Source of the DNA: Sphingomonas koreensis
Lineage (GTDB): Bacteria > Pseudomonadota > Alphaproteobacteria > Sphingomonadales > Sphingomonadaceae
Assembly: GCF_002797435.1 (NCBI RefSeq)
Contig: NZ_PGEN01000001.1
Location: forward strand, 620,001-684,000
Length of the DNA stretch: 64,000 bases
Reading direction: 5' to 3'
Of the stretch, positions 1 through 64,000 are shown piece after piece. The position numbers and the translations under genes are program-made. A model generated the notes under the pieces. That model was not told the origin of the DNA, made no database searches, and was given only the letters and a program-made list of their open reading frames with translations. The stretch's first letter is position 1. Every line of letters begins with the position of its first letter.

Positions 1-366
1 CCCCGGACCGTGCTCGAGGCCATGGCGGTGGGGCGCGCGATCATCACGACAGACGCGCCGGGTTGCCGCGACACGGTTGAGCAGGGCGGAAACGGATTCC
101 TCGTGACCCCGCGCTCGGCGCCGGACCTTGCAGCGGCAATGCTCCATTTCTGCGAAGACCCGGCACTCGCATCTCGAATGGGCGCCCGATCACGAACCCT
201 CGCCGAGGAGCGCTATGATGCCGTAGAGGTCAGCAGGCAGACGATGGAGGCCATTCTGCTCGGGCGATATCCCGAACAGCGTTCGAGGATATCACCGGCC
301 GAAGCGGACGGATGCGAGCACCGCGCCGGTGCTGCACCATTGGGGCATATAGGTTTTCAGCCGTAG
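1..366 (+). CDS. Glycosyltransferase family 4, C-terminal part (5' end outside window)
   Basis: Only the last ~120 codons are visible; the frame is open from base 1, so the gene begins before the window. The segment starting PRTVLEAMAVGRAIITTDAP and continuing through NGFLV is the nucleotide-sugar binding end of GT-B fold glycosyltransferases (group 1/GT4): an E-(x)n-E type motif followed by the 'G..G.LV...d...la.a' segment. Such enzymes move a sugar from a nucleotide donor onto a growing surface glycan at the cytoplasmic membrane. The polysaccharide genes from 11418 to 25891 make an envelope role plausible. Donor and acceptor cannot be inferred. The last ~25 residues after the Rossmann-like part are low-complexity and family-unspecific. 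Confidence 0.85.
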   Translation, partial: PRTVLEAMAVGRAIITTDAPGCRDTVEQGGNGFLVTPRSAPDLAAAMLHFCEDPALASRMGARSRTLAEERYDAVEVSRQTMEAILLGRYPEQRSRISPAEADGCEHRAGAAPLGHIGFQP

Positions 367-413
367 CAGCGCCGTCCCGCAAGAATCGACGGGCGGCCGC
401 TCGCGGCCCGCTG

Positions 414-1685
414 TCAGGCAGGCCCTCCGGCGAATCCGCCACGTGCGCTCTCTGCCACCAGCGCCCGGGCCAGCATGTCCATCTCCTCCAGGCTGTTGAA
501 CAGCGCCGGCGTCACCCGCACGCACGCCCCTTTGGCCGGGCCGTCGCGGTGGACCGTGAAGATGCGGTGGCGTTCGAGCAGGCGCGCGGCGAGCGCCACA
601 TTGTCCTTGACGGCGGTGATGCCCCTGAAGCGGAACGAGGTGATACCGCCGTGGAGCGCGACATCATCGGGCGTCAGCACCTCGATCCCTGCCAGCGGAC
701 GGACTGCCTTCACCCAGCGATCGCGCAGCGCCCGCAGCCGTGCCGCTCGGCGGGAACGCCCGATCGCCTGCTGGAATGCGAGCGCGGCCGGTACGGTAAG
801 CAACGCCGCGAAATCGCTCGTTCCCGGATGGACCCGCGCGCTTACGGTATCGCGCCCCTCGGCCGGCTCGGCCGGATCGCGGTCTATCCGCGACAGCGCG
901 GTCTTGCGGATATGAATCGCGCCAACCCCAAGCGGCGCGCCGAGCCATTTGTGGCAGTTGATGCCGACAAAGTCGCAGTCAAGATCGGCCAGGCTCATGT
1001 CGAGCTGGCCCCAGCTGTGCGCTGCATCGACAATCGCATCGATCCCCCGCGCCCGTGCCAGAGCCGCGATCTCGCGCACCGGTAAAACCAGCCCGGTGCG
1101 GTGACTGAGATGCGTCAGCAACACCATCTTCAACCGCGGATTGGCGTCGAACGCGGTGGCATAGGCATCGATCAGCGCCTGCCGCGTCGCCGGTTCGGGC
1201 AGCGCGATGCGGACCACCGAGACCCCGCGCCGCACACGCAGATGCTCCATGCAATCCTGCATGCTGTCATAGTCCAGATCGGCGTACAGCACGGCATCAC
1301 CCGGCTGAAGCCGGTTATAGCCCAGGATCAGCGCCTTGAGCGCCTCGGTCGCGTTGCGGGTGAAGGCGATCTCGTCCGCCGGAATGCCAAGCTCCGCTGC
1401 CAGCGCATCGCGCACCGCCATTGCGTCAGCGCCGAAACGCCGCCGCGTGTAGTAACTGGTGTCGCGGTTCACCCGCGCGAGCTGTTCCTTGTACGCATCC
1501 AGCACCGGCCGGGCCATCATGCCCCAATTGCCGTTCTCGAGCTGGATCACCTCACGCGTCACATCATATTGGGCCGCGATGCCGCGCCAATAGGCTTCGT
1601 CATCGGCCCCGGCGAATGCCGCCGGTGCTGCCTGAGCGGCCCCGGGAAGGGCGGCGAGTCCAGTCAGCAGCGTCCGGCGGTTCAT
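414..1685 (-). CDS. Tat-exported class V aminotransferase-fold PLP enzyme (PvdN / isopenicillin N epimerase-like)
   Basis: A 423-residue PLP-dependent enzyme of the class V (cysteine desulfurase/isopenicillin N epimerase) superfamily. The N-terminus MNRRTLLTGLAALPGAAQA has twin arginines, a hydrophobic stretch and an Ala-rich cleavage region, so folded, cofactor-loaded protein is probably exported through Tat. Visible active-site elements are the NATEA phosphate-binding turn, Asp220 in VDAAH (pyridine nitrogen) and Lys246 in NCHKWLG (Schiff base). It lies 14 bp downstream of a TonB-dependent receptor on the same strand and is probably co-transcribed with it. Exported class V PLP enzymes are known from siderophore maturation (PvdN in pyoverdine), which suggests that a ligand imported by the receptor, or a peptide in the periplasm, is the substrate. 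The reaction is not identifiable; epimerase, transaminase or beta-lyase are all possible. Confidence 0.85.
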   Translation of the reverse strand: MNRRTLLTGLAALPGAAQAAPAAFAGADDEAYWRGIAAQYDVTREVIQLENGNWGMMARPVLDAYKEQLARVNRDTSYYTRRRFGADAMAVRDALAAELGIPADEIAFTRNATEALKALILGYNRLQPGDAVLYADLDYDSMQDCMEHLRVRRGVSVVRIALPEPATRQALIDAYATAFDANPRLKMVLLTHLSHRTGLVLPVREIAALARARGIDAIVDAAHSWGQLDMSLADLDCDFVGINCHKWLGAPLGVGAIHIRKTALSRIDRDPAEPAEGRDTVSARVHPGTSDFAALLTVPAALAFQQAIGRSRRAARLRALRDRWVKAVRPLAGIEVLTPDDVALHGGITSFRFRGITAVKDNVALAARLLERHRIFTVHRDGPAKGACVRVTPALFNSLEEMDMLARALVAESARGGFAGGPA

Positions 1686-1699
1686 GGTGCTTCCCTTCG

Positions 1700-4084
1700 T
1701 CAGAACGTCACGCCCAGCCGTACATAATATTGGCCGCCGTCGGTGTCATAGGGGGCGTTGCGCGAGTAGATGAGCCCACGCACCGCCTGGTTGGTCGCCT
1801 CATCCGGATAGGTGTCGAACACATTCTCCGCACCAGCGCGCAGGGTGAAATGCTCGTCGAAGCGATAGGCGACCGCCACGTCGAACAGGGCGATACCGCC
1901 GAAGCGCTGGAACAGTTCGCCCGTGGCGTTGCCGCTGACATCGGTCCACGCGCCGTAATAGCGGCCACGCATCAGCAGCGAGAAGCCGCCGATCTCATAG
2001 CCGAGAGAGGCAGTGCCATTGTTCTGCGGCAGCCGCTCCTCGAACACACGGCGCTGCGTTTCATTGGGAATTGCAGCGCTGGTGCCACTGCGGACCTTGG
2101 TATCGTTGTAGTTGTAGGCGAGCGTCGCGGTGGCGCGGCCGGGGCCGAGCTTGCGCGCATAGTTCAGCACAACATCGACGCCGCGCGTGCGGGTGTCGAA
2201 GTCGTTGGTGAAATAGCTCACCGAGGTGAAGCGCTGCGGGTTCGGGAAGCTCGCCGGCACCGCGAAGGTACGCGACTGGCTGAACCGGTCGTCGACGTCG
2301 ATCTGATAGAGATCGATGCTGCCGGAAAAGCCGATATCGGTCTGGAAGGTCAATCCCGCGGTCAGCGTCTTCGAGGTTTCGGGCGTCAGCGGCTTGGCGC
2401 CGAGCGCGATCGCCAGCGGATCGCTCGGCGAAAGACGGCCCTGGTTGAAGATCTGCAGCGTGACCGTGTCGAGGCCCTGGGTGGTCTGGATACTGTTGAG
2501 CTGCCCCGGGGTGGGCGCGCGGAAGCCGGTCGACCAGGTCGCGCGCGCCGCGATCCCGTCGATCGGCTCGAAACGCGCGGCGAGCTTGTAGTTGAACGTG
2601 TCGCCGAACGCCGAGAAATCCTCGTAGCGCCCGGCCGCGCCCAGAGTCAGCATCTCCACCGGCCGCCATTCGAGATCGACATAACCGGCATAGCTGGTCT
2701 GATCCCAGCTGCCCGCCGCCATCGGACTGAAGCCGGGGAAGCCGTTCGAACTAGGGGCAAGCCCCGTCGCCGCGCCCGGCCCGATCGCATAGGAAGCGGG
2801 GTCACCCGCGCCGACCTTGTACGTTTCGCGGCGCCGCTCTGCGCCGAAAGCGATGTTGAGCGGCTCGGCGCCTCCTACCGGCAGGCGATAGACGAAGTCG
2901 GCGTTGATGTTGAACTCGCGCTGCTCCAGCCGGCCGATATAGAAGCTGGTCGGGCTGAGCGGCCCCATCGATGCGTTGAGGCTCTCACGCATATTGTAGT
3001 CGATCCGGCTACGGCCGAAACCGACGCTGAGGTCGTAGCTGAACGCTTCGCTGAGATCGCCGCGCACCCCCGAATTGGCCTGGAAGTCACTGTACTTGGT
3101 ACCGAAGCGCGGGGTGAAACCGGCCGGATAGAGCGTCCGGAACGAGAAACCGGGAAAGGCGCTGCTGGGGTTGTAGACATTGGCGGTCCCGGCGGGATTG
3201 CGCCAGTTGAAGTCAGTCACGCCCTCACCTGACTGAGCAGTGAGGAAGGTATAGACCGTCACATTGTCCGCAATCTCGTAGCGGGCATCGACCGATCCAC
3301 GGATGCGCTCCTCGTCAGGCTGCCCCCAGCGCTGCACCGGGTTGGGCACCTTGATCGTCGGATTGGCGTTCTGGAAGGCGATGGCGTCGGGCCGCTGGCG
3401 GGTGCGCGAGGTCGCCTCGGCCTTGCCATACTGGCCGGTGAAGACGATGCTGCCGCGGTCACCCAGCGCCGCGCCGCCGCGCACACCGCTCTGATATTCG
3501 TTGCCGTCGCCCTCAAAATACTGGGAGAACTGCCCGAAGACCTCCATCCCCGGCTTGTCCTCGAGGATGATGTTGATCACCCCCGCGATCGCGTCCGACC
3601 CATATTGCGCCGAGGCACCGTCGCGCAGCACCTCGATCCGCTTGATCGCGAGCGAGGGGATGCTGGCCAGATCGGGCGCCTGCGCGCCGCGCGTGCCGAG
3701 CAGCGCCGAGCGGTGATAGCGTTTGCCGTTGAGCAGCACCAGCGTCTGGTCCGGCGAAAGCCCGCGCAGCGTCGCCGGGCGCACAAATGCCAGACCGTCC
3801 GCAGCCGGCAGGCGCTGGACATTGAACGAGGGCAGCAGCTGGGCGATCGTATCGGACAGGTCACCCGACACGCTGGAGCGAACGGCATCGGCCGACAGGA
3901 CATCGACCGGCGCAAGCGTATCGAACTGGGTGCGCGAGCGCTCGCGTGTGCCGGTGACCACGACGATGCTGTCATCGGCGCCGGCTTCGGTCCCCGCATC
4001 GCTGGTGGTGCTCAGGGTCTGCGCCGTCGCGGGCGCGCAAGCGAAGGCAAGCGCGGCAAGCGCGCTGGTAGCGGTGTGCTTCAT
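1700..4084 (-). CDS. TonB-dependent outer-membrane receptor
   Basis: A 794-residue outer-membrane receptor that would take up a ligand by TonB energy transfer. It has a Sec signal peptide (MKHTATSALAALAFACAPATAQ), then a TonB-box-like DDSIVVVTGTR at about residues 38-48. The plug domain follows, with the typical LRGLSPDQTLVLLNGKRYHR stretch and RIEVLRDGASAQYGSDAIAGVINIIL. The C-terminal barrel ends in an aromatic residue (YYVRLGVTF). The length and plug motifs match the large sphingomonad TBDR class with the 'RDGASAQYGSDAIAGVIN' signature. The Tat-exported PLP enzyme follows after 14 bp. The ligand is unknown. There is no sign of an N-terminal signalling domain, so it is a transporter rather than a transducer. 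Confidence 0.93.
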   Translation of the reverse strand: MKHTATSALAALAFACAPATAQTLSTTSDAGTEAGADDSIVVVTGTRERSRTQFDTLAPVDVLSADAVRSSVSGDLSDTIAQLLPSFNVQRLPAADGLAFVRPATLRGLSPDQTLVLLNGKRYHRSALLGTRGAQAPDLASIPSLAIKRIEVLRDGASAQYGSDAIAGVINIILEDKPGMEVFGQFSQYFEGDGNEYQSGVRGGAALGDRGSIVFTGQYGKAEATSRTRQRPDAIAFQNANPTIKVPNPVQRWGQPDEERIRGSVDARYEIADNVTVYTFLTAQSGEGVTDFNWRNPAGTANVYNPSSAFPGFSFRTLYPAGFTPRFGTKYSDFQANSGVRGDLSEAFSYDLSVGFGRSRIDYNMRESLNASMGPLSPTSFYIGRLEQREFNINADFVYRLPVGGAEPLNIAFGAERRRETYKVGAGDPASYAIGPGAATGLAPSSNGFPGFSPMAAGSWDQTSYAGYVDLEWRPVEMLTLGAAGRYEDFSAFGDTFNYKLAARFEPIDGIAARATWSTGFRAPTPGQLNSIQTTQGLDTVTLQIFNQGRLSPSDPLAIALGAKPLTPETSKTLTAGLTFQTDIGFSGSIDLYQIDVDDRFSQSRTFAVPASFPNPQRFTSVSYFTNDFDTRTRGVDVVLNYARKLGPGRATATLAYNYNDTKVRSGTSAAIPNETQRRVFEERLPQNNGTASLGYEIGGFSLLMRGRYYGAWTDVSGNATGELFQRFGGIALFDVAVAYRFDEHFTLRAGAENVFDTYPDEATNQAVRGLIYSRNAPYDTDGGQYYVRLGVTF

Positions 4085-4347
4085 ATGATCCCCAGGATGT
4101 CCCGGCGTCAGGACGCGCCGGCTTCGGCGGTGCGGCTAGGGCGTCTCGCCTTCACTTTGATGACGGGACGGAGACAGTTCGGAGATACTGGTAGAAACTC
4201 GCCCCACCCCAGTCGGTACAGCCCCATGCCCTCGACAAGGCAGTCGCGATGAATAAGCATCCATCCCACAGGATAAACATCAATTCCGATCCAACAGATA
4301 ACCCATAATAAACTGTGACATGAATACCCAAGGCTGCACGAATAACC

Positions 4348-4359
4348 CGAAACGTTTCG
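4348..4359. promoter_or_regulatory. Perfect 12-bp palindrome CGAAACGTTTCG
   Basis: CGAAACGTTTCG is a perfect palindrome within the AT-rich divergent region. Its size and central CG resemble operators of LacI-family regulators, but no regulator gene lies nearby, so this is only a candidate site. Confidence 0.4.
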
Positions 4360-4384
4360 AGGTAATTTTGGGCAGAGATTGATA

Positions 4385-4399
4385 TGTTACTATATAACA
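4385..4399. promoter_or_regulatory. Dyad TGTTA-N5-TAACA
   Basis: TGTTA CTATA TAACA is a 5+5 bp inverted repeat about 60 bp upstream of the first metal-efflux gene. It could be an operator for that unit or for the divergent receptor gene. No regulator is encoded beside it. Confidence 0.4.
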
Positions 4400-4458
4400 A
4401 TCGAAGTTCCGCAATTATCAGATGACGCATTTGAAACAATCCTGTATGCGGCCCTGAA

Positions 4459-4791
4459 ATGAGTCGGCTTCTCCTCGCCCTGATCTGCATGCTTGCGTCA
4501 TTCTCGCTCGCGTCAGGCGCCGTCGCGCATGTGGCGGAGCAGACGATCTGCGTGGAATCGAGCGCAGCGGCACACAGTGGAGACGAAGGCAGCAAGGCGC
4601 CCGACATCGACAGTTCCGGCAAGGGCGTTCAGCACCAGCATGCCGGTTGCCACGGTCATCATTGTGCGTCGCTCGCCAACGATATGGCACCGCGCAGCTA
4701 CGCCCTGCTCGACGATGGCAGGCGTTGCACCTGCGTCGCCTCGCTCGCCGGCGCGACCCCTGACCCGTCGCTGAGACCGCCACAGGCCTGA
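4459..4791 (+). CDS. Small exported Cys/His-rich protein preceding metal-efflux genes
   Basis: A 110-residue protein that I do not recognise as a named family. Residues 1-23 form a Sec signal peptide (MSRLLLALICMLASFSLASG). The mature part contains five cysteines and a His/Cys cluster, HQHAGCHGHHC (about residues 59-69), followed by RRCTC. This arrangement suits binding of soft or borderline metal ions in the periplasm. It is the first gene of the unit that continues with a TolC-type channel, an RND adaptor and an RND pump, 62 bp upstream of the first of these. A role as metal chaperone or sensor for the pump is inferred only from composition and position. The start ATG follows directly on the AT-rich control region. 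Confidence 0.75.
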   Translation: MSRLLLALICMLASFSLASGAVAHVAEQTICVESSAAAHSGDEGSKAPDIDSSGKGVQHQHAGCHGHHCASLANDMAPRSYALLDDGRRCTCVASLAGATPDPSLRPPQA

Positions 4792-4853
4792 CGACCGACG
4801 CGCTGCCGGATCCTTCTCCGGCGGCCTGAACCGGTACGTCAGGAGTTTCAGAC

Positions 4854-6116
4854 ATGAGAGTGATGATCGCGGCGCTGCTCGCCGCGGCGTCCTGTGCGGG
4901 GATCGCACAGGCGCAAACCCCGTCCGCCGAGGCGGGCGATGTGATGACGCTGGAGGAAGCGGTGCGCCGGGCCGGCGCGACGTCCCCCGCAAATGCAGTG
5001 GCTGCGCTCGGGATCGAGACGGCAGAAGCCGAACGGAGGGTCGCCGCGCTGCGGCCCAATCCGACGCTGGATGCGGAAGTCGGGAACGTCATCGGCACGG
5101 GGCCGTATCGCGGCTTCAGTGAGGCCGAGACGACGATCGGCTTCGCGCTGCCGCTTGAACTCGGTGGCAAGCGCGCTGCGCGGATCGGTGTCGCCGACGC
5201 ACAGACCGCGCGCGCGCGGATCGACCAACAGGCTGCAATCGCCGACCTGCGGCTTCAGGTCACGCAGGCCTATATCGAAGCGGTCACCGCCGAGCGCCGG
5301 CTGGCGATCGCCGAGGATCAGGTGCGCGTCACCGCGGAGAATCTGCGGATCGCACGCGATCGGGTGATGGCCGGGGCGAATGCGCCGATCGACGAACAGC
5401 GCGCCGCTCTGCTGTCGTCCAACGCAACCGCCGAGGCCGAGCGCGCGGGCCGCACGGTCGATACGACCCGGACCGCGCTGGCACACCTGACCGGCGCGCG
5501 CCCGTCCGGGCTCGACCAGCCCTGGTTCGACCGGGTGGCTCCGGTTCAGGCCGGTCCGCAACTGCCCGTCCCGACCGAGGGAACCCTCGCGCTCGCCGCC
5601 GCCAGCGCCGATCTCCGCACCGCCGATGCCGGGCTGCGCCTTGCCCGCAGCCAGCGCGTGCCCGACCTGACGCTGAGCGCAGGCACACGACGGCTGCAAG
5701 CAAGCGGCGACATGGCGATGGTGTTCGGCGTCTCGATGCCGATTCCCGTGTTCAACAACGGGCGCGCAGCGGTCGACCGGGCAGCCGCGCTGCGCAACCA
5801 GTCCGATGCGCAGCGGCGGCTGGTCCGGTTCGAGACCGAACGTGCGATCGCCGCTGCCCGCGCCGATCGCGACCGTGCCGCGATCAGCGTGCGCGGCTCG
5901 GGCCCTGCCCTTGCCGCCGCGCAGGAAGCGGCGCGTATCGCCCGGATCGGCTATGGCGAGGGCAAGTTCGACCAGCTCGTCCTGCTTGAGGCCGAGCAGG
6001 CCTTGCTCGACACCCGCACCGCCGCGATCGACGCACGCGCGCAATATCATGATGCCGAGGCACGTCTCGCCCGGCTCCTCACGCCGGCCGCCGCGCCGGC
6101 GCAACCCGGGAATTGA
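4854..6116 (+). CDS. czcC: Outer-membrane channel of heavy-metal RND efflux (CzcC-like, TolC family)
   Basis: A 420-residue outer-membrane efflux protein with a signal peptide (MRVMIAALLAAASCAGIAQAQ) and two repeated coiled-coil blocks (about residues 30-210 and 220-410) rich in Ala, Glu and Arg, as in the OEP/TolC family. The shorter length and the GYGEGKFDQLVLLEAEQALLDTR segment near the C-terminus resemble CzcC/CusC-type channels rather than the longer multidrug TolC at 59968. An AGGAG ribosome-binding site sits about 9 bases before the ATG. It forms a tripartite pump with the next two genes; the adaptor starts 2 bases after this stop. Exact metal specificity cannot be read from this subunit. 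Confidence 0.88.
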   Translation: MRVMIAALLAAASCAGIAQAQTPSAEAGDVMTLEEAVRRAGATSPANAVAALGIETAEAERRVAALRPNPTLDAEVGNVIGTGPYRGFSEAETTIGFALPLELGGKRAARIGVADAQTARARIDQQAAIADLRLQVTQAYIEAVTAERRLAIAEDQVRVTAENLRIARDRVMAGANAPIDEQRAALLSSNATAEAERAGRTVDTTRTALAHLTGARPSGLDQPWFDRVAPVQAGPQLPVPTEGTLALAAASADLRTADAGLRLARSQRVPDLTLSAGTRRLQASGDMAMVFGVSMPIPVFNNGRAAVDRAAALRNQSDAQRRLVRFETERAIAAARADRDRAAISVRGSGPALAAAQEAARIARIGYGEGKFDQLVLLEAEQALLDTRTAAIDARAQYHDAEARLARLLTPAAAPAQPGN

Positions 6117-6118
6117 CG

Positions 6119-7282
6119 ATGAAGACGCTCATGATCGGAGCCGCGGCTCCGCTTGTCCTGCTGCTCGCCGGATGCGGCGGGACCGAAACCGCCGCAAACG
6201 ACGCTGCCGAGGCGCCGGACAACAAGCCCGCCCCTGCGAACGGCCAGGAAGCCCATGCCGATGAGGGCATGATCACACTGACAGCCCAGCAGATCCGGAC
6301 CGCCGGTATCGAGATCGTCCGGCCGTCGGTCAGCGGCGGCGGCACGCTGGTGCGGCCAGCAACGATCGAGGGCGATCCCCAAGGCACCCAGGTCGTCTCT
6401 GCGGCAATCGGCGGGCGCGTGGTCGCGCTCAACTACAATCTCGGCCAGCCGGTCAGGCGCGGACAGGTGCTGGCGGTGATCGAAAGCCGCGAGGCCGCGT
6501 CGATCCGTGCCGAGGTGGAAGCGGCGCAGGCACGCGCCGCCCTCGCCAGCTCGAACCTCGCGCGCGAAGAACGGCTGTTCAAGCTGCGCGTCTCGCCCGA
6601 GCGCGATGTTGTCGCCGCACGTACCGCGGCGACCGAAGCCAGCATCGAGCTTCGCCTCGCCCGGCAGCAACTGTCGGCCGCGGGCGTCGCCGGCGGCGGC
6701 CTCAATCGTATCGGTGTCGCCGCGCCGATCGCGGGACTGGTCACCGCGCGTCCCGTGACGCTCGGCCAGACCGTGGCGGCGGATGCGGAATTGTTCCGCG
6801 TGTCCAACCTCTCACAGGTCGCCGTCACCGTTTCGCTTTCGCCCGCCGAAGCCGCGCAGGTGAAGGCCGGTGCGCCGGTCGAGATCAGCTCGGGCGGGCG
6901 CCGTGCGGCGGCGCGTGTCAGCTTCGTGTCCCCGGTGCTCGACGAAGCGACGCGGCTGGTGACGGTGATCGCGCTGATCGACAATCGCGCGGGCGAATGG
7001 CGCGTCGGCGAGGCGGTCACCGCGGCGATGCAATTGCCCGGCGCAGGTGCCGGCAGCGTCACCGTTCCAGCCAGCGCGATCCAGACGGTCGAGGAACGGC
7101 CCGTCGTGTTCGTGCGCACGCCCAACGGCTTCAAGGCGACCCCGGTTACGCCGGGCGCGCGCGGATCGGGCACGGTCGCGGTCACCGCGGGCCTGACCGG
7201 CCGCGAGGAGATCGCCGGCCAAGGCAGCTTCACCCTCAAGGCAGAGCTCGGCAAGGGCGAAGCCGAGCATGGGGGGCACTGA
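6119..7282 (+). CDS. czcB: RND efflux periplasmic adaptor lipoprotein (CzcB-like)
   Basis: A 387-residue membrane-fusion protein. The ATG at 6119 is preferred over the upstream in-frame TTG at 6113 because it gives a clean lipoprotein signal: hydrophobic run, then LAGC with Cys19 as the lipidation site. Then come a biotinyl-lipoyl half (GGRVVALNYNLGQPVRRGQVL), a helical hairpin (about residues 125-190), the second lipoyl half (IAGLVTARPVTLGQTVAADAEL) and a beta-barrel domain (VTVSLSPAEAAQVKAG). These are the hallmarks of HlyD/CzcB adaptors linking pump and channel. The C-terminus ends in a small acidic/His stretch (EAEHGGH) that could touch metal. It lies between the channel and pump genes with 2-3 bp gaps, so all three are one operon. 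Confidence 0.9.
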   Translation: MKTLMIGAAAPLVLLLAGCGGTETAANDAAEAPDNKPAPANGQEAHADEGMITLTAQQIRTAGIEIVRPSVSGGGTLVRPATIEGDPQGTQVVSAAIGGRVVALNYNLGQPVRRGQVLAVIESREAASIRAEVEAAQARAALASSNLAREERLFKLRVSPERDVVAARTAATEASIELRLARQQLSAAGVAGGGLNRIGVAAPIAGLVTARPVTLGQTVAADAELFRVSNLSQVAVTVSLSPAEAAQVKAGAPVEISSGGRRAAARVSFVSPVLDEATRLVTVIALIDNRAGEWRVGEAVTAAMQLPGAGAGSVTVPASAIQTVEERPVVFVRTPNGFKATPVTPGARGSGTVAVTAGLTGREEIAGQGSFTLKAELGKGEAEHGGH

Positions 7283-7285
7283 CCC

Positions 7286-10200
7286 ATGATCGCACGCATT
7301 GTCACCTTCGCGGTCGAGCGGCGCTGGTTCGTGCTGCTCGTCACGCTGATCGCCGCGGCGATCGGCGCCGTCTCATTGTCGCGGCTACCGATCGATGCGG
7401 TCCCCGACATCACCAACAACCAGGTGCAGATCAACGTCCGCGCCCCTGCTCTCTCGCCTGAACTGGTCGAGAAGCAGGTCGCGTTCCCGATCGAAACCGC
7501 GCTCGCCGGGGTACCCGGTCTCGAATACACCCGGTCGCTGAGCCGCAACGGCTTCGCCCAGGTGACGGCAGTCTTCGCCGACTCCACCGACATCTATTTC
7601 GCGCGCCAGCAGGTCGCCGAACGCCTGCGCACCGCGGAGGAAAGCCTGCCGGAAGGCGCCACGCCGGAAATGGGCCCGATCGCGACGGGTCTGGGCGAGG
7701 TCTATATGTGGACCGTCCACATGGCCCACCGACCGGAGGATAAGCACAGGCCCGGCGAACCCGGGATCCAGCCCGACGGCAGCTACATCACCCCGGAGGG
7801 CGATCGGCTGGTCAGCGAAGCCGACAAGGCGACCTATCTACGTACCGCGCAGGACTGGATCGTTGCGCCGCTGCTCAAGTCCGTGCCCGGCCTTGCCGGC
7901 GTCGATTCGATCGGCGGCTATGTGAAGCAGTATCAGGTCGTACCCGATGTCCAGCGGCTCGCGGCGCTCAAGCTCAGCCTTGGCGACCTTGCTACCGCGC
8001 TCGAGCAGAACAACGCCGCCGTCGGCGCTGGCGTGGTCGATCGCAATGGTGAAGGTCTGACGGTGCGGTCCGACGCGCGCATTGCAAACGCTGATCAGCT
8101 TGCCCGCACCGTGATCGCAACGCGGGGAGGCGTCCCGATCCTTCTCAACCAGGTCGCGACCGTGAAGCTGGGCCAGGCGATCCGCATGGGCTCGGCGTCC
8201 GAGAACGGTCAGGAAGTCGTGGTCGGCACCGCGATCATGCGGATCGGCGAGAATAGCCGCAACGTCGCGTCCGCGGTCGCCGCACGGCTCGATTCGATCA
8301 ACGCCTCGCTCCCGACCGACATCGTCATCCAGCCGGTGCTCGACCGCACGGGCCTCGTCAACGCGACGATCAGGACCGTGGCGAAGAACCTGTCCGAGGG
8401 CGCCTTGCTCGTCGTGGTCGTGTTGTTCCTGCTGCTCGGCAATTTCCGCGCGGCGCTGATCGCGGCGCTGGTGATCCCGGTCACGATGTTGATGACCAGC
8501 TTCGGCATGCTGCGTGGCGGCGTGTCCGCCAATCTGATGAGCCTGGGCGCTCTGGATTTCGGGCTGATCGTCGATGGCGCGGTGATCATCGTCGAGAATG
8601 CGCTACGACGCATCGCGGAGCGCCAGCATCACATCGGCCGCACGCTCGACAAGGAAGAGCGGCTTCAGGTCGTCGCGAACGCCGCACGCGAGATGATCCG
8701 CCCCTCGGTCTATGGCCAGGCGATCATCATCCTCGTCTACGTCCCGCTGCTCACCCTGACCGGGGTCGAGGGCAAGACGTTCGCTCCGATGGCGCTGACG
8801 GTCATCCTTGCCCTCGCATTCGCCTTCATCCTCTCGCTCACCTTCGTCCCGGCGATGCTCGCCATCTGGCTGTCCAAGCCGGTCGAGGAGAAGGAAGGCC
8901 GGATCATGGGATGGCTCAAGCGGCGCTATGAGCCCGGCCTGACCCAGGCGATGGCGCGGCCGCGCACCACCATTCTGACGGCAGTCGGGGCGTTCCTGAT
9001 CGCGATCGGTGCGTTCGCGACGCTGGGGCAGGAATTCCTGCCGCAGCTCGACGAGGGCGACGCCACGGCTCAGGTCCTGCGCGTGCCGGGCACCTCGGTC
9101 GAGCAGAGCCAGGCGATGCAGTTCCGGGTCGAGAAGGCGATCTCCGCGATCCCGGAGGTCAAGTTCGTCTTTTCCAAGACCGGCACCGCCGAGCTCGCTT
9201 CTGACCCGATGCCGCCCAATATTTCCGACACCTTCATCATCATGAAGGACCGCAAGGAGTGGACGGATCCCAAGCTCCCCAAGGCAGAGCTGGTCGGCAA
9301 GATCGAAAAGGCGCTGGAAGGACTTCCCGGCAATGCGTTCGAGATCAGCCAGCCGATCCAGATGCGGTTCAACGAGTTGATCGCGGGGGTACGGGGCGAC
9401 ATCGCCGTGAAGGTGTTCGGCGACGACACCGACGCGATGAACGCGACCGCCAACAAGATCGCAGGCATCCTGCGCACCGTGCGCGGTGCAACCGATGTCC
9501 GCGTCGAGCAGACCGAAGGCCTGCCGATGCTCGACATCAGGCCGAAGCGCGATGCCATGGCACAACTCGGCATCACCCCGCGCGTCATGCAGGACACCGT
9601 GGCGGCCGCAGTCGGCGGGCGTGACGCAGGCATGATCTTCGAGGGCGACCGGCGCTTTGCGGTGACGATCCGGCTGGACGACACCGCCCGCGCCGATCTG
9701 CAGACGCTCGGGCAAGTTCCGGTACCGACACCGGACGGCGCGTTCGTCCCGCTCGAGAGCATCGCCGATATCGCGGTGACTTCCGGCCCCAACCAGATCA
9801 GCCGCGAGAATGGCAAGCGCCGCGTCGTCGTCCAGGCCAATGTCCGCGGGCGCGATGTGGCAGGCGTGGTCGCGGACGCACGCGCCGCGATCGACGCTCA
9901 GGTCCGGCTCCCGGCGGGCGAGTATCTCGAATGGGGAGGTCAGTTCGAGAATCTCCAGTCGGCCAGCGCACGGCTGATGCTGGTGGTCCCCGCCTGTTTC
10001 GCGCTCATCATCCTGCTGCTCTACGGGGCGTTGGGACGGGTCCGCGATGCAGCGATCGTGTTCACCGGCGTGCCGCTCGCGCTGGTCGGCGGGGTCCTCG
10101 CGCTGTTCCTGCGCGGCATGCCCTTCTCGATCTCCGCCGCGGTCGGCTTCATCGCGCTGTCGGGCATCGCGGTGCTCAACGGGCTGGTGATGGTGACCTC

Positions 10201-10516
10201 CATCCAGGACCTGATGGCGCGCGGGGTCGGCCGGGCCGAGGCGGCGTGGCAGGGCGCACTCGCGCGGCTCCGGCCGGTGGTGATGACCGCCCTGGTCGCC
10301 TCGCTCGGCTTCGTGCCGATGGCGATCGCGACCGGCGCGGGTGCCGAGGTGCAGAAGCCGCTGGCCACCGTGGTGATCGGCGGCCTCATCTCGGCAACGT
10401 TGCTGACGCTGTTCGTCCTGCCCACGCTCTACGCCCGCTATGGCCAACGCGAGACCGATCTCAGCGAGGCCGAAGGCGTGGCGGCTGAGCGAAGCACACC
10501 GGAACCGGTGCGATAG
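7286..10516 (+). CDS. czcA: Heavy-metal RND efflux pump (CzcA-like)
   Basis: A 1076-residue inner-membrane proton/metal antiporter, the usual length for the HME-RND class. N-terminal IVTFAVERRWFVLLVTLIAAAIGA is TM1, followed by the class motif LPIDAVPDITNNQVQI. TM4 carries DFGLIVDGAVIIVEN, with Asp424, Asp430 and Glu437. This charged-residue pattern is found in CzcA-type exporters of divalent ions (Co, Zn, Cd, Ni) and differs from CusA-type Cu/Ag pumps. Two large periplasmic loops and a second TM block near residues 890-1060 are present. It follows the adaptor by 3 bp and ends at a strong hairpin. Together with the adaptor and channel it spans the envelope. The exact metal remains an inference. 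Confidence 0.93.
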   Translation: MIARIVTFAVERRWFVLLVTLIAAAIGAVSLSRLPIDAVPDITNNQVQINVRAPALSPELVEKQVAFPIETALAGVPGLEYTRSLSRNGFAQVTAVFADSTDIYFARQQVAERLRTAEESLPEGATPEMGPIATGLGEVYMWTVHMAHRPEDKHRPGEPGIQPDGSYITPEGDRLVSEADKATYLRTAQDWIVAPLLKSVPGLAGVDSIGGYVKQYQVVPDVQRLAALKLSLGDLATALEQNNAAVGAGVVDRNGEGLTVRSDARIANADQLARTVIATRGGVPILLNQVATVKLGQAIRMGSASENGQEVVVGTAIMRIGENSRNVASAVAARLDSINASLPTDIVIQPVLDRTGLVNATIRTVAKNLSEGALLVVVVLFLLLGNFRAALIAALVIPVTMLMTSFGMLRGGVSANLMSLGALDFGLIVDGAVIIVENALRRIAERQHHIGRTLDKEERLQVVANAAREMIRPSVYGQAIIILVYVPLLTLTGVEGKTFAPMALTVILALAFAFILSLTFVPAMLAIWLSKPVEEKEGRIMGWLKRRYEPGLTQAMARPRTTILTAVGAFLIAIGAFATLGQEFLPQLDEGDATAQVLRVPGTSVEQSQAMQFRVEKAISAIPEVKFVFSKTGTAELASDPMPPNISDTFIIMKDRKEWTDPKLPKAELVGKIEKALEGLPGNAFEISQPIQMRFNELIAGVRGDIAVKVFGDDTDAMNATANKIAGILRTVRGATDVRVEQTEGLPMLDIRPKRDAMAQLGITPRVMQDTVAAAVGGRDAGMIFEGDRRFAVTIRLDDTARADLQTLGQVPVPTPDGAFVPLESIADIAVTSGPNQISRENGKRRVVVQANVRGRDVAGVVADARAAIDAQVRLPAGEYLEWGGQFENLQSASARLMLVVPACFALIILLLYGALGRVRDAAIVFTGVPLALVGGVLALFLRGMPFSISAAVGFIALSGIAVLNGLVMVTSIQDLMARGVGRAEAAWQGALARLRPVVMTALVASLGFVPMAIATGAGAEVQKPLATVVIGGLISATLLTLFVLPTLYARYGQRETDLSEAEGVAAERSTPEPVR

Positions 10517-10524
10517 CACCCTGC

Positions 10525-10556
10525 GGCCCATCGCCGCGCCAGCGCGGCGATGGGCC
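10525..10556 (+). terminator. Strong hairpin after the RND pump gene
   Basis: GGCCCATCGCCGC (10525-10537) pairs perfectly with GCGGCGATGGGCC (10544-10556) around a short loop, starting 9 bases after the pump stop codon. No T-run follows, so it may act as a partial terminator or as an mRNA-stabilising/attenuating hairpin lowering expression of the following transporter gene. Confidence 0.6.
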
Positions 10557-10578
10557 CTTGCTCGAAAGGAGCCATGCA

Positions 10579-11184
10579 ATGGCGCAACAATCGATCGGCG
10601 GGCAGGCGCGCGAGCGGCGGACCCTGTGGCTCGTCCTGCTGCTCAATGCCGGGTTGGCCGGCGCGCTGCTGGCCGTGGGTGCGGTTGCGGATTCGAGTGC
10701 ACTGATCGCCAACGGCCTGGACAATCTGGCGGATGCCGCGGTCTATGCGATCGGCCTGGCCGCACTCCGCCGCAGCCGGGCATGGAAGACCGGCGCGGCA
10801 ATGGTGTCGGGCGTCATGCTGCTGCTGTTCGCGATCGGAGTGCTGATCGATGTCGGCCGCCGCGTCATCGAAGGCAGCGAACCGGTCGGGCCGGTCATGA
10901 TGGGAATGGCCGCGATCGCGGCGGTGATAAACTGGGTTTGCCTTCGCCGCCTCCAGCAGCTCAAAGCGCCCGACGTAAACCTGCGCGCTGCGACCACCTT
11001 CAGCTTCAACGACTTCATCTCGAACGGCGGCATCCTGATCGCGGGTGCGCTGGTGCTGGTGCTCGGGCAGAGCTGGCCGGACCTCGTGGTCGGCCTCGCC
11101 ACGATATTGGTCTCGGTCGGCGGCGGCATCGACATTCTGCGCGACGCGCTGGGCGAGGCGCGGTCCAGGGACGATGGCGCATGA
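10579..11184 (+). CDS. Short cation diffusion facilitator-like transporter
   Basis: A 201-residue membrane protein with about five to six transmembrane helices, related to the cation diffusion facilitator (CDF) transmembrane domain. Features are SSALIANGLDNLADAAVYAI in helix 2 (metal-ligating Asp pair region) and FSFNDFISNGGILIAGALVL in helix 5. The start at 10579 is chosen because AAAGGAG lies 8 bases upstream; the TTG in frame at 10558 overlaps the hairpin. Full-length CDF proteins (about 300 residues) carry a C-terminal cytoplasmic metal-binding domain that is missing here; the protein stops right after the last helix. Placed behind the RND system, it would move metal ions from cytoplasm to periplasm for the RND pump. 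It overlaps the next gene by 4 bp (ATGA). Confidence 0.82.
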   Translation: MAQQSIGGQARERRTLWLVLLLNAGLAGALLAVGAVADSSALIANGLDNLADAAVYAIGLAALRRSRAWKTGAAMVSGVMLLLFAIGVLIDVGRRVIEGSEPVGPVMMGMAAIAAVINWVCLRRLQQLKAPDVNLRAATTFSFNDFISNGGILIAGALVLVLGQSWPDLVVGLATILVSVGGGIDILRDALGEARSRDDGA

Positions 11185-11396
11185 TCGTAGCGCGCCGCCG
11201 CCCATGGACCGACGCGGACGACATCGAGCTTCGCAGGCTGATCGAGGATCGCCAGCGTCCGAGCGAAATCGCGCGACAACTGGGCCGGACGATCGATGCG
11301 ATCCGCGGCCGCGCAGCCTGTCTCGGCCTGACCCTTCCCTCGGCGCTGCGGCCGTGGCGTAGAACCGCGCCCCGTCTCGGCTCGAAGCGTTCCTGA
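11181..11396 (+). CDS. Small SANT/Myb-like helix-turn-helix protein
   Basis: A 71-residue basic protein. Residues 8-50 read as a compact helical DNA-binding unit: RPWTDADDIELRRLIEDRQ, then PSEIARQLGRTIDAIRGRAACLGL. Both the initial Trp and the 'S.IA..LGRT..A...RA..LGL' pattern are typical of SANT/Myb-like or GcrA-like small HTH proteins common in alphaproteobacteria. Its start ATGA overlaps the stop of the cation transporter, indicating translational coupling. It might regulate the metal-efflux unit, but no direct evidence shows that. The C-terminal ~18 residues are Arg-rich and probably disordered. Confidence 0.7.
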   Translation: MIVARRRPWTDADDIELRRLIEDRQRPSEIARQLGRTIDAIRGRAACLGLTLPSALRPWRRTAPRLGSKRS

Positions 11397-11417
11397 TTGG
11401 CGCTGAAAGCTTCCGGG

Positions 11418-13082
11418 CTACCGCCGCGCGGAGTCCGGCATCTGCACGATGTGCACGACCGGCCCGCCGGTTTCGCCCGGTACGGGACGGATGACGGCAC
11501 GCACCCGTCCCCCCGCTGCGATCGATCGATACGCCTCCCATTGCGCGCCGAAGCGCTGCCGTTCGTCGGCATAGACCTGATAGTGGGTGAAGACCGCGAA
11601 GGGCGCACGGCAACTGCCCTGTTGCGCCTTGTCCACATGCCCGATATCGACCACGGCACGGCCGGATCGCAGCGTCTCGACACGGGAATAGCTGATCCGC
11701 CCTGTAAGCAGGCCACGGGCGTCGACGCACCCGGCAGACCCCAGCGGAAAGCGCAGCTCCCAGCCGCTTTGCAACAGGTCGAACGCAGCGTGCTCGACCA
11801 GAATTGCGCTTCCGCGCGGGGTATTGGCCTTGATCCACGCCGCCGCAATCTGGCGCGTATCGTTCAGCCGCTCGGTCTGGCTTGCCTGCGTCGCAAGCGA
11901 CATCGGCACGAGCAGCAGCAGGATCACGGCGAACTCGAGCCCGGTCAGCTGGAGCTTGAGCCGCCCGCGCAGCCAATCGCCGAGCGCGCAGATTGCCGCA
12001 GCCGCCGCCAGCGCGATGAACGGGAGCAACGGAACCAGCCAGCGCTCCCATACCAGCGACCGGGTGACGATCACGAGGCAGAAGGCCGCGACACCGGGCA
12101 GCACCGTGATCAGCACCCGGCGGTCACGCAGGGCGAGCAGGCTTCCGGCAAGGGCTGCGAACAGCCCGGCGATGCCGAAGGATTCGGCCAGCGGACCGCG
12201 CACATACCAGCCGATGTTCCACAGGAACCCGCCCCCGGTCGCCCCCGGATGCATCGGCCGCGCCTCGCCGCCGAGATTCTGTGCGACGGTGGCATGGTCG
12301 AGCAGGAGGAACGGAGAGACCGCGAACAGCGTCACCGCCGCTGATCCTGCCAGTATCGCGAGCGGCCGCATCACCGCACCCTGTAAGCGCCCTCGCACCC
12401 ATGCAGCCGTCAGCGGACTGAAGATGATCAATGCCGCCGGCCATTTGGTCGCCACGCCCAGCCCGATCCAGATCCCAGCCAGCGCATGGTCGCGCAGCCG
12501 CCCGCGCTCAAGGATGTCGAGCGAAGCCAGCATCGCCAGCAGAACGAAGACGGTCATCTGCACATCGGTGCGGATCACCTGCGAATATTCGACATGCACC
12601 GAATTGATCGCAAGCAGCGCGGCCGCACTCAGCCCGACCCGCCCTCCACCCAGCCGTTTGCCCAGCCGCCAGGTGAGCCAGACGCAGAGCACGCCGCATG
12701 CGACGAAGAACAGCCGCGCCGGCAGAAACAGGATCGACGGATCGGCATAGGCCGCGTCAACAAAGGCATCGAGGTTGGCGAAGCGACCGGTCAGGAGGCC
12801 GATCCCGGCCACCGCGACCATCACAAGCGCGATCGCATAGAAGGTCAGCGTCGCCGGATGCCCGAACCAGCCCGGATTGGCGTTGCCGCTGCGCAGCATG
12901 TCGAGCGCGGTCATCATGAACAGCGGCTCGTCGGGATCGTTGAGCGCCGGCAGGCCGAACGCGACGCCATGGATACGGATCGCGGCGGCGACAAGGAGGA
13001 TGAGCAGGATCGCGGCGCGCCCGGTCCAGCGATTGCGGTTACGGGGCGGGAGGTTCGGGTCCGTCATCATGTCGAATGGCAT
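11418..13082 (-). CDS. Polytopic glycosyltransferase, GT39/ArnT-like (PMT_2 family)
   Basis: A 554-residue membrane protein with about ten to twelve transmembrane helices and a C-terminal periplasmic part. The first periplasmic loop contains ALNDPDEPLFMMTALDMLRSG; an acidic pair (Asp-Glu) at this place is the catalytic signature of GT-C fold enzymes that use polyprenyl-phosphate sugars (PMT_2/ArnT/DUF2723 group). A basic HPATLTFY and an ER-like loop follow. It would transfer a lipid-linked sugar to a lipid or surface glycan outside the cytoplasmic membrane. The start could also be the in-frame Met at 13070 or 13067. It is divergent from rfbF with only 14 bp between starts, so the two promoters must overlap the opposing coding regions. 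Confidence 0.8.
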   Translation of the reverse strand: MPFDMMTDPNLPPRNRNRWTGRAAILLILLVAAAIRIHGVAFGLPALNDPDEPLFMMTALDMLRSGNANPGWFGHPATLTFYAIALVMVAVAGIGLLTGRFANLDAFVDAAYADPSILFLPARLFFVACGVLCVWLTWRLGKRLGGGRVGLSAAALLAINSVHVEYSQVIRTDVQMTVFVLLAMLASLDILERGRLRDHALAGIWIGLGVATKWPAALIIFSPLTAAWVRGRLQGAVMRPLAILAGSAAVTLFAVSPFLLLDHATVAQNLGGEARPMHPGATGGGFLWNIGWYVRGPLAESFGIAGLFAALAGSLLALRDRRVLITVLPGVAAFCLVIVTRSLVWERWLVPLLPFIALAAAAAICALGDWLRGRLKLQLTGLEFAVILLLLVPMSLATQASQTERLNDTRQIAAAWIKANTPRGSAILVEHAAFDLLQSGWELRFPLGSAGCVDARGLLTGRISYSRVETLRSGRAVVDIGHVDKAQQGSCRAPFAVFTHYQVYADERQRFGAQWEAYRSIAAGGRVRAVIRPVPGETGGPVVHIVQMPDSARR

Positions 13083-13096
13083 GACGTGGAGTAACG

Positions 13097-13870
13097 ATGC
13101 GAACCGTAATCCTGGCCGGCGGTCTTGGTACCCGGCTCGGCGAAGAGACGGCCGTCCGGCCCAAGCCGATGGTCGAAATCGGCGGAATGCCGATCCTGTG
13201 GCACATCATGAAAATCTATTCGGCGGCGGGGTTCAACGACTTCGTTATCTGCCTCGGATATAAGGGATATCTGATCAAGGAGTTCTTCGCGAACTACTTC
13301 CTCCACACCTCCGACGTGACGATCGACCTGCGCGGCGGCAACGGGATGGAGGTGCATCACGCACGCAGCGAGCCGTGGCGGATCACGCTGGTCGAGACCG
13401 GCGCTTCGACGATGACCGGCGGGCGGCTGGGCGCGATCCGACCCTATCTGGAGGATGGCGAGCCGTTCTGCTTCACTTATGGCGACGGGGTGGCGGATAT
13501 CGACATTGCCGAACTGGTCCGTTTCCACAAGTCGCACGGGCTGCGCGCGACGATCACCGCGGTATCGCCGCCAGGGCGGTTCGGGGCGCTGGAATTCGAC
13601 GAAGGCCGCGTCACCGATTTTCGCGAGAAGCCGGCCGGCGACGGCGGGCAGATCAATGGCGGGTTCTTCGTCGCCGACCCCTCCGTCCTCGACCTGATCG
13701 ACGGGCCGGACAGCGTGTGGGAGCAGAAGCCATTGGAAACATTGGCGCGGGGCGGCGAGCTGATGGGCTATCGCCACGACGGATTCTGGCAGCCGATGGA
13801 TACGCTGCGGGACAAGATGTACCTGGAAGAGCTGTGGAACGGCGGCAACGCGCCGTGGAAACGCTGGTGA
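13097..13870 (+). CDS. rfbF: Glucose-1-phosphate cytidylyltransferase
   Basis: A 257-residue nucleotidyltransferase making CDP-glucose from CTP and glucose-1-phosphate. The N-terminal AGGLGTRLGEETAVRPKPMVEIGGMPILWHIM is the nucleotidyltransferase signature, in the form seen in RfbF/AscA. FTYGDGVADI holds the metal-binding Asp and GRFGALE / FREKP are substrate-binding stretches; length equals the family norm (about 257). It overlaps rfbG by 4 bp (GTGA), so the two are translated together. This is the entry step to CDP-linked 6-deoxy and 3,6-dideoxy sugars of O-antigens and other surface glycans. Confidence 0.96.
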   Translation: MRTVILAGGLGTRLGEETAVRPKPMVEIGGMPILWHIMKIYSAAGFNDFVICLGYKGYLIKEFFANYFLHTSDVTIDLRGGNGMEVHHARSEPWRITLVETGASTMTGGRLGAIRPYLEDGEPFCFTYGDGVADIDIAELVRFHKSHGLRATITAVSPPGRFGALEFDEGRVTDFREKPAGDGGQINGGFFVADPSVLDLIDGPDSVWEQKPLETLARGGELMGYRHDGFWQPMDTLRDKMYLEELWNGGNAPWKRW

Positions 13871-14940
13871 GCGGCTGGCGCGGGCGCCGGGTGCTGGTCA
13901 CCGGGCATACGGGGTTCAAGGGCAGCTGGCTGAGTCTCTGGCTCCACTCGATGGGGGCGGAGGTCACCGGGCTGGCGCTGCCTGCCCCGACCGCACCGAG
14001 CCTGTTCGAGGCGGCTCGGATTCGGGACATCGTGGAACATGTCGAAGCCGATGTCCGCGATTGCGCTTTGGTCCATTCCACGTTCGCCAGAGCGAAACCG
14101 GAACTTGTCTTCCACCTCGCAGCCCAGCCTCTGGTGCGGGCATCCTATTCCGACCCGATCGGAACCTACGCCACCAATGTGATGGGGACGGTTCACGTCC
14201 TGGAGGCCGCGCGGCATGCCGGGAGCGTCAAGGGGATCGTCTGCGTCACGAGCGACAAATGCTACGCTAACCGCGAATGGGTCTGGCCCTATCGCGAGAG
14301 CGATCCGATGGGCGGGCACGATCCGTACAGCAGCAGCAAGGGCTGCGCCGAGCTGGTCGCGGCATCGTGGCGCAGCTCCTTCTTCGAAGCCGAAGGCCCG
14401 GCCCTCGCCACGGTGCGCGCGGGTAATGTCATCGGCGGCGGCGACTGGGCCGCGGACCGGCTGATCCCCGACCTGATCCGCGCGTTCGAGGCGGGCGTCG
14501 CCCCGCTGATCCGCGCGCCCGACGCGGTGCGGCCCTGGCAGCATGTGCTGGAAGCCCTGGGCGGATACATCGCGATCGCCGAGCGGCTGATGGCAGGCGA
14601 CCGCAGCTTTGCCGACGCTTGGAATTTCGGCCCGTCGGACGACGACGCCCGGCCGGTGAGCTGGATCGTCGAGCGGATGCGTGCAGCCTGGGGCGATGGC
14701 GGTGCGCCGCTGCTCGACAGCGGGCCACGCCCGCACGAGGCCGGGCTGCTGCGGCTCGACAGCTCCAAGGCGCGCGCGGCGCTGGGCTGGCGCCCCGCCC
14801 TCACCCTCGACCGCGCGCTGGAATGGATCGTCGCCTGGCACAAGGCGGTGGGATCGGGTGACGACGCCCGCGCCGTCACCCTCGCCCAGATTGCCGATTA
14901 CTCCGCGGCCTCGAGCATTGGCGAGCGCGCCGCGGCCTGA
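13867..14940 (+). CDS. rfbG: CDP-glucose 4,6-dehydratase
   Basis: A 357-residue extended SDR converting CDP-glucose to CDP-4-keto-6-deoxyglucose. The GTG start at 13867 overlaps the rfbF stop (GTGA) and puts the NAD-binding motif VTGHTGFKGSWLSLWL at residues 9-24; TGHTGFKG is the characteristic form of this family. Other signs are HLAAQPLVRASY, the catalytic YSSSKG (Tyr-x-x-x-Lys) after DPYSSSKGCAEL, and GNVIGGGDWA. The product is the branching point for ascarylose, abequose, tyvelose and yersiniose pathways. The 3' end overlaps the 3' end of the opposing methyltransferase gene by 43 bp. Confidence 0.95.
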   Translation: MSGWRGRRVLVTGHTGFKGSWLSLWLHSMGAEVTGLALPAPTAPSLFEAARIRDIVEHVEADVRDCALVHSTFARAKPELVFHLAAQPLVRASYSDPIGTYATNVMGTVHVLEAARHAGSVKGIVCVTSDKCYANREWVWPYRESDPMGGHDPYSSSKGCAELVAASWRSSFFEAEGPALATVRAGNVIGGGDWAADRLIPDLIRAFEAGVAPLIRAPDAVRPWQHVLEALGGYIAIAERLMAGDRSFADAWNFGPSDDDARPVSWIVERMRAAWGDGGAPLLDSGPRPHEAGLLRLDSSKARAALGWRPALTLDRALEWIVAWHKAVGSGDDARAVTLAQIADYSAASSIGERAAA

Positions 14941-15848
14941 GCGGGCGCGGTCGCGAGCGTCAGGATATTGCCGAGCTTGAGGCCGACAGGCACCGCTGGC
15001 AGCGGCACCCGTCTGACGCGGATCCCCGCCGCCCACGCCGCCTGCCGCACGAGGAAATCGAGCGGGAAGACGTTGCGGCTGCCCTCGACCACGACATCGC
15101 CGAACCCGGCGCGGCCGAGCAACGCCTTTATCGTCGAGGGACGGTAGAGTTCCGGATGCTGGAGGCAGAAGGGCGGCCAGCGATTGCCCATCACGTACCG
15201 CAGCAGCGAGCTTTCGTCATGCGTGACGATCATCAGCGTGCCGCCCGGACGCAGCTTGGCGCGAATCTGCGACAGCATCGCCAGCGGATCGAGCAGGTGG
15301 TCGAGCACATGCACCATCACCGCGAGCCCGATCGAACCATCGGGCACCGGCGACAGATCGTCCATTTCGGTCGAAAGCGTGGCGGGAAGCCCTCCGGCTG
15401 CGGCGCGCAACGTGTCGTGGATCGCCTCGTTGGGCTCGAACAGCCAGAAGCGGTTGAACCCGCCATGCATCGCCGCGGAGCGGACGATATGGCCAACATC
15501 GGGGCCGATCTCAAGATAGCCGCCGCCCAGCCCGCCCTGCTCCGCGGCGCGGGCGAAATAGCCTCGCTGCGTCGCGACGATCGCGGCGTCGCCGACAGCA
15601 TCCATGTTGGGCGCCATTCGGGCATAAAGCTCGCCCAGCTGCTCGCCGGTGAAGAACACCGGATTGTAGAGCTGTTCGCAACCCGTGCAGCGATGGTAGG
15701 AGAAGAAGCACTTCTCCTTGAACAGCCCGGCCCAGAAGGGACGCAGGGCATCGAGCGTCATCGTCTCCGCCGCCTTCCCCGCACGCACCTCCTGGCGCGC
15801 GTGGGGGGAACCGCAGGCGGGGCAATCGCGGTACAGATACTCGGTCAT
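14898..15848 (-). CDS. SAM-dependent methyltransferase with N-terminal zinc-ribbon-like segment
   Basis: A 316-residue class I methyltransferase. The N-terminus has paired cysteines, CPACGS at about residue 9 and CTGCEQLYNPVFF around residue 58, like the metal-binding region preceding sugar C-/O-methyltransferases. The SAM-binding core follows: YLEIGPDVGHIVRSA (motif I), FWLFEPNE (acidic loop), VHVLDHLLDPLAMLSQIRAKLRPGG (motifs IV-VI). It is the last gene of the minus-strand polysaccharide chain, overlapping the GtrA-like gene by one base. Its likely job is methylation of the sugar made by rfbF/rfbG/ThDP enzyme/SDR. It is shorter than classic 3-C-methyltransferases (about 400 residues), so N- or O-methylation of a glycan is equally possible. 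Confidence 0.85.
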   Translation of the reverse strand: MTEYLYRDCPACGSPHARQEVRAGKAAETMTLDALRPFWAGLFKEKCFFSYHRCTGCEQLYNPVFFTGEQLGELYARMAPNMDAVGDAAIVATQRGYFARAAEQGGLGGGYLEIGPDVGHIVRSAAMHGGFNRFWLFEPNEAIHDTLRAAAGGLPATLSTEMDDLSPVPDGSIGLAVMVHVLDHLLDPLAMLSQIRAKLRPGGTLMIVTHDESSLLRYVMGNRWPPFCLQHPELYRPSTIKALLGRAGFGDVVVEGSRNVFPLDFLVRQAAWAAGIRVRRVPLPAVPVGLKLGNILTLATAPAQAAARSPMLEAAE

Positions 15849-16249
15849 CAGGGTCTCTCCGCAACGCGGAAGGTGATGCGGCTGTGCCAGAACCAGCTCG
15901 TCACGACGATGACGAGCGCAAAGCCGAGCTGGGCGATCACCGGCGGAACGCCGCCGATCTCGACCAGGATCGGCAGGATGATCCAGTTGGCCGCATAGTT
16001 GGCGAGGTAGAAGCTGGCGAAAGCGCCGAACTCGCGCGCGAGGTTGCCGCGCGTGCGGAACACGCCGAGCTTGTAGGTGGTGAAAGCGAAGCACAGGCTG
16101 ACCGCCTGAGCGATGCCGAGCGCGAGCAGGTAATGAGTCTGGAACGCCGGCACCGCCCACAGCAACAGCGGGTAGATGCCCAGCCCGAACACGGTATTCA
16201 CCGCCCCCGCCGCAGCGAAGCGCAGCGGGCGGTCTGCGCGCGCGATCAT
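15848..16249 (-). CDS. GtrA family membrane protein
   Basis: A 133-residue protein with four hydrophobic helices: RFAAAGAVNTVFGLGIYPLL, YLLALGIAQAVSLCFAF, FGAFASFYLANYAANWIILP and IAQLGFALVIVVTSWFWHSR. The internal TYKLGVFRTRGN, the FxxxG-N-T start and the final RITFRV are the GtrA/DPMS-type signature. GtrA proteins are thought to flip or hold polyprenyl-phosphate sugars for a partner GT2/GT-C enzyme; both partner types are present in this locus (GT2 at 20365, GT87-like at 19076). Its start overlaps the ThDP enzyme stop by 4 bp and its stop overlaps the methyltransferase start. Confidence 0.9.
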   Translation of the reverse strand: MIARADRPLRFAAAGAVNTVFGLGIYPLLLWAVPAFQTHYLLALGIAQAVSLCFAFTTYKLGVFRTRGNLAREFGAFASFYLANYAANWIILPILVEIGGVPPVIAQLGFALVIVVTSWFWHSRITFRVAERP

Positions 16250-18069
16250 GACTCCTCCATCAGCGGAATCCGCATGTTGGCGGCAAGGACGTCGCGGGGG
16301 AGGAACGGCGAGAGATCCTCGAGCGCGGGCGAGGTGATGCGGCCGTCCGGATGCGCCTTCGCGCCGAGCTTGGGCGCGAAACCGACATGCTCGTCGATGA
16401 TCAGCTCGCACAGCACCGGCCCGTCGGCGGCGAGCGCAGCGGCGATCGTTCCGGGCAGGTCGTTGTGCGATTCCGCGCGGAAATAGGCGAAGCCGAACGC
16501 CGTCGCGACCTTGCCGAAATCGGGAAAGGTGACGTTGCTCTTGGGCCCGCCGCCGACCTCGACCCCGTTGAAGAAGTTGCGATGCGTCTGGAAGATCGAG
16601 ACGTAACCGCTGTTGTTCACCAGGAACACCTTCACCGGCATGTCGTAGCCGGCGATGGTCTGAAGCTCCTGGATGTTCATCATGATGCTGCCGTCGCCGG
16701 CGATGGCGATAATCCGCTTCTCGCCATTGGTCGCCGCCCACACCCCGATCGCCGCGGGCAGATCATAGCCCATCGTCGCGCAGCCGGAATTGGTCCACAG
16801 CCGCTGACCTTGCTTGAGGTTGGCGGTCTGGAAGCTGACGACGCAGGCGCTGCCATTGCCGGTGACGACGACATCGTCTTCACCGAGCTGCACGAACAGT
16901 TCGTCCATCGCGACATAGGGATGGATGCTCGGCCCGTGGTGGCGATATTCGGGCAGGACGGCGGGGAAGTTGAACACGCGCTCCCGCGACCAGTCGAGCC
17001 ATTCGTCATGCGCCGGCGTCGGCCCGGCATAGGGCCGGTCGAGCAGCGCCGGGATCAGGTCGGCGAGGTCGGCGACCACCGGCATGTCGGGGGTCACGGT
17101 CGGCTTGGCCAGTTCGACCGGATCGATATCGACCCAGATCTTGTACGCCTCCCGCGCGAAGCTCTTCCAATTGTAGCTGACCTGGCGGATGTTGAGGCGG
17201 CTGCCGAGCACCAGCAGCAGGTCTGCGCTTTGGGTGACCATGTTGCCGCCGCGGTCGCCGACGGTGCCGGGACGGCCGCAATAGAGCGGGTGGTCGTTCC
17301 ACAGCACGTCATGCGCGTTCCAGCCGGTGACGACGGGGATGCCGAGCCGCTCGATCAGCTTGAGGAACGCGTCATGCGCGCCAGAAAGGCGGACGCCGCC
17401 GCCCGCGAACACGACCGGGCGCTGCGCGGCGGCGAGCTTCGCCAGGATCGCGTCGGCGGTAGCGTCGAGATCGGCGGCCTGCCACGGCTGGTCCAACTCG
17501 GCGGGGTCGAAGCCGGGCAGCAGATCGTCGGGATCGATCTTCGCTGCCTGAACGTCGAGCGGAATGTCGAGCCACACCGGGCCCGGACGGCCGGAGGTCG
17601 CGAGGTGGATCGCCTTTTCGAGGTGGTAGCGGATCGAGCGCGGATCGAGCACCATCGTCGCATATTTGGTGATCGGGCGGACCAGTTCCTCGATATCCAG
17701 CTCCTGATCGCCGAACTGGCGGAGCGGAAGGCCGGTATGGCGCACCGTGGTCTCGGTCTTCACCTGGCCCGAGATGACCAGCATCCCGATCGAGTCGACA
17801 TAGGCGCCATAGACGCCTGTGATCGCGTTGGTGCCGCCGGGGCCCGAGGTGACGTTGACCACCGCTAGCCGGTTGGTGAGGCGGTAATAGGCCTCCGCCG
17901 CCATCGCCAGCGCCTGCTCGTGATGGGTGAAGGTCGTCTTGAGTGCCGGATGCGTGCCGAGCGAGTGGTTGAGGTGCATCGCCCCACCCCCGGTCAGCAT
18001 GAAGACGTCGCGGATGCCGCGCTGCGCGAGCGTGTCGGCGACCCAGTCGGAAAGCTTTACGAGAGTCAT
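16246..18069 (-). CDS. Thiamine-diphosphate enzyme, acetolactate-synthase-like (YerE-like candidate)
   Basis: A roughly 607-residue ThDP enzyme of the acetohydroxyacid synthase superfamily. The ATG at 18069 is preferred because it overlaps the SDR stop (ATGA); an in-frame ATG lies three codons upstream at 18078. FMLTGGGAMHLN and the catalytic Glu in FTHHEQALAMAAEAYYR are in the N-terminal Pyr domain. The central domain carries GWNAHD...GRPGTVGDRGGN, and IAGDGSIMMN...FLVNNSGY (GDG near residue 459, then NN) is the ThDP/Mg site. It sits within a CDP-sugar locus, not with ilvN or other branched-chain amino acid genes. YerE, a ThDP enzyme of the same superfamily, adds a two-carbon unit from pyruvate to a CDP-4-keto-deoxysugar in yersiniose biosynthesis; the same chemistry is inferred here. 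Confidence 0.88.
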   Translation of the reverse strand: MTLVKLSDWVADTLAQRGIRDVFMLTGGGAMHLNHSLGTHPALKTTFTHHEQALAMAAEAYYRLTNRLAVVNVTSGPGGTNAITGVYGAYVDSIGMLVISGQVKTETTVRHTGLPLRQFGDQELDIEELVRPITKYATMVLDPRSIRYHLEKAIHLATSGRPGPVWLDIPLDVQAAKIDPDDLLPGFDPAELDQPWQAADLDATADAILAKLAAAQRPVVFAGGGVRLSGAHDAFLKLIERLGIPVVTGWNAHDVLWNDHPLYCGRPGTVGDRGGNMVTQSADLLLVLGSRLNIRQVSYNWKSFAREAYKIWVDIDPVELAKPTVTPDMPVVADLADLIPALLDRPYAGPTPAHDEWLDWSRERVFNFPAVLPEYRHHGPSIHPYVAMDELFVQLGEDDVVVTGNGSACVVSFQTANLKQGQRLWTNSGCATMGYDLPAAIGVWAATNGEKRIIAIAGDGSIMMNIQELQTIAGYDMPVKVFLVNNSGYVSIFQTHRNFFNGVEVGGGPKSNVTFPDFGKVATAFGFAYFRAESHNDLPGTIAAALAADGPVLCELIIDEHVGFAPKLGAKAHPDGRITSPALEDLSPFLPRDVLAANMRIPLMEES

Positions 18070-19079
18070 GGAGTCCATCCGTTGTGAAGCGCGGTGCGGC
18101 GGATCGCCTCGTCGAGTTCGACGGTGGGGGCGAGGCCGAGGTCGCGGCGGAGCTTGGCGGTCGAGGGAACATAGCGGCCGGGGTTCCAGCCGGGATCGGG
18201 GCGGCCGAGAATCTCGACGCCCGGCCCGCCAAGGATCGCGGCGGTGCGGTGCGCGAGATCGGCGATCGAGACGGCTTCTTCGGAGCCCAGATTATAGGTT
18301 TCGCCAGGCCTACCGTCGAGCAGCAGGGTCCAGAGCCAGACGGTGAGATCGGCGGCGTAGAGATAGGACCGCACCGCCTGCCCCGACCCTTCGACCCGGA
18401 TCGTCGCGCCCGCCATCGCGTCGCGGATGAAATTGCCCGCGGCGAAATGGATGTCCAGCGAGAGCAAGGGACCGAGCAGTGCGAAGATGCGCGCGTTCAC
18501 CACCTCCACCCCGAACTGGCGGGCATAGATGGCACAGAGCATCTCCGCCGCGCGCTTGCCCTCGCCATAGGCGGAGCGAGGGTCGCACGGATCGGGGCCG
18601 CCATGCCACTCCTCGGCGACATGCGTGACCTCAGGCGACTGGGCGCCATAGACCGCGCCGGAGCTGAGATAGAGCACCCGCCCCGCCCCGCTGATGCGCG
18701 CGAAGTCGAGCGCGCGGCGCGTGCCGGTGACGATCGTGTCGAACATCCGCAGCGGATCGCGCGCGTTGAGCGCGGCGCTGGCGTCGGTCGCGGCGTGGAC
18801 GATGTGGGTGAAAGTCCCTTTGGGCGGCTCGAAGCTCATCACGTCGCCGGGCAGCACGGTGAGACGTGCGGCGAGGTGCGGCGCGCGATCGGCGAAGGCG
18901 GCGGGATTGCGGGTCAGCACGACGATGTCGGCATCGACCTGCGCACGGGCGAGCGCTTCGAGCATCCAGCGGCCGATGAAGCCGGTGCCGCCGGTCATGA
19001 AGATGCGCGCGCCATCGAGGCGCGGCCAGAGCGGGGCGAGTGCGGCGTTCACCGCGTCGAGGTCATGGTCGAGGATCAT
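18066..19079 (-). CDS. NAD(P)-dependent epimerase/reductase (extended SDR) of the CDP-sugar locus
   Basis: A 337-residue short-chain dehydrogenase. FMTGGTGFIGRWMLEALA at about residues 27-44 is the dinucleotide-binding Gly motif; THIVHAATDASAAL and SSGAVYG are typical of extended SDRs; catalytic Tyr and Lys lie in SAYGEGKRAAEM. The C-terminal part (GRPDPGWNPGRYVPSTAKLRRDLGLAP) binds the sugar. The family includes CDP-abequose/paratose synthases and keto-reductases such as YerF. Immediately upstream of the ThDP enzyme with a 4-bp overlap, it most likely reduces the keto group left after dehydration and branching. Direct epimerase activity is an alternative. Confidence 0.85.
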   Translation of the reverse strand: MILDHDLDAVNAALAPLWPRLDGARIFMTGGTGFIGRWMLEALARAQVDADIVVLTRNPAAFADRAPHLAARLTVLPGDVMSFEPPKGTFTHIVHAATDASAALNARDPLRMFDTIVTGTRRALDFARISGAGRVLYLSSGAVYGAQSPEVTHVAEEWHGGPDPCDPRSAYGEGKRAAEMLCAIYARQFGVEVVNARIFALLGPLLSLDIHFAAGNFIRDAMAGATIRVEGSGQAVRSYLYAADLTVWLWTLLLDGRPGETYNLGSEEAVSIADLAHRTAAILGGPGVEILGRPDPGWNPGRYVPSTAKLRRDLGLAPTVELDEAIRRTALHNGWTP

Positions 19080-20368
19080 GCAGGGGCGAGGCCGAGAATT
19101 GGACGCTGCCCGCGATGCGCGCGGACACTTTGGGCGATGGTGTCGATCGCGAGCGACCAGACGAGCAAAGCGATCACGCCGGGGCGGATGAAATGGCCGA
19201 TGGTGAGGCCGAAGGCGGGCTCGACCGGGCGGCCACTGAGCCAGCTGGGCGTCGACAGTTCAAGGATCGTCGAGAGCGGCACGTCGCCGACCAGGCAGAG
19301 GAGGTATGCGCAGATCAGCGCGACGATCGGTCCCGGCCGGCGCCAGGGTTCGAGGAAGACGAGAAAGATCAGGAACACCTGCGTGTAGCCGCCGGGCGAT
19401 TGCGTCACGAGATAGGCGCCGAGCATGAGCGCCGCGATCCGATCGCGCGAAACCGCGCCAGGCTGAACCCAGGCGGCGAGCAGCGCGACGAGCGCGATTC
19501 CCTGTGTGGCGCGGATCACGGTCGAGGCGATCAGGATGATCTTGTCGACGGTTTCGGACGGCACGAACTGGAGCAGCGGGATCGGCGCCTTCTGCACCAG
19601 CATCAGCGGGGCGTAGCTGGTCGAATAGTTGATCTCGTTCCACACCTGCCCACTCTGGAAGATCACCCAGTTGGCGGTGTTCGACACGATCTCCCCCGGC
19701 GTGCCCCCGCCGACCAGGGCAAGGGTGACGAGGTAGAGCAGGACGGTAGCGATGCCGGCGATTTCGAGCGGGCGCCATTCGCGCTTCACTGCATGAGCGA
19801 GGACCGGGAGCAGCAGATAGGGCTTGAAGTTGATCGTCGCGGCGGCGGCAAGCGCCCTGCCCCAGCCCTGACCGAGCAGCGGGCCATGCGCGAGGATGAA
19901 GCAAGCGAAACCGGCGAGGATGAGGTTGCCGCGCTCGAGCGTGAAGAGGAGCGGCAGGCCGAGCGCGACCGCGATCGTCCGCATCGGCGCGGTGGCGCGG
20001 TCGATCCGGCGCAGGCTGAGCCAGACCAGGCCGATGTTGATGAGGTAGAAGGCGTAGATCGTCGCGCGGCCGAGCCAGTCGCAGTCACGCGCATGGAAGG
20101 GCGACTGGAGATAGCAGCCCGGCAGGCTGAACGTGTCGAGGAAGACGAACGACAAGGGCGGGTAGATCGTCCGCCACACGTCGTACGCGCCCGGGTTGTT
20201 CGCCCAATAGGCCGTGTTGAACCAGTCCATGAAGGTGTCGTTGGTGTCGAACACGAAGGGCTGGGGCAGATAGCCGTTGCGCAGGAAGAAGGACGCGCTC
20301 GCCGCCAGGCTCGCCACCACCGCGGCGGCGAGCAGGATTTCAGGGATGAGGCGCAGGCGCGAGGTCAC
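19076..20368 (-). CDS. Polytopic GT-C glycosyltransferase, GT87/DUF2029-like
   Basis: A 430-residue membrane protein with about ten transmembrane helices. The first periplasmic loop contains FDTNDTFMDWFNTAYWANNP and TIYPPLSFVF, and an LERGN motif lies near the middle (FTLERGNLILAGFACFILAH), followed by TINFKPYLLLPVLAHAVKR. These, particularly the ERGN and K-P pair, are typical of the GT87 mannosyltransferase-type group using polyprenyl-phosphate sugars. It lies between a GT2 gene (4-bp overlap) and the SDR (4-bp overlap). Together with the GT2 and GtrA proteins it suggests periplasmic addition of a sugar to a lipid-linked or exported glycan. Acceptor unknown. Confidence 0.75.
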   Translation of the reverse strand: MTSRLRLIPEILLAAAVVASLAASASFFLRNGYLPQPFVFDTNDTFMDWFNTAYWANNPGAYDVWRTIYPPLSFVFLDTFSLPGCYLQSPFHARDCDWLGRATIYAFYLINIGLVWLSLRRIDRATAPMRTIAVALGLPLLFTLERGNLILAGFACFILAHGPLLGQGWGRALAAAATINFKPYLLLPVLAHAVKREWRPLEIAGIATVLLYLVTLALVGGGTPGEIVSNTANWVIFQSGQVWNEINYSTSYAPLMLVQKAPIPLLQFVPSETVDKIILIASTVIRATQGIALVALLAAWVQPGAVSRDRIAALMLGAYLVTQSPGGYTQVFLIFLVFLEPWRRPGPIVALICAYLLCLVGDVPLSTILELSTPSWLSGRPVEPAFGLTIGHFIRPGVIALLVWSLAIDTIAQSVRAHRGQRPILGLAPA

Positions 20369-21294
20369 GGAAAGTTGATCCGCTCAGCCTCAATCACCAG
20401 CGGCACGCCGCGTGTCCGCTCGGAGATCAGGCGGACCTGCTCGCCGATCAGGCCGAGGAAGAGGAGCAGGATCGCGAACATGCCGGTCACCACCGATGCC
20501 GCGAACAGGCCAAGGCCGGGGCCGCCCAGCAGCGCGGCGACGAAGGCGGCGAGCAGCAGCAGGATCGCGGCCCCACCCGCCCAGAAGGACAGGATCACGG
20601 GCAGCCGCAGCAGCGACTTGGCCGATCCGGCAAGGCCCGACAGCGCGAAGGAGAAGAGCGCGGCGAAATCGTTCTTGCTCTCCCCCGCCGCGCGTTCGGG
20701 CCGGTCGAACGGGACGATCGCGAGACGGAAACCGCTCTCGACGAGCATCGCGCGGAAGAACGGCTCGGGCTCGTTCCAGCGGGCGAGCGTGTCGACCACC
20801 TTGCGGTCGAACAGGCCGAAGCCGGTCGCGCCGGGGACCACGGGCGTGTCGCCGAAGCGGGCGAGGAAGCGATAGCCGTGCTTGCGCGCCAGCCCGAGCA
20901 GGAGCGAGGTTCGCTCCGACCGGCGCTGGGCGAGGACGATCTGCGCCCCTGCCCGCCACTGCGCGACGAAGACGGGGATCATCGCGGGCGGGTCCTGGAA
21001 ATCGGCGCACATGCCGATCACCGCTGCGCCGCCGGCCTGATAGATGCCGTAGGTCGGCGAGCGCATCTGGCCGTAGTTGCGGTTGTTGAGGATCGCCCGC
21101 ACGTGCGGATCGGCGGCGCACAGATCGCGCATGATGTCGCGCGTGCCGTCGGTCGAGTCATTGTCGATCAGGATGATCTCATGACTCGCCGTGCAAGACC
21201 CCGCAGCCGCGGTGACGGCGGCGACGATGTTCCGCACATTCTCCGCCTCGTTGAAGCAGGGAATGACGATCGACAGCTCTGGCGCCTGGGTCAC
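20365..21294 (-). CDS. Glycosyltransferase family 2, polyprenyl-phosphate sugar synthase type
   Basis: A 309-residue GT2 enzyme with a GT-A domain (LSIVIPCFNEAENVRNIVAA at the N-terminus, LIDNDSTDGTRDIM for donor binding) and two C-terminal transmembrane helices around residues 225-285. This is the plan of DPM1/ArnC/GtrB proteins that load a sugar onto undecaprenyl phosphate. The GTG start at 21294 is chosen since it forms a GTGA overlap with the co-polymerase stop; an ATG six codons upstream (21312) is possible. It pairs logically with GtrA (15848) and a GT-C enzyme (19076), which would flip and use the lipid-linked sugar. Confidence 0.87.
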   Translation of the reverse strand: MTQAPELSIVIPCFNEAENVRNIVAAVTAAAGSCTASHEIILIDNDSTDGTRDIMRDLCAADPHVRAILNNRNYGQMRSPTYGIYQAGGAAVIGMCADFQDPPAMIPVFVAQWRAGAQIVLAQRRSERTSLLLGLARKHGYRFLARFGDTPVVPGATGFGLFDRKVVDTLARWNEPEPFFRAMLVESGFRLAIVPFDRPERAAGESKNDFAALFSFALSGLAGSAKSLLRLPVILSFWAGGAAILLLLAAFVAALLGGPGLGLFAASVVTGMFAILLLFLGLIGEQVRLISERTRGVPLVIEAERINFP

Positions 21295-22391
21295 GGCTCG
21301 GCCCGTTTCCACAGGCGGATGCCGGTCGCGGGGGCATAAACCTCGGTGAACAGCGCGAGCGCGATCACCAGCGCGAGCAGGGCGACGGCGGAGACGTTGA
21401 ACTTGCGATCATCGTCAAGGCGCGGCGCCTCGACGATCTGCACGTCGGTCGCGGTCTCGGTGGCGAGCGTTTCCACCGCGACTTCCTCCGACGAGCGCGC
21501 ATAGACCTCGTACAGCGCCTGCGCGAAGCGATAGTCGCGGAAGAGGTTGAGATACTCGCTCGACACTTCGGTGAGGCCGGCGACATTGGGTCCGGCAGGA
21601 CCGGTGTCGGGACGGGCGCTCTGCGCGATCTGGCTGCGGAGTTGCGCCACCTCGGCACGGACCGCCATCAGCTGCGGGTTCTCCGGCCCCTGGAATTGTT
21701 CGAGCGTGTTGAGTTCGACCAATTTGGCCTGAAGCTGCGCTTCCAGCCCCGCGCGCAACGACAGCGCCGAACCGAGCTGAGCCTCGGGCGCGGCAAGGTT
21801 GTTGCGGCGGCGGAATTCGCCAAGCGCGCTCTCCGCCGCGATGACCCGGCCCGCCGCTTCCTTGAAGCGCCGCTGGACCACCGCCTGCTTGCGCTTCACG
21901 CGATCCTCGCCCAGCCCGGTCAGCCGGTCGCTGATCGCGCGGACATAGGTCTCGGTGAGCTGCTGAGCGAAGGCCGGGTCGTGGGTGCGCACCTCGACCT
22001 CGACGATGCCGCCGGTCAGCGAATGGATGTCCACCCGCTTGGCGAGCGCGAGCCGGGCCTTCTCGATGCTGGGATAGGCGCCCGAACCGACGAGATTCAT
22101 GCGCTGGATCACGCTGTCGGTCACTTCGGTCCCGCGCCCGACGGCGAGGTAGAGATCGACCGGCGTCTTGGCCCCGCCAAGCAGCGCCGCGAAGCCCTGC
22201 ATCTGCCCGCCGACCGCGTTGGTCATCGAGCCGAGGCCGATGGTGCTGCTGTCCTGCGGCACGACCTTGGCGCGTGCCACATAGGGGCGCGGCACGACGC
22301 ACAGCACCGCAAGCACCAGCGCCAGCGCCCCATAGGCGATGCGGCGATTGCGTGGATTGCCGATCCACGCGGAGAGTTGCTGAGTCCGCAT
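21291..22391 (-). CDS. Polysaccharide co-polymerase / capsule export inner-membrane protein (KpsE/Wzz-like)
   Basis: A 366-residue protein with one membrane helix near each end (about residues 18-37 and 335-352) and a long periplasmic coiled-coil-rich region between (residues ~150-260, with RVKRKQAVVQRRFKEAAGRV). There is no C-terminal tyrosine-kinase domain. This architecture matches KpsE/BexC/CtrB of ABC-transporter-type capsule export rather than Wzc. It is translated together with the outer-membrane export protein: start and stop share one base at 22391. It probably links the inner-membrane exporter to the outer-membrane protein. No KpsM/KpsT transporter is encoded in the window. Confidence 0.85.
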   Translation of the reverse strand: MRTQQLSAWIGNPRNRRIAYGALALVLAVLCVVPRPYVARAKVVPQDSSTIGLGSMTNAVGGQMQGFAALLGGAKTPVDLYLAVGRGTEVTDSVIQRMNLVGSGAYPSIEKARLALAKRVDIHSLTGGIVEVEVRTHDPAFAQQLTETYVRAISDRLTGLGEDRVKRKQAVVQRRFKEAAGRVIAAESALGEFRRRNNLAAPEAQLGSALSLRAGLEAQLQAKLVELNTLEQFQGPENPQLMAVRAEVAQLRSQIAQSARPDTGPAGPNVAGLTEVSSEYLNLFRDYRFAQALYEVYARSSEEVAVETLATETATDVQIVEAPRLDDDRKFNVSAVALLALVIALALFTEVYAPATGIRLWKRAEP

Positions 22392-24247
22392 CAGTCGATG
22401 ATCGACTTGACCGAGGCGGCACCGACAAAGCCGCCGAACAGGCTGCCGGTGATGTCGCGCAGCCGCGCCCAGAACTCGCCGCGATTGGCTTCGATCGGGA
22501 CGTAGATCAGGTCGCCGGGCAGCGCCGGCGCGCGAAGCACGCGCTTGCCGTCCGCAACCACGGTGCCGTTGGCCCGGACCACGAAGATCTCGCCCTTGTC
22601 TCCGAGCTTCTGCACGCCCCCGGCCGAGGTCACATAGTCGCCGATCGTACCCCCCGAACGCCAGGCGAAGGACGCCGGGCTGGGCACCGCGCCGAACACG
22701 CCGACCGTCACCGGCCGCTGCGGCACGAAGATCGTGTCGTTGTTCTCGAGGATCAGGTCGCCGGGAAGCGTGGCGGCATCGACGGGCAGGTCGAATACCA
22801 GCCGCCCGGTCGGCTCGCGCTTGCGCAGCTGTTCGACCACCGACTTGACCAGCGACAGATTGGCCGGCTGGACCAGCGCCGCACGGTTGACCGAGGTCAC
22901 CGGCTGCGCGGTGAGCAGCAATTCGACATCCTCGATCGCGCGATCGAAGCTCTTGCGCTGCTGCTGCTTCACGCTCTCGCGGGTGATGACGCTGGCATAG
23001 GGGAAGGCGTGCGAAGTCAGCCCACCCGCCGCCGCAACCACTTCGTTCAGGCTGGTCCCCGGCTTGAAGTAATAGCGACCGGGCTTCCCGACCTCGCCGC
23101 TGATCGTCACCAGCACGGATTGCTGTCCCATGGGGCGGGCGAGATCAACGTTGGAAAGGACGCGCAGCACATCGCCGCGCTGCGCCTTGCGCACCTTCGC
23201 GTCGGCGGCGCTCACCTCGGTCCAGCCGGTGGCCGAACGGGCTAGCGAGTCGAGCATCATCAGGCGCGTGCCGTCGGCGATCGTGCTGATCCCCCCGGCA
23301 TAGAGCAAGGTATCCGACAGTGTTTCGCCGGGTGCGATTTCGAAGATCGCCTCGCGGTTGACGCTGCCGATCACCGCGATCTGATCGCCCGCGGGCGCGA
23401 CGAACAGCACGTCGCCATTCTGCAGCACGGCATCGCCGGTGCGGTCGCCGCGCAGGAGCAGATCATAGAGGTCGAAATCGGAGACCAGCTTGCCGTTGCG
23501 GCGCAGCTGGACCGAGCGGAAGCTGCCGCCCTCCGACGGGCCGCCCGCGGCGAGCACCGCGTTGACCAGCGTCGATAGGCTGCCGACGCTGTAGGCGCCG
23601 GGCCTGGCCGCGAAGCCGGTGACATAGACCGTCACGCCGCGCAGCTTGCCCACCGCAACCTCGAGCGTGAAGCCGCGATATTGCCGCGCGACCTGACGTT
23701 CGATCACGCCATGGACGTCGCCATAGCGCATCCCGCCGACGCGGATCGCGCCGACGCGGGGGATGAAGATACGGCCTTCGGGGTCGATCGTCAGGCGCAG
23801 GCCCGATGCCTGAACCGAACCGGTCAGGCCGATCAGCAGCTCGTCGCCCGGGTTGAGGCGATAGTCGGCGGGCACCGCTGCGACCGGCGGAACCGCGAAC
23901 CCCTTCGCCTCGGGCAGCAGCAATTCGGTGCCGAAGCGGCGCAGCGGCTTGCCGGCGACCTCGGAGACGAAGCGCTCATACTCGCTGGCCGGGCGCGGCG
24001 GGATGCGCGGCGCCTTGGCTTCCGGTTCGGGAATGGCGGTTTCGACCGATGGCGTCGCCTCGATCGTTTGCGGACGATAGGGCACGATCTCGGCCGGCGG
24101 CACCGCGATCTGCGGCACGCCGCTGGGGGAAGCGCTGCCGCTTTGCCCGCCGCCGGCAACGGGAGAAGCGAGCTGGGCAAATGCGGACACGGGCAGAAGC
24201 AGGGCCACGGCCGAGGCCGTGGCGAACAGGTTACGGGAAAGCGTCAT
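22391..24247 (-). CDS. Polysaccharide export protein with poly-export and several SLBB domains (KpsD-like)
   Basis: A 618-residue exported protein. It has a Sec signal peptide without a lipobox (MTLSRNLFATASAVALLLPV), a Pro-rich linker to about residue 90 and a poly-export domain beginning DYRLNPGDELLIGLTGS. Three or four SLBB-like repeats then follow, each with a 'v.GeV..PG.y.....tl.d.i..AGG' pattern, for example VYVTGFAARPGAY, ISGEVGKPGRYYF and VGVFGAVPSPASF. Wza is a shorter lipoprotein; the length, extra SLBB units and missing lipobox point to KpsD/GumB-type proteins. It forms the outer-membrane/periplasmic part of the capsule export channel. Start overlaps the preceding stop by 4 bp. Confidence 0.9.
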   Translation of the reverse strand: MTLSRNLFATASAVALLLPVSAFAQLASPVAGGGQSGSASPSGVPQIAVPPAEIVPYRPQTIEATPSVETAIPEPEAKAPRIPPRPASEYERFVSEVAGKPLRRFGTELLLPEAKGFAVPPVAAVPADYRLNPGDELLIGLTGSVQASGLRLTIDPEGRIFIPRVGAIRVGGMRYGDVHGVIERQVARQYRGFTLEVAVGKLRGVTVYVTGFAARPGAYSVGSLSTLVNAVLAAGGPSEGGSFRSVQLRRNGKLVSDFDLYDLLLRGDRTGDAVLQNGDVLFVAPAGDQIAVIGSVNREAIFEIAPGETLSDTLLYAGGISTIADGTRLMMLDSLARSATGWTEVSAADAKVRKAQRGDVLRVLSNVDLARPMGQQSVLVTISGEVGKPGRYYFKPGTSLNEVVAAAGGLTSHAFPYASVITRESVKQQQRKSFDRAIEDVELLLTAQPVTSVNRAALVQPANLSLVKSVVEQLRKREPTGRLVFDLPVDAATLPGDLILENNDTIFVPQRPVTVGVFGAVPSPASFAWRSGGTIGDYVTSAGGVQKLGDKGEIFVVRANGTVVADGKRVLRAPALPGDLIYVPIEANRGEFWARLRDITGSLFGGFVGAASVKSIID

Positions 24248-25074
24248 GCCGCACGGGTTTCCATGTCGATGAGCGCGCCGCCCGGCACGAGCAGCAGATC
24301 GGCCGCCGCCTGCCAGTGACGCGCATCGGCGGCGGCGAGCAGGCCCGCGCCGGACCCGCCCACGCGATAGGGGCTGCGATCCCAATGGCTCGCCTGTCCG
24401 CCCGCTTCGGTGAGGAACAGCACGCCGGGAGCGTGATCCCAGGGCAGGATGCGCTGGAACAGCGCGACGTCGTTACTGCCCAGGACGAGGCGCGGATAGC
24501 TTTCGGCGGCACAGCGCGGAATCGGTACCTGCGCGAAGCGGCGGCGGGCCGAGGCGTGAACGCGCTCGCGCCGCGCCGCGCTCATGAACTGGGTCGCGAG
24601 CGCCGCCACGGGGCGGGCGCTGCCGCTGGTGCGGGCCCGGACGCGAACGCCATCGCAGGTCGCGCCCTTGCCGCGCTCGGCATGGCACAGCCGCCCGCTC
24701 TGCGGATCGAGCATCCAGCCGGCGAGCGGAATGCCGTCCTCGACCAGCGCGACCATCATCCCGAACGGGCCATGGCCGGCGGCGAAATTGGCGGTGCCGT
24801 CGAGTGGATCGACCAGCCACACCAACCCCTCGCCCACCTTGTCGAGCAGCGCGGGATCGCGCGACGCCGCTTCCTCGCCCACGATCCGCGCGCCGAGGCC
24901 GAGCGCGGCGAGGCCGTCGCTCAGCCGCAGCTCGGATTCGCGATCGGCCGTGGTGACCACCTCGCCGGGGCTCTTCTCGACGATCTCGTCCGACGCAAGC
25001 GCGCGGAAACGCGGCATCACCTCAACCGCGGCGACGCGGTTCATCAAGGCTGCGACTTCGTCCTTCAACGGCAT
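24244..25074 (-). CDS. Inositol-monophosphatase-family phosphatase
   Basis: A 276-residue Mg-dependent phosphatase. The start at 25074 (MPLKDEVAAL) leaves a 4-bp gap to the upstream gene; farther upstream in-frame starts run into that gene. All three metal-site motifs are present: the Glu of IVGEEAA, WLVDPLDGTANF and ILPWDHAPG. The family dephosphorylates inositol phosphates, 3'-phosphoadenosine 5'-phosphate, histidinol phosphate or sugar phosphates. Inside a capsule operon, a sugar- or polyol-phosphate made for the glycan is the likeliest substrate, possibly the product of the upstream aldolase; this is inference. Confidence 0.87.
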   Translation of the reverse strand: MPLKDEVAALMNRVAAVEVMPRFRALASDEIVEKSPGEVVTTADRESELRLSDGLAALGLGARIVGEEAASRDPALLDKVGEGLVWLVDPLDGTANFAAGHGPFGMMVALVEDGIPLAGWMLDPQSGRLCHAERGKGATCDGVRVRARTSGSARPVAALATQFMSAARRERVHASARRRFAQVPIPRCAAESYPRLVLGSNDVALFQRILPWDHAPGVLFLTEAGGQASHWDRSPYRVGGSGAGLLAAADARHWQAAADLLLVPGGALIDMETRAA

Positions 25075-25078
25075 CGGT

Positions 25079-25891
25079 TCAGGCCGCCACGCTGGCCAGC
25101 TTCGCGGACGCAAGGGTACCGGCACGCTCCTGCATCATGCGGATGCGCGCGGCATCCTCCTCGGCGGCGGCGCGATAATAGTCGCGCTTGTTCTCCAGCC
25201 AGGCGAGCTCGAACGCGACCGCGTTGGCGATGCCCGCGTCGATGTCGGCGGCGTCCGCCGCGGCGCCGTCGAACACCACCTTGCGCGTTTCGAACCGGTC
25301 GAGGCGGATGCGGCGGAATTCGCGTAGCGCCGGAACCGCCTCGGGCGAGACCGATCCGCCGACGACCAGCTCCAGATCATTGTCGGCACACGCCTGGGCC
25401 ACGATCAGCACGGCGTCGGTGATCTCGCGCGTGTTGACCGCCTTGCGCGGCAGGCCGCGCGAGAGGGTGAAATCGACCCGGCCGAAGACGATGCCGTCGA
25501 CGCCGTCCGCGGCGAGCGGGAGCATCGAGTCGAGATTGCCGAGCGTCGCCTCGGTCTCGAGGTTGAACAGGAAACGGGTGCCGCCCTTGTCCTCGCCATA
25601 GGTTCTGGTCTTGGCGTCGATATATTTGGACAGCGCGTAGCGGGTCTCGATCATCGGGGCGATGACGTGATCGACGCCATAGAGCTTCGAGGAAAGCAGG
25701 TCCGACACCGCCTCGCACCCGCCGATCTTGAGCGCGACCTTGAGGTCGGCGCGGCGCGCGAGCTCGAGCAGGCGGAGCAGCTCGTCGGGGCGGGTTCCCT
25801 CGGCCTCGAACTCGGCCTTCACGGCGACGACGCCATACTGGTCCCGGCCCTTTTTCAGCATGTCGAGCATGCGGCGTTCGGCGGAATTCAT
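25079..25891 (-). CDS. HpcH/HpaI-type aldolase (aldolase/citrate lyase family)
   Basis: A 270-residue TIM-barrel protein of the class II HpcH/HpaI aldolase and citrate-lyase-beta superfamily. Visible are VAVKAEFEAEGTR (catalytic/substrate loop), LKVALKIGGCEAVSDL, IAPMIETRYALSKYIDAK (metal-binding Glu region) and DGIVFGRVDFTLS. Known members cleave or form C-C bonds between pyruvate (or acetyl-CoA/glyoxylate) and an aldehyde. It is the first gene of the ten-gene minus-strand chain, with GAGGAG before its ATG. Such an enzyme in an export operon is unexpected; it could make a keto-deoxy sugar acid of the glycan. The next gene begins 4 bp after its stop. Confidence 0.8.
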   Translation of the reverse strand: MNSAERRMLDMLKKGRDQYGVVAVKAEFEAEGTRPDELLRLLELARRADLKVALKIGGCEAVSDLLSSKLYGVDHVIAPMIETRYALSKYIDAKTRTYGEDKGGTRFLFNLETEATLGNLDSMLPLAADGVDGIVFGRVDFTLSRGLPRKAVNTREITDAVLIVAQACADNDLELVVGGSVSPEAVPALREFRRIRLDRFETRKVVFDGAAADAADIDAGIANAVAFELAWLENKRDYYRAAAEEDAARIRMMQERAGTLASAKLASVAA

Positions 25892-26032
25892 GGGCGAGTC
25901 TCCTCAACTGCAAAGCATTTACTGATGCTTGCCGAGACGGAGTGCGGCGCAGCATTCCGTAACCCGGGCCGGCGCTCAGATTTTTCGCGACACGGCGTGC
26001 GGGTTCGCGCGCACGGCTCCGTCTTTCGGGCG

Positions 26033-26695
26033 ATGCCCGGCTTTTTTACCCCCGCGATGCCCTTGGCGCTCTCATTGCTAGCGAGCACCGATGGCACGTC
26101 GCCGGACATCCCTGAGCTGCCTCGCGCGAACGGCCCAATCTTTCGCGCATGGGCGGCCCCGCGGCCAGGGCCTGCCCCTGGTCCAGCCGCCGGCGCGTCG
26201 GCCCCCAAAACAGGCGCGCCGGCGGCCTTGCCGCGGATCTCCTCACGCTTCGGGCTGCGCTTGGATCCGTTCCATCGCGCGACACGGATGCACAGTGGAA
26301 TCGATATCCCCGGCCGTATCGGGACGCCTATCCGCGCGGCGGAGGACGGCATCGTGCGCCATGCCGGGCGCGCGGGCGGCTATGGCAATCTGATCGAAAT
26401 CGTCCACCCCGGCGGCACGCGGACCCGCTACGGGCATCTGGCCCGCATTCTGGTGCCGGCCGGCGCGCAGGTTCGTCGCGGCGAAACGATCGCACAGATG
26501 GGATCGACCGGCCGATCCACCGGGAGCCATCTGCATTTCGAGCTGCACGAAAACGGGCGCGCGATCGATCCGCTGCCGCACTTGCGGGGAGAGGCGCCGG
26601 CGCGGGAAAATGTGCCCCTGCCTGCGACCGCGCCCCACATCTCGGCCTTCGCCCGCACGCGCGCGCAGACAAAGGATAGCGGAACTGTACCTTGA
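26033..26695 (+). CDS. M23-family metallopeptidase (LytM-type)
   Basis: A 220-residue protein whose C-terminal half is a peptidase M23 domain. The zinc ligands are visible as HSGIDIPG (His-x3-Asp) and GSHLHFELHENGRAIDP (His-x-His), with GYGNLIEIVHPGGTRTRYGHL between. M23 enzymes cut peptide cross-links in peptidoglycan; some act as non-catalytic activators, but all ligands are present here. The start is uncertain: the ATG at 26033 gives a short hydrophobic N-terminus (FFTPAMPLALSLLAS), weak as a signal peptide; an earlier in-frame ATG is at 25925. A Pro/Ala-rich linker (residues ~45-65) precedes the catalytic domain. It stands alone between the capsule chain and the ECF sigma gene. Confidence 0.85.
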   Translation: MPGFFTPAMPLALSLLASTDGTSPDIPELPRANGPIFRAWAAPRPGPAPGPAAGASAPKTGAPAALPRISSRFGLRLDPFHRATRMHSGIDIPGRIGTPIRAAEDGIVRHAGRAGGYGNLIEIVHPGGTRTRYGHLARILVPAGAQVRRGETIAQMGSTGRSTGSHLHFELHENGRAIDPLPHLRGEAPARENVPLPATAPHISAFARTRAQTKDSGTVP

Positions 26696-26795
26696 CGATA
26701 CATGCGAGCATGAGAGCCGGGCGTATGACGCGCAACCGCCGCGGCTTGCGTGCGACGGATTCGCATTGCGCGCGCAACAGGGCTACCGGGCTGCC

Positions 26796-27311
26796 ATGAC
26801 TTCGGGTGAAGCGGTCAGCGGACTCCAGCAGGTGATCCTGAACGAGCGCGGGCGGTTGCTGCGCTTCCTCGCCGCGCGCGGTGCGGGCGACGAGGCCGAG
26901 GACGTGCTCCACGACCTGTGGCAGCGCGTCGCCGCCTCGCCGAGCGAACCGATCGCCGATTCGGTTTCCTACCTGTTTCGCGCTGCCGAAAACCTGATGC
27001 GCGACCGCCGCCGCTCCAGCATGAGCCGCTCGCGGCGCCAGCAGGAATGGCACGAAGTCAGCGTCCCGGAGACCGAAGCACCCAAGGGCGAGCGCGCCCT
27101 GATCGCGCGCGAGCAGTTGCGCCGGGTCGAAACCGCACTGGCAGAGCTGGGCCCGCGCGCCGATCATGTCTTTCGCCGCTACCGGCTCGACGGGGTCGGC
27201 CAGGCCGTGATCGCGCGCGAACTGGGCGTCAGTCTGAGTTCGGTGGAGAAGGATCTGCAAAAGGCCTATCGCGCCCTCGCGCAATTGAAGGTGGCGTTCG
27301 ATGCGGACTGA
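26796..27311 (+). CDS. ECF RNA polymerase sigma factor, FecI-like
   Basis: A 171-residue ECF sigma factor. Region 2 is EDVLHDLWQRVA...SVSYLFRAAENLMRDRRR (residues ~33-73). Region 4 is LAELGPRADHVFRRYRLDGV...ARELGVSLSSVEKDLQKAY (residues ~112-160), with its helix-turn-helix. It is followed by a FecR-like gene after 27 bp and then a receptor with an N-terminal signalling domain, the classical FecI-FecR-FecA arrangement. When the receptor binds its ligand, FecR would release or activate this factor, which transcribes the receptor gene. No Fur-box-like sequence was recognised upstream. Confidence 0.92.
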   Translation: MTSGEAVSGLQQVILNERGRLLRFLAARGAGDEAEDVLHDLWQRVAASPSEPIADSVSYLFRAAENLMRDRRRSSMSRSRRQQEWHEVSVPETEAPKGERALIAREQLRRVETALAELGPRADHVFRRYRLDGVGQAVIARELGVSLSSVEKDLQKAYRALAQLKVAFDAD

Positions 27312-27338
27312 GCTGCACGAGTCCGTCATGGAAACGAT

Positions 27339-28304
27339 ATGACGATGGAATCGAACGCCCTGCCGACACCGGAGATCGCCGAAGCCGCACGCCTGTGGGC
27401 GATCCGTGCCGGCGATCCTGGCTTTTCCGACTGGGACGGCTTCACGCAATGGCTGGAAGAATCGCCCACGCATCTGGCCGCCTATGAAGCCGCGCTGGCG
27501 CAGGCCGACGAAGCGGCCGAGTTGCTCGCTGCCGAGCCCAGGCCGGCATGGCAGCCGCAACAGGAAACCGGCTACCGGCCGCCGCGCCGCCGCTGGCTCG
27601 CCGGTGCCGCGATCGCCGCCGCCGTGGCCGGGGTTACCGGCTGGGGCCTGATCGATCGCGGCCATGCGCCCGAGCAGATCGCGACAGCGCCGGGCGAGCG
27701 CCGCGCCATCGAACTCGCCGACGGCTCGCGCATCCTGCTCAACGGCAACACGCGTGTCACGATCGACCGCGATACGCCGCGCCATGTCGAGCTCGCCCAG
27801 GGCGAGGCGCTGTTCGAGGTCAAGCATGACGAAGCCAACCCGTTCCTCGTCGTCACCGGCAAGACCCGGCTGCTCGACGCCGGCACGGTCTTCAACGTCA
27901 TCGCCGAAGAGGGCGCGCTCGACGTCGAGGTGGCCGAGGGCGCGGTGATCTACCAGCCGGGCGCGAACCAGGTGCGGCTCGACGCTGGCGATGGCCTTTC
28001 GCGCGCGCGCGCCGATGCGGTGCCGGTTCTGCGCAAGGCCAGTACGCAGAATGTCGGCGGCTGGCGCACCGGCGCGCTCTACTATGACAAAGCGCCGCTC
28101 GATCGCGTGGCGCAGGATCTGACCCGCAATCTCGGGCGCTCGGTAACGGTCGAGGGTAGCGGCTTTGCCCCCTATACCGGCGCATTGATGCTCAACGGAA
28201 GTGCGGAGGACGTGCTGGCTCGCGCGGCGCCATTGCTGGGCGTGCGGTTCACCGCGCAAGGAAAAGGATGGGTAATGTCGCCTGCCAATGGTTCTCCGCC
28301 CTAG
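27339..28304 (+). CDS. FecR-family transmembrane anti-sigma/signal transducer
   Basis: A 321-residue single-pass regulator. The N-terminal ~50 residues (EAARLWAIRAGDPGFSDWDG, FTQWLEESPTHLAAYEAA) are the cytoplasmic sigma-binding DUF4880 domain. RRRWLAGAAIAAAVAGVTGW at about residues 86-105 is the membrane helix. The periplasmic FecR domain (ATAPGERRAIELADGSRILL, then VKHDEANPFLVVTGKT) and a C-terminal secretin/TonB-like domain (APLDRVAQDLTRNLGRSV) follow. It senses the ligand-loaded receptor in the periplasm. Its end overlaps the receptor start by 17 bp, so the three genes are one unit. An alternative start is the second ATG at 27345. Confidence 0.93.
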   Translation: MTMESNALPTPEIAEAARLWAIRAGDPGFSDWDGFTQWLEESPTHLAAYEAALAQADEAAELLAAEPRPAWQPQQETGYRPPRRRWLAGAAIAAAVAGVTGWGLIDRGHAPEQIATAPGERRAIELADGSRILLNGNTRVTIDRDTPRHVELAQGEALFEVKHDEANPFLVVTGKTRLLDAGTVFNVIAEEGALDVEVAEGAVIYQPGANQVRLDAGDGLSRARADAVPVLRKASTQNVGGWRTGALYYDKAPLDRVAQDLTRNLGRSVTVEGSGFAPYTGALMLNGSAEDVLARAAPLLGVRFTAQGKGWVMSPANGSPP

Positions 28305-30780
28305 CCCCCTTGCTCTGATTCCAATCCTGATGGCGTCTCCTGCGATTGCGCAGGAGCGGACGGCCGACATTCGCCTGCCGGAAATGCGCCTCGACGCTGC
28401 CGTCCGCATGCTCAGCCGGCAGTCCGGCGCAAGCATCGGCTTTCGCGATCCGTCATTGGCCAGCGTGCGCGTACGGGCGGTACGCGGCAAGCTGACCGCG
28501 AGCGCCGCGCTCGAGCGCGCGTTGCGCGGCACGGGCGCCCGCGCTCGCCAGGTCGCCGCCGCCACCTATCTGATCGAGCGCGCCCCCGCGGCTGCGCGCC
28601 CCGCCCCTCGCCCGCTTCCCCCCCGTCCTGCCCCGGTTCCGCCAGCCGAGCCCGAAGAACCGATCGAGGTGGTCGTCACCGCCACCAAGCGTGACGTTCC
28701 GCTCGGCGCCTATCCGGGCGGGGTCCAGATCATCTCGGGCGACAGCCTTTCGCCCGCGGACGGCCTGCAGGGCACCGGCGCGATCGAGACACGCATCGCC
28801 AGCGTCGTCTCCACTCATCTCGGCCCGGGCCGCAACAAGCTGTTCGTGCGCGGCATCGCCGATTCGAGCTTTGTCGGGCCGACCCAGGCGACGGTCGGTC
28901 AATATTGGGGCAACAGCCGCATCACCTACAGCGCGCCCGACCCCAATCTGCGCCTCTACGACGTGCAGAGCATCGAGGTGCTGGAAGGGCCGCAAGGGAC
29001 GCTCTACGGCGCCGGCTCGCTCGGCGGAGTCGTGCGCATCGTGCCGCGCGCGCCGCTGCTGCATTCGACCGAAGGCGCTGCGTGGGGCGGGATGACCGGC
29101 GTCCAGCACGGGCAACCATCGGTCGATGGCGGCGCGATCGTCAACGTTCCGCTGATCGACGACAAGCTCGCCTTTCGCGGCCTGGCCTTCGGATCGGTGG
29201 AGGGCGGCTATATCGACGATATCGGCCGCGGCCTGCGCGACGTCAATCGCGTGCACACCTTCGGCGGACGCGGCGCGCTGCGCTTCGATGCCGGCGACGG
29301 CTGGCTGGTCGACCTGACCGGGGTCGGCCAGAAGATCCGCGGCGACGACAGCCAATATGCCGAGCGCGGCGCAGGCGATCTGAGGCGGATCAGCAACATC
29401 GCCCAACCGTTCCGCAGCGACTATTGGCTCGCCGACCTGGTCGTCCGCAAGCGCTGGGACGATCTCGAGCTCACCACGTCGCTCGGCTATGCCCGGCAAT
29501 ATGTCTTCGAGATGTTCGAGGGGCAGGCGCTGAGCGATGTCGGGATGCCAGACGCACAGCCGAACGCGGATGCGCCCGGCACCGGCTATTCGCAGGCCAA
29601 CCGTATTTCGATGCTGACCTTCGAGACGCGCCTCGCCCGGCGCGGCCCGGACGGGACCGGCTGGCTGCTGGCGGCGAGCCTGTTGCGCAACAATGCGCGT
29701 GTCGAGCGGCGCATGGATATCGCGCCGACGCTCGCCCCCTCGGTTCCGATCGGGACCATCCAGAGCAACTCGGCCGCAGCGACGCGCGACTATGTCTGGT
29801 CGATGGCCGTGTTCCAGCCGATGACCGGGGTGACCAACAAGGTCAACGAAGCGACGCTCTATGGCGAAGTGACGATCGAGCCGATGCCGCGGCTGACGCT
29901 CACCCTTGGATCGCGCCTGACCCATGCCAGCCTCTCCGGGCGGTCAGAAGACGTGCTCGAGACGCTCGCCTATCGCAAGGACCCCGGCGCGCGCGCGAGC
30001 CGCAGCGAAACCCGGCTCCTTCCCTCCGCGGCGCTTGCCTGGCGGCCGGACGACCGGCTGACTCTGTTCGCGCGCCTGCAGCAGGGGTTCCGTCCCGGCG
30101 GTATCGCGGTGCGGCAGGATTATGTGCAGCGGTTCGAAGGCGATCGCGTGACAACGCTGGAAGCGGGCAGCCGCTATATCGGCGACCGGTTCGACCTGGC
30201 GGTGAGCGGATCCTGGACCAACTGGAAGCATATCCAGGCCGACCTGATCGACGGCTTCGGCTTTCCCACCACGGCGAATATCGGCGATGGCGAGGTGTTC
30301 TCGCTGGGCGTCGCGGGCCGCTGGCGCCCGATCCCGGGGCTCGAGATCGACGCGTCCGTCTATCTCAACGACAGCAGCGTCACTCGCCGCGACGTGATCC
30401 TGCTGCCGATCGATCCATCGGGAATCCCGGCGGACCGGCTTCCCAACGTCGCTGACGCCACCGGGCGGATCGGCTTCTCCTACACCACCGAGCTGACGTC
30501 GGGGGACTCGTTCAAGCTGGACGGCCACGCCCGCTATGTCGGGCAATCGACCCTGGGTGTGGGACCGATCCTCGAAAAGCTGCAGGGCGACTATCTCGAT
30601 ACCGGGCTGGAGGCGCGGATCGGAAACGAGCGGCGCGGGATCAGCCTGACGCTGACCAACCTGCTCGATTCACGCGGCAATCGCTTCGCGCTCGGCTCTC
30701 CGTTCCTGATCCGCGATCGCGATCAGATCACCCCGCTGCGCCCGCGCAGCGTCCGGATCGGATTCGACTGGAACTTCTAG
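28288..30780 (+). CDS. TonB-dependent receptor with N-terminal STN signalling domain (FecA-like transducer)
   Basis: An 830-residue receptor. A signal peptide (SPLALIPILMASPAIAQ) is followed by an STN domain (residues ~25-95: DIRLPEMRLDAAVRMLSRQS...VRAVRGKLTASAALERAL). A Pro-rich linker (about 100-120) and the TonB box region EEPIEVVVTATKRD come next. The plug has LFVRGIADSSFVGPTQAT and SIEVLEGPQGTLYGAGSLGG, and the beta-barrel ends in FDWNF. The STN domain marks a transducer that contacts FecR. The upstream sigma and FecR genes confirm a cell-surface signalling unit, usually for ferric chelates. The ligand is unknown. The plug resembles the sphingomonad siderophore-receptor branch. Its stop overlaps by 4 bp the stop of the opposite esterase gene. 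Confidence 0.93.
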   Translation: MVLRPSPLALIPILMASPAIAQERTADIRLPEMRLDAAVRMLSRQSGASIGFRDPSLASVRVRAVRGKLTASAALERALRGTGARARQVAAATYLIERAPAAARPAPRPLPPRPAPVPPAEPEEPIEVVVTATKRDVPLGAYPGGVQIISGDSLSPADGLQGTGAIETRIASVVSTHLGPGRNKLFVRGIADSSFVGPTQATVGQYWGNSRITYSAPDPNLRLYDVQSIEVLEGPQGTLYGAGSLGGVVRIVPRAPLLHSTEGAAWGGMTGVQHGQPSVDGGAIVNVPLIDDKLAFRGLAFGSVEGGYIDDIGRGLRDVNRVHTFGGRGALRFDAGDGWLVDLTGVGQKIRGDDSQYAERGAGDLRRISNIAQPFRSDYWLADLVVRKRWDDLELTTSLGYARQYVFEMFEGQALSDVGMPDAQPNADAPGTGYSQANRISMLTFETRLARRGPDGTGWLLAASLLRNNARVERRMDIAPTLAPSVPIGTIQSNSAAATRDYVWSMAVFQPMTGVTNKVNEATLYGEVTIEPMPRLTLTLGSRLTHASLSGRSEDVLETLAYRKDPGARASRSETRLLPSAALAWRPDDRLTLFARLQQGFRPGGIAVRQDYVQRFEGDRVTTLEAGSRYIGDRFDLAVSGSWTNWKHIQADLIDGFGFPTTANIGDGEVFSLGVAGRWRPIPGLEIDASVYLNDSSVTRRDVILLPIDPSGIPADRLPNVADATGRIGFSYTTELTSGDSFKLDGHARYVGQSTLGVGPILEKLQGDYLDTGLEARIGNERRGISLTLTNLLDSRGNRFALGSPFLIRDRDQITPLRPRSVRIGFDWNF

Positions 30781-31691
30781 CGGGGGGCAAGCCAGCCATG
30801 ACGGCCGGCCCAGCTGCGGAACAGTTCTGGCCATGCGGCGACCGCGCTGCCCGGTTTCCCAAGGCCGAAGCTGTGACCGCCGGTCTCGAACAGGTGCAGT
30901 TCCACCGGTCGCCTGGCCGCCAGCATCGCGGCGTGGAGCCGCAGGCTGTGTTCCGGCGCGGCGATGGGATCGTCGGCGGCATGGGCGAGGAAGATCGGCG
31001 GAGTTGCGGCGCTGACATTCGCCTCGACCGAAAAGGCGTCACGGAAGTTGTGCAACCCCCGCAATTCGCGAAAGGTGCGGGTGGTATCGATCGGCGCGCG
31101 CATCGACACCACCGGATAGATCAGCGCCGCGAAGTCCGGCACCGCGCTGACCTGATCGACGGCGTCGCCCGCCGGGTAGAAATCATCGCCCCCACGCGTT
31201 GCCAGCGTCCCGGCAAGATGCCCGCCTGCCGAGAAGCCGAGCACGCCGATCCGCTTCGGATCGATCCCCAATGTCCTCCAGTTGCCGCGCAGCAGCCGCA
31301 TCGCGCGCTGCCCGTCCTGGAATGGCGCGTCGGCGTTCCAGCCGTCGCCCGGCAGGCGATAGTAGAGGACGAAGGCGGTGATGCCCTGCCCCGCCAGCCA
31401 CTGCGCGGTCGGCATCGCGGCGCTGCCGATCTGGATGCGGAAATAGCCGCCCCCGCCGATCACCAGCACCGCCGCGCCGTTGGGCTTTTTCGGCCGCACC
31501 ATCACCATGCGCGGCACGGTGACGTTGGAGACCGATCCGGTCGCCGATCCCTCGCTCCCGATCTTTTCCGGCCCCGCGGGCCCGCCGCTGCCCGGGATCG
31601 CGCCGGGCCACAGGGTGATCACCTCCCCGCCCTGCGCGGCAGCCGGAACCGCGAGGAAGAGCAGGACGAAAGCGGCGAGCCAGCGCATCAT
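30777..31691 (-). CDS. Exported alpha/beta-hydrolase (acetylesterase-like)
   Basis: A 304-residue serine hydrolase with a Sec signal peptide (MRWLAAFVLLFLAVPAAAQ). The fold is of the BD-FAE/acetyl-esterase type: VLVIGGGGYFRI as oxyanion region, the nucleophile elbow GFSAGGH (Gly-x-Ser-x-Gly) near residue 150, an Asp in HAADDPIAAPE and the His in ETGGHSFGLG. An extracytoplasmic esterase acting on an acylated sugar or an ester-linked ligand is likely. It begins 6 bp after the stop of the large TonB receptor on the same strand and is thus probably co-transcribed, suggesting that it processes what the receptor imports. Confidence 0.88.
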   Translation of the reverse strand: MMRWLAAFVLLFLAVPAAAQGGEVITLWPGAIPGSGGPAGPEKIGSEGSATGSVSNVTVPRMVMVRPKKPNGAAVLVIGGGGYFRIQIGSAAMPTAQWLAGQGITAFVLYYRLPGDGWNADAPFQDGQRAMRLLRGNWRTLGIDPKRIGVLGFSAGGHLAGTLATRGGDDFYPAGDAVDQVSAVPDFAALIYPVVSMRAPIDTTRTFRELRGLHNFRDAFSVEANVSAATPPIFLAHAADDPIAAPEHSLRLHAAMLAARRPVELHLFETGGHSFGLGKPGSAVAAWPELFRSWAGRHGWLAPR

Positions 31692-31697
31692 GTCCCC

Positions 31698-34600
31698 TCA
31701 GAACTTCTTGCCGATCGAGGCGTAGATGTAGCGGCCATAGGGCACGTAGAGCGAGCCCAGATAGCCGTCGGCGGTGATCGGCGGCTGGGTATCGAAGATG
31801 TTTCGCGCACCGATGCGGAAGCGCGTATCCTCGAGCGGACCCTTACGGACGCGATACTGGGCATAGAGGTTGAAGAACGCCTTGCCCTCGAGCGGATAGG
31901 GATTGCCCTGCGCGTCGAGGAAGTTGGTGTCGTAGACCTTGCCGATATAGTTGCCGAACGCGCCGATCTGGAAGCCCTTGTGGCTCCAGGTGAGCGATCC
32001 GGTGAGCCGCCATTTGGGCTTGCCGCGCTCCTCGAGCAGGTCGGTGGCATCGGTGAGCGGAGTTGCTGCATTGATCTGGCCCGCATTGCGCGCGTCGAAC
32101 AGCGCCTGCACCGCGGGTGGAGTATCGCGAGAGAATTTGGTCAGCCGCGCCGCGTTGATCGCGACGTCGAACCGGCCGATGCCGGTGCGGACATTGTAGA
32201 GCAGCGCCAGGTCGATGCCCTGCACGGTCTGGGGCAGCAGGTTGACGAACTGGTCGTTGATGCGAGTCACCGCGCCCGCCGGGGTCAGGTTGGTGCCGGC
32301 GAATACCGGCGTGTCGTCGGCGGACGGGGCCGATCGGATCACGTTCGGGTTGCTCGATCCCTGAAGCCGCAACAGATAGTCGAGTACCAGCGCGTTCTGT
32401 GCGCCGAATTGGCCGACGATGCCGGTCTGCTGGATCGACCAGAAATCGGCGGTCAGCGTCAGGCGGCCATATTCGGACGGGATGAACTTGGGTTCGATCA
32501 CCGTACCGACCGTCCAGTTGGTGCTTTCTTCGGGCTTCAGGTCGGGGTTGCCGCTGATGAAGATCGAATAGCTGATCCCGCGGCTGCACGCCGAATAGTT
32601 GGCGATCCGGCCGGCGCGCAGATCGGCCTCGCACCGGAAATAGTCGGTGTTGGAGTTGAGGCGCGAATAGGCGACGGTCTTGGTCTGCTCGAGGTTTGGC
32701 GCGCGGAAGCCCTGCGACCACGAACCGCGCAGGCGCACCCCGTCGATAATGTCCCAGGCCGCGGCGATCTTGGGCTTGGCGACCGATCCGAAGTCCGAAT
32801 ATTCCTCGAACCGCCCGGCGAGCTGCAGGTCGAGCCGGTGGATCAGCGGAATGTTCATCTCGGGCGAGACGACCGGCACGGCCAGCTCGGCAAAGGCCGA
32901 GAAGACGGTACGGCTGCCGCGCACCGAGGGAGTCGGGCTGACCGCGGCGACGTTGGACAGGTTGGTCTCGCCGGTCACCATGTCGGTGAAGGTGATGGTG
33001 CCGTTGAGGCGCGGGTCGCGGATATCCTGCTGGGTCTCGCGCCGCCCCTCGATGCCAAGCGCGATGCCGAGGCCGCCCGCGGGCAGATCGAACAGATTGG
33101 CGTTGGAGAGCTTGAAATCGCCGAGCAGCAGGCTGGTCTTCGACTTGCGGACGAGGTTGAAGCTGAACGAGTCGATCGTCGCCTGGCTCGCGGGCGAACA
33201 ATCGCCGAGCGACGGGGTTGCGGAGCAGCCGCCGCTGAACGGGTTGTAGGCGTCCGGCGTCGAGAGCGCGAGGTTGCGCTGGAGCAGGGTCATGTCGATC
33301 GCGTTGGAGCTGTCGCGCGACTGCGCCTCCGAATAGAGGACCGCCGTATCGTAGTCGAACGTTCCGATCTTGCCGCGCGCGCCGAGCAGGAAGCGCGACT
33401 GCCAATTCTCGACATTCACCACCTGATTGCCGGCATCGACGAAGCGGTAGGTGGACAGGCGCACCGGCAGGCCGGCAGCGGGCACGTTGGTAAGGCCCGG
33501 AATGCGATTGGGGTTGGCCTGGCCGTTGGCGAACGTGGTGGGACCGAACGGGTTCCAGTAATTGCTCGCCGGGATGACGATCGCGTTTAGGTTGATCGTC
33601 GGCGGCTGGATGCGTTGGGTATCGGCGAGATAATAGCCGAGTTCGGTATAGAGCTCGACGGCGTCGCTCAGCTCGTAGCGGCCGGTGAAGAAGGCGTTGT
33701 AGCGGTTGAACGACGGGGTGACGGTGGTGCCGGGGCGCGTGTCGAACCGCTCGCTGCGCAGGGTTGAAGCGGTCGCGCGGGTGCCGCTGCCATAGCAGAC
33801 GTTCGAATTGATCGTGACGAGACAGCCGGGGTTGAGCGCCGACTGGGTGTGGAACGCGCCGGCCGATGAGGTCAGCGCCTGATTGCCCGGGCTGCGGCGG
33901 ATCGTACCGGGACCGCCGACGACAGCTAGGTTCGCCCAGGGGCTCTGCGTCGCGCGGCCGTCGGCGGCAAGGTTGCCGGCATAGGCAGGGTCATCCGCGA
34001 AATAGGACAGGAGGTTGTCGGTCGCGGTGTAGGGCTGATCTTCGGCGAGCTGCGCGGTGCGGCGGACATAGTTGAAGAACAGCGAGAAATTGCCGCGGCC
34101 CTCGTCGAAATTGTGGCCGACCATCGCCGTGCCTTCGAACTCCTTGCGGTGGGTGCCCTCGGCGAAACCGTAGCGGAAGTTGAGCTCGGCGCCGTCATAA
34201 TCGCCGCGCGTGACGGTGTTGACCACGCCTGCGACCGCGTCCGATCCATAGATCGCCGACGCGCCGTCGCGCAGGATCTCGAGCCGCTCGAGCCCGGCGA
34301 CGGGCAGCGCGTTGGAGTTGTAGCCGAGCACCGGCACGTTGCCGTCGCCCGCCTGACTGGTCGGGTGGTTCACCAGACGGCGGCCGTTGAGCAGGGTCAG
34401 CGTGTTGCCGACACCCAGGTTGCGCAGGTTGATCGAGTTGACGTCGCCGCGCGCGGCATTGCTGGTCTGCGGATTGTTGGCTTCGTTGAAGGTCACGTCG
34501 CCCGCCTGGGGGATCGATCGGATCAGGTCGTCGCCGGACAGCGCGCCGGTCGCATCGATCTGGTTGCGATCGACAACCGACACCGGCAGCGCGGTGGTGA

Positions 34601-34763
34601 TGTCCTTGCCCTTGATCTGGGTGCCGACCACGACGACCTCGGCGGGCGGGGCTTCTTCGGCGGCAGTGTCGGCCTGCGAGGCTTGCTGGGCATAGGCCGG
34701 CAGCGCCAGCGCGATCAGCGCGGTCCCGGCGGCCAAGGTGCGGAGCCTGTTGCGGTCAGTCAT
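31698..34763 (-). CDS. Large TonB-dependent receptor
   Basis: A 1021-residue receptor. The start at 34763 gives a clear signal peptide (MTDRNRLRTLAAGTALIALA, cleaved after AYAQ) and has a purine-rich GGGAGAGAAGAA directly upstream; the longer open frame upstream belongs to the antisense of dctA. The TonB-box-like EVVVVGTQIKGKD is followed by a plug with INLRNLGVGNTLTLLNGRRL and LEILRDGASAIYGSDAVAGVVN. The long barrel ends in YIYASIGKKF. The protein is about 200 residues longer than the receptor at 1700 and is of the Caulobacter/sphingomonad type used for bulky carbohydrates or other large ligands. It lies 56 bp behind dctA and 6 bp before a secreted esterase. Confidence 0.93.
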   Translation of the reverse strand: MTDRNRLRTLAAGTALIALALPAYAQQASQADTAAEEAPPAEVVVVGTQIKGKDITTALPVSVVDRNQIDATGALSGDDLIRSIPQAGDVTFNEANNPQTSNAARGDVNSINLRNLGVGNTLTLLNGRRLVNHPTSQAGDGNVPVLGYNSNALPVAGLERLEILRDGASAIYGSDAVAGVVNTVTRGDYDGAELNFRYGFAEGTHRKEFEGTAMVGHNFDEGRGNFSLFFNYVRRTAQLAEDQPYTATDNLLSYFADDPAYAGNLAADGRATQSPWANLAVVGGPGTIRRSPGNQALTSSAGAFHTQSALNPGCLVTINSNVCYGSGTRATASTLRSERFDTRPGTTVTPSFNRYNAFFTGRYELSDAVELYTELGYYLADTQRIQPPTINLNAIVIPASNYWNPFGPTTFANGQANPNRIPGLTNVPAAGLPVRLSTYRFVDAGNQVVNVENWQSRFLLGARGKIGTFDYDTAVLYSEAQSRDSSNAIDMTLLQRNLALSTPDAYNPFSGGCSATPSLGDCSPASQATIDSFSFNLVRKSKTSLLLGDFKLSNANLFDLPAGGLGIALGIEGRRETQQDIRDPRLNGTITFTDMVTGETNLSNVAAVSPTPSVRGSRTVFSAFAELAVPVVSPEMNIPLIHRLDLQLAGRFEEYSDFGSVAKPKIAAAWDIIDGVRLRGSWSQGFRAPNLEQTKTVAYSRLNSNTDYFRCEADLRAGRIANYSACSRGISYSIFISGNPDLKPEESTNWTVGTVIEPKFIPSEYGRLTLTADFWSIQQTGIVGQFGAQNALVLDYLLRLQGSSNPNVIRSAPSADDTPVFAGTNLTPAGAVTRINDQFVNLLPQTVQGIDLALLYNVRTGIGRFDVAINAARLTKFSRDTPPAVQALFDARNAGQINAATPLTDATDLLEERGKPKWRLTGSLTWSHKGFQIGAFGNYIGKVYDTNFLDAQGNPYPLEGKAFFNLYAQYRVRKGPLEDTRFRIGARNIFDTQPPITADGYLGSLYVPYGRYIYASIGKKF

Positions 34764-34819
34764 TTCTTCTCTCCCTTGCCGGAAGGCGGATCGTCGCCCG
34801 CTCTTCCTGATGTCGTGGT

Positions 34820-36157
34820 CTAGTCCATGTCGCTTTCGGTGGCCGGTCGTGCGGCGCCTGGGGCAGTAGGCGCATTGAGGGCGTGGTGGAGTGCGGCGGT
34901 GTCGAGGGCGTTGTCCCAACGGGCGACGACGATGGTGGCGACGGCGTTGCCGATGAAGTTGGTGAGGCTGCGGCATTCGGACATGAACCGGTCGATGCCC
35001 AGGATCAGCGCCATGCCCGCGACCGGCACGTCGGGCACGATCGACAGCGTCGCGGCCAGCGTGATGAACCCTGCCCCCGTCACCCCCGCCGCGCCCTTGG
35101 ACGAGATCATCGCGATCGCCAGCAGCGCGATCTGGTCGCCCAGGCTCAGATCGACATTGCACGCCTGCGCGATGAACAGCGCCGCCAGCGTCATGTAGAT
35201 GTTGGTGCCGTCGAGGTTGAACGAATAGCCCGTCGGCACGACCAGGCCGACCACCGGCTTGGCGCAACCCGCCCGCTCCATCTTGTCCATCAGGCTCGGC
35301 AGCGCGCTTTCGGACGAGGAGGTGCCCAGCACCAGCAGCAGCTCGGCACGCAGATAGCGGATCAGCTTGAAGATCGAGAAACCGGCGAGCTTTGCGACCA
35401 CGCCCAGCACCACCACCACGAAGATCGCCGAGGTGAGGTAGAAGGTCGCCACCAGCCCCGCCAGGTTGGCGAGCGATTCGATGCCGTACTTGCCGATGGT
35501 GAAGGCCATCGCCCCGAACGCCCCCACCGGCGCCGCGCGCATCAGGATGCCGACCAGCTTGAACACGACAAGGCCCGTCTTCTCGAGCAGGTCGCGCACC
35601 GGCGCCGCCGGCTCGCCCACCATCGACAGCGCGATCCCGAACAGGATCGATACCAGCAGCACCTGGAGCAGCGACTCCCCGGTCAGCGCCGACACCAGCG
35701 TCGTCGGGATGATCGCCATCAGGAAGCCGACGATCGAGCTGTCATGCGCCTTGGCGACATAATCCTTGACCGCCCCGGTATCGAGGCTGGCCGGATCGAC
35801 GTTCATCCCAGCGCCCGGCTGAACCGTGTTGGCGACGATCAGACCGACCACCAGCGCCAGCGTCGAGAAGAACAGGAAGTACGCAAATGCCTTGCCCGCG
35901 ACCCGGCCCACCGACTTGAGCTCGGTCATCCCCGCGATCCCGGTCACCAGCGTCAGGAAGATCACCGGCGCGATGATCATCTTCACCAGCTTGATGAACG
36001 CATCGCCCAAAGGCTTCAGCGAGGCACCCGCATCCGGCCAGAAATAGCCCACGCTCACACCCGCAGCGATCGCCACCAGCACCTGCACGTACAGCTGCCC
36101 GTACCACGCCCCACGACGCCGCTGCGGCTCACTCGCATAATCCAGTGCAATCGCCAT
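34820..36157 (-). CDS. dctA: C4-dicarboxylate/proton symporter (DctA-like)
   Basis: A 445-residue member of the dicarboxylate/amino-acid:cation symporter family. Signs are [20 protein letters not shown], the serine-rich hairpin [17 protein letters not shown] and the substrate/ion signature [20 protein letters not shown], followed by [20 protein letters not shown]. The length (about 440) and the adjacent DctB/DctD-like genes support uptake of succinate, fumarate or malate, though glutamate/aspartate carriers share the fold. A GGGAGG ribosome-binding site precedes the ATG. The 198-bp divergent region upstream holds two dyads resembling DctD sites and a weak sigma-54-like promoter. Confidence 0.9.
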
Positions 36158-36242
36158 TCAGATCCTCCCATCGCGCCTTTCCGGCGTCGATTCTGGGCTG
36201 CGTTCAGCAGCTGCATCGTTATCATCCGGCGATCGCGCAAAA

Positions 36243-36260
36243 CCCAAAATCAAAGCCAAG
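36243..36260 (-). promoter_or_regulatory. Weak sigma-54-like -24/-12 element upstream of dctA
   Basis: Read on the minus strand, CTTGGCTTTGATTTTGGG has a TTGGC -24 block and a T-rich block with the right 10-base spacing between the two key dinucleotides. The -12 position reads GG, not the near-invariant GC. It would start transcription about 75 bases before the dctA ATG. Only a weak candidate. Confidence 0.3.
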
Positions 36261-36304
36261 TCATTGATTTGCATGAAACAACAGTCCGTCAGCGCCTGCA
36301 ATTC

Positions 36305-36322
36305 CGTGCAAGAATACGCACA
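36305..36322. promoter_or_regulatory. DctD-like dyad operator, proximal copy
   Basis: CGTGCAAGAATACGCACA has dyad symmetry (GTGC-N8-GCAC) and resembles the tandem TGTGCG-type activation sites bound by DctD upstream of dctA in rhizobia. Its centre is 32 bp from that of the second copy, about three helical turns. Confidence 0.5.
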
Positions 36323-36336
36323 TGGGAATCGCAGAA

Positions 36337-36354
36337 TGTGTGATATTCCGCACA
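36337..36354. promoter_or_regulatory. DctD-like dyad operator, distal copy
   Basis: TGTGTGATATTCCGCACA is an 18-bp dyad; its complement begins TGTGCGGAA, close to the published style of rhizobial DctD sites. It ends one base before the ATG of the sensor kinase gene, so bound regulator could also repress dctB-dctD itself. Confidence 0.5.
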
Positions 36355-36355
36355 A

Positions 36356-38143
36356 ATGAAGAGCGTGACCCGATCGACCCGGAGTCTCGTACTGCTGGCC
36401 GCCGCCGGTGCAGTGCTGCTCGCGCTGATCACGATCCTTGCCTTCCGCGTCGCGCAGCAGCAGGCGGTGTCCGCAACCGACCGCGCCGCGGCGCAGCTGG
36501 CGCGCGACAATGCCGGCCTGTTCGCGAGCGAGCTTCAGAAGTTCCGGCTGCTCCCGCTGGTGCTCGCCGAATATCCCGATGTACGCGCGATGCTGGAAAC
36601 GCGCGACACCGCCGTGGCCGAGCGGATCAATGCGCGGCTCGAGCTACTTGCGCAGCGTACCGACGCCGCGGCGATCTATGTGCTGACCGCGCAGGGCCGC
36701 GCCATCGCCGCGAGCAACTACCGCCTCCCCGCGAGCTTCGTCGGGCAGGATTATGGCTTCCGTCCCTATTTCCAGGGTGCGGTCCGCGATGGCGGTGCGG
36801 AGCTGTTCGCGCTCGGCACGGTGAGCGGGCGGCCCGGCCTCTATCTCGCCCGACGCATCGGGGATGCGGCACGCCCGCTCGGGGTGATCGTCGTCAAGAT
36901 CGAGTTCGAAGCGATGCAGGCCGCCTGGGCGCGTCAGCAGGGCAGGACCCTGGTCACCGATCCGCATGGCGTGGTGATCGTGACCAGCGAGCCGCGCTGG
37001 CGTTTCGGCACGATCGGTCGACTCGGCGCAGACGACCGGGCCGCGATCCGCGCGACGCGCCAATATGGCAGCCTCCCGCTCGATCCGCTGCCGCTCACGA
37101 TCGACGGGGCTGATGCACGGATGGGCGGCGAGACGCCGGGCAACCGCCTCGCCACCATGCAAATCCCGCTCGCCGGCGCGCAGATGCGCGTCCTCTACCC
37201 GCTCGATCCGGCGATGCGCAGCGCCAATGCCAATGCCCGGCTCGTTTCGCTGGGTGCGCTGTTCGCCATCGCGGGTGCGCTGCTGCTGCTGTGGCGCGCA
37301 CGCGAGCGCCGTCTGATCCAGATCGCCGCACAGCGCGCGCTGGAAGGCCAGGTCGCCGAGCGCACCGCAGAACTGCGCGAAACCAATGCCCAGCTGGTCG
37401 CCGAGAGCAGCGAACGCGCGCTTGCCGACCAACGCTATCGCGCCGCGCGTGAGGAGCTGGCGCAGGCCAACCGGCTCGGATCGCTGGGGCAGATCACCGC
37501 AGGCGTCGCGCATGAGATCAACCAGCCGGTCGCCGCGATCCGCAGCTTCGCCGAGAATGCACAGGGTTTCCTCGCCCGCGGCGACAGCGGCCGCGCGGAC
37601 GAGAATCTGGGGCGGATCGTCGATCTGACCCAGCGGATCGGCACGATCACCGCCGAATTGCGCAATTTCGCGCGGCGGCGCACCCCTGAAACCGGCGCAG
37701 TCGATGTCGATGCGGTCATCGAATCGACGCTGCTGCTGATCGGCGACCGGGTCCGCGCGCAGGGCGTGGTCCTCGAACGCACCGGCCCCGCAGGGCTGCA
37801 TGTCACCGCCGACCGCGTACGGCTGGAACAGATTCTCATCAACCTGATCCAGAACGCACTCGACGCGCTTGCCGGGCAGAAGGCGCCCGTCATCCGCATC
37901 GTCACCGCCCGCACCGATGCCCGGATCATGATCGAGGTTGCCGACAATGGCCTCGGCGTCGCGCCGGAGCTTGCCGGTGAGCTGTTCATGCCGTTCGTTA
38001 CCGGTCGCGCCGAAGGCCTTGGCCTCGGCCTCCCGATCGCCCGCAACATCGCGCGCGAATTCGGCGGCGAGCTGAGCCCCATCCCCTCCCCGCTCGGCGG
38101 CGCCGCCTTCCGCCTCGAGCTGCCGGAGGCGGGACATGGCTGA
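36356..38143 (+). CDS. dctB: DctB-like sensor histidine kinase
   Basis: A 595-residue membrane sensor kinase. A helix at residues ~11-33 and another at ~295-315 enclose a ~260-residue periplasmic double-PAS (dCache-like) sensor with the segment YRLPASFVGQDYGFRPYFQGA, characteristic of C4-dicarboxylate sensors of the DctB group. A coiled coil (ERRLIQIAAQRALEGQVAERT) leads to HisKA, where His386 in GVAHEINQPVAAIRSFAENA is the phosphorylation site. HATPase motifs are LINLIQNALDAL, VADNGLGVAPE and GLGLGLPIARNI. It is divergent from dctA and overlaps the regulator gene by 8 bp. It would sense external dicarboxylates and phosphorylate the regulator. Confidence 0.92.
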   Translation: MKSVTRSTRSLVLLAAAGAVLLALITILAFRVAQQQAVSATDRAAAQLARDNAGLFASELQKFRLLPLVLAEYPDVRAMLETRDTAVAERINARLELLAQRTDAAAIYVLTAQGRAIAASNYRLPASFVGQDYGFRPYFQGAVRDGGAELFALGTVSGRPGLYLARRIGDAARPLGVIVVKIEFEAMQAAWARQQGRTLVTDPHGVVIVTSEPRWRFGTIGRLGADDRAAIRATRQYGSLPLDPLPLTIDGADARMGGETPGNRLATMQIPLAGAQMRVLYPLDPAMRSANANARLVSLGALFAIAGALLLLWRARERRLIQIAAQRALEGQVAERTAELRETNAQLVAESSERALADQRYRAAREELAQANRLGSLGQITAGVAHEINQPVAAIRSFAENAQGFLARGDSGRADENLGRIVDLTQRIGTITAELRNFARRRTPETGAVDVDAVIESTLLLIGDRVRAQGVVLERTGPAGLHVTADRVRLEQILINLIQNALDALAGQKAPVIRIVTARTDARIMIEVADNGLGVAPELAGELFMPFVTGRAEGLGLGLPIARNIAREFGGELSPIPSPLGGAAFRLELPEAGHG

Positions 38144-39476
38144 ACCGGCCCTTCTCTTCGTCGATGACGATGCCGCGCTGCGCGAGGCGAATGTACAGAC
38201 GCTGGAGCTGGCCGGGCTCGCGGTGCGGCCCTTCGCCAGTGCTCAGGCGGCGCTCGGCGCGATCACCCCGGACTTTGCGGGCGCCGTGATCACCGACATC
38301 CGGATGCCGGGGATGGACGGTATGCAGTTCTTCGAGCGTATCCGCGCGATCGATCCCGAAATCCCGGTGATCCTCATTACCGGGCACGGGGATGTGCCGA
38401 TGGCGGTGCGCGCGTTGCAGGACGGCGCGTTCGATTTCCTCGCCAAACCCTTTGCCGCCGGACACCTCGCCGCGTCCGCAAGCAAGGCGTTGGCGGCGCG
38501 CGGACTGGTGCTCGACAACCGCAGGCTGCGCGCGGACACCGCGACGCGGACCGAAAGCCCGTTGATCGGCGACAGCCCGGCGATGGTTCGCCTGCGCGAG
38601 ACGATCGCGCAGGTCGCGCGCGCCGATATCGATGTGCTGATCGAAGGAGAGACCGGGACCGGCAAGGAACTGGTAGCGGCGATGCTGCATCGCGGATCTC
38701 CGCGCAGCGCTCGCCCGTTCGTCGCGGTCAGCTGCGCCGCGCTGCCCGAGGCGCATGCCGAGATCGAACTGCTCGGCCACGCCGCCGATGCGGTGCCGGG
38801 CGCCCGCTTCGCCCGCACCGGCCGGATCGAGGCGTCCAGCCGAGGAACGCTGTTCCTCGACGATATCGACGGGATGCCGCTGGCTGTGCAGTCGCGGTTG
38901 CTGCGCGTGATCGAGGAGCGCGAGGTTCTTCCGCTTGGCGAGGAACGTCCCATCCCGCTCGATCTGCGCGTGATCGCGTCGGTGAAGCCGGGGCTCGACG
39001 CGCTGATCGAACGGGGCGAGTTCCGCCGCGACCTCTATTTCCGCCTCAACGTCGTGCGCCTGTCGCTCCCGCCGCTGCGCGAGCGCCGCGCCGATATCCC
39101 CCTGCTGTTCGCCGCGTTCGTGCAGGAGGCGAGCGCGCAGGCAGGGCGCAGCGATTTCCGGATCACCGACACGATCCGCCGTCACCTGATCGGGCATGAC
39201 TGGCCGGGCAATGTGCGCGAACTGCGCAATTTCGCGTTCAGTGCGGCGCTGGGCCTGACCGAACCCGGGATCTGGGAAAGCGAGGCGCAGGAAGGGCTGG
39301 TCCAGCGCGTCCGCAGCTATGAGGAGATGCTGCTGCGCGAGGCGCTGCAGGCCGCGAACGGACGGGTCGATCGCGCACTCCAGCTGCTCCGGCTCCCGCG
39401 CAAGACGCTGTACGACAAGATGAAGCGCGCGGGGATCACCCCCGCCGACTTCCGGCTGCCGAAAGGCGGCCGTTGA
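38136..39476 (+). CDS. dctD: DctD-like NtrC-family response regulator with degenerate sigma-54 loop
   Basis: A 446-residue three-domain regulator. The receiver has the acidic pocket VDDDA and phospho-acceptor Asp54 in VITDIRMPGMDG. The AAA+ domain has Walker A GETGTGKE and a Walker B written GTLFLDDID, where Asp replaces the usual Glu. The C-terminal Fis-type HTH is ANGRVDRALQLLRLPRKTLYDKMKRAG. The sigma-54 contact loop, normally GAFTGA, reads DAVPGA at residues 218-223, losing the first Gly and the Phe. Activation through sigma-54 may therefore be weak or absent. It is co-translated with the kinase (8-bp overlap), and two dyads upstream of dctA are its likely sites. Confidence 0.9.
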   Translation: MAEPALLFVDDDAALREANVQTLELAGLAVRPFASAQAALGAITPDFAGAVITDIRMPGMDGMQFFERIRAIDPEIPVILITGHGDVPMAVRALQDGAFDFLAKPFAAGHLAASASKALAARGLVLDNRRLRADTATRTESPLIGDSPAMVRLRETIAQVARADIDVLIEGETGTGKELVAAMLHRGSPRSARPFVAVSCAALPEAHAEIELLGHAADAVPGARFARTGRIEASSRGTLFLDDIDGMPLAVQSRLLRVIEEREVLPLGEERPIPLDLRVIASVKPGLDALIERGEFRRDLYFRLNVVRLSLPPLRERRADIPLLFAAFVQEASAQAGRSDFRITDTIRRHLIGHDWPGNVRELRNFAFSAALGLTEPGIWESEAQEGLVQRVRSYEEMLLREALQAANGRVDRALQLLRLPRKTLYDKMKRAGITPADFRLPKGGR

Positions 39477-39556
39477 AACTCCCCGTTGGCTTTCGCTGCG
39501 ATTGAGCGTAGGGGCGCCCGCGGATGCCGGGAGAAATCCGGTCGTCCGTTTGATCG

Positions 39557-39752
39557 CGCCGGTGCCCCGAAAGGGGCTTCAATGGGAATGCGGTGCGGAT
39601 GGGTCTTCCATCCAAGTCCGCGGCTGTCCCTGCAACTGTAAGCGGTGAGCGAGATGCGCTGGCCTCCCTTTCGAGGAGGCGGCCACTGGATCTTCGGGTC
39701 CGGGAAGGCCGTGCATCGAGCGATGACCCGTGAGCCAGGAGACCTGCCGGCG
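39557..39752 (+). promoter_or_regulatory. Cobalamin riboswitch
   Basis: A complete B12 riboswitch. P1 is closed by CGCCGG (39557-39562) with CCGGCG (39747-39752). Conserved parts in order are GGTGCC, AATGGGAA, GGCTGTCCCTGCAACTGTAA, GGCCACTGG, GGGAAGG, then the B12 box GAGCCAGGAGACCTGCC at about 39732-39748. It lies ~200 bases upstream of btuB. Binding of adenosylcobalamin would lower btuB expression. A GC-rich hairpin at 39821-39836 (TGCGGCC/GGCCGCA) and the distance to the start suggest that control acts through the leader before the ribosome-binding site rather than by a classical terminator; no T-run is seen. Confidence 0.95.
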
Positions 39753-39949
39753 TGGGTCGCTCTTGCCATGGTCCAGGGAATGGCCAGGGCACGGTTTCTC
39801 TCCGTCTGAGCGACGAACCATGCGGCCGGGGCCGCACGGTCACGCTTGTGCGGGTGCCTCCAGCGTCCGCCCGCACGCGCGTGCCGGCCGTTCGTTGACG
39901 CGATCCGGCAGGTCCCGCCTTCCAGTTGCTCGACGCGGGGGGATTTGAT

Positions 39950-41821
39950 GTGAAGTATCGTTATTTGACCGTCCTGCTGGCCAGCGCCGCCGCGATGCCG
40001 GCGTTCGCGCAGGACCAGGCGCCCGCCGACGACGTCGTCGTCAGCGCCAGCCGCGTGCCGCTCAAGCCGAGCGAAATCGGCAGCGCCGTCTCGGTCATCA
40101 CCGCGGAGGATCTGCAGCGCGACCAGATCACCTTCGTCAAGGATGTCTTCCAGGATCTGGCCGGCATCCAGATCACCTCCGACCGCCCCGGCGACCTCAC
40201 CAGCGTGAGCATCCGCGGCTCGGACAACGATCAGGTGCTGTATCTGATCGACGGCATCGAGCTGGGCGACCCCAGCTCGACCAGCACGCAGTATCAGTCG
40301 GATCACCTGACCACCGCCGACATCGCGCGGATCGAGGTGCTGCGCGGCAACCAGAGCTCGCTCTACGGGTCCGACGCGATCGGCGGCGTGGTCAACATCA
40401 TCACCAAGCGCGCCACGGACGAAGGCATCCTGGTCAATGCTCAGGGCGAATATGGATCGTACGACACGCTCAACGGCGCGGCGTCGATCATCGGCAAGCA
40501 GGGCGCGCTCGACTTCCGCCTGACCGCCAGCGGCTACAAGCACAACGGTCCCTCGCTGGCCGATCCGGCGACCGGCACCTCGGTCGAGGAAGACGAATAT
40601 TGGCGTTACGGCTTCAGCGGCCGTGTCGGCCTTGCCGCAACCTCGAATATCGACCTGCAGCTGATCGGCTTCTGGCAGGATTCGCACTCCGATCTCGACA
40701 ACGGCAATTCCGACAACAGCGACACGGTGCGCAAGAAGGAATGGGCCTATGCGGGCCAGGCAAGCTACCGCAGCGACGACAATGCGTGGCGCGCCAGCGC
40801 GACGGCGAGCCGCTATGTCGCCCAGCGCCGTTATTTCGGCACCTGGAACCGTGCCGATGGCGACCTGTACGAAGGCACGAAGGACGTGCTCGCGGCCAAT
40901 GTCAGCTATGACAAGGGCGGCATCTTCGGCGTCTCGGTCGGCGCCAATTACGAGGAAGAATATACCGACCAGCTGACCAGCTTCTCGGGCGCGTTCGACG
41001 CCAAGATCACCACCAAGGCGGCTTTTGCCGAACTGGTGCTGCGTCCGGCACGCGGGCTGACCATCACCGGCGCGGCGCGCATCGACGACAATAGCCGTTT
41101 CGGCAGCTTCGACACCTATCGTGTCACCGGCGCCTATGTCCTCGAAAACCTCATCGGTGGCGGCGACGTCAAGCTGCGCGCGAGCTATGGCACGGGCGCC
41201 AAGGCACCCGGCCTCTATCAGCTGTTCGATCCGGTCTATGGCTATTGGGGCCTTCAGGTCGAAACCAGCGAGGGCGGCGATGTCGGCATCGATGTGAACT
41301 TCGGCTCGGCGTTCAGCACGCAGGTCTCGTACTTCTTCGCAAAGACCAGCAACGAGATCGCCTATGATTGCGCCAATCCAAAGCCCGGTTGCTATATCAA
41401 CCTGGGCAAGACGCGGAAGTCGGGCGTCGAGATCGCGTTCGAGTTGCGCCCGGCCGACTGGCTGTCGTTCCGTCAGAGCCTCACTTATCTCGAGGCGGAT
41501 CAGCTGACGAACCCGGCGACCAGCATATGGGTAAGCCTGCGCCGCCCCGAATTCGCTGGCAGCACCTCGGTCACGGTCAAGCCGGTCGAGCAGCTTTCGG
41601 TCACCGCGCGCCTGCGCCATCGCGACCGCAACGCGTCGAGCAGCTTCTCGCCCGCGACCAAGGGCTATGAGGTGGTCGACCTGCTCGCGTCGTTCGGGAT
41701 TACCGACAATATCGAGGTCTATGGCCGCGTCACCAACCTGTTCGACAAGCAGTATCAGATGGCCTTCGGCAAGAATGCCCTCGGCCGCAGCGCCTATGGC
41801 GGTATCCGCCTGACCTTCTGA
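39950..41821 (+). CDS. btuB: TonB-dependent vitamin B12 receptor
   Basis: A 623-residue outer-membrane receptor for cobalamin. The GTG at 39950 is chosen: it follows a GGGGGG ribosome-binding site and gives the signal peptide MKYRYLTVLLASAAAMPAFA; a TTG eight codons upstream is the alternative. The TonB-box-like DDVVVSASRVPLKPSEIGSA is followed by a plug with VSIRGSDNDQVLYLIDGIEL and IEVLRGNQSSLYGSDAIGGVVNI. The barrel ends in YGGIRLTF. The length is typical of BtuB (about 600), shorter than the other receptors of this window. The riboswitch upstream and cob/btu genes downstream fix the ligand as a corrinoid. A terminator follows. Confidence 0.95.
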   Translation: MKYRYLTVLLASAAAMPAFAQDQAPADDVVVSASRVPLKPSEIGSAVSVITAEDLQRDQITFVKDVFQDLAGIQITSDRPGDLTSVSIRGSDNDQVLYLIDGIELGDPSSTSTQYQSDHLTTADIARIEVLRGNQSSLYGSDAIGGVVNIITKRATDEGILVNAQGEYGSYDTLNGAASIIGKQGALDFRLTASGYKHNGPSLADPATGTSVEEDEYWRYGFSGRVGLAATSNIDLQLIGFWQDSHSDLDNGNSDNSDTVRKKEWAYAGQASYRSDDNAWRASATASRYVAQRRYFGTWNRADGDLYEGTKDVLAANVSYDKGGIFGVSVGANYEEEYTDQLTSFSGAFDAKITTKAAFAELVLRPARGLTITGAARIDDNSRFGSFDTYRVTGAYVLENLIGGGDVKLRASYGTGAKAPGLYQLFDPVYGYWGLQVETSEGGDVGIDVNFGSAFSTQVSYFFAKTSNEIAYDCANPKPGCYINLGKTRKSGVEIAFELRPADWLSFRQSLTYLEADQLTNPATSIWVSLRRPEFAGSTSVTVKPVEQLSVTARLRHRDRNASSSFSPATKGYEVVDLLASFGITDNIEVYGRVTNLFDKQYQMAFGKNALGRSAYGGIRLTF

Positions 41822-41829
41822 TCCGTTCC

Positions 41830-41855
41830 GGGGAGGCGGCCTGGGCCGCCTCCCC
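41830..41855 (+). terminator. Intrinsic terminator after btuB
   Basis: GGGGAGGCGGCC (41830-41841) and GGCCGCCTCCCC (41844-41855) form a perfect 12-bp inverted repeat, with the innermost bases forming the loop, followed by TTTCTCATTTT. It lies 8 bases after the btuB stop and should separate btuB from cobO, or let through a fraction of transcripts. Confidence 0.85.
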
Positions 41856-41878
41856 TTTCTCATTTTCGGAGACACGCG

Positions 41879-42487
41879 ATGAAGCCCCGGACCGACGCCG
41901 AGCACAATGAACGGATGAAGAAGATCCAGGCGGCTCAGGCCAAGAAGATCGCGACCAAGACGGTCGAGAAGGGCCTGCTGATCGTCCACACCGGCAACGG
42001 CAAGGGCAAGTCCTCCTCCGCCTTCGGCATGGCTGCGCGCTCGATCGGCCATGGGATGAAGGTCGGCATCGTGCAGTTCGTGAAGGGCACGATCGACACC
42101 GGCGAGAAACGCTTCTTCGACCGCTTCCCGGACGAGATCGAGTTCAAGCGGATGGGCGAAGGCTTCACCTGGGACACGCAGGACCGCGCCCGGGATATCG
42201 CCGCGGCGCGCGCCGGCTGGGAAGAGGTCAAGCGGATGATCGCCGACCCCGCCTATGCGCTGGTGATCGCCGACGAGCTCAACATCGTGCTGCGCTACGA
42301 CTATCTGCCGGTCGAGGAGGTGCTGGAAGCAGTCACCGCCCGTGCCGAGATGAAGCATGTCATCATCACCGGCCGCAACGCGCCTCAGGCGCTGATCGAC
42401 GCCGCCGACCTGGTCACCGAGATGACCGAGGTGAAGCACCCCTTCCGCACGCAGAATGTCCGCGCCCAGAAGGGCATCGAATTCTAG
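41879..42487 (+). CDS. cobO: Cob(I)yrinic acid a,c-diamide adenosyltransferase
   Basis: A 202-residue CobO/BtuR-type corrinoid adenosyltransferase. The P-loop HTGNGKGKSSSAFGMAARSIGHG (residues ~37-59) binds ATP; VQFVKGTIDTGEKRFF, EGFTWDTQDR and VIADELNIVLRYDYL are family signatures; length matches (about 200). It attaches the 5'-deoxyadenosyl group to the cobalt of corrinoids on the way to adenosylcobalamin. It starts 23 bp after the btuB terminator, perhaps expressed by read-through from the riboswitch-controlled transcript. Its stop overlaps the opposing btuF stop by 4 bp. Confidence 0.96.
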   Translation: MKPRTDAEHNERMKKIQAAQAKKIATKTVEKGLLIVHTGNGKGKSSSAFGMAARSIGHGMKVGIVQFVKGTIDTGEKRFFDRFPDEIEFKRMGEGFTWDTQDRARDIAAARAGWEEVKRMIADPAYALVIADELNIVLRYDYLPVEEVLEAVTARAEMKHVIITGRNAPQALIDAADLVTEMTEVKHPFRTQNVRAQKGIEF

Positions 42488-43323
42488 TGTTTGCGGCTGG
42501 CCTGCTGAACGATGCCGCGCGCGGCCAGCACATAGGCGGGGCTGCCGCACACCGTCCACGCCTGGGGGATCGAGATGCGCGGGATAGTGCGCAGTGCGGG
42601 GTGGTGAAGCATTTCCGTCCCCTGATCGGTGATCCGGTCGGTCGCGCTTTCGACGATCAGGAAATCGGGGCGCGCCGCTACCATCTCCTCCAGGCTGATC
42701 TGCGAGAGCGGCGGCTTGCCGAGCTTCGCTGCGAGATTGACGAGCCCGGTGCGCGTCATCAGGTCGTCGATCAGCGTTTCGGTGCCGGTCATGAAACCGC
42801 GGCGCTGGTAATAGGCCGCGACCTTGCCGCCCTTGAGCTTGCCGATCTTCGCGAGGTCCGCCTCCATGCGCCGGATCAGCGCCTCGCCGCGCGCCGGATG
42901 GCCGACCGCCGCGGCAACGGTGCGGATCTGTTCGAGGATCGTGAGATAGCTTTCGGCATAGCCCAGATCGATCGTCCGGTATTTCTCCGGACCCAGCGGG
43001 CGCAGCATCGGATGCCGGCTGGCAGGCATGCCGATGATCAGGTCGGGCCGCAGCGCGAACAACTGCTCCGACGATTCCTTGAGCAGCGTGATGCCCTGCG
43101 CATGCGCCGCGGCGGCCGACATCTCGGTGTCGCGCGCATTCTTGGTGAGCCCGGCGATCTGCGACCGGTCCGCCAGCGCGAGCAGCAGCTGATCGGTGCA
43201 GAGGTTGAGCGAAACGATCCGCTGTGGTCGAACGGGCGTAGCCGCCGGCTGCGGCACGGCGGGCGCCGCGGACGCTCCAAGCGCGAACAGGGAAATGGCT
43301 GCAAGATGGAGAAGACGCCGCAT
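42484..43323 (-). CDS. btuF: Cobalamin ABC transporter periplasmic binding protein (BtuF-like)
   Basis: A 279-residue periplasmic binding protein of the FecB/BtuF class with a signal peptide (MRRLLHLAAISLFALGASA). RPQRIVSLNLCTDQLLLALAD and LFALRPDLIIGMPASRHP are in the N-lobe, a long helix connects the lobes, and the C-lobe contains LEEMVAARPDFLIVESA. It would pass corrinoids from BtuB to BtuCD. Its orientation is opposite to btuC and btuD: it converges on cobO and diverges from btuC across 50 bp. Its ligand is assigned from context, as sequence alone does not separate it from siderophore-binding relatives. Confidence 0.88.
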   Translation of the reverse strand: MRRLLHLAAISLFALGASAAPAVPQPAATPVRPQRIVSLNLCTDQLLLALADRSQIAGLTKNARDTEMSAAAAHAQGITLLKESSEQLFALRPDLIIGMPASRHPMLRPLGPEKYRTIDLGYAESYLTILEQIRTVAAAVGHPARGEALIRRMEADLAKIGKLKGGKVAAYYQRRGFMTGTETLIDDLMTRTGLVNLAAKLGKPPLSQISLEEMVAARPDFLIVESATDRITDQGTEMLHHPALRTIPRISIPQAWTVCGSPAYVLAARGIVQQASRKH

Positions 43324-43337
43324 GATGTTGCTCCTAA

Positions 43338-43355
43338 CCCGGTTGGCGAACCGGG
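43338..43355. promoter_or_regulatory. Perfect 7-bp-arm palindrome between btuF and btuC
   Basis: CCCGGTT GGCG AACCGGG is a perfect inverted repeat in the 50-bp divergent spacer. It could be an operator controlling both directions or an RNA hairpin in the leader of either gene. The spacer is far too short for a riboswitch. Confidence 0.5.
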
Positions 43356-43373
43356 CAAGCGGTTCGTGACGCG

Positions 43374-44369
43374 ATGACGCGCGGCGCGTCCTTCCGCCTC
43401 AACGGCCTGCTGCTGGTGCTCACCGCGCTCGCCGCGCTGGCCTCGCTCGGCTTCGGCACTGTCTCGCTCGCGCCCGACCGGGTGATCGCGGCGCTGCTGG
43501 GCAAGGGCGACATGATCGCCAGCACCATCGTGCTCGAGCTGCGCATGCCGCGCATGCTGCTCGGCCTGCTGGTCGGCGCGATGCTCGGCCTCGCTGGAGC
43601 CGCACTCCAGGGCTTCCTGCGCAACCCGCTGGCCGAACCGTCGGTGCTCGGCGCATCCAACGCCGCCGCATTCGGCGCGGTGATCGCGCTCTATTTCGGT
43701 ATCGCCGAGTTGCACCCCGCGCTGCTCCCGCTGCTCGCCATCGCCGCCGCGATGGTCGCGCTGGTGCTGCTGTTCGGCCTGTCGGGCCAGTCGGAAAGCG
43801 CGTTGACGCTGATCCTCGCCGGTATCGCCATCGCGACGCTGGCGGGCGCCGGGATCAGCCTCGCACTCAACCTGTCGCCCAACCCGTTCGCGGCGATGGA
43901 GATCATGAACTGGCTGCTCGGCAGCCTCGAGAATCGCTCGTCGCAGCATGTGTGGATCGCCCTGCCCTGTATCGTCGTCGGCGCCGCGCTGCTGCTGTGG
44001 GATGCGCGCGCGCTCGACGCGCTGACCCTGGGCGAGGACGGCGCGCGGGCGCTGGGCATCAACCTGCGCGCGGTGCGCTGGCGGCTGCTGGTCGGGGTCG
44101 CGATCGGCGTGGGCGGCGCGGTCGCCGTCTCCGGCTCGATCGGCTTTATCGGCCTGATCGTGCCGCACATCATCCGGCCCTTCACCGACCGCAGCCCGTC
44201 CGCGATCCTGTGGCCGTCGGCGATCGGCGGCGCGCTGCTGCTCACCCTCTCAGACCTGGGCGTGCGGATGATCCCCGCGACCAACGAGCTCAAGCTCGGC
44301 GTCGTCACCGCCTTCCTCGGAATCCCGGTCTTCCTTGTCCATCTCTTGCGGGAGCGCCGGCTATGGTGA
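43374..44369 (+). CDS. btuC: Cobalamin ABC transporter permease (BtuC/FecCD family)
   Basis: A 331-residue permease with about ten transmembrane helices. Family signs are LRMPRMLLGLLVGAMLGLAGAALQGFLRNPLAEPSVLG near the N-terminus and GFIGLIVPHIIRPF (about residue 258), the coupling region that touches the ATPase. FecCD-type permeases carry B12 or ferric siderophores; the neighbouring cobalamin genes point to corrinoids. Start ATG at 43374 lies 50 bp from the divergent btuF start. It overlaps the ATPase gene by 7 bp. Confidence 0.93.
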   Translation: MTRGASFRLNGLLLVLTALAALASLGFGTVSLAPDRVIAALLGKGDMIASTIVLELRMPRMLLGLLVGAMLGLAGAALQGFLRNPLAEPSVLGASNAAAFGAVIALYFGIAELHPALLPLLAIAAAMVALVLLFGLSGQSESALTLILAGIAIATLAGAGISLALNLSPNPFAAMEIMNWLLGSLENRSSQHVWIALPCIVVGAALLLWDARALDALTLGEDGARALGINLRAVRWRLLVGVAIGVGGAVAVSGSIGFIGLIVPHIIRPFTDRSPSAILWPSAIGGALLLTLSDLGVRMIPATNELKLGVVTAFLGIPVFLVHLLRERRLW

Positions 44370-45151
44370 CGCTGACGACGCAGGCGCTGAGCGTCTCGCT
44401 CGGCACGCGAACCGTGATGGACGGCATGAGCCTGTCGCTCGAACCGGGGCGGCTGATCGGGATCATCGGTCCGAACGGTGCGGGCAAGTCGACGCTGATA
44501 CGTGCGCTGCTGGGCCTGGTCCCCTATCGCGGCAATATCGCCCTCGACGGCGCCGAGATCACCAGCCTGACCCGCGCACGGATCGCACGCGAGCTTGCCT
44601 ATCTGCCGCAGGGCCAGATCCTGCACTGGCCATTGTCGGTGGAGCGGCTGGTCGGGCTTGGCCGCCTTCCCCATCTTGCGCCGATGTCGCGGATCTCGGC
44701 GGCGGACCAGACGATCATCGACCGCGCGATGAAGCGTGCCGATATCGAGCATCTGCGCGATCGCGTCGCCACCGAGCTGTCGGGCGGGGAGCGCGCGCGG
44801 GTCCTGCTCGCGCGGGCGCTGGCGGTGGAGGCGCGCGGGCTGATCGCGGACGAGCCGCTCGCTTCGCTCGACCCCGGGCATCAGATCGACGTGATGGAGT
44901 TGCTGCGCAGCGAAGCCGCATCGGGCGCGCTTGTCGTCGCGGTCCTCCACGACCTCACCATGGCCGCGCGCTATTGCGACCGGTTGCTGCTGATGGATCG
45001 CGGACGGCTGGTCGCGCAGGGCGCACCGCTGGAAGTGCTGAACGAGGCCAATCTGCGCAGCGTCTATGGGGTGCAGGCACGGATCGAAGGAAATGAAACC
45101 GCGCCGCTGGTCGTGCCGACCGGGCGGATCGCGCAGCAAGCGAGTAACTGA
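44363..45151 (+). CDS. btuD: Cobalamin ABC transporter ATPase
   Basis: A 262-residue ABC ATPase. Walker A GPNGAGKSTLI is at about residues 36-46, Q-loop is in AYLPQGQ, signature is ELSGGERARVLLARALA, Walker B LIADEPLASLDPGHQ and the H-loop VLHDL. The start is taken at ATG 44363, overlapping the btuC stop; GTG 44366 is an alternative. It energises corrinoid import with btuC and btuF. Its stop and the cobT start overlap by one base (TGATG), so transport and assembly genes are translated from one message. Confidence 0.94.
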   Translation: MVTLTTQALSVSLGTRTVMDGMSLSLEPGRLIGIIGPNGAGKSTLIRALLGLVPYRGNIALDGAEITSLTRARIARELAYLPQGQILHWPLSVERLVGLGRLPHLAPMSRISAADQTIIDRAMKRADIEHLRDRVATELSGGERARVLLARALAVEARGLIADEPLASLDPGHQIDVMELLRSEAASGALVVAVLHDLTMAARYCDRLLLMDRGRLVAQGAPLEVLNEANLRSVYGVQARIEGNETAPLVVPTGRIAQQASN

Positions 45152-46164
45152 TGCGTTTTGACTCCCCGCAAGCCTTTGCCGCCCGCCTCGCCGATCTTCC
45201 CGGACCGGACGCTGGCGCGCGCGAAGCCGCCGCCGCACGACAGGCGCAGCTCACCAAGCCCGCAGGATCGCTCGGGCGGCTCGAGGAGATCGCGCTGTTC
45301 ATGGCGGGCTGGCAGGGCAAGGAACGCCCCGCGCTCGACCGGGTGCGCACGGCGATCTTCGCGGGCAACCACGGCGTCACCCGGCATGGGATCAGCGCCT
45401 TTCCCGCCGATGTCACCGTGCAGATGGTCGCGAATTTCGAGGCCGGCGGCGCGGCGATCAACCAGCTCGCGCGCGCGGCCGGGCTGGAGCTGCGCGTGAT
45501 CGCGCTCGATCTCGACCGCCCGACCGCGGATTTCACCGAAGCGCCGGCGATGAGCGCGGACGAATGCCTCGACGCGCTCAATCGCGGCGCTGAACTGGTC
45601 GAGCCCGGCCTCGATCTGCTCACGGTCGGCGAAATGGGGATCGGCAATAGCACCGCGGCGGCGGCACTTTGCGCGCGCAGCCTGGGCGGCGACGTGCGGG
45701 ACTGGGTGGGACCGGGTACCGGGCTCGATCCCGCCGGTATCGTGCGCAAGGTCGCGGTGACCGAACAGGCGCTCGCGAAGCACGCAGACGCCCCGCGCAT
45801 TGCCTTCGAGACATTGCGCCGGCTGGGCGGGCGCGAGATCGCGGCGATCGCCGGTGCCGTGCTGGCCGCGCGCCATGCACGGGTGCCGGTGATGCTCGAC
45901 GGGTTCATTGCCTGCGCCGCGCTTGCGCCGCTGGTCGCCGATCAGCCCGCGCTCGCCGAACATTGCCTGGCCGGGCATTGTTCGGCCGAGCCCGGGCATC
46001 GCCGGCTGCTCCACCAGTTCAGCCTCACGCCCCTGCTGCAGCTCGGCATGCGGCTGGGCGAGGGCAGCGGCGCGGCGGTAGCGGTGCCGATCGTGCGCTC
46101 GGCGCTGGCGACGCATAACGGCATGGCGACCTTCGCCGAGGCCAGCGTCTCCGGAAAGCTGTGA
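45151..46164 (+). CDS. cobT: Nicotinate-nucleotide-dimethylbenzimidazole phosphoribosyltransferase
   Basis: A 337-residue CobT enzyme, which activates the lower-ligand base to alpha-ribazole phosphate. Characteristic are KPAGSLGRLEEIALFMAGWQ near the N-terminus, FAGNHGVTRHGISAFP, TVGEMGIGNSTAAAAL, the stretch around GHCSAEPGHRRLL and, near the C-terminus, MRLGEGSGAAVAVPI holding the catalytic Glu. Length is normal. It builds the nucleotide loop together with cobU, cobS and the phosphatase gene that follows with a 4-bp overlap. Confidence 0.96.
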   Translation: MRFDSPQAFAARLADLPGPDAGAREAAAARQAQLTKPAGSLGRLEEIALFMAGWQGKERPALDRVRTAIFAGNHGVTRHGISAFPADVTVQMVANFEAGGAAINQLARAAGLELRVIALDLDRPTADFTEAPAMSADECLDALNRGAELVEPGLDLLTVGEMGIGNSTAAAALCARSLGGDVRDWVGPGTGLDPAGIVRKVAVTEQALAKHADAPRIAFETLRRLGGREIAAIAGAVLAARHARVPVMLDGFIACAALAPLVADQPALAEHCLAGHCSAEPGHRRLLHQFSLTPLLQLGMRLGEGSGAAVAVPIVRSALATHNGMATFAEASVSGKL

Positions 46165-46730
46165 GCGCGCGCACGCTTTATCTGATGCGCCACGGCGCGC
46201 CGGTGCTGTCCGGGCGCATGCTGGGCCGCACCGATTGCGAGGTGACGCCCCAGGGTATTGCGGCCTGCCGGGCGCAGGCCGAGGGACTTGCGGTCGCGCA
46301 TGTGATCGCATCCGATCTGCAACGCGCGTCGTGCTGTGCGGAAGCGATTGCCGCGGACCTTGATCTGTCTCCTCGGATCGACGCTCGCTGGCGGGAGCTC
46401 GATTTCGGCGTCTGGGACGGGCTGGAGAGCGGCGCGATCGCCGCGGATGCGCTCGGCCGCTTCTGGAGCGATCCCGACGCAAACCCGCCACCCGGCGGCG
46501 AGCGCTGGTCGGCGCTGGTGGCCCGGATCGGCGCGGCGATCGATGACCTGCCCTCCGAACCCACGCTGATCGTCACCCATGGCGGGGCGATGCGCGCGGC
46601 ATTGCATGTGCTGTGCGGCTTCTCCCAACCGCAGCTCTGGGCGTTCGACCTTCCCTATGCCAGCGTGCTGGCGCTGCGATTCTGGGACCAGCCTTCACGC
46701 AGCGGGCAGATCATGGGGCTGTGGCCATGA
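46161..46730 (+). CDS. cobC: Histidine phosphatase, alpha-ribazole phosphatase candidate
   Basis: A 189-residue phosphoglycerate-mutase-like phosphatase. The catalytic YLMRHGAP is at residues 5-12, the second Arg lies in ASDLQRASCCAEAIA, and the second His in LIVTHGGAMRAAL. The embedded position between cobT and cobS, with 4-bp overlaps on both sides, supports the role of removing the phosphate from alpha-ribazole phosphate or adenosylcobalamin phosphate. Sequence alone would not distinguish it from other small histidine phosphatases. Confidence 0.85.
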   Translation: MSARTLYLMRHGAPVLSGRMLGRTDCEVTPQGIAACRAQAEGLAVAHVIASDLQRASCCAEAIAADLDLSPRIDARWRELDFGVWDGLESGAIAADALGRFWSDPDANPPPGGERWSALVARIGAAIDDLPSEPTLIVTHGGAMRAALHVLCGFSQPQLWAFDLPYASVLALRFWDQPSRSGQIMGLWP

Positions 46731-47443
46731 AGGGACTGATCATCGCGCTGCAATTCCTCACCCGGCTGCCGATGCCGGGCGTCCCCGTCGATGCGGCGAG
46801 CTTCGCCGCGAGCATGCGCTGGTTCCCGGTCGCCGGGCTGGCGGTGGGCGGCGTGACCGCGGGCGCCTTCTGGCTGGGCGGTCATATCGACCCCTGGCTT
46901 GCAGCGCTTGCCGGGCTGCTTGCCTGGGTGTGGGTCACCGGCGCGCTTCACCTCGACGGTCTCTCCGACCTCGCCGACGCGCGCGGCGCGGCGCATCGCG
47001 ATCCCGAACGCCTGCTCGCGGTGATGGCCGATCCGCATGTCGGCAGCTTCGGTGTGGTCGCCCTCATCGTGCAGCTCGTCGCCAAGCTCGTGCTGCTCCA
47101 CCTGCTCCCCCCGGCACAATGGCCGGCCCTGCTGCTGATCCCCGCGGTCGCGCGGATCGGCCCGCTGGCGTGGACGCGCTGGCTGCCCTCGCTCCACGCG
47201 GGGCTGGCCGAGCGGTTCATCGGCGTCGCCAGCCTGCCCGTGCTGGCCGTGTGGGCGATCGGCTGGGCCGTCGCGTGCTGGTTCGTGCCCGCCTTGCTCG
47301 TGGCGCCGCTGCTGATCCTGTGGTGGGGCCTCTGGCTCAGGGACAAGCTTGGCGGGGTTTCGGGCGATTGCCTGGGCGCGGGAATCGAACTGGTCGAAAC
47401 CGGCTTGCTGATCGCCGTGGTGCTGTGGGCCGGACTGGCGTGA
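46727..47443 (+). CDS. cobS: Adenosylcobinamide-GDP ribazoletransferase (cobalamin synthase)
   Basis: A 238-residue integral membrane protein with about six to seven helices. MKGLIIALQFLTRLPMPG is the usual start of CobS; ALHLDGLSDLADARGA carries the conserved His/Asp metal-binding motif, MADPHVGSFGVVAL is the next conserved block, and GGVSGDCLGAGIELVE is typical of the C-terminal part. The ATG overlaps the preceding stop by 4 bp. It joins adenosylcobinamide-GDP with alpha-ribazole (phosphate) at the membrane, the final assembly step. Confidence 0.95.
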   Translation: MKGLIIALQFLTRLPMPGVPVDAASFAASMRWFPVAGLAVGGVTAGAFWLGGHIDPWLAALAGLLAWVWVTGALHLDGLSDLADARGAAHRDPERLLAVMADPHVGSFGVVALIVQLVAKLVLLHLLPPAQWPALLLIPAVARIGPLAWTRWLPSLHAGLAERFIGVASLPVLAVWAIGWAVACWFVPALLVAPLLILWWGLWLRDKLGGVSGDCLGAGIELVETGLLIAVVLWAGLA

Positions 47444-48399
47444 CACCATGGACGCATCACGGCGGGCAGCTCGCAAAGGCCCGCACGACGTTCGGCGATG
47501 GGGACGCGCCATGGATCGACCTCTCCACCGGCATCAACCCTCGCCAATGGCCTGGCGTCGCTCGGCTCGCGATCGATTGGTCGCGGCTGCCCGACGCAAG
47601 TGCGCTGACCGGTCTCGAAACGACCGCCGCACGCTATTTCGGCGCCGACCCGGCGTGCGTGCTGGCGGTTCCCGGCACCGAAATCGGGCTGCGATTGCTT
47701 GGCGGGCATCTGCCCCGTCCGGTGCGCTATGGCTGGCCGAGCTACGGAACGCATGCCGAGATCGCCCCTGACGGCGTTGCCGTCGACGGGCCCGATCCCG
47801 GTGCCGGCACGCTGATCCTCGCCAACCCCAACAATCCCGATGGCAGGATCACGCCGGCGGCCGCGCTCCGGGCCCAGCTGGCGGCGGGATGGCTGGTCCT
47901 CGACGAGGCCTTTGCCGACACCGATCCGCGCCACAGCCTTGCCGGCGCAGTGCGCGAAGCAACGCCGCTGATCGTGCTGCGTTCGTTCGGGAAGTTCTTC
48001 GGACTTGCCGGCGTGCGGCTGGGCTTTGTGATCGCGCCGCCGGAGCTGATCGCAACGCTCCGCCGCCACCTCGGCTCATGGCCGGTGTCGGCCGCAGCAA
48101 TCGCGATCGGCACCGCCGCCTATGCCGATAGCGGATGGATCGAGGCCGAGCGCATCCGGCTGGCGGCCGATGCGGCCGCGCTGGACCAGCTGCTCCGGGC
48201 ACATGGCCATATCCCCATCGGCGCCTGCCCGCTGTTCCGCCTCATCGAGACAGCCGACGCGCAGGCGTTGTTCGAGCGGCTCGCCCGGCGATCGATCCTG
48301 ACGCGGCCGTTCGACTATGATCCGCGCTGGCTGCGCATCGGATTGCCCGCCGATGCCGAAGCGCTCGACCGGCTCGACTCCGCCCTCGCAAATGGCTGA
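47440..48399 (+). CDS. cobD: L-threonine-O-3-phosphate decarboxylase-like PLP enzyme
   Basis: A 319-residue class I aminotransferase-fold protein. The start is GTG at 47440 (GTGA overlap with cobS), giving VTPWTHHGGQLAKA; the open frame upstream is antisense/shadow. Motifs are WIDLSTGINPRQWP, LILANPNNPDGR, WLVLDEAFAD (Asp contacting PLP) and LRSFGKFFGLAGVRLGF with the Schiff-base Lys. It supplies (R)-1-aminopropan-2-ol phosphate for the nucleotide-loop linker; the next gene attaches it. In Pseudomonas/alphaproteobacterial naming this gene is called cobC. The protein is slightly shorter than the Salmonella enzyme (about 364). Confidence 0.9.
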   Translation: MTPWTHHGGQLAKARTTFGDGDAPWIDLSTGINPRQWPGVARLAIDWSRLPDASALTGLETTAARYFGADPACVLAVPGTEIGLRLLGGHLPRPVRYGWPSYGTHAEIAPDGVAVDGPDPGAGTLILANPNNPDGRITPAAALRAQLAAGWLVLDEAFADTDPRHSLAGAVREATPLIVLRSFGKFFGLAGVRLGFVIAPPELIATLRRHLGSWPVSAAAIAIGTAAYADSGWIEAERIRLAADAAALDQLLRAHGHIPIGACPLFRLIETADAQALFERLARRSILTRPFDYDPRWLRIGLPADAEALDRLDSALANG

Positions 48400-49324
48400 G
48401 CCGGTCGCGCTCATGGCGCTCGCAATCGATGCCGCGATCGGCTGGCCCGCGCAGCTCTATCGTCGGATCGGTCACCCGGTGAACGCCTTCGCGGCGATCA
48501 TCCGCTGCTGTGCCGAACGATGGAATCGCGGCGGCGCGGGCACGCGGCGGATCGCGGGTGTCGCGACGGTGCTGCTCCTGATTGCCGTCGCAGGTGGCAT
48601 CGGCTTGAGCGTGACCTGGCTGCTCCACAGCCTCTTCGGCGAGTGGAGCTGGATCGCGGTCGCGCTGTTCGCGGCACCCGGTCTCGCGCAACGCAGCCTG
48701 TTCGAGCATGTCCGCGCGGTGCGCGACGCGCTTGCGGGCGGCGATCTCGCGGTGGGGCGATCCGCGGTCGCGATGATCGTCGGCCGCGATACCGCAACGC
48801 TCGACCAGGCGGGCATATCGCGCGCCGCGATCGAAAGCCTGGCGGAGAGCTTCTGCGACGGAATCGCCGCGCCGCTCTTCTGGCTGCTACTCCTCGGCCT
48901 GCCCGGTATCTGGATCTACAAGGCGATCAACACCGCAGACAGCCTGATCGGGCATCGTGAGCAGCCGTGGCGCGAGTTCGGCTGGGCAGCAGCACGAACC
49001 GACGATCTGCTCAACCTGCTCCCCGCGCGGATCGCAGGGCCGCTCATCTGCCTTGGGGCCGGGCGCGGCTGGCGGGTGATGTGGCAGGAAGCGCGCAACC
49101 ACGCGTCCCCCAATGCCGGCTGGACCGAAGCAGCGATGGCTGGGGCGCTCGGCCTGCGCCTCGCAGGGCCGGTCAGCTATGACGGCGAAGCCCATGCGAA
49201 GCCGTGGATCGGCAACGGCCGGACCGATGCGGGGGCAACCGACATCTCCCGCGCGCTCGCCCTCTATCTGCGCGCTTGTGCGCTGCTCTGGCTGATTGCA
49301 GGAGCGGTGGCATGGGTGCGCTGA
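48392..49324 (+). CDS. cbiB: Adenosylcobinamide-phosphate synthase
   Basis: A 310-residue membrane protein of the CbiB/CobD family, attaching aminopropanol phosphate to adenosylcobyric acid. It shows [20 protein letters not shown] near the N-terminus, [43 protein letters not shown] and [15 protein letters not shown], all family signatures, plus [15 protein letters not shown]. Several transmembrane helices are evident. It overlaps the decarboxylase gene by 8 bp and cobQ by 13 bp. Confidence 0.94.
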
Positions 49325-50775
49325 TGCTGCAGGGAACCGGGTCGGACGTGGGCAAGTCGGTGCTGGTCGCCGGGTTGTGCCGGGCACTCGCCAATCGCGG
49401 GCTGCGCGTGCTGCCTTTCAAGCCGCAGAACATGTCGAACAACGCGGCGGTGACGATCGACGGCGGCGAGATCGGCCGGGCACAGGCACTGCAGGCGATC
49501 GCCTGCCGGGCAGAGCCGCATACCGACATGAACCCGGTGCTGCTCAAGCCGCAGGCGGATCACAGCTCGCAGCTGATCGTCCATGGGCGCGTTCGCGGGA
49601 CGCTGGGCAGCGGCAATTTCCGGGCCGCTCGGGGCGCGTTGCTTGCCGAGGTGATGGAGAGTTTCGGGCGGCTCGAGCGGGCCTGCGACATTGTCGTGGT
49701 GGAAGGCGCTGGATCGCCGGCCGAGATCAACCTGCGCGCGGGCGACATCGCCAATATGGGCTTCGCACGCGCTGCGAACGTGCCGGTGGTGCTGATCGGC
49801 GATATCGACCGCGGCGGGGTGATCGCGTCGATCGTCGGCACCCGCGCGGTGCTCGATGCGCAGGACGCGGCGATGATCCGCGGCTTCATCATCAACAAGT
49901 TCCGCGGCGACCCGGCGCTGTTCGCGGACGGCTATCGCGCGATCGAGGAACGCAGCGGCTGGCGCGGCTACGGACTGGTCCACTGGCTGCCTGCGGCCGC
50001 ATGCTTGCCCAGCGAAGACGCGGTCAGGCTCGAACGGTCTCCGGCCCGGCAAGCGGGACGAACCGTCGTCGCCTGCCCCATCCTTCCGCGCATCTCCAAC
50101 TTCGATGACCTGGACCCGCTCCAGCTCGAACCCGAGGTCGAACTGGTAATGGTTCCGCCCGGCCAGCCGATCCCGGCGGAAGCCGCGCTGATCGTGCTGC
50201 CCGGGTCGAAGGCGACGCTGGCCGACCTCGCTGCGGTGCGGGCACAGGGCTGGGATATCGATATCCTCGCCCATCATCGCCGCGGCGGGCTGATCCTCGG
50301 GCTGTGCGGCGGCTATCAGATGCTCGGCACGCGGATCGCCGATCCGCTCGGGCTGGAGGGTACGCCGGGCGAGGCCGCGGGGCTAGGCCTGCTCGACGTC
50401 GATACGGTGCTGACGGCGGCCAAGGCGCTTCGCCCTGTGCGCGGACGGGCACTGGGTGCGTCCTTCGACGGATATGAGATGCATATGGGCGAAACGGGCG
50501 GCCCCGGCACGTCGCAGCCCTTCGCCACCTTCGACGATGGCCGCAGCGACGGCGCGATCAGCGCGGACGGGCGGGTGATGGGAAGCTATGTCCATGGCCT
50601 GCTTGCCGATCCGGCGCAGCGCGGCGCGCTGCTGGCGAAGCTCGGCGCCGGCGCAAGCGGCACCAGCTATCGCGACGCCGTCGATCGCGCGCTCGACGAG
50701 ATCGCCGCAGCGCTCGAAACCCATCTCGACATCGACGCCTTGATCGCACTGGCAACCGAAAGGACATCTGCATGA
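49312..50775 (+). CDS. cobQ: Cobyric acid synthase (glutamine-hydrolysing)
   Basis: A 487-residue amidotransferase. The N-terminal ATP-grasp-like/dethiobiotin-synthetase-type domain starts [20 protein letters not shown], followed by [21 protein letters not shown] and [27 protein letters not shown]. The C-terminal glutamine amidotransferase domain has the Cys in [10 protein letters not shown] and the His in [10 protein letters not shown]. It amidates four carboxyl groups of adenosylcobyrinic acid a,c-diamide. Start ATG 49312 overlaps cbiB; a second in-frame ATG follows four codons later. Its presence shows that precursors earlier than cobinamide can be used. Confidence 0.95.
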
Positions 50776-51275
50776 GCCTGCTCGTTCTCGGCGGCGCGCG
50801 ATCGGGCAAGAGCCGTTACGCACAGGCACGCGCGGAAGCGCTTGGCGGCGACTTCGTCTATGTCGCGACCGCGCAGGCGCTCGATGCCGAGATGGGCGAG
50901 CGGATCGAACGCCATCGCGCCGATCGCGGCCCGGCATGGACCACGGTCGAAGCGCCGCTCGACCTTGCGGCCGCGATCCGCTCCGGGGATCACCCGGACC
51001 GCGTGCTGCTGGTCGATTGCCTTACGCTCTGGACCTCGAACCTGCTGCTCGCAGATCGGGATATCGATGCGGCGACCGGCGATCTTGTCACAGCACTGGC
51101 CGAGGCAGCCTGTCCGGTGATCCTCGTCGCCAACGAAGTCGGTCTCGGCATCGTGCCGGACAACGCGCTGGCGCGCCGCTTTCGCGACGAGGCGGGCCGG
51201 GTCAATCAGCAGATCGCCGCGGCGGTCGACGAGGTCATGTTCGTCGCCGCCGGCCTGCCGCTCCGGTTCAAATAG
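50772..51275 (+). CDS. cobU: Bifunctional adenosylcobinamide kinase/guanylyltransferase
   Basis: A 167-residue CobU/CobP enzyme. The P-loop [21 protein letters not shown] is at residues 3-23, [24 protein letters not shown] contains the His that takes GMP, then [14 protein letters not shown] and [25 protein letters not shown]. The length is slightly below the usual 175-180. It phosphorylates adenosylcobinamide and transfers GMP to it, making the substrate of cobS. It is the last gene of the cobalamin run (4-bp overlap with cobQ) and converges on the next gene with 7 bp between stops. Confidence 0.95.
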
Positions 51276-51282
51276 CCGCGCT

Positions 51283-53532
51283 CTATTCCTTGTTGAGGCT
51301 GCGCAGCACCGGCAGGATCGTCGCATAATCGTCGGTCCAGGGCGTGAAGCCCGGGGTTTCCTCCAGCTCGCGCCACGCACCGCCGCGTGCCTTCAGCGTT
51401 GCGATGGTCTCGGGAGAACGCGACAGGGCGATCCAGTCGGATGTCGCCGCTTCCTGCATCTCCTCGTCGGGCGAAGGCACATAGGCCAGCGCCGCCGCAC
51501 GCCACCCGCCCGCCTTCGCAGCAGCTTCGACCACGGGTTCGAGCGACAGGAAGCGGTTCGAGATATGGACCAGCAGCAGTCCGTCCTTGGCGAGGACGCG
51601 GTCATAGGTGGCGAACGCCTCCCGCGTCATGAGGTGCATCGGCACCGCGTCGGACGAGAAGGCGTCGAGCGCGAGCAGGTCGAGGCTTCCGGCGGGCGCC
51701 TCGTTCAGCCGCAGCCGCGCATCGCCCAGAATGACCTGTGCCCTGGGCGCGCAGAGCTCGAGAAAGCGGAACGGCCCGCGCGCCAGCTCGACCACCGCCG
51801 GGTCGATCTCGTAGAAGCGCCAGTCCTGCCCCGGCCGCGCGTAGCAGGCCAGCGTTCCGGTGCCGAGGCCGACGACGCCGATCCGCGCCGCGGGGCCATA
51901 AAGGGCTTGCGCCGCCATCATCGCGCGGCCGACGCCCGATCCGGGCACATAATAGGTCGTCGGCATGCGCCGCAGCAGATCATGCCCCTCCAGCTGTACG
52001 CCGTGCAGCGTCGTGCCGTGCGCCAGCCGCTTCTGGGTCGCAAGGTCGGTAATCGTGTAGACGCCGAAATAGCTGCGCGTCCGCGCATCGCCTTCCCAGC
52101 TGATCGCCAGGGAGCGATAGCCGCCGAACAGGAACAGCGCGCCGGCCAGAACGATCATATAGGGCAGGCGTACGCCGATCGTGAACAGGCCGATCAGCGC
52201 AACGGCAAGGTAGATCAGCCCCAGCACCTTCTCGCCGAGCTGGGCGGCCGGACCGAACAGGCCTAGCCACACGATCGACGCCACCAGCACTGTCACCAGC
52301 AGCACGCGGATGCGCATCCCCTGCCCTTCGGCGTTCCACAATCGGGCGAAGAACGGGAGCAGGAAGGACTGCGGAACCAGCAGCCCCGCGGCCAGGATCA
52401 GGATCGGATATTCATAGGTCCAGTCGAACACCAGCGGCGCGATCAGGGCGGCGAACACGCCGCCGAGCGCGCCGCCCACCGACATGGCAAGGTAGAAGCC
52501 GGTCAGCCGGTCCGGCTCGGGCCGCAGATCGTACATGTGCGTGTGGAGCGCGACCGAGACCATGAACAACAGGCCGAGCGCCATCAGCGCGTTGAGCTCG
52601 GCATGGGCGTTGTGCCCGGCGATCATCAGTCCGCCGAACATCAGGATCGTCACCGGCGCGAACCGGGTCAGGATCTCGGCCGGCCAGCGGCGGGCGGCGA
52701 AGGCGATGGTGAAGCTGAGGAGGTAGAGGCCAAGCGGCAGTACCCACAGCATCGGCACCGCGACGATGTCGGTCGTCAGGAAGCTCGACGTGGCGAGCAT
52801 CAGGCCCGAGGGGACGAAGGCGAGCGCGATCCAGTGCGCAACCCGCTTGCGCGACGGCCCCGGGCTGGTCGCATGCACATGGGGCTGATCGGCGATCCTG
52901 CGCGGGAGCAGCAGCGCGCAGGCCGCGACGGCAACGAACACCAGCGCATAGCCCGCGGTCCACAGCCAGCTCTGCCCCTTGAGCGCCAGCCCCGGCTCGA
53001 CCAGCAATGGATAGGCGAGCAGCCCGCCGAAGCTGCCGACATTCGACGCGGCGTAGAGCGCATAGGGATCGCGCCCGCCCGAGGCGGCGGCGAACCAGCG
53101 CTGAAGCAAGGGCGCCTGCGCCGAGATGGCAAAGAAGAGCGGGCCGATCGAGGCGCCGAGCAGCCAGGGGACCCACACCGCAGGCTCGGCATCGGCGGGC
53201 ATCTGCATCGCCATCAGCCCGATCGGCAGCCACAGCGCCGCGACCGCAAGCACGCCGAGATGGATCATCGCCTGTTGCCGAACCGGCACCCGGCCCAGCC
53301 AATGCGCATAGGCATAGCCGCCCAGCAACAGCGCCTGATAGACCAGCATCGCGCTGTTCCACACGGCAGGCGCGCCGCCCAGCCGCGGCAGCGCCATGCG
53401 CGCGATCATCGGCTGGACCAGGAACAGCAGGAAGCTGCCGAGCAGGATCGCCGCGACGAATATGGGGCCAACGGCGCGCGGAGCGGTTGCAGGCTCGATC
53501 TCCGCCGAATCGGCGATTGCTTCGGCGCTCAT
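51283..53532 (-). CDS. Fused MFS-like membrane domain and spermidine-synthase-like domain
   Basis: A 749-residue fusion. Residues ~20-480 hold about twelve to fourteen transmembrane helices (FVAAILLGSFLLFLVQPMIARM at the start). The C-terminal ~230 residues form a spermidine-synthase/SAM-type Rossmann domain with IGVVGLGTGTLACYARPGQDWRFYEID, VILGDARLRL and LDLLALDAFSSDAVPMHLMT. Such fused proteins are widespread but without an established reaction; the soluble part lacks several polyamine-site residues of true spermidine synthases. It is not coupled to its neighbours: cobU converges and the GNAT gene lies 24 bp upstream on the same strand. Confidence 0.88.
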   Translation of the reverse strand: MSAEAIADSAEIEPATAPRAVGPIFVAAILLGSFLLFLVQPMIARMALPRLGGAPAVWNSAMLVYQALLLGGYAYAHWLGRVPVRQQAMIHLGVLAVAALWLPIGLMAMQMPADAEPAVWVPWLLGASIGPLFFAISAQAPLLQRWFAAASGGRDPYALYAASNVGSFGGLLAYPLLVEPGLALKGQSWLWTAGYALVFVAVAACALLLPRRIADQPHVHATSPGPSRKRVAHWIALAFVPSGLMLATSSFLTTDIVAVPMLWVLPLGLYLLSFTIAFAARRWPAEILTRFAPVTILMFGGLMIAGHNAHAELNALMALGLLFMVSVALHTHMYDLRPEPDRLTGFYLAMSVGGALGGVFAALIAPLVFDWTYEYPILILAAGLLVPQSFLLPFFARLWNAEGQGMRIRVLLVTVLVASIVWLGLFGPAAQLGEKVLGLIYLAVALIGLFTIGVRLPYMIVLAGALFLFGGYRSLAISWEGDARTRSYFGVYTITDLATQKRLAHGTTLHGVQLEGHDLLRRMPTTYYVPGSGVGRAMMAAQALYGPAARIGVVGLGTGTLACYARPGQDWRFYEIDPAVVELARGPFRFLELCAPRAQVILGDARLRLNEAPAGSLDLLALDAFSSDAVPMHLMTREAFATYDRVLAKDGLLLVHISNRFLSLEPVVEAAAKAGGWRAAALAYVPSPDEEMQEAATSDWIALSRSPETIATLKARGGAWRELEETPGFTPWTDDYATILPVLRSLNKE

Positions 53533-53556
53533 CGCCTCCCCCTCTTTACGCGATAC

Positions 53557-54084
53557 TCACGGACGATTGATGCTGTAGGTAACGATCCGGCGCAAGGGAT
53601 CAGCGGCGGCGAAGGCGTGATGCTCGAAATCGCCGTCCGCCAGCCGCGTCATGCCGAGCCGTGTCATCATCCCCTGGCTGGCGACATTCCGCTCAGCGGT
53701 GATCGCGACGATGCGCGGCATGGTGAAGCTCGCCCAGCCCCACTCGAACACCGCGCGCATGGCTTCCAGCGCATAGCCCTGCCGCCAGAAGGGCTGCGCG
53801 ATCTGCCAGCCGGCCTCGATCTCGCCCGCGATCGGGTGCGGCGGATCGCCGCGCTTGAGCCCGCAAAAGCCGATCACGGCCCAGTCCGCCTTGCACTCCA
53901 CGGTGAAGAAGCCCAGCCCCTCGTGCCGGTAACCGTCGTGCCGCGCGAGCGTCGCCTCGCTCGCCGCCCTGTCCTTGACGGGGCCGAGATCGGCCATCAC
54001 CACCGGATCGGCCCACATCGCGAACAGCGCGTCATGGTCCGTCGGGCGCGGCTTGCGCAGGATCAGGCGTTCCGTCTCGATCAT
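53557..54084 (-). CDS. GNAT-family N-acetyltransferase (RimJ/RimL-like)
   Basis: A 175-residue acetyltransferase. The start at 54084 (MIETERLILRKPRPTD) is chosen because it overlaps the hemB stop (ATGA) and is the standard N-terminus of the Acetyltransf_3 group. The core has GFCGLKRG, then EIEAGWQIAQPFWRQGYALEAM (acetyl-CoA binding R/Q-x-x-G-x-A), then NVASQGMMTRLGMTRLADGDFEH. Substrate unknown: ribosomal protein, amino acid or drug amines are all possible in this family. Confidence 0.87.
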   Translation of the reverse strand: MIETERLILRKPRPTDHDALFAMWADPVVMADLGPVKDRAASEATLARHDGYRHEGLGFFTVECKADWAVIGFCGLKRGDPPHPIAGEIEAGWQIAQPFWRQGYALEAMRAVFEWGWASFTMPRIVAITAERNVASQGMMTRLGMTRLADGDFEHHAFAAADPLRRIVTYSINRP

Positions 54085-55070
54085 GCGCCCAGAAGACGAG
54101 CCGCATGTGCCGCATGATAGGTCAGCACGCCGCTGCATCCCGCGCGCTTGAACGCCATCAGCGTCTCCAGCACCAGTCCGTCGCGATCCCCCGCCCCGGC
54201 CGCCGCCGCAGCCTCGATCATCGCATATTCGCCACTTACCTGATAGGCGAACACCGGCACCTCGAACCGCTCCTTCACGCGGCGGACGATGTCGAGATAG
54301 GGCAGCCCCGGCTTGACCATCACGCTGTCCGCGCCCTCGTCCAGGTCCAGTTCGACCTCGCGCAGCGCTTCCTCGGCATTGGCCGGATCCATCTGATAGG
54401 TCTTCTTGTCGCCCTTGAGCAGGCCCCGGCTGCCCACCGCATCGCGGAACGGGCCATAGAATGCCGAGGCGTATTTGGCAGCATAGGCCATGATCTGGAC
54501 GTTGACATGGCCCTCGCCCTCCAGCGCCTCGCGGATCAGGCCGACGCGACCGTCCATCATGTCGCTGGGCGCGATGATGTCCGCCCCCGCACGCGCCTGG
54601 TTGAGCGACTGGCCCACCAGCAGCTCGGCGGTCCGGTCGTTGAGGACATAGCCCGCCTCATCCACCAGCCCGTCATGGCCATGCGCGGTATAGGGATCGA
54701 GCGCGACGTCGGTGAGCAGGCCGATGTCCGGCACCGCATCGCGGATCGCGCGGATCGCGCGGCACATCAGGTTGTCGGGGTTGAGCGCCTCGCGCCCGTC
54801 GTCGGTGCGCAGCTTGAGCGGCGTGTTGGGAAACAGCGCCAGGCACGGGATGCCGAGCGCCGCGGCCTCCTTCGCGCGCGCCACCACCAGATCGACCGAC
54901 CAGCGCGACACGCCGGGCAACGACGCGATCGGTTCCTCGACACTCTCCCCTTCGGTGACGAACAGCGGCCAGATCAGGTCGGCCGGGGTCAGCACGGTTT
55001 CGGCGTGCAGCCGGCGGCTCCAGGCGGAGGCGCGGGTACGGCGGAGGCGAAGCGCGGGGTAATGGGACAT
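54081..55070 (-). CDS. hemB: Delta-aminolevulinic acid dehydratase (porphobilinogen synthase)
   Basis: A 329-residue HemB, condensing two 5-aminolevulinates to porphobilinogen in heme synthesis. Recognised are LIWPLFVTEGESVEEPIASLPGV, GLLTDVALDPYTAHGHDGLV, IIAPSDMMDGRVGLIREALE, AAKYASAFYGPFRDAVGS with the first active-site Lys, and DSVMVKPGLPYLDIVR with the second. The metal-site region DVALDPYTAHGHDG has the Asp-rich, cysteine-free form of Mg-dependent enzymes. It overlaps the GNAT gene by 4 bp and is the sole heme gene here. Confidence 0.96.
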   Translation of the reverse strand: MSHYPALRLRRTRASAWSRRLHAETVLTPADLIWPLFVTEGESVEEPIASLPGVSRWSVDLVVARAKEAAALGIPCLALFPNTPLKLRTDDGREALNPDNLMCRAIRAIRDAVPDIGLLTDVALDPYTAHGHDGLVDEAGYVLNDRTAELLVGQSLNQARAGADIIAPSDMMDGRVGLIREALEGEGHVNVQIMAYAAKYASAFYGPFRDAVGSRGLLKGDKKTYQMDPANAEEALREVELDLDEGADSVMVKPGLPYLDIVRRVKERFEVPVFAYQVSGEYAMIEAAAAAGAGDRDGLVLETLMAFKRAGCSGVLTYHAAHAARLLGA

Positions 55071-55108
55071 GGCGGGCTTGTGGGACAGCCCGCCCGGCGA
55101 CGCAAGCG

Positions 55109-56173
55109 TCAGGCGGCGGTTTCGCGCGCGGCCTTCGCCTTGCGCCGGCGGCGCCAGTGGAGCAGTCCCAGCCCGGCCGCGCCCAGCGCGAACAGGCCGA
55201 TCGTCTCTTCGGGCACCGGCGTCGGGTTGCCCCCGCCGCTGCTGCCGCCACCCGGATTGGTCGTCGGCGGCACATAATTACCGTCATAGCCGCCCGAGAG
55301 CCTGCCATTCTGCTGCAGGCTGCCGAACACGCCTGAACCATCGATGCTGTTGGAAACCTGGCCGATCGCCTTGGGCGCCAGCACAGATCCGCCCCACGCC
55401 GTCGAGATGGCGACGCTGGTGGCATCGGCGAAGTTCCAGATCACATTCTCGCCCAGCCCCTTGGTCCCGCCGAGGAAATTCTGGTTGAGCGCGATCGCCG
55501 ATCCGCTGACGTTGACGATCGCGGTCTCGGCGCCGTTCAGGTTGAACTTGATCTCGCTGATCTTGCTGAGATCGGCGCTGGTGATGTTGAACACCGCGAC
55601 GCCCTTGGCATCGGGCTTGGCGTCGAACGTGCCGCGGCTGCCGCTGACGGTGAAGCTGCTGTTCCCCGCCATCCCCTTCATGTCGGACGACAGGTTGGTC
55701 AGGCTCGACCCGAGCAGGCTCTTCTGTTGCTCCAGCCCCACGCGGAAGGCCGGGTTGGTGGTGTTGAGGCCCGAATTGACCGTGTTCTGGTTGACGTTGG
55801 TGTTGGAAATCCTGCCGCCGACCTGCACCGTCTGCGACGCCCCGTTGAGGTTGAAGCCGCTGTTGACGTTGCCGCCGATCGCCGCGCCCGACGCATTGTT
55901 GAGGTTCTTGTGCCCGCCATTGACGTCGCCGACCACGGTCAGGCCCGGCGTGCCGCGCGGCGAGGGCGCCGGGGTGCGGACCTGATAGTCCGACGAGCCG
56001 CCGCTCAAATTGCCGCCGACAAAGGTACGCCCTTCCACCTGTCCGGCGGACTGCAGGTCGCCCAGCACGATCAGGTTCCATTCCTTCATCGCGTCGATGC
56101 CCGCGACCTGGGCGGATGCGGGCGTGGCGATGACCAGCGCGACGCCGACCGAAAGCAAATTACGAATACGCAT
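55109..56173 (-). CDS. Choice-of-anchor-A domain protein with PEP-CTERM-like tail
   Basis: A 354-residue exported protein. Signal peptide MRIRNLLSVGVALVIATPASA; then a choice-of-anchor-A type domain with the typical WNLIVLGDLQSAGQVEGRTFVGGNLSG start, Asn/Gly-rich middle, and VIWNFADATSVAISTAWGGSVLAPKA near the end. After a Pro/Gly/Ser linker (about residues 305-325) comes VPEETIGLFALGAAGLGLLHWRRRRK: a PEP-like motif (VPEE instead of VPEP), a transmembrane helix and an Arg cluster, the signal for exosortase processing. No exosortase gene is in the window. No obvious ribosome-binding site precedes the ATG. The role is unknown, perhaps cell-surface or biofilm related. Confidence 0.85.
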   Translation of the reverse strand: MRIRNLLSVGVALVIATPASAQVAGIDAMKEWNLIVLGDLQSAGQVEGRTFVGGNLSGGSSDYQVRTPAPSPRGTPGLTVVGDVNGGHKNLNNASGAAIGGNVNSGFNLNGASQTVQVGGRISNTNVNQNTVNSGLNTTNPAFRVGLEQQKSLLGSSLTNLSSDMKGMAGNSSFTVSGSRGTFDAKPDAKGVAVFNITSADLSKISEIKFNLNGAETAIVNVSGSAIALNQNFLGGTKGLGENVIWNFADATSVAISTAWGGSVLAPKAIGQVSNSIDGSGVFGSLQQNGRLSGGYDGNYVPPTTNPGGGSSGGGNPTPVPEETIGLFALGAAGLGLLHWRRRRKAKAARETAA

Positions 56174-56306
56174 AGGATAGCCAGTACCGCCCACAGGATG
56201 AACGATCCATTGACGCCCGGTTTCCCGGCATCCGCCGCACCAGCCTGCCGCCTCGCCCAGTTCATGACCGCTTCGAGAAACCATTTTCCTACAGCCTCGG
56301 TTTCGC

Positions 56307-56345
56307 GATATCTGGACCGTCCCATGATCGAACGGGACAGATATC
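56307..56345. repeat. Interrupted palindrome upstream of the choice-of-anchor-A gene
   Basis: GATATCT (56307-56313) and GTCCC (56319-56323) pair with GGGAC (56334-56338) and AGATATC (56339-56345); the left arm has a 5-base bulge and the loop is 10 bases. It ends six bases before the 11-bp repeat array. It may be an operator or an RNA hairpin flanking the array. Confidence 0.6.
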
Positions 56346-56351
56346 CTCCGC

Positions 56352-56527
56352 ATCGCAGCCGTGTCGCCTGTTCGTCGCGCCGGTGTCGCGTCAGCGTCGT
56401 GCGACAGTCCTGTGGGTGTCGCGCAACGGTCTCGCAGGCGTCGCCCCACTGTCGCGTGGCAGTCGCGTCAGCGTCGCGAAGGCGCCGCGTCGCGGTCCTG
56501 TCGCAGTCGCGTGACGGTCGTTTCGCC
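56352..56527. repeat. Tandem array of sixteen 11-bp units, consensus GTCGCGYNRSN
   Basis: Cutting the sequence every 11 bases from 56352 gives 16 uninterrupted units. Position 1 is G in 15 of 16, position 2 T in 15, position 3 C in all, position 4 G in 13, position 5 C in 12 and position 6 G in 12. Positions 7-11 vary, but position 9 is a purine in 14 of 16 and position 10 is G or C in 15. The units at 56385 and 56462 are identical (GTCGCGTCAGC). No gene, promoter or known family explains it. It lies in the 425-bp gap (56174-56598) between the choice-of-anchor-A gene and valS. The unit is too short for CRISPR; 11 bp is close to one DNA helical turn. Confidence 0.9.
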
Positions 56528-56562
56528 GGAAGAACCGGCGTTCTTGTTGAACTTCGCGAAGC

Positions 56563-56591
56563 GGCCCTTCCCCGCCAATCGGGGAAAGGCC
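56563..56591 (-). terminator. Hairpin after valS
   Basis: GGCCCTTCCCCG (56563-56574) and CGGGGAAAGGCC (56580-56591) flank a 5-base loop. In the valS transcript the single mismatch becomes a G-U pair, so the 12-bp stem is complete. It begins 8 bases after the valS stop. No U-run follows. Confidence 0.65.
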
Positions 56592-56598
56592 TCGGCGC

Positions 56599-59388
56599 TC
56601 AGCCCAGCCGACCCAGCGCCGCGCTCAGCCGCGCCGCCTCGGCCGATTTCTCGGCATGATCGGCACGCGCCTTCTCCACCGCCTCGGGCTTGGCCTTTTC
56701 GGCGAAAGCCGGATTGGACAGGCGCGCGTTCAGGCTGTCCCGCTCCTTCTCCGCCGCCGCGATCGCCTTGGTCAGGCGCGCGCGCTCGGCGTCGAGATCG
56801 ATCACGCCTTCGAGCGGAAGGACGAAGGTCGCCTCGTCCACCACGATCTGCAACGCGCCGCCTGCGGGGACGTCACCCTGTGCGCGATCGACGCGGGCGA
56901 GACGGGCGAGCGCCGGCTCCTGCCGGACAAGCTGCTCTTCGGTCTCGGCATGGGCATCGCGAACGAACAGCGGCAGACGCGCACCGGGGGGCACGTTGAG
57001 CTCGTTGCGCGCGGCGCGCAGCTCGCTCACCAGCCGGATCAGCCAGTCGATCTCCTTCGCCGCGTGCGAATCCAGCGCGCGGGCGTCCGCCATCGGCCAT
57101 TTCGCGGTGATCAGCGGATAGTCGGGGCGATCGCCCAGCTTCGACCACAGTTCTTCGGTGATGAACGGCATGAACGGGTGGAGCAGGACCAGGATCTGGT
57201 CGAGCACCCAGCCGGCAACGAGGCGGGTTTCCTCCGCACCCTCGGCACCCTCGGTCTGCAGGACCGGCTTGATCAGCTCGAGATACCAGTCGCAGAATCG
57301 GCTCCAGGTGAACTGGTAGATCGCGTTGGCCGCCTCGTCGAAGCGATGGTCGGCAAAGGCAAGGTCCATCGCCTGCACCGTCGTCACCGTCTCCGCGACG
57401 ATCCACTTGTTGACCGCGAGCGTCGCCACAGGCGGCTCGATATGCTCGCTGGCGCTGATCCCGTTGGACTGGGCGAAGCGCGCGGCGTTCCACAGCTTGG
57501 TCGCGAAGTTGCGATACCCCTCGACCCGCTTCTCATCCATCTTCACGTCGCGGCCCTGGCTCTCCATGGCGGCCATGAAGAAGCGCAGCGCGTCGGCGCC
57601 ATATTTGTCGATCAGGATCAGCGGATCGACGACATTGCCCTTGGACTTGGACATTTTCTGCCCATCCGCGGCGCGGACAAGTCCGTGGAGATACAGGGTC
57701 TTGAACGGCACTTCCTTCATGAAGTGCAAACCCTGCATCATCATCCGCGCATCCCAGAAGAACAGGATGTCGAAGCCGGAGATGAGCACGTCGTTCGGGT
57801 AGCGGCCGCCCAGCGTCGGGTCGGTCTCGTCGGGCCAGCCCATCGTGGCGAAGGGCCACAAAGCGGAGGAGAACCAGGTGTCGAGGACGTCTTCGTCGCG
57901 CTTGAGCGCAACGCCCTCTCCTGCCTGCGCCTGCGCCTCCTCCTCGCTCTCGGCGACGAAGATGCGGCCATCCTCGGCATACCAGGCCGGGATGCGGTGG
58001 CCCCACCACAGCTGGCGGCTGACGCACCAGGGCTGGATGTTCTCCATCCAGTTGAAATAGGTCTTTTCCCACGACTTCGGCACGACCTTGGTCGCGCCCG
58101 AGCGGACCGCCTCGATCGCGGGCTTGGCCAGCGTCGCGGCATCGACATACCATTGGTCGGTCAGCATCGGCTCGATCACCACGCCGCCGCGGTCGCCGAA
58201 CGGCTGCATGATCTGCTTGTCCTCGACCTGGATCATCAGCCCGTCGGCATCGATGTCGGCAACGACGCGCTTGCGCGCCTCGTAGCGGTCGAGCCCGCGA
58301 TAGGCGTCGGGCACCAGATTGAGGGTATCGACCTCGGCCGCGGTCCATGCGGCGCCGCCGGCGATCTCCTGCGCACGCGCCGCCGCCACGGCATAGGGCT
58401 CACCGTCCGCGCGCATCGCCGCATTCTCGTCCATCAGGCGATACATCGGGATGTTGTTGCGCTGCGCGACGCCATAGTCGTTCTCGTCGTGCGCGCCGGT
58501 GATCTTGACCGCGCCCGATCCGAAATCGGGATCGGGATAATCGTCGGTGATGATCGGGATCAGGCGGCGCAGCGCCTTGGGCCCGACCGGGATCTCGCAC
58601 AATTTGCCGACGATCGGGCGATAGCGCTCGTCATCGGGATGCACCGCGACCGCGCCGTCGCCCAGCATCGTCTCGGGCCGGGTAGTGGCGATCGAGATAT
58701 AGTCGCGCTCTTCCTCCAGCAGCACATTGCCGTCGGCGTCGCGCTCGACATAGGTGTAGGTCTCGCCGCCAGCGAGCGGGTATTTGAAGTGCCACATATG
58801 GCCCTGCACCGCGCGCGATTCGACCTCGAGGTCGGAGATCGCGGTCTTGAGGGCCGGGTCCCAGTTCACCAGCCGCTTGTCGCGATAGATCAGCCCCTGC
58901 TTGTGCAGGTCGACGAACACCTTGAGCACGGCCTTCGAAAAGCCCTCGTCCATGGTGAAGCGCTCGTTCGACCAGTCCATCGAGCAGCCGAGGCGGCGGA
59001 GCTGGCGGGTGATCGTGCCGCCGCTCTCTTCCTTCCATTTCCAGACGAGGTCGATGAAGTCCTCGCGCGAATAGTTGGTGCGCTTGTCCTGCCGCTCGTT
59101 GAGCTGGCGCTCGACCACCATCTGGGTGGCGATGCCCGCATGGTCTGTACCCACCACCCAGCGGGCGTCCTTGCCCTTGAGGCGGGCGTGACGGACGAGG
59201 ATGTCCTGCAGCGTGTTGTCGAGCGCGTGGCCGATATGGAGCGAGCCCGTCACGTTCGGCGGCGGGTTGACGATCGTCCAGGGCTCGGCGCCAGGGCGGT
59301 CGGGGCGGAACAGGCCGCCCTCCTCCCAATGCGCGTACCAGCGCGATTCGATTTCAGCCGGGTCGAAGGTCTTGGGAAGCTCGCTCAT
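56599..59388 (-). CDS. valS: Valyl-tRNA synthetase
   Basis: A 929-residue class Ia aminoacyl-tRNA synthetase, normal length for Val[20 protein letters not shown] holds the HIGH motif, [17 protein letters not shown] starts the connective/editing region, and [15 protein letters not shown] is the KMSKS loop. The C-terminal 60 residues ([20 protein letters not shown] onward) form the ValS coiled-coil arm that contacts tRNA. The [17 protein letters not shown] segment belongs to the CP1 editing domain that removes threonine. The gene lies 36 bp downstream of popZ on the same strand, the conserved order in alphaproteobacteria. Confidence 0.98.
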
Positions 59389-59424
59389 GCCCCGCCCTTA
59401 ACGGGCGGCGCACGCAAAACAAGA

Positions 59425-59886
59425 TCAGTCGCGGCCCGCGGTGATCCGGGCGATCTCGCGCTGCACCATTTCCTCGACCATGCGGGGAAGGTTCGCGTCG
59501 AGCCATTCGCGCAGCATCGGGCGGAGCATCTCGCGCACCAGCCCCTCAAGCGTGTCGGTACCAGCAACGTCCGGCTTCACGATCAGCCGCGAGAGCGCCT
59601 CGAGCGGTCCGCGGCTCGCCTCGGCCGTGGTGGCGGAGAGGATCGGTTCGGCCGGCGCAGCAGCCTGAACGGGCTCCGGTGCAGCTTCCCCGGCCTGGCG
59701 CGATTCGGCGGGAACCGGCTCGCTCAGCTCGAGAATCTCGTCCTCGTCCGCGACGGGTGCGGGCGGGGCAGCGCGCGCAGGACGTCGGGTACGGGCCGTC
59801 ACCGCACTCTCGCCCTCTTCGGCGATGATCCGTTTGATCGAGGACAGGATGTCCTCCATCGACGGTTCGTTACTGACGTCCCCCAT
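59425..59886 (-). CDS. popZ: PopZ / DUF2497-type polar organizing protein
   Basis: A 153-residue acidic, low-complexity protein with two short conserved ends. N-terminal EPSMEDILSSIKRIIAEEGE (residues ~7-26) is the partner-binding helix of PopZ/DUF2497 proteins, and C-terminal EMLRPMLREWLDANLPRMVEEMVQREIARI (about 120-149) is the oligomerisation helices. The middle is a Pro/Ala/Glu-rich disordered linker. In Caulobacter such proteins form polar condensates that anchor the chromosome and cell-cycle regulators. The position between tolC and valS is the conserved context. Confidence 0.88.
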   Translation of the reverse strand: MGDVSNEPSMEDILSSIKRIIAEEGESAVTARTRRPARAAPPAPVADEDEILELSEPVPAESRQAGEAAPEPVQAAAPAEPILSATTAEASRGPLEALSRLIVKPDVAGTDTLEGLVREMLRPMLREWLDANLPRMVEEMVQREIARITAGRD

Positions 59887-59967
59887 TCGTTGTTCCCGCG
59901 TTAGGGATAAACAGACACGCCAAGTGTCGGAATTCCTACACAGCTGTCAACCATCAGGCCTTAAGAT

Positions 59968-61488
59968 TTAGTATGGCCGTGCGGGATCGACGGGACCGGA
60001 GACCATGGGGGTCTGTGCGGGCGTATCGGTGGTGCGGGTCGCCTGCGGCTCGGGCGCCGGCCCATCGCGCCAGTCCGAGATGCTGCGGCGCGAGCGGTTG
60101 TAGTTGGCGACCGGGTCGTAGAGCGGCCCGCCGTCGAGCCCCAGATCCTGCGCCTCGGCACGGCCCATCGCCGCCAGCACCGCAAAGCCGGCGACATAGG
60201 CGTCGCGCTCGGCAGTGACGAGCTGGACCTGCGAGTTGAGCAGTTCCTGCTCGGCGTTGAGGATATCGAGGATCGTCCGCGTGCCGACGCTGTTCTCGGC
60301 GCGAACACCCTCTAGGCTGAGCTGATTGGCCTGGACCGCGAGCCGGCTGCTCTCGATCACCCGCATCGCCGACTGCCAGACGGCATAGGCCGAACGGGTC
60401 TGAGCGATCACGCCACGCTCAGCCGAGGTGACCTGCTCCATCGCCGCCGACTGGCGCGCCTGTGCCTGGCGGACCTGCGCCGCGGGACGCCCACCCTGGA
60501 ACAGCGGCAGCGTCAGATTGACCCCCGCACTGGTCGCAAAGCCGTCATTGGCCAGTCCAGCCGCGCGCCCCGGACCGGGCACCGCGCCGAAGCGGTTGTA
60601 GTAGTCGCCGTTCACGCCGACGCTGACCTGCGGCAGACGCCCTGCGCGCGCGACGCTGACGTCGTACGCCGAGGCATCGCGCGCCTTCTTCGCGGCGTCG
60701 AGCGCCGGATTATCCTCCAGCGCCGCGCTCACGGCCTGATCCGGACTGGACGGCAGATTGGGCAAAGGCGGCGGCGGTGCAAGGATGCCCGGCGGCGTAC
60801 CGACGACGCGGATGTAATTCTCCCGGCTGCTGATCAACCCGGCCTCGGCGCCGCGAAGCTGGCTCTGCGCGCCTGCGAGACGCGCTTCGGACTGGGCAAC
60901 GTCGGTGCGGGTCAGGTCGCCCACTTCGAACCGGTCGCGCGTCGCCTGAAGATTGACCTCGAGCGCGCGGACATTCTGCTGGTTGAGCCGGACCGTCGCC
61001 TCGTCGCGGATCACGTCGAGATAGGCGGCGACGACATCGGTGAAGAGCTGGGTCTCGACACTGCGAAGCCCAGCCCGGCCCGCCTCGACCCGGGTTTCCG
61101 CCGCACGCACCGAATTGCGCACGGCGCCGCCCGAGAACACCGGCACGGAGAGGCTGAGGCCCGCGCTGCCCTGACGCGGCGAAGACAGTCCGCTGCTGTC
61201 GCTGTCGTGCAGATTCTCGCTGTAGCGTCCGGTGGAGCTCAAACCCGGCAGGCCGCGCGACCGCGCGATCGGGACATCCTCGTCGCTTGCGCGCAACGTC
61301 GCGCGCTCCGCAAACAGCGTGGGGTTGGTATTATATGCCTTGACCATCGCCTCGCGCAGCGTTTCGTTCGGCGTCGCTGCCGGCGCCTGCGCAGCAGGCG
61401 GTGCGGTCTGCGCCGCGGCGGGCAGCGCCAGTCCCGCGGCCCCAATTCCGGCAAAGCTGACCCCGGCGAGGAAATGGCTCAATCGCAT
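59968..61488 (-). CDS. tolC: TolC-family outer-membrane efflux channel
   Basis: A 506-residue outer-membrane channel. The start at 61488 gives a signal peptide (MRLSHFLAGVSFAGIGAAGL, ending LPAAAQ). TLREAMVKAYNTNPTLFAERATLRASDE is the classical TolC start of the first repeat; YNRFGAVPGPG and LTLPLFQGGRPAAQVRQAQARQS mark the second. The C-terminus includes LDILNAEQELLNSQVQLV and a Pro-rich tail. This is the general type I secretion/multidrug TolC (about 450-500 residues), distinct from the CzcC-like channel at 4854. pcm is upstream (13 bp) and popZ downstream. Confidence 0.93.
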   Translation of the reverse strand: MRLSHFLAGVSFAGIGAAGLALPAAAQTAPPAAQAPAATPNETLREAMVKAYNTNPTLFAERATLRASDEDVPIARSRGLPGLSSTGRYSENLHDSDSSGLSSPRQGSAGLSLSVPVFSGGAVRNSVRAAETRVEAGRAGLRSVETQLFTDVVAAYLDVIRDEATVRLNQQNVRALEVNLQATRDRFEVGDLTRTDVAQSEARLAGAQSQLRGAEAGLISSRENYIRVVGTPPGILAPPPPLPNLPSSPDQAVSAALEDNPALDAAKKARDASAYDVSVARAGRLPQVSVGVNGDYYNRFGAVPGPGRAAGLANDGFATSAGVNLTLPLFQGGRPAAQVRQAQARQSAAMEQVTSAERGVIAQTRSAYAVWQSAMRVIESSRLAVQANQLSLEGVRAENSVGTRTILDILNAEQELLNSQVQLVTAERDAYVAGFAVLAAMGRAEAQDLGLDGGPLYDPVANYNRSRRSISDWRDGPAPEPQATRTTDTPAQTPMVSGPVDPARPY

Positions 61489-61501
61489 CCGTGTTTCTTT
61501 C

Positions 61502-62164
61502 TCAGAATTTGAAGCCGCGCGGCTTTTCGAACCCCGGCAGCACCGCACATTCGATGTCCGCGAACGGCTTGAGGCCGAAGCCGCCTTCGCGGCGCACACC
61601 CGACGCCAGGCGAGTCACGCCGCGATCGACAAGCCCGGTCACGATTCGGCCGCCCGGCGCCACCTGTGCGGCAAGCGCCGCGGGCAGATCTTCCACCGCG
61701 CCGTCCACGATCAGCACGTCATAGGGCGCGTGCGCCGCGCAGCCGTCGGCCAGCGGGCCTTCGACCAGTTCAGCCTGTCCTTCCAATGCCGTGCGCGCGG
61801 CAGCAGCAAGCGCCGGATCGGATTCGACCGCAACAACGCTCGCCGTCAGCTTTGCCGCGACCGCGGCAGCATAGCCGCCCGCGGCGCCGACGATCAGCAC
61901 CTTGTCCTCCGGCCGCAGCCGCGCTTCGGTGAGCAACAGGCCAGTGGCAAGCGGAGGGCTCTGCGCCCGGCCGTTGCCCAGCGGCAGCGAGCGGTCGCGA
62001 TAGGCGAGCGCACGCTGCGATTCGGGCAGAAACTTCTCGCGCTCGACCTGCGCCATCGCCGCGACCACGCGCGCGTCGCTGACGCCGCTGGTGCGCAGCT
62101 GGCTCACCACCATCGCGGCGCGTGCGGTTTCGGAACCGGGAAGTTCGGCGGTCACGGTCATCAT
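61502..62164 (-). CDS. pcm: Protein-L-isoaspartate O-methyltransferase family protein
   Basis: A 220-residue SAM-dependent methyltransferase of the PCMT family (start Met at 62164 or 62161; longer frames upstream run into non-coding sequence). MAQVEREKFLPESQRALAYRDRSLPLGNGRAQSPP corresponds to the substrate motif region, KVLIVGAAGGYAAAVAAKL is SAM motif I, VVAVESDP the acidic loop, and YDVLIVDGAVEDLP motif IV. Classical Pcm has a VGTGSGY-like motif I, changed here to VGAAGGY, so repair activity on isoaspartate is likely but not certain. It precedes tolC by 13 bp. Confidence 0.85.
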   Translation of the reverse strand: MMTVTAELPGSETARAAMVVSQLRTSGVSDARVVAAMAQVEREKFLPESQRALAYRDRSLPLGNGRAQSPPLATGLLLTEARLRPEDKVLIVGAAGGYAAAVAAKLTASVVAVESDPALAAAARTALEGQAELVEGPLADGCAAHAPYDVLIVDGAVEDLPAALAAQVAPGGRIVTGLVDRGVTRLASGVRREGGFGLKPFADIECAVLPGFEKPRGFKF

Positions 62165-62341
62165 CACTCCAGCCCTGATCGCACAACTGTTATAGTCGTG
62201 CAATACACTTGTTCGATTGGCGCGCTTGTATCTTGTGGCGGTGGCATAGCCAAGCAACTGTGCCAAGCAAGGAAAGCGAATTTTCGCAACCCATGGTTGA
62301 CATGTCGCATCGCCCCGCGCACAGCGCCCCCTCGCTCCCGA

Positions 62342-62415
62342 GGCCCGATGGCGGAGTGGTTACGCAGAGGACTGCAAATCCTTGCACGCCGGTTCGATTC
62401 CGGCTCGGGCCTCCA
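62342..62415 (+). tRNA. tRNA-Cys (GCA)
   Basis: A 74-base cloverleaf with encoded CCA. Acceptor GGCCCGA (62342-62348) pairs with TCGGGCC (62405-62411). The anticodon loop CTGCAAA has anticodon GCA at 62374-62376, and the T arm GCCGGTTCGATTCCGGC is standard. Discriminator is T, as in tRNA-Cys. TTGACA at 62297-62302 may be the -35 box of its promoter; the -10 region is not recognisable. Confidence 0.96.
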
Positions 62416-62426
62416 CTTCCCCTTCT

Positions 62427-62687
62427 TCAGTCCTCGCGCGGAGGCGCGGTCAGGTCCATGAAGTTGCGGGCGGCCTCTCGATCCGCCTCCTCCTTGAACG
62501 CCACGTCCAGATCGGGCGCGGCGCCCAGCATGTGCAGCACCGCCCACAGCGCGAAGCGGCGCGAACGGTCCTGTTCCAGCCCCAGATCGACCCGCATCCG
62601 CTCGACGCCCGCCTCGACCGCTGCAGGCGGGATCGAAGCGAGGTCGGCGGACCCGAAATAGCGGCGCAACTGATCGTCGAAATCCAT
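62427..62687 (-). CDS. Small protein of unknown function
   Basis: An 86-residue soluble, acidic protein: MDFDDQLRRYFGSADLASIP at the start and then mostly helical (AAVEAGVERMRVDLGLEQD, FALWAVLHMLGAAPDLDVAF). I do not recognise a family with confidence. No signal peptide, membrane helix or cysteine motif. Its stop lies 12 bp from the end of the tRNA-Cys gene, and the DUF3011 gene ends 18 bp upstream on the same strand, so both may share a transcript. Codon composition is like that of its neighbours, which supports a real gene. Confidence 0.7.
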   Translation of the reverse strand: MDFDDQLRRYFGSADLASIPPAAVEAGVERMRVDLGLEQDRSRRFALWAVLHMLGAAPDLDVAFKEEADREAARNFMDLTAPPRED

Positions 62688-62704
62688 GCGCCGCCCCTAA
62701 CGGT

Positions 62705-63592
62705 TCAGCTCGTGAAGTCGAGCTGAACAACCTTGGTCGGCGTGGCGCGGCAATAGAAGGGGGTCGTGCGATCGCCGTCCGGATAGCTCGCGGTCAGGTC
62801 CGCCGCGAACCGCCAGCCGCCATTGCCCGGCTCGATGCTGGTGATCCGGTCGAGCCGCAGCCGCGTGCCGCCGGTCACCCCGATCTGCCGCGACGCTTCG
62901 AACAGGCAGGTCTGCAACGACGGGCGCGCCTCCGAACGCACCAGCGTGAGATCAGCCGACAGCGCCGCCGGCGGCCCCGGCGGATAGGTGGTCGGCGGGC
63001 CCTCTGGCGCCGGATCGTTCGGTTTCTTGTTCTTGCTCGCGAGCAGCGCGATCAGGCCCGCCGCCACCGCGACACCGCCGATGATCAGGCCAGTGCTCGG
63101 GCCCTTGTCAGGGCGCTCTGGCTGCCAGCCGCCGCCCCAGTTGTTGCCATAGCCGTAGGCGAAGGTCGCCCGGCAGTTGCGCACCCAGATCGAGCGCCGG
63201 TCATAGCCCCAGCCGCGCCCCCGGTTGCAGACGCCGCCGTTCGCGCGGAGCAGCACGACGCGGTTCTGCGTGTTGACGTTGCAGTAGCGGGTGCGGCTGT
63301 TGCGCGATTCGCAGTTGATGCGGCCTGCATAGCCGCGATCGTTCCCCCATCCGGGATTGCCGGGATAGCCTGGATCGGGCCGTGGCGGACGCGGACGGCC
63401 TGGAACGGGTTGCGGCAGAGGAACAGGACGATCGACGATCGGTCCAGGCAGCGGCACGGGACGGTCGGGCACCGGGCGGGGCAGCGGGACGGGCCGGTCC
63501 TGCGGCGCGGGCCGGGTCTGCGCCATCAGCGGCGTGATGCTCTGGGTGACGATCGCCGTGGACAGAACCACCAGCTTCAACGTGCTTCTCAT
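62705..63592 (-). CDS. Exported DUF3011-like protein with proline-rich repeats
   Basis: A 295-residue protein. The start at 63592 gives a signal peptide (MRSTLKLVVLSTAIVTQSIT, ending PLMAQ). Residues ~27-75 are proline-rich, with the hexapeptide RPVPLP occurring three times. Then a DUF3011-like domain with INCESRNSRTRYCNVNTQ, GVCNRGRGWGYDRRSIWVRN and CRATFAYGYG: four to five Cys and the WGYD..SIWV signature. A membrane helix (STGLIIGGVAVAAGLIALLA) follows at about residue 180, then a ~90-residue C-terminal domain. Thus the N-terminal part would be periplasmic and the protein bitopic. Function of DUF3011 is unknown. Confidence 0.8.
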   Translation of the reverse strand: MRSTLKLVVLSTAIVTQSITPLMAQTRPAPQDRPVPLPRPVPDRPVPLPGPIVDRPVPLPQPVPGRPRPPRPDPGYPGNPGWGNDRGYAGRINCESRNSRTRYCNVNTQNRVVLLRANGGVCNRGRGWGYDRRSIWVRNCRATFAYGYGNNWGGGWQPERPDKGPSTGLIIGGVAVAAGLIALLASKNKKPNDPAPEGPPTTYPPGPPAALSADLTLVRSEARPSLQTCLFEASRQIGVTGGTRLRLDRITSIEPGNGGWRFAADLTASYPDGDRTTPFYCRATPTKVVQLDFTS

Positions 63593-63700
63593 GCGCGGAC
63601 TCCCCTTTTTGGAACGCGGCCAGCCAAGTCGTTTCGCCGACAGTATAGACCGGACGGCCCACAGCCGCACCGAAAATCAACCTGAAGAGAAGCTTGCGGC

Positions 63701-64000
63701 CTATTCCGCAGCCTGGGCCGGAGCCTCATCTGCATCGGGCGTCTCGGCGTGGCTGGCGAGCAGTTCGACCGAGGCGACGCTCTCGATCTCGCGCGCGCCG
63801 GTCTCGACGTTCAGCTCCTTGAGTTTCCGCGCAGATACCAGCGCTCGGGTCTCAAGACTGGACGCGAAGGTATTGAAGTTCTTGACCGCGCTGTTGAGGC
63901 CGCTGCCGACGAGGCGCAGATCGCCCATCGCTTTTGCCAGCCGGTCGTACAGCTCCTTGCCAAGCTCGCCGATCTGGCGTGCCTCCTTGGCGAGCTTCTC
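63701..64000 (-). CDS. rmuC: RmuC family DNA recombination protein, C-terminal part (5' end outside window)
   Basis: The last ~99 codons of a minus-strand gene that continues past position 64000. The visible sequence includes EARQIGELGKELYDRLAKAM, then VGSGLNSAVKNFNTFASSLETR and ALVSARKLKELNV, which is the conserved C-terminal part of RmuC, a coiled-coil nuclease-like protein that limits recombination at inverted repeats. The tail beyond (VETGAREIESVASVELLA...) is acidic and variable. No regulatory element can be assigned. Confidence 0.88.
   Translation of the reverse strand, partial: EKLAKEARQIGELGKELYDRLAKAMGDLRLVGSGLNSAVKNFNTFASSLETRALVSARKLKELNVETGAREIESVASVELLASHAETPDADEAPAQAAE

What the first reader, a model, noticed from the sequence alone, without database searches (positions are those of the whole stretch)
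56352..56527. Sixteen-unit 11-bp tandem array with constant and variable halves
The gap between valS and a choice-of-anchor-A gene contains sixteen head-to-tail units of exactly 11 bp (GTCGCGYNRSN), with no insertions or deletions. Positions 1-6 are strongly conserved, while positions 7-11 vary except for a purine at 9 and G/C at 10. Passive slippage repeats would be uniform; a conserved half with a variable half suggests selection on the GTCGCG part, or on one site per helical turn. Possible roles: cooperative protein-binding array, nucleoid or polar anchoring site (popZ is 3 kb away), structured RNA, or a short-repeat array belonging to an unknown element. I know no described family with this form.
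Basis: partly seen in the sequence, partly recalled or inferred. Interest (0 to 1): 0.8.

Follow-up and report, generated by a model that had tools for sequence, protein, structure and literature searches.

The report
Dispersed 11-bp repeat-array element family
The array is one of eleven copies in this genome of an apparently undescribed intergenic element (start block, 11-bp repeat array, end motif) that related bacteria keep at the same gene neighbourhoods, and whose end motif changes in step at the copies of a genome, which hints at an unknown molecule that recognises it.

Summary
In detail: window 56352-56527 carries sixteen 11-bp units without indels (the first degenerate), far beyond chance. 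The genome has 11 such arrays; 14 of 121 sampled genomes of the genus have five or more pattern hits; relatives occur in Rhodospirillales-labelled MAGs. Sphingomonad arrays belong to a composite element: a head block in 43 of 54 loci, the array with core GTCGC, a spacer, and a tail direct repeat mostly in register with the array. Elements sit at orthologous loci across species, so they are old; yet in five genomes compared, tails are alike within a genome and differ between clades at one locus (80% versus 61% identity), which suggests a co-evolving trans-acting factor. In two sphingomonad genomes and in the Rhodospirillales MAGs an rRNA-type boxA lies upstream of the array; the window's own clade lacks it (0 of 32). 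Best reading: stand-alone, probably transcribed elements whose array is a multivalent binding platform. The core equals the Caulobacter SciP half-site, so a DNA-level SciP array is the main rival. There are no expression or binding data. A link to popZ is not supported.

The parts
56284..56294 (+). Head block B (TTTTCCTACAG), 68 bp upstream of the array
   Evidence: Matches CYKTCCTACAR at 10 of 11; block B in 13 of 54 sphingomonad loci, 0 of 108 control stretches
56308..56313 (+). ATATCT, 17 bp after TTTCCT: possible -10 element (by eye)
   Evidence: Sequence; the consensus sigma-70 scan found no promoter here, so this is inference
56307..56345 (.). Inverted repeat between head and array, 19-nt arms, 79% complementary
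   Evidence: I1
56352..56527 (+). Array of sixteen 11-bp units, core GTCGC
56528..56546 (+). 19-bp spacer between array and tail; its start overlaps a terminator-like hairpin at 56524-56540
56547..56562 (+). Tail TTGAACTTCGCGAAGC, a degenerate form of the genome's GTGAACTTCGTGAAC direct repeat
   Evidence: Read by eye and used; the automatic tail search missed it
55109..56173 (-). Neighbour: choice-of-anchor-A-like gene (name from the finding), start facing the head
56599..59388 (-). Neighbour: valS, 3' end facing the tail
   Evidence: name read from the translation and the finding

Best explanation
The array is the body of one member of a multi-copy family of stand-alone intergenic elements in sphingomonads, with relatives in Rhodospirillales. 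Each element has its own head block, most likely part of a promoter (inferred), from which the array strand is transcribed as an untranslated RNA of repeated GUCGC units (inferred); in several lineages an rrn-type boxA upstream of the array would let polymerase run through it protected from Rho (inferred from the known role of boxA). The in-register units act as a multivalent binding platform for a trans-acting protein, and the tail repeat is the site of a second, fast-evolving recogniser (inferred). Shown here: the family, its order head-array-tail, orthologous positions, constraint on GTCGC, within-genome likeness of the tails, boxA upstream of the array in some lineages. Not shown: transcription, product, partner, purpose.
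For: Eleven arrays in the genome. Head blocks A or B, never both, in 43 of 54 loci, controls 1 and 0 of 108. boxA-like YTTTGA 58-74 bp after head A in 25 of 31 fetched G106 loci; best upstream boxA match 10 or more of 12 in 3 of 4 (G127), 6 of 7 (G263), 5 of 6 (Asaia-labelled MAG) and 1 of 1 (L054) loci, other strand of the same stretches 0 of 18, 3' control stretches 1 of 18; the rRNA leader of G263 has the same motif. Orthologous loci. Tails 80% identical between loci of one genome, 61% at one locus between clades. Array-to-tail distance 19+11k exactly in 22 of 36 and within one base in 34 of 36.
Against: No transcript data. The window's clade has no boxA (0 of 32 loci; G003 0 of 2) and 11 of 54 loci have no head. 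No sigma-70 promoter by consensus in the window. No clear conserved RNA structure. SciP-like core and an 11-bp register suit DNA as well. The G106 and G263 copies are paralogues, so their counts are not independent.
Confidence: 0.42

Rival explanations
1. A DNA-level array: a helix-turn-helix protein, SciP (DUF1153) first of all, binds GTCGC half-sites head to tail in the 11-bp register and builds a nucleoprotein patch that silences, insulates or titrates.
For: The Caulobacter SciP half motif is GCGAC, i.e. GTCGC on the other strand (PMC4287350, passages). The array core is GTCGC. SciP is present in 16 of 16 genomes tested. Filaments on direct repeats are known for BldC (PMC5859096, abstract).
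Against: SciP is as present, and nearly identical, in array-poor genomes. A 5-mer is common everywhere. SciP does not explain the tail or boxA. The reported full SciP motif is an inverted, not a direct, repeat.
Confidence: 0.3
2. A modular interspersed repeat without cellular function (selfish or neutral), kept by slippage and by insertion into harmless gaps.
For: Uniform unit runs show slippage (e.g. L224). Divergent gaps are the rarest context, 7 of 53 sphingomonad loci. Losses occur (G042 at uvrB).
Against: Orthologous retention across species; constraint on one half of each unit; tails alike within a genome although heads are not.
Confidence: 0.16
3. A Rho-utilisation (rut) site: cytosines every 11 nt load Rho and end transcription.
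For: Regular C spacing of 11-13 nt is a rut feature (PMC6407284, passages); 13 of 14 Rhodospirillales arrays run towards a convergent gene.
Against: rut needs C above G; C/G is above 1 in 30 of 53 sphingomonad arrays (mean 1.10) and in 1 of 14 Rhodospirillales arrays (mean 0.79).
Confidence: 0.05
4. An ordinary minisatellite, or part of a coding sequence.
For: Many unrelated bacteria have uniform GTCGCG-N5 runs; 7 of 67 arrays overlap a coding-like ORF in a simple gene call.
Against: Variation sits mainly in one half of the unit; the element has a head and a tail. No frame is consistently open through array and tail: 23, 22 and 29 of the 36 loci testable.
Confidence: 0.03

Closest known systems
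STAR elements of staphylococci (PMC3532100; abstract and outline seen)
   Same: Interspersed intergenic direct repeats, variable copy number, differing interior sequence, many loci per genome
   Different: STAR loci differ between species (abstract); here loci are shared between species, with head, in-register tail and, in some lineages, boxA
TAACTGA direct repeats of Beggiatoaceae and others (PMC4679880; passages)
   Same: Many intergenic sets of short direct repeats, patchy across lineages, function unknown
   Different: Heptamers repeated without a variable half, mostly next to start codons; no head or tail described in the passages seen
SciP half-sites (PMC4287350; passages)
   Same: Core GTCGC / GCGAC
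   Different: Single or inverted sites at -60 to -90 of CtrA promoters, not long head-to-tail arrays
boxA-led transcripts: rRNA, suhB, CRISPR arrays (PMC5725501 and PMC12691694, passages)
   Same: boxA upstream of an untranslated or regulated RNA; CRISPR arrays are repeat arrays too
   Different: 11-nt units, no Cas link seen, and boxA only in some lineages of this family
BldC on direct repeats (PMC5859096; abstract); ParR/parC and StbA 11-bp-period plasmid sites (recalled, not checked)
   Same: Head-to-tail protein sites of variable number
   Different: No such protein identified here; no plasmid match
BOX elements of pneumococcus (recalled, not checked)
   Same: Modular head, n units, tail in intergenic DNA
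   Different: Unit of 11 bp with a constrained and a variable half

Membership tests
SciP-binding site | GCGAC/GTCGC half-site | tested here: met
   Core GTCGC kept at .81-1.00 in 457 units; motif from PMC4287350
SciP-binding site | SciP encoded in the genome | tested here: met
   PF06627 in 16 of 16 genomes, array-rich and array-poor alike
SciP-binding site | Measured binding by SciP | not testable with these tools
   No binding data
boxA (Nus) antitermination transcript | boxA upstream of the array on the same strand | tested here: inconclusive
   Met in G106, G127, G263, the Asaia-labelled MAG and L054; not met in the window's clade, 0 of 32
boxA (Nus) antitermination transcript | Transcription through the array | not testable with these tools
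   No RNA data
STAR-like interspersed element | Many intergenic copies with variable repeat number | tested here: met
   11 arrays in G000; about 4 to 19 units in the arrays listed
STAR-like interspersed element | Loci specific to one species | tested here: not met
   9 of 11 G000 arrays have an orthologous locus in another genome
Rho-utilisation site | C above G with regular C | tested here: not met
   C/G above 1 in 30 of 53 and 1 of 14 arrays
Known Rfam family | Match at gathering score over the array | tested here: not met
   Only a tRNA among 16 loci; two weak unrelated matches near the window array
Coding repeat | One frame open through array and tail | tested here: not met
   23, 22 and 29 of 36 loci in the three frames; 16 of 52 loci not testable, the window among them

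The most novel reading that the evidence does not exclude
A new class of bacterial element: a chromosomal family of repeat-array RNA genes, in some lineages led by an rRNA-type antiterminator, whose 11-nt GUCGC units form a multivalent scaffold and whose terminal repeat co-evolves across all loci with a dedicated, fast-changing recogniser.
Probability: 0.3. Interest if true: 0.85.

Novelty: new variant of a known kind. Interest (0 to 1): 0.68.

Why it matters
If right, it is an unrecorded layer of genome organisation or RNA regulation in a large group of bacteria: many loci per genome, inherited in place, with a recognition motif that the loci of a genome seem to change together. That concerted change gives a direct handle to find the recogniser, by comparing close species with different tails. 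It would also put the rRNA antitermination signal boxA in front of a repeat array that is not a CRISPR array.

Tried and rejected
popZ link: the other ten arrays of the genome lie elsewhere. Replication polarity: a bias of local skew (array strand C-rich in 8 of 11 G000 and 11 of 13 G106 loci) did not hold against 20 skew samples per genome: in G000 the array strand is leading in 5 and lagging in 6, G106 is mixed (my reading of noisy profiles). Phage or plasmid origin: 28 viral stretches hold the pattern; 13 are near-copies of one five-unit array; L345, L349 and L353 have varied units and were not followed up; no plasmid match to 56200-56600 with the low-complexity filter on. Coding repeat. 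Spacer hairpin: 927 of 1000 shuffles as good in the register tested; two other registers pair more (.55.52) but were not shuffled. Stem before boxA in G106: RNAalifold gives three pairs; a stem I proposed pairs 79.4% of cells against 75.9 in shuffles (1 of 500 as high), covariation 0.169 against 0.161 when slid by one column: suggestive only. Rho site. SciP presence or sequence as a marker of arrays: no difference. The tail pattern as a genome marker: all 30 genomes match and array-poor ones exceed the control too, partly coding DNA. No recurring neighbour gene was seen by eye; no family search was run on the flanking proteins. Papers: ten searches of the open library listed no paper that describes this element; only the listed rows were seen, and subscription journals are mostly not held.

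Errors made and mended: loci from the genome search are not re-oriented, so read the wrong side for minus-strand hits and mistranslated some SciP genes; redone. Outputs were cut; loci not seen there were analysed again. On recount the 3' control (1 of 18) was added and the DNA-repeat rival set to 0.16.

Full report
1. The observation. The sixteen 11-bp units are there, without indels, at 56352-56527. No shuffle of the window (60) or of the gap (2000) came near the score of 25.4; the maxima were 7.2 and 5.6. The first unit is degenerate.

2. It is a family. In the same genome (G000, one contig of 4.40 Mb) three GTCGCG spaced by 11 bp, with up to two mismatches, give 77 hits against 11 for the reversed control; they group into eleven arrays plus four isolated hits. 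Among 121 genomes of the genus, with up to one mismatch, 49 have a hit and 14 have five or more; the control gives at most two per genome. A class-wide sample of 385 genomes with exact matches finds only G000 and G263. Judged by eye, most are uniform slippage runs in unrelated bacteria; varied units occur in nine listed sphingomonad loci (for example Sphingomonas tagetis, S. lenta, Sphingobium naphthae) and nine loci of Rhodospirillales-labelled MAGs, six of them of one MAG labelled Asaia.

3. Anatomy. In 457 interior sphingomonad units the core GTCGC is kept at .81 to 1.00 per position, G6 at .75, a pyrimidine at 7 at .86 and a T before the core at .54; in 69 Rhodospirillales units the T is at .74 and the core at .91 to .99. 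The arrays were found by their likeness to GTCGCG, which inflates these values somewhat. Of 530 steps between sites in 53 sphingomonad arrays, 399 are 11 bp, 44 are 22, 16 are 21, 2 are 10, none is 12 or 23, and the rest are scattered (for example nine of 9, eight of 16, seven of 13). Upstream lies one of two head blocks, A in 30 and B in 13 of 54 loci, never both, 11 with neither; control stretches gave 1 and 0 of 108. The window has head B. After the array comes a spacer and then a tail of two direct copies, GTSARC-N3-GTSARC. A tail was found automatically in 36 of 52 loci; its distance from the array end is 19, 30, 41 or 52 bp in 22 and within one base of these in 34. At ispDF (L026, L237, L252) there is no tail, and the start codon lies inside the last unit.

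4. boxA. In G106, 25 of 31 fetched loci have head A followed at 58 to 74 bp by a boxA-like block, GCTCTTTGA in 22 of the 25. In the 250 bp upstream of the array the best match to a 12-base boxA is 10 or more in 6 of 13 G106, 3 of 4 G127, 6 of 7 G263, 5 of 6 Asaia-MAG and 1 of 1 L054 loci; the other strand of the same stretches never exceeds 9, and a 3' control stretch reaches 10 once, in G263. Of 12 matches to TGNTTGACATTGTGAA in G263, I read eleven: six precede GTCGCG arrays, four precede another inverted-repeat element and one lies in a gene. The rRNA leader of G263 carries the same sequence, GCTGTTTGACAAGTGAATA. That this is boxA of the Nus complex rests on recalled consensus; its role in rRNA, suhB and CRISPR arrays is from passages. 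The window's clade (G000, G046, G125, G042, G015) shows none in 32 loci, and G003 none in 2. For the stem before boxA, see Tried and rejected.

5. Inheritance. Comparison of flanks gives eleven clusters of loci shared between genomes, some linked by one flank only; nine of the eleven G000 arrays have a partner, among them the window's array, with 14 units at L230 in G046. Upstream of uvrB an array is present in 7 of 13 array-bearing and 0 of 16 array-poor genomes (one weak, G046); in the UvrB tree 11 of the 13 fall in one supported clade of 14, the label needing 6 changes against 9.8 in shuffles (4 of 500 as low). At udg the array is in 2 of 15 genomes searched, and in three more. So the elements are old and inherited in place, with losses: G042 kept the tail at uvrB but not the array. 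In G000, G125 and G015 the uvrB array follows a LexA-type box, GTTC-N7-GTTC (by eye; motif recalled).

6. Concerted tail. Using 34 tails of five genomes, picked by eye and verified as strings in the fetched DNA, tails at the same locus in different clades are 61% identical (29 pairs), at different loci of one genome 80% (112 pairs), at different loci of different clades 63% (346 pairs). One locus group there (WTPARQRIF gene) was joined by eye from two clusters; G106, G127, G066 and G103 were not included. In a cruder comparison of 60-bp tail regions all orthologous pairs, close genomes included, score higher (0.317) than loci of one genome (0.253), and other pairs 0.192; heads score 0.321 for orthologues and 0.101 for other loci of the same genome. 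Gene conversion of whole elements would homogenise heads too; a trans-acting recogniser that changed its taste explains the tail alone. This is inference, but it is the strongest hint of function.

7. Context. Orientation does not follow replication. Simple gene calls put a convergent gene after 13 of 14 Rhodospirillales arrays and a codirectional gene before 36 of 53 sphingomonad arrays; divergent gaps are rarest, 7 of 53. The gene calls are crude, loci are not independent, and gene names are read from translations without a family search.

8. Mechanism. Two readings stand. As RNA: head as promoter, boxA as antiterminator where present, array as a multivalent RNA platform. As DNA: GTCGC is the SciP half-site (PMC4287350), and a row of half-sites could seed a filament as BldC does (PMC5859096, abstract). 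I prefer RNA (0.42) over DNA (0.30) because boxA works only in a transcript and lies upstream of the array, on its strand, in two orders. The window's own clade lacks boxA, so for this copy transcription rests on the head alone, and the consensus promoter scan found nothing.

9. Known kinds. No Rfam family fits the arrays (window stretch and 16 loci). Ten paper searches listed nothing that describes it. It looks like a modular interspersed repeat, with features that STAR elements and, from recall, BOX elements lack. I file it as a new variant of a known kind, with a fair chance that it is a class of its own.

Noticed in passing
L168, L177, L181, L184 (G263): Four boxA-led elements that carry an AATAGGTTACC..GGTAACCTATT inverted repeat (partly degenerate) in place of a GTCGCG array.
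   Followed up: partly
L413, L419 (G106): Arrays that mix GTCGCG units with GTTACC units; the same GTTACC sequence occurs in the G263 inverted-repeat elements.
   Followed up: no
L224, L420, L416 (G106): Runs of identical units inside arrays, signs of recent slippage.
   Followed up: no
L238, L240, L241, L251, L253: A recurrent deviant unit GGTGTCAGCC inside arrays of G125 and G015.
   Followed up: no
window 56307-56345: Inverted repeat with 8-bp perfect outer arms between head and array; only its inner part is seen at the orthologous locus L230 (by eye).
   Followed up: partly
window 56556-56598: Inverted repeat just past the valS stop, perhaps the valS terminator; it overlaps the tail.
   Followed up: no
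L309, L310, L314, upstream of uvrB: LexA-type box GTTC-N7-GTTC ahead of the array, so the array may lie in the uvrB leader (motif recalled).
   Followed up: no
L056, L065, L075, L076, L084, L096: MAG labelled Asaia bogorensis shares unit type and boxA form with the Telmatospirillum-labelled MAG; the label may be wrong.
   Followed up: no
L345, L349, L353 (viral contigs): Short arrays with varied GTCGCG units in viral contigs.
   Followed up: no
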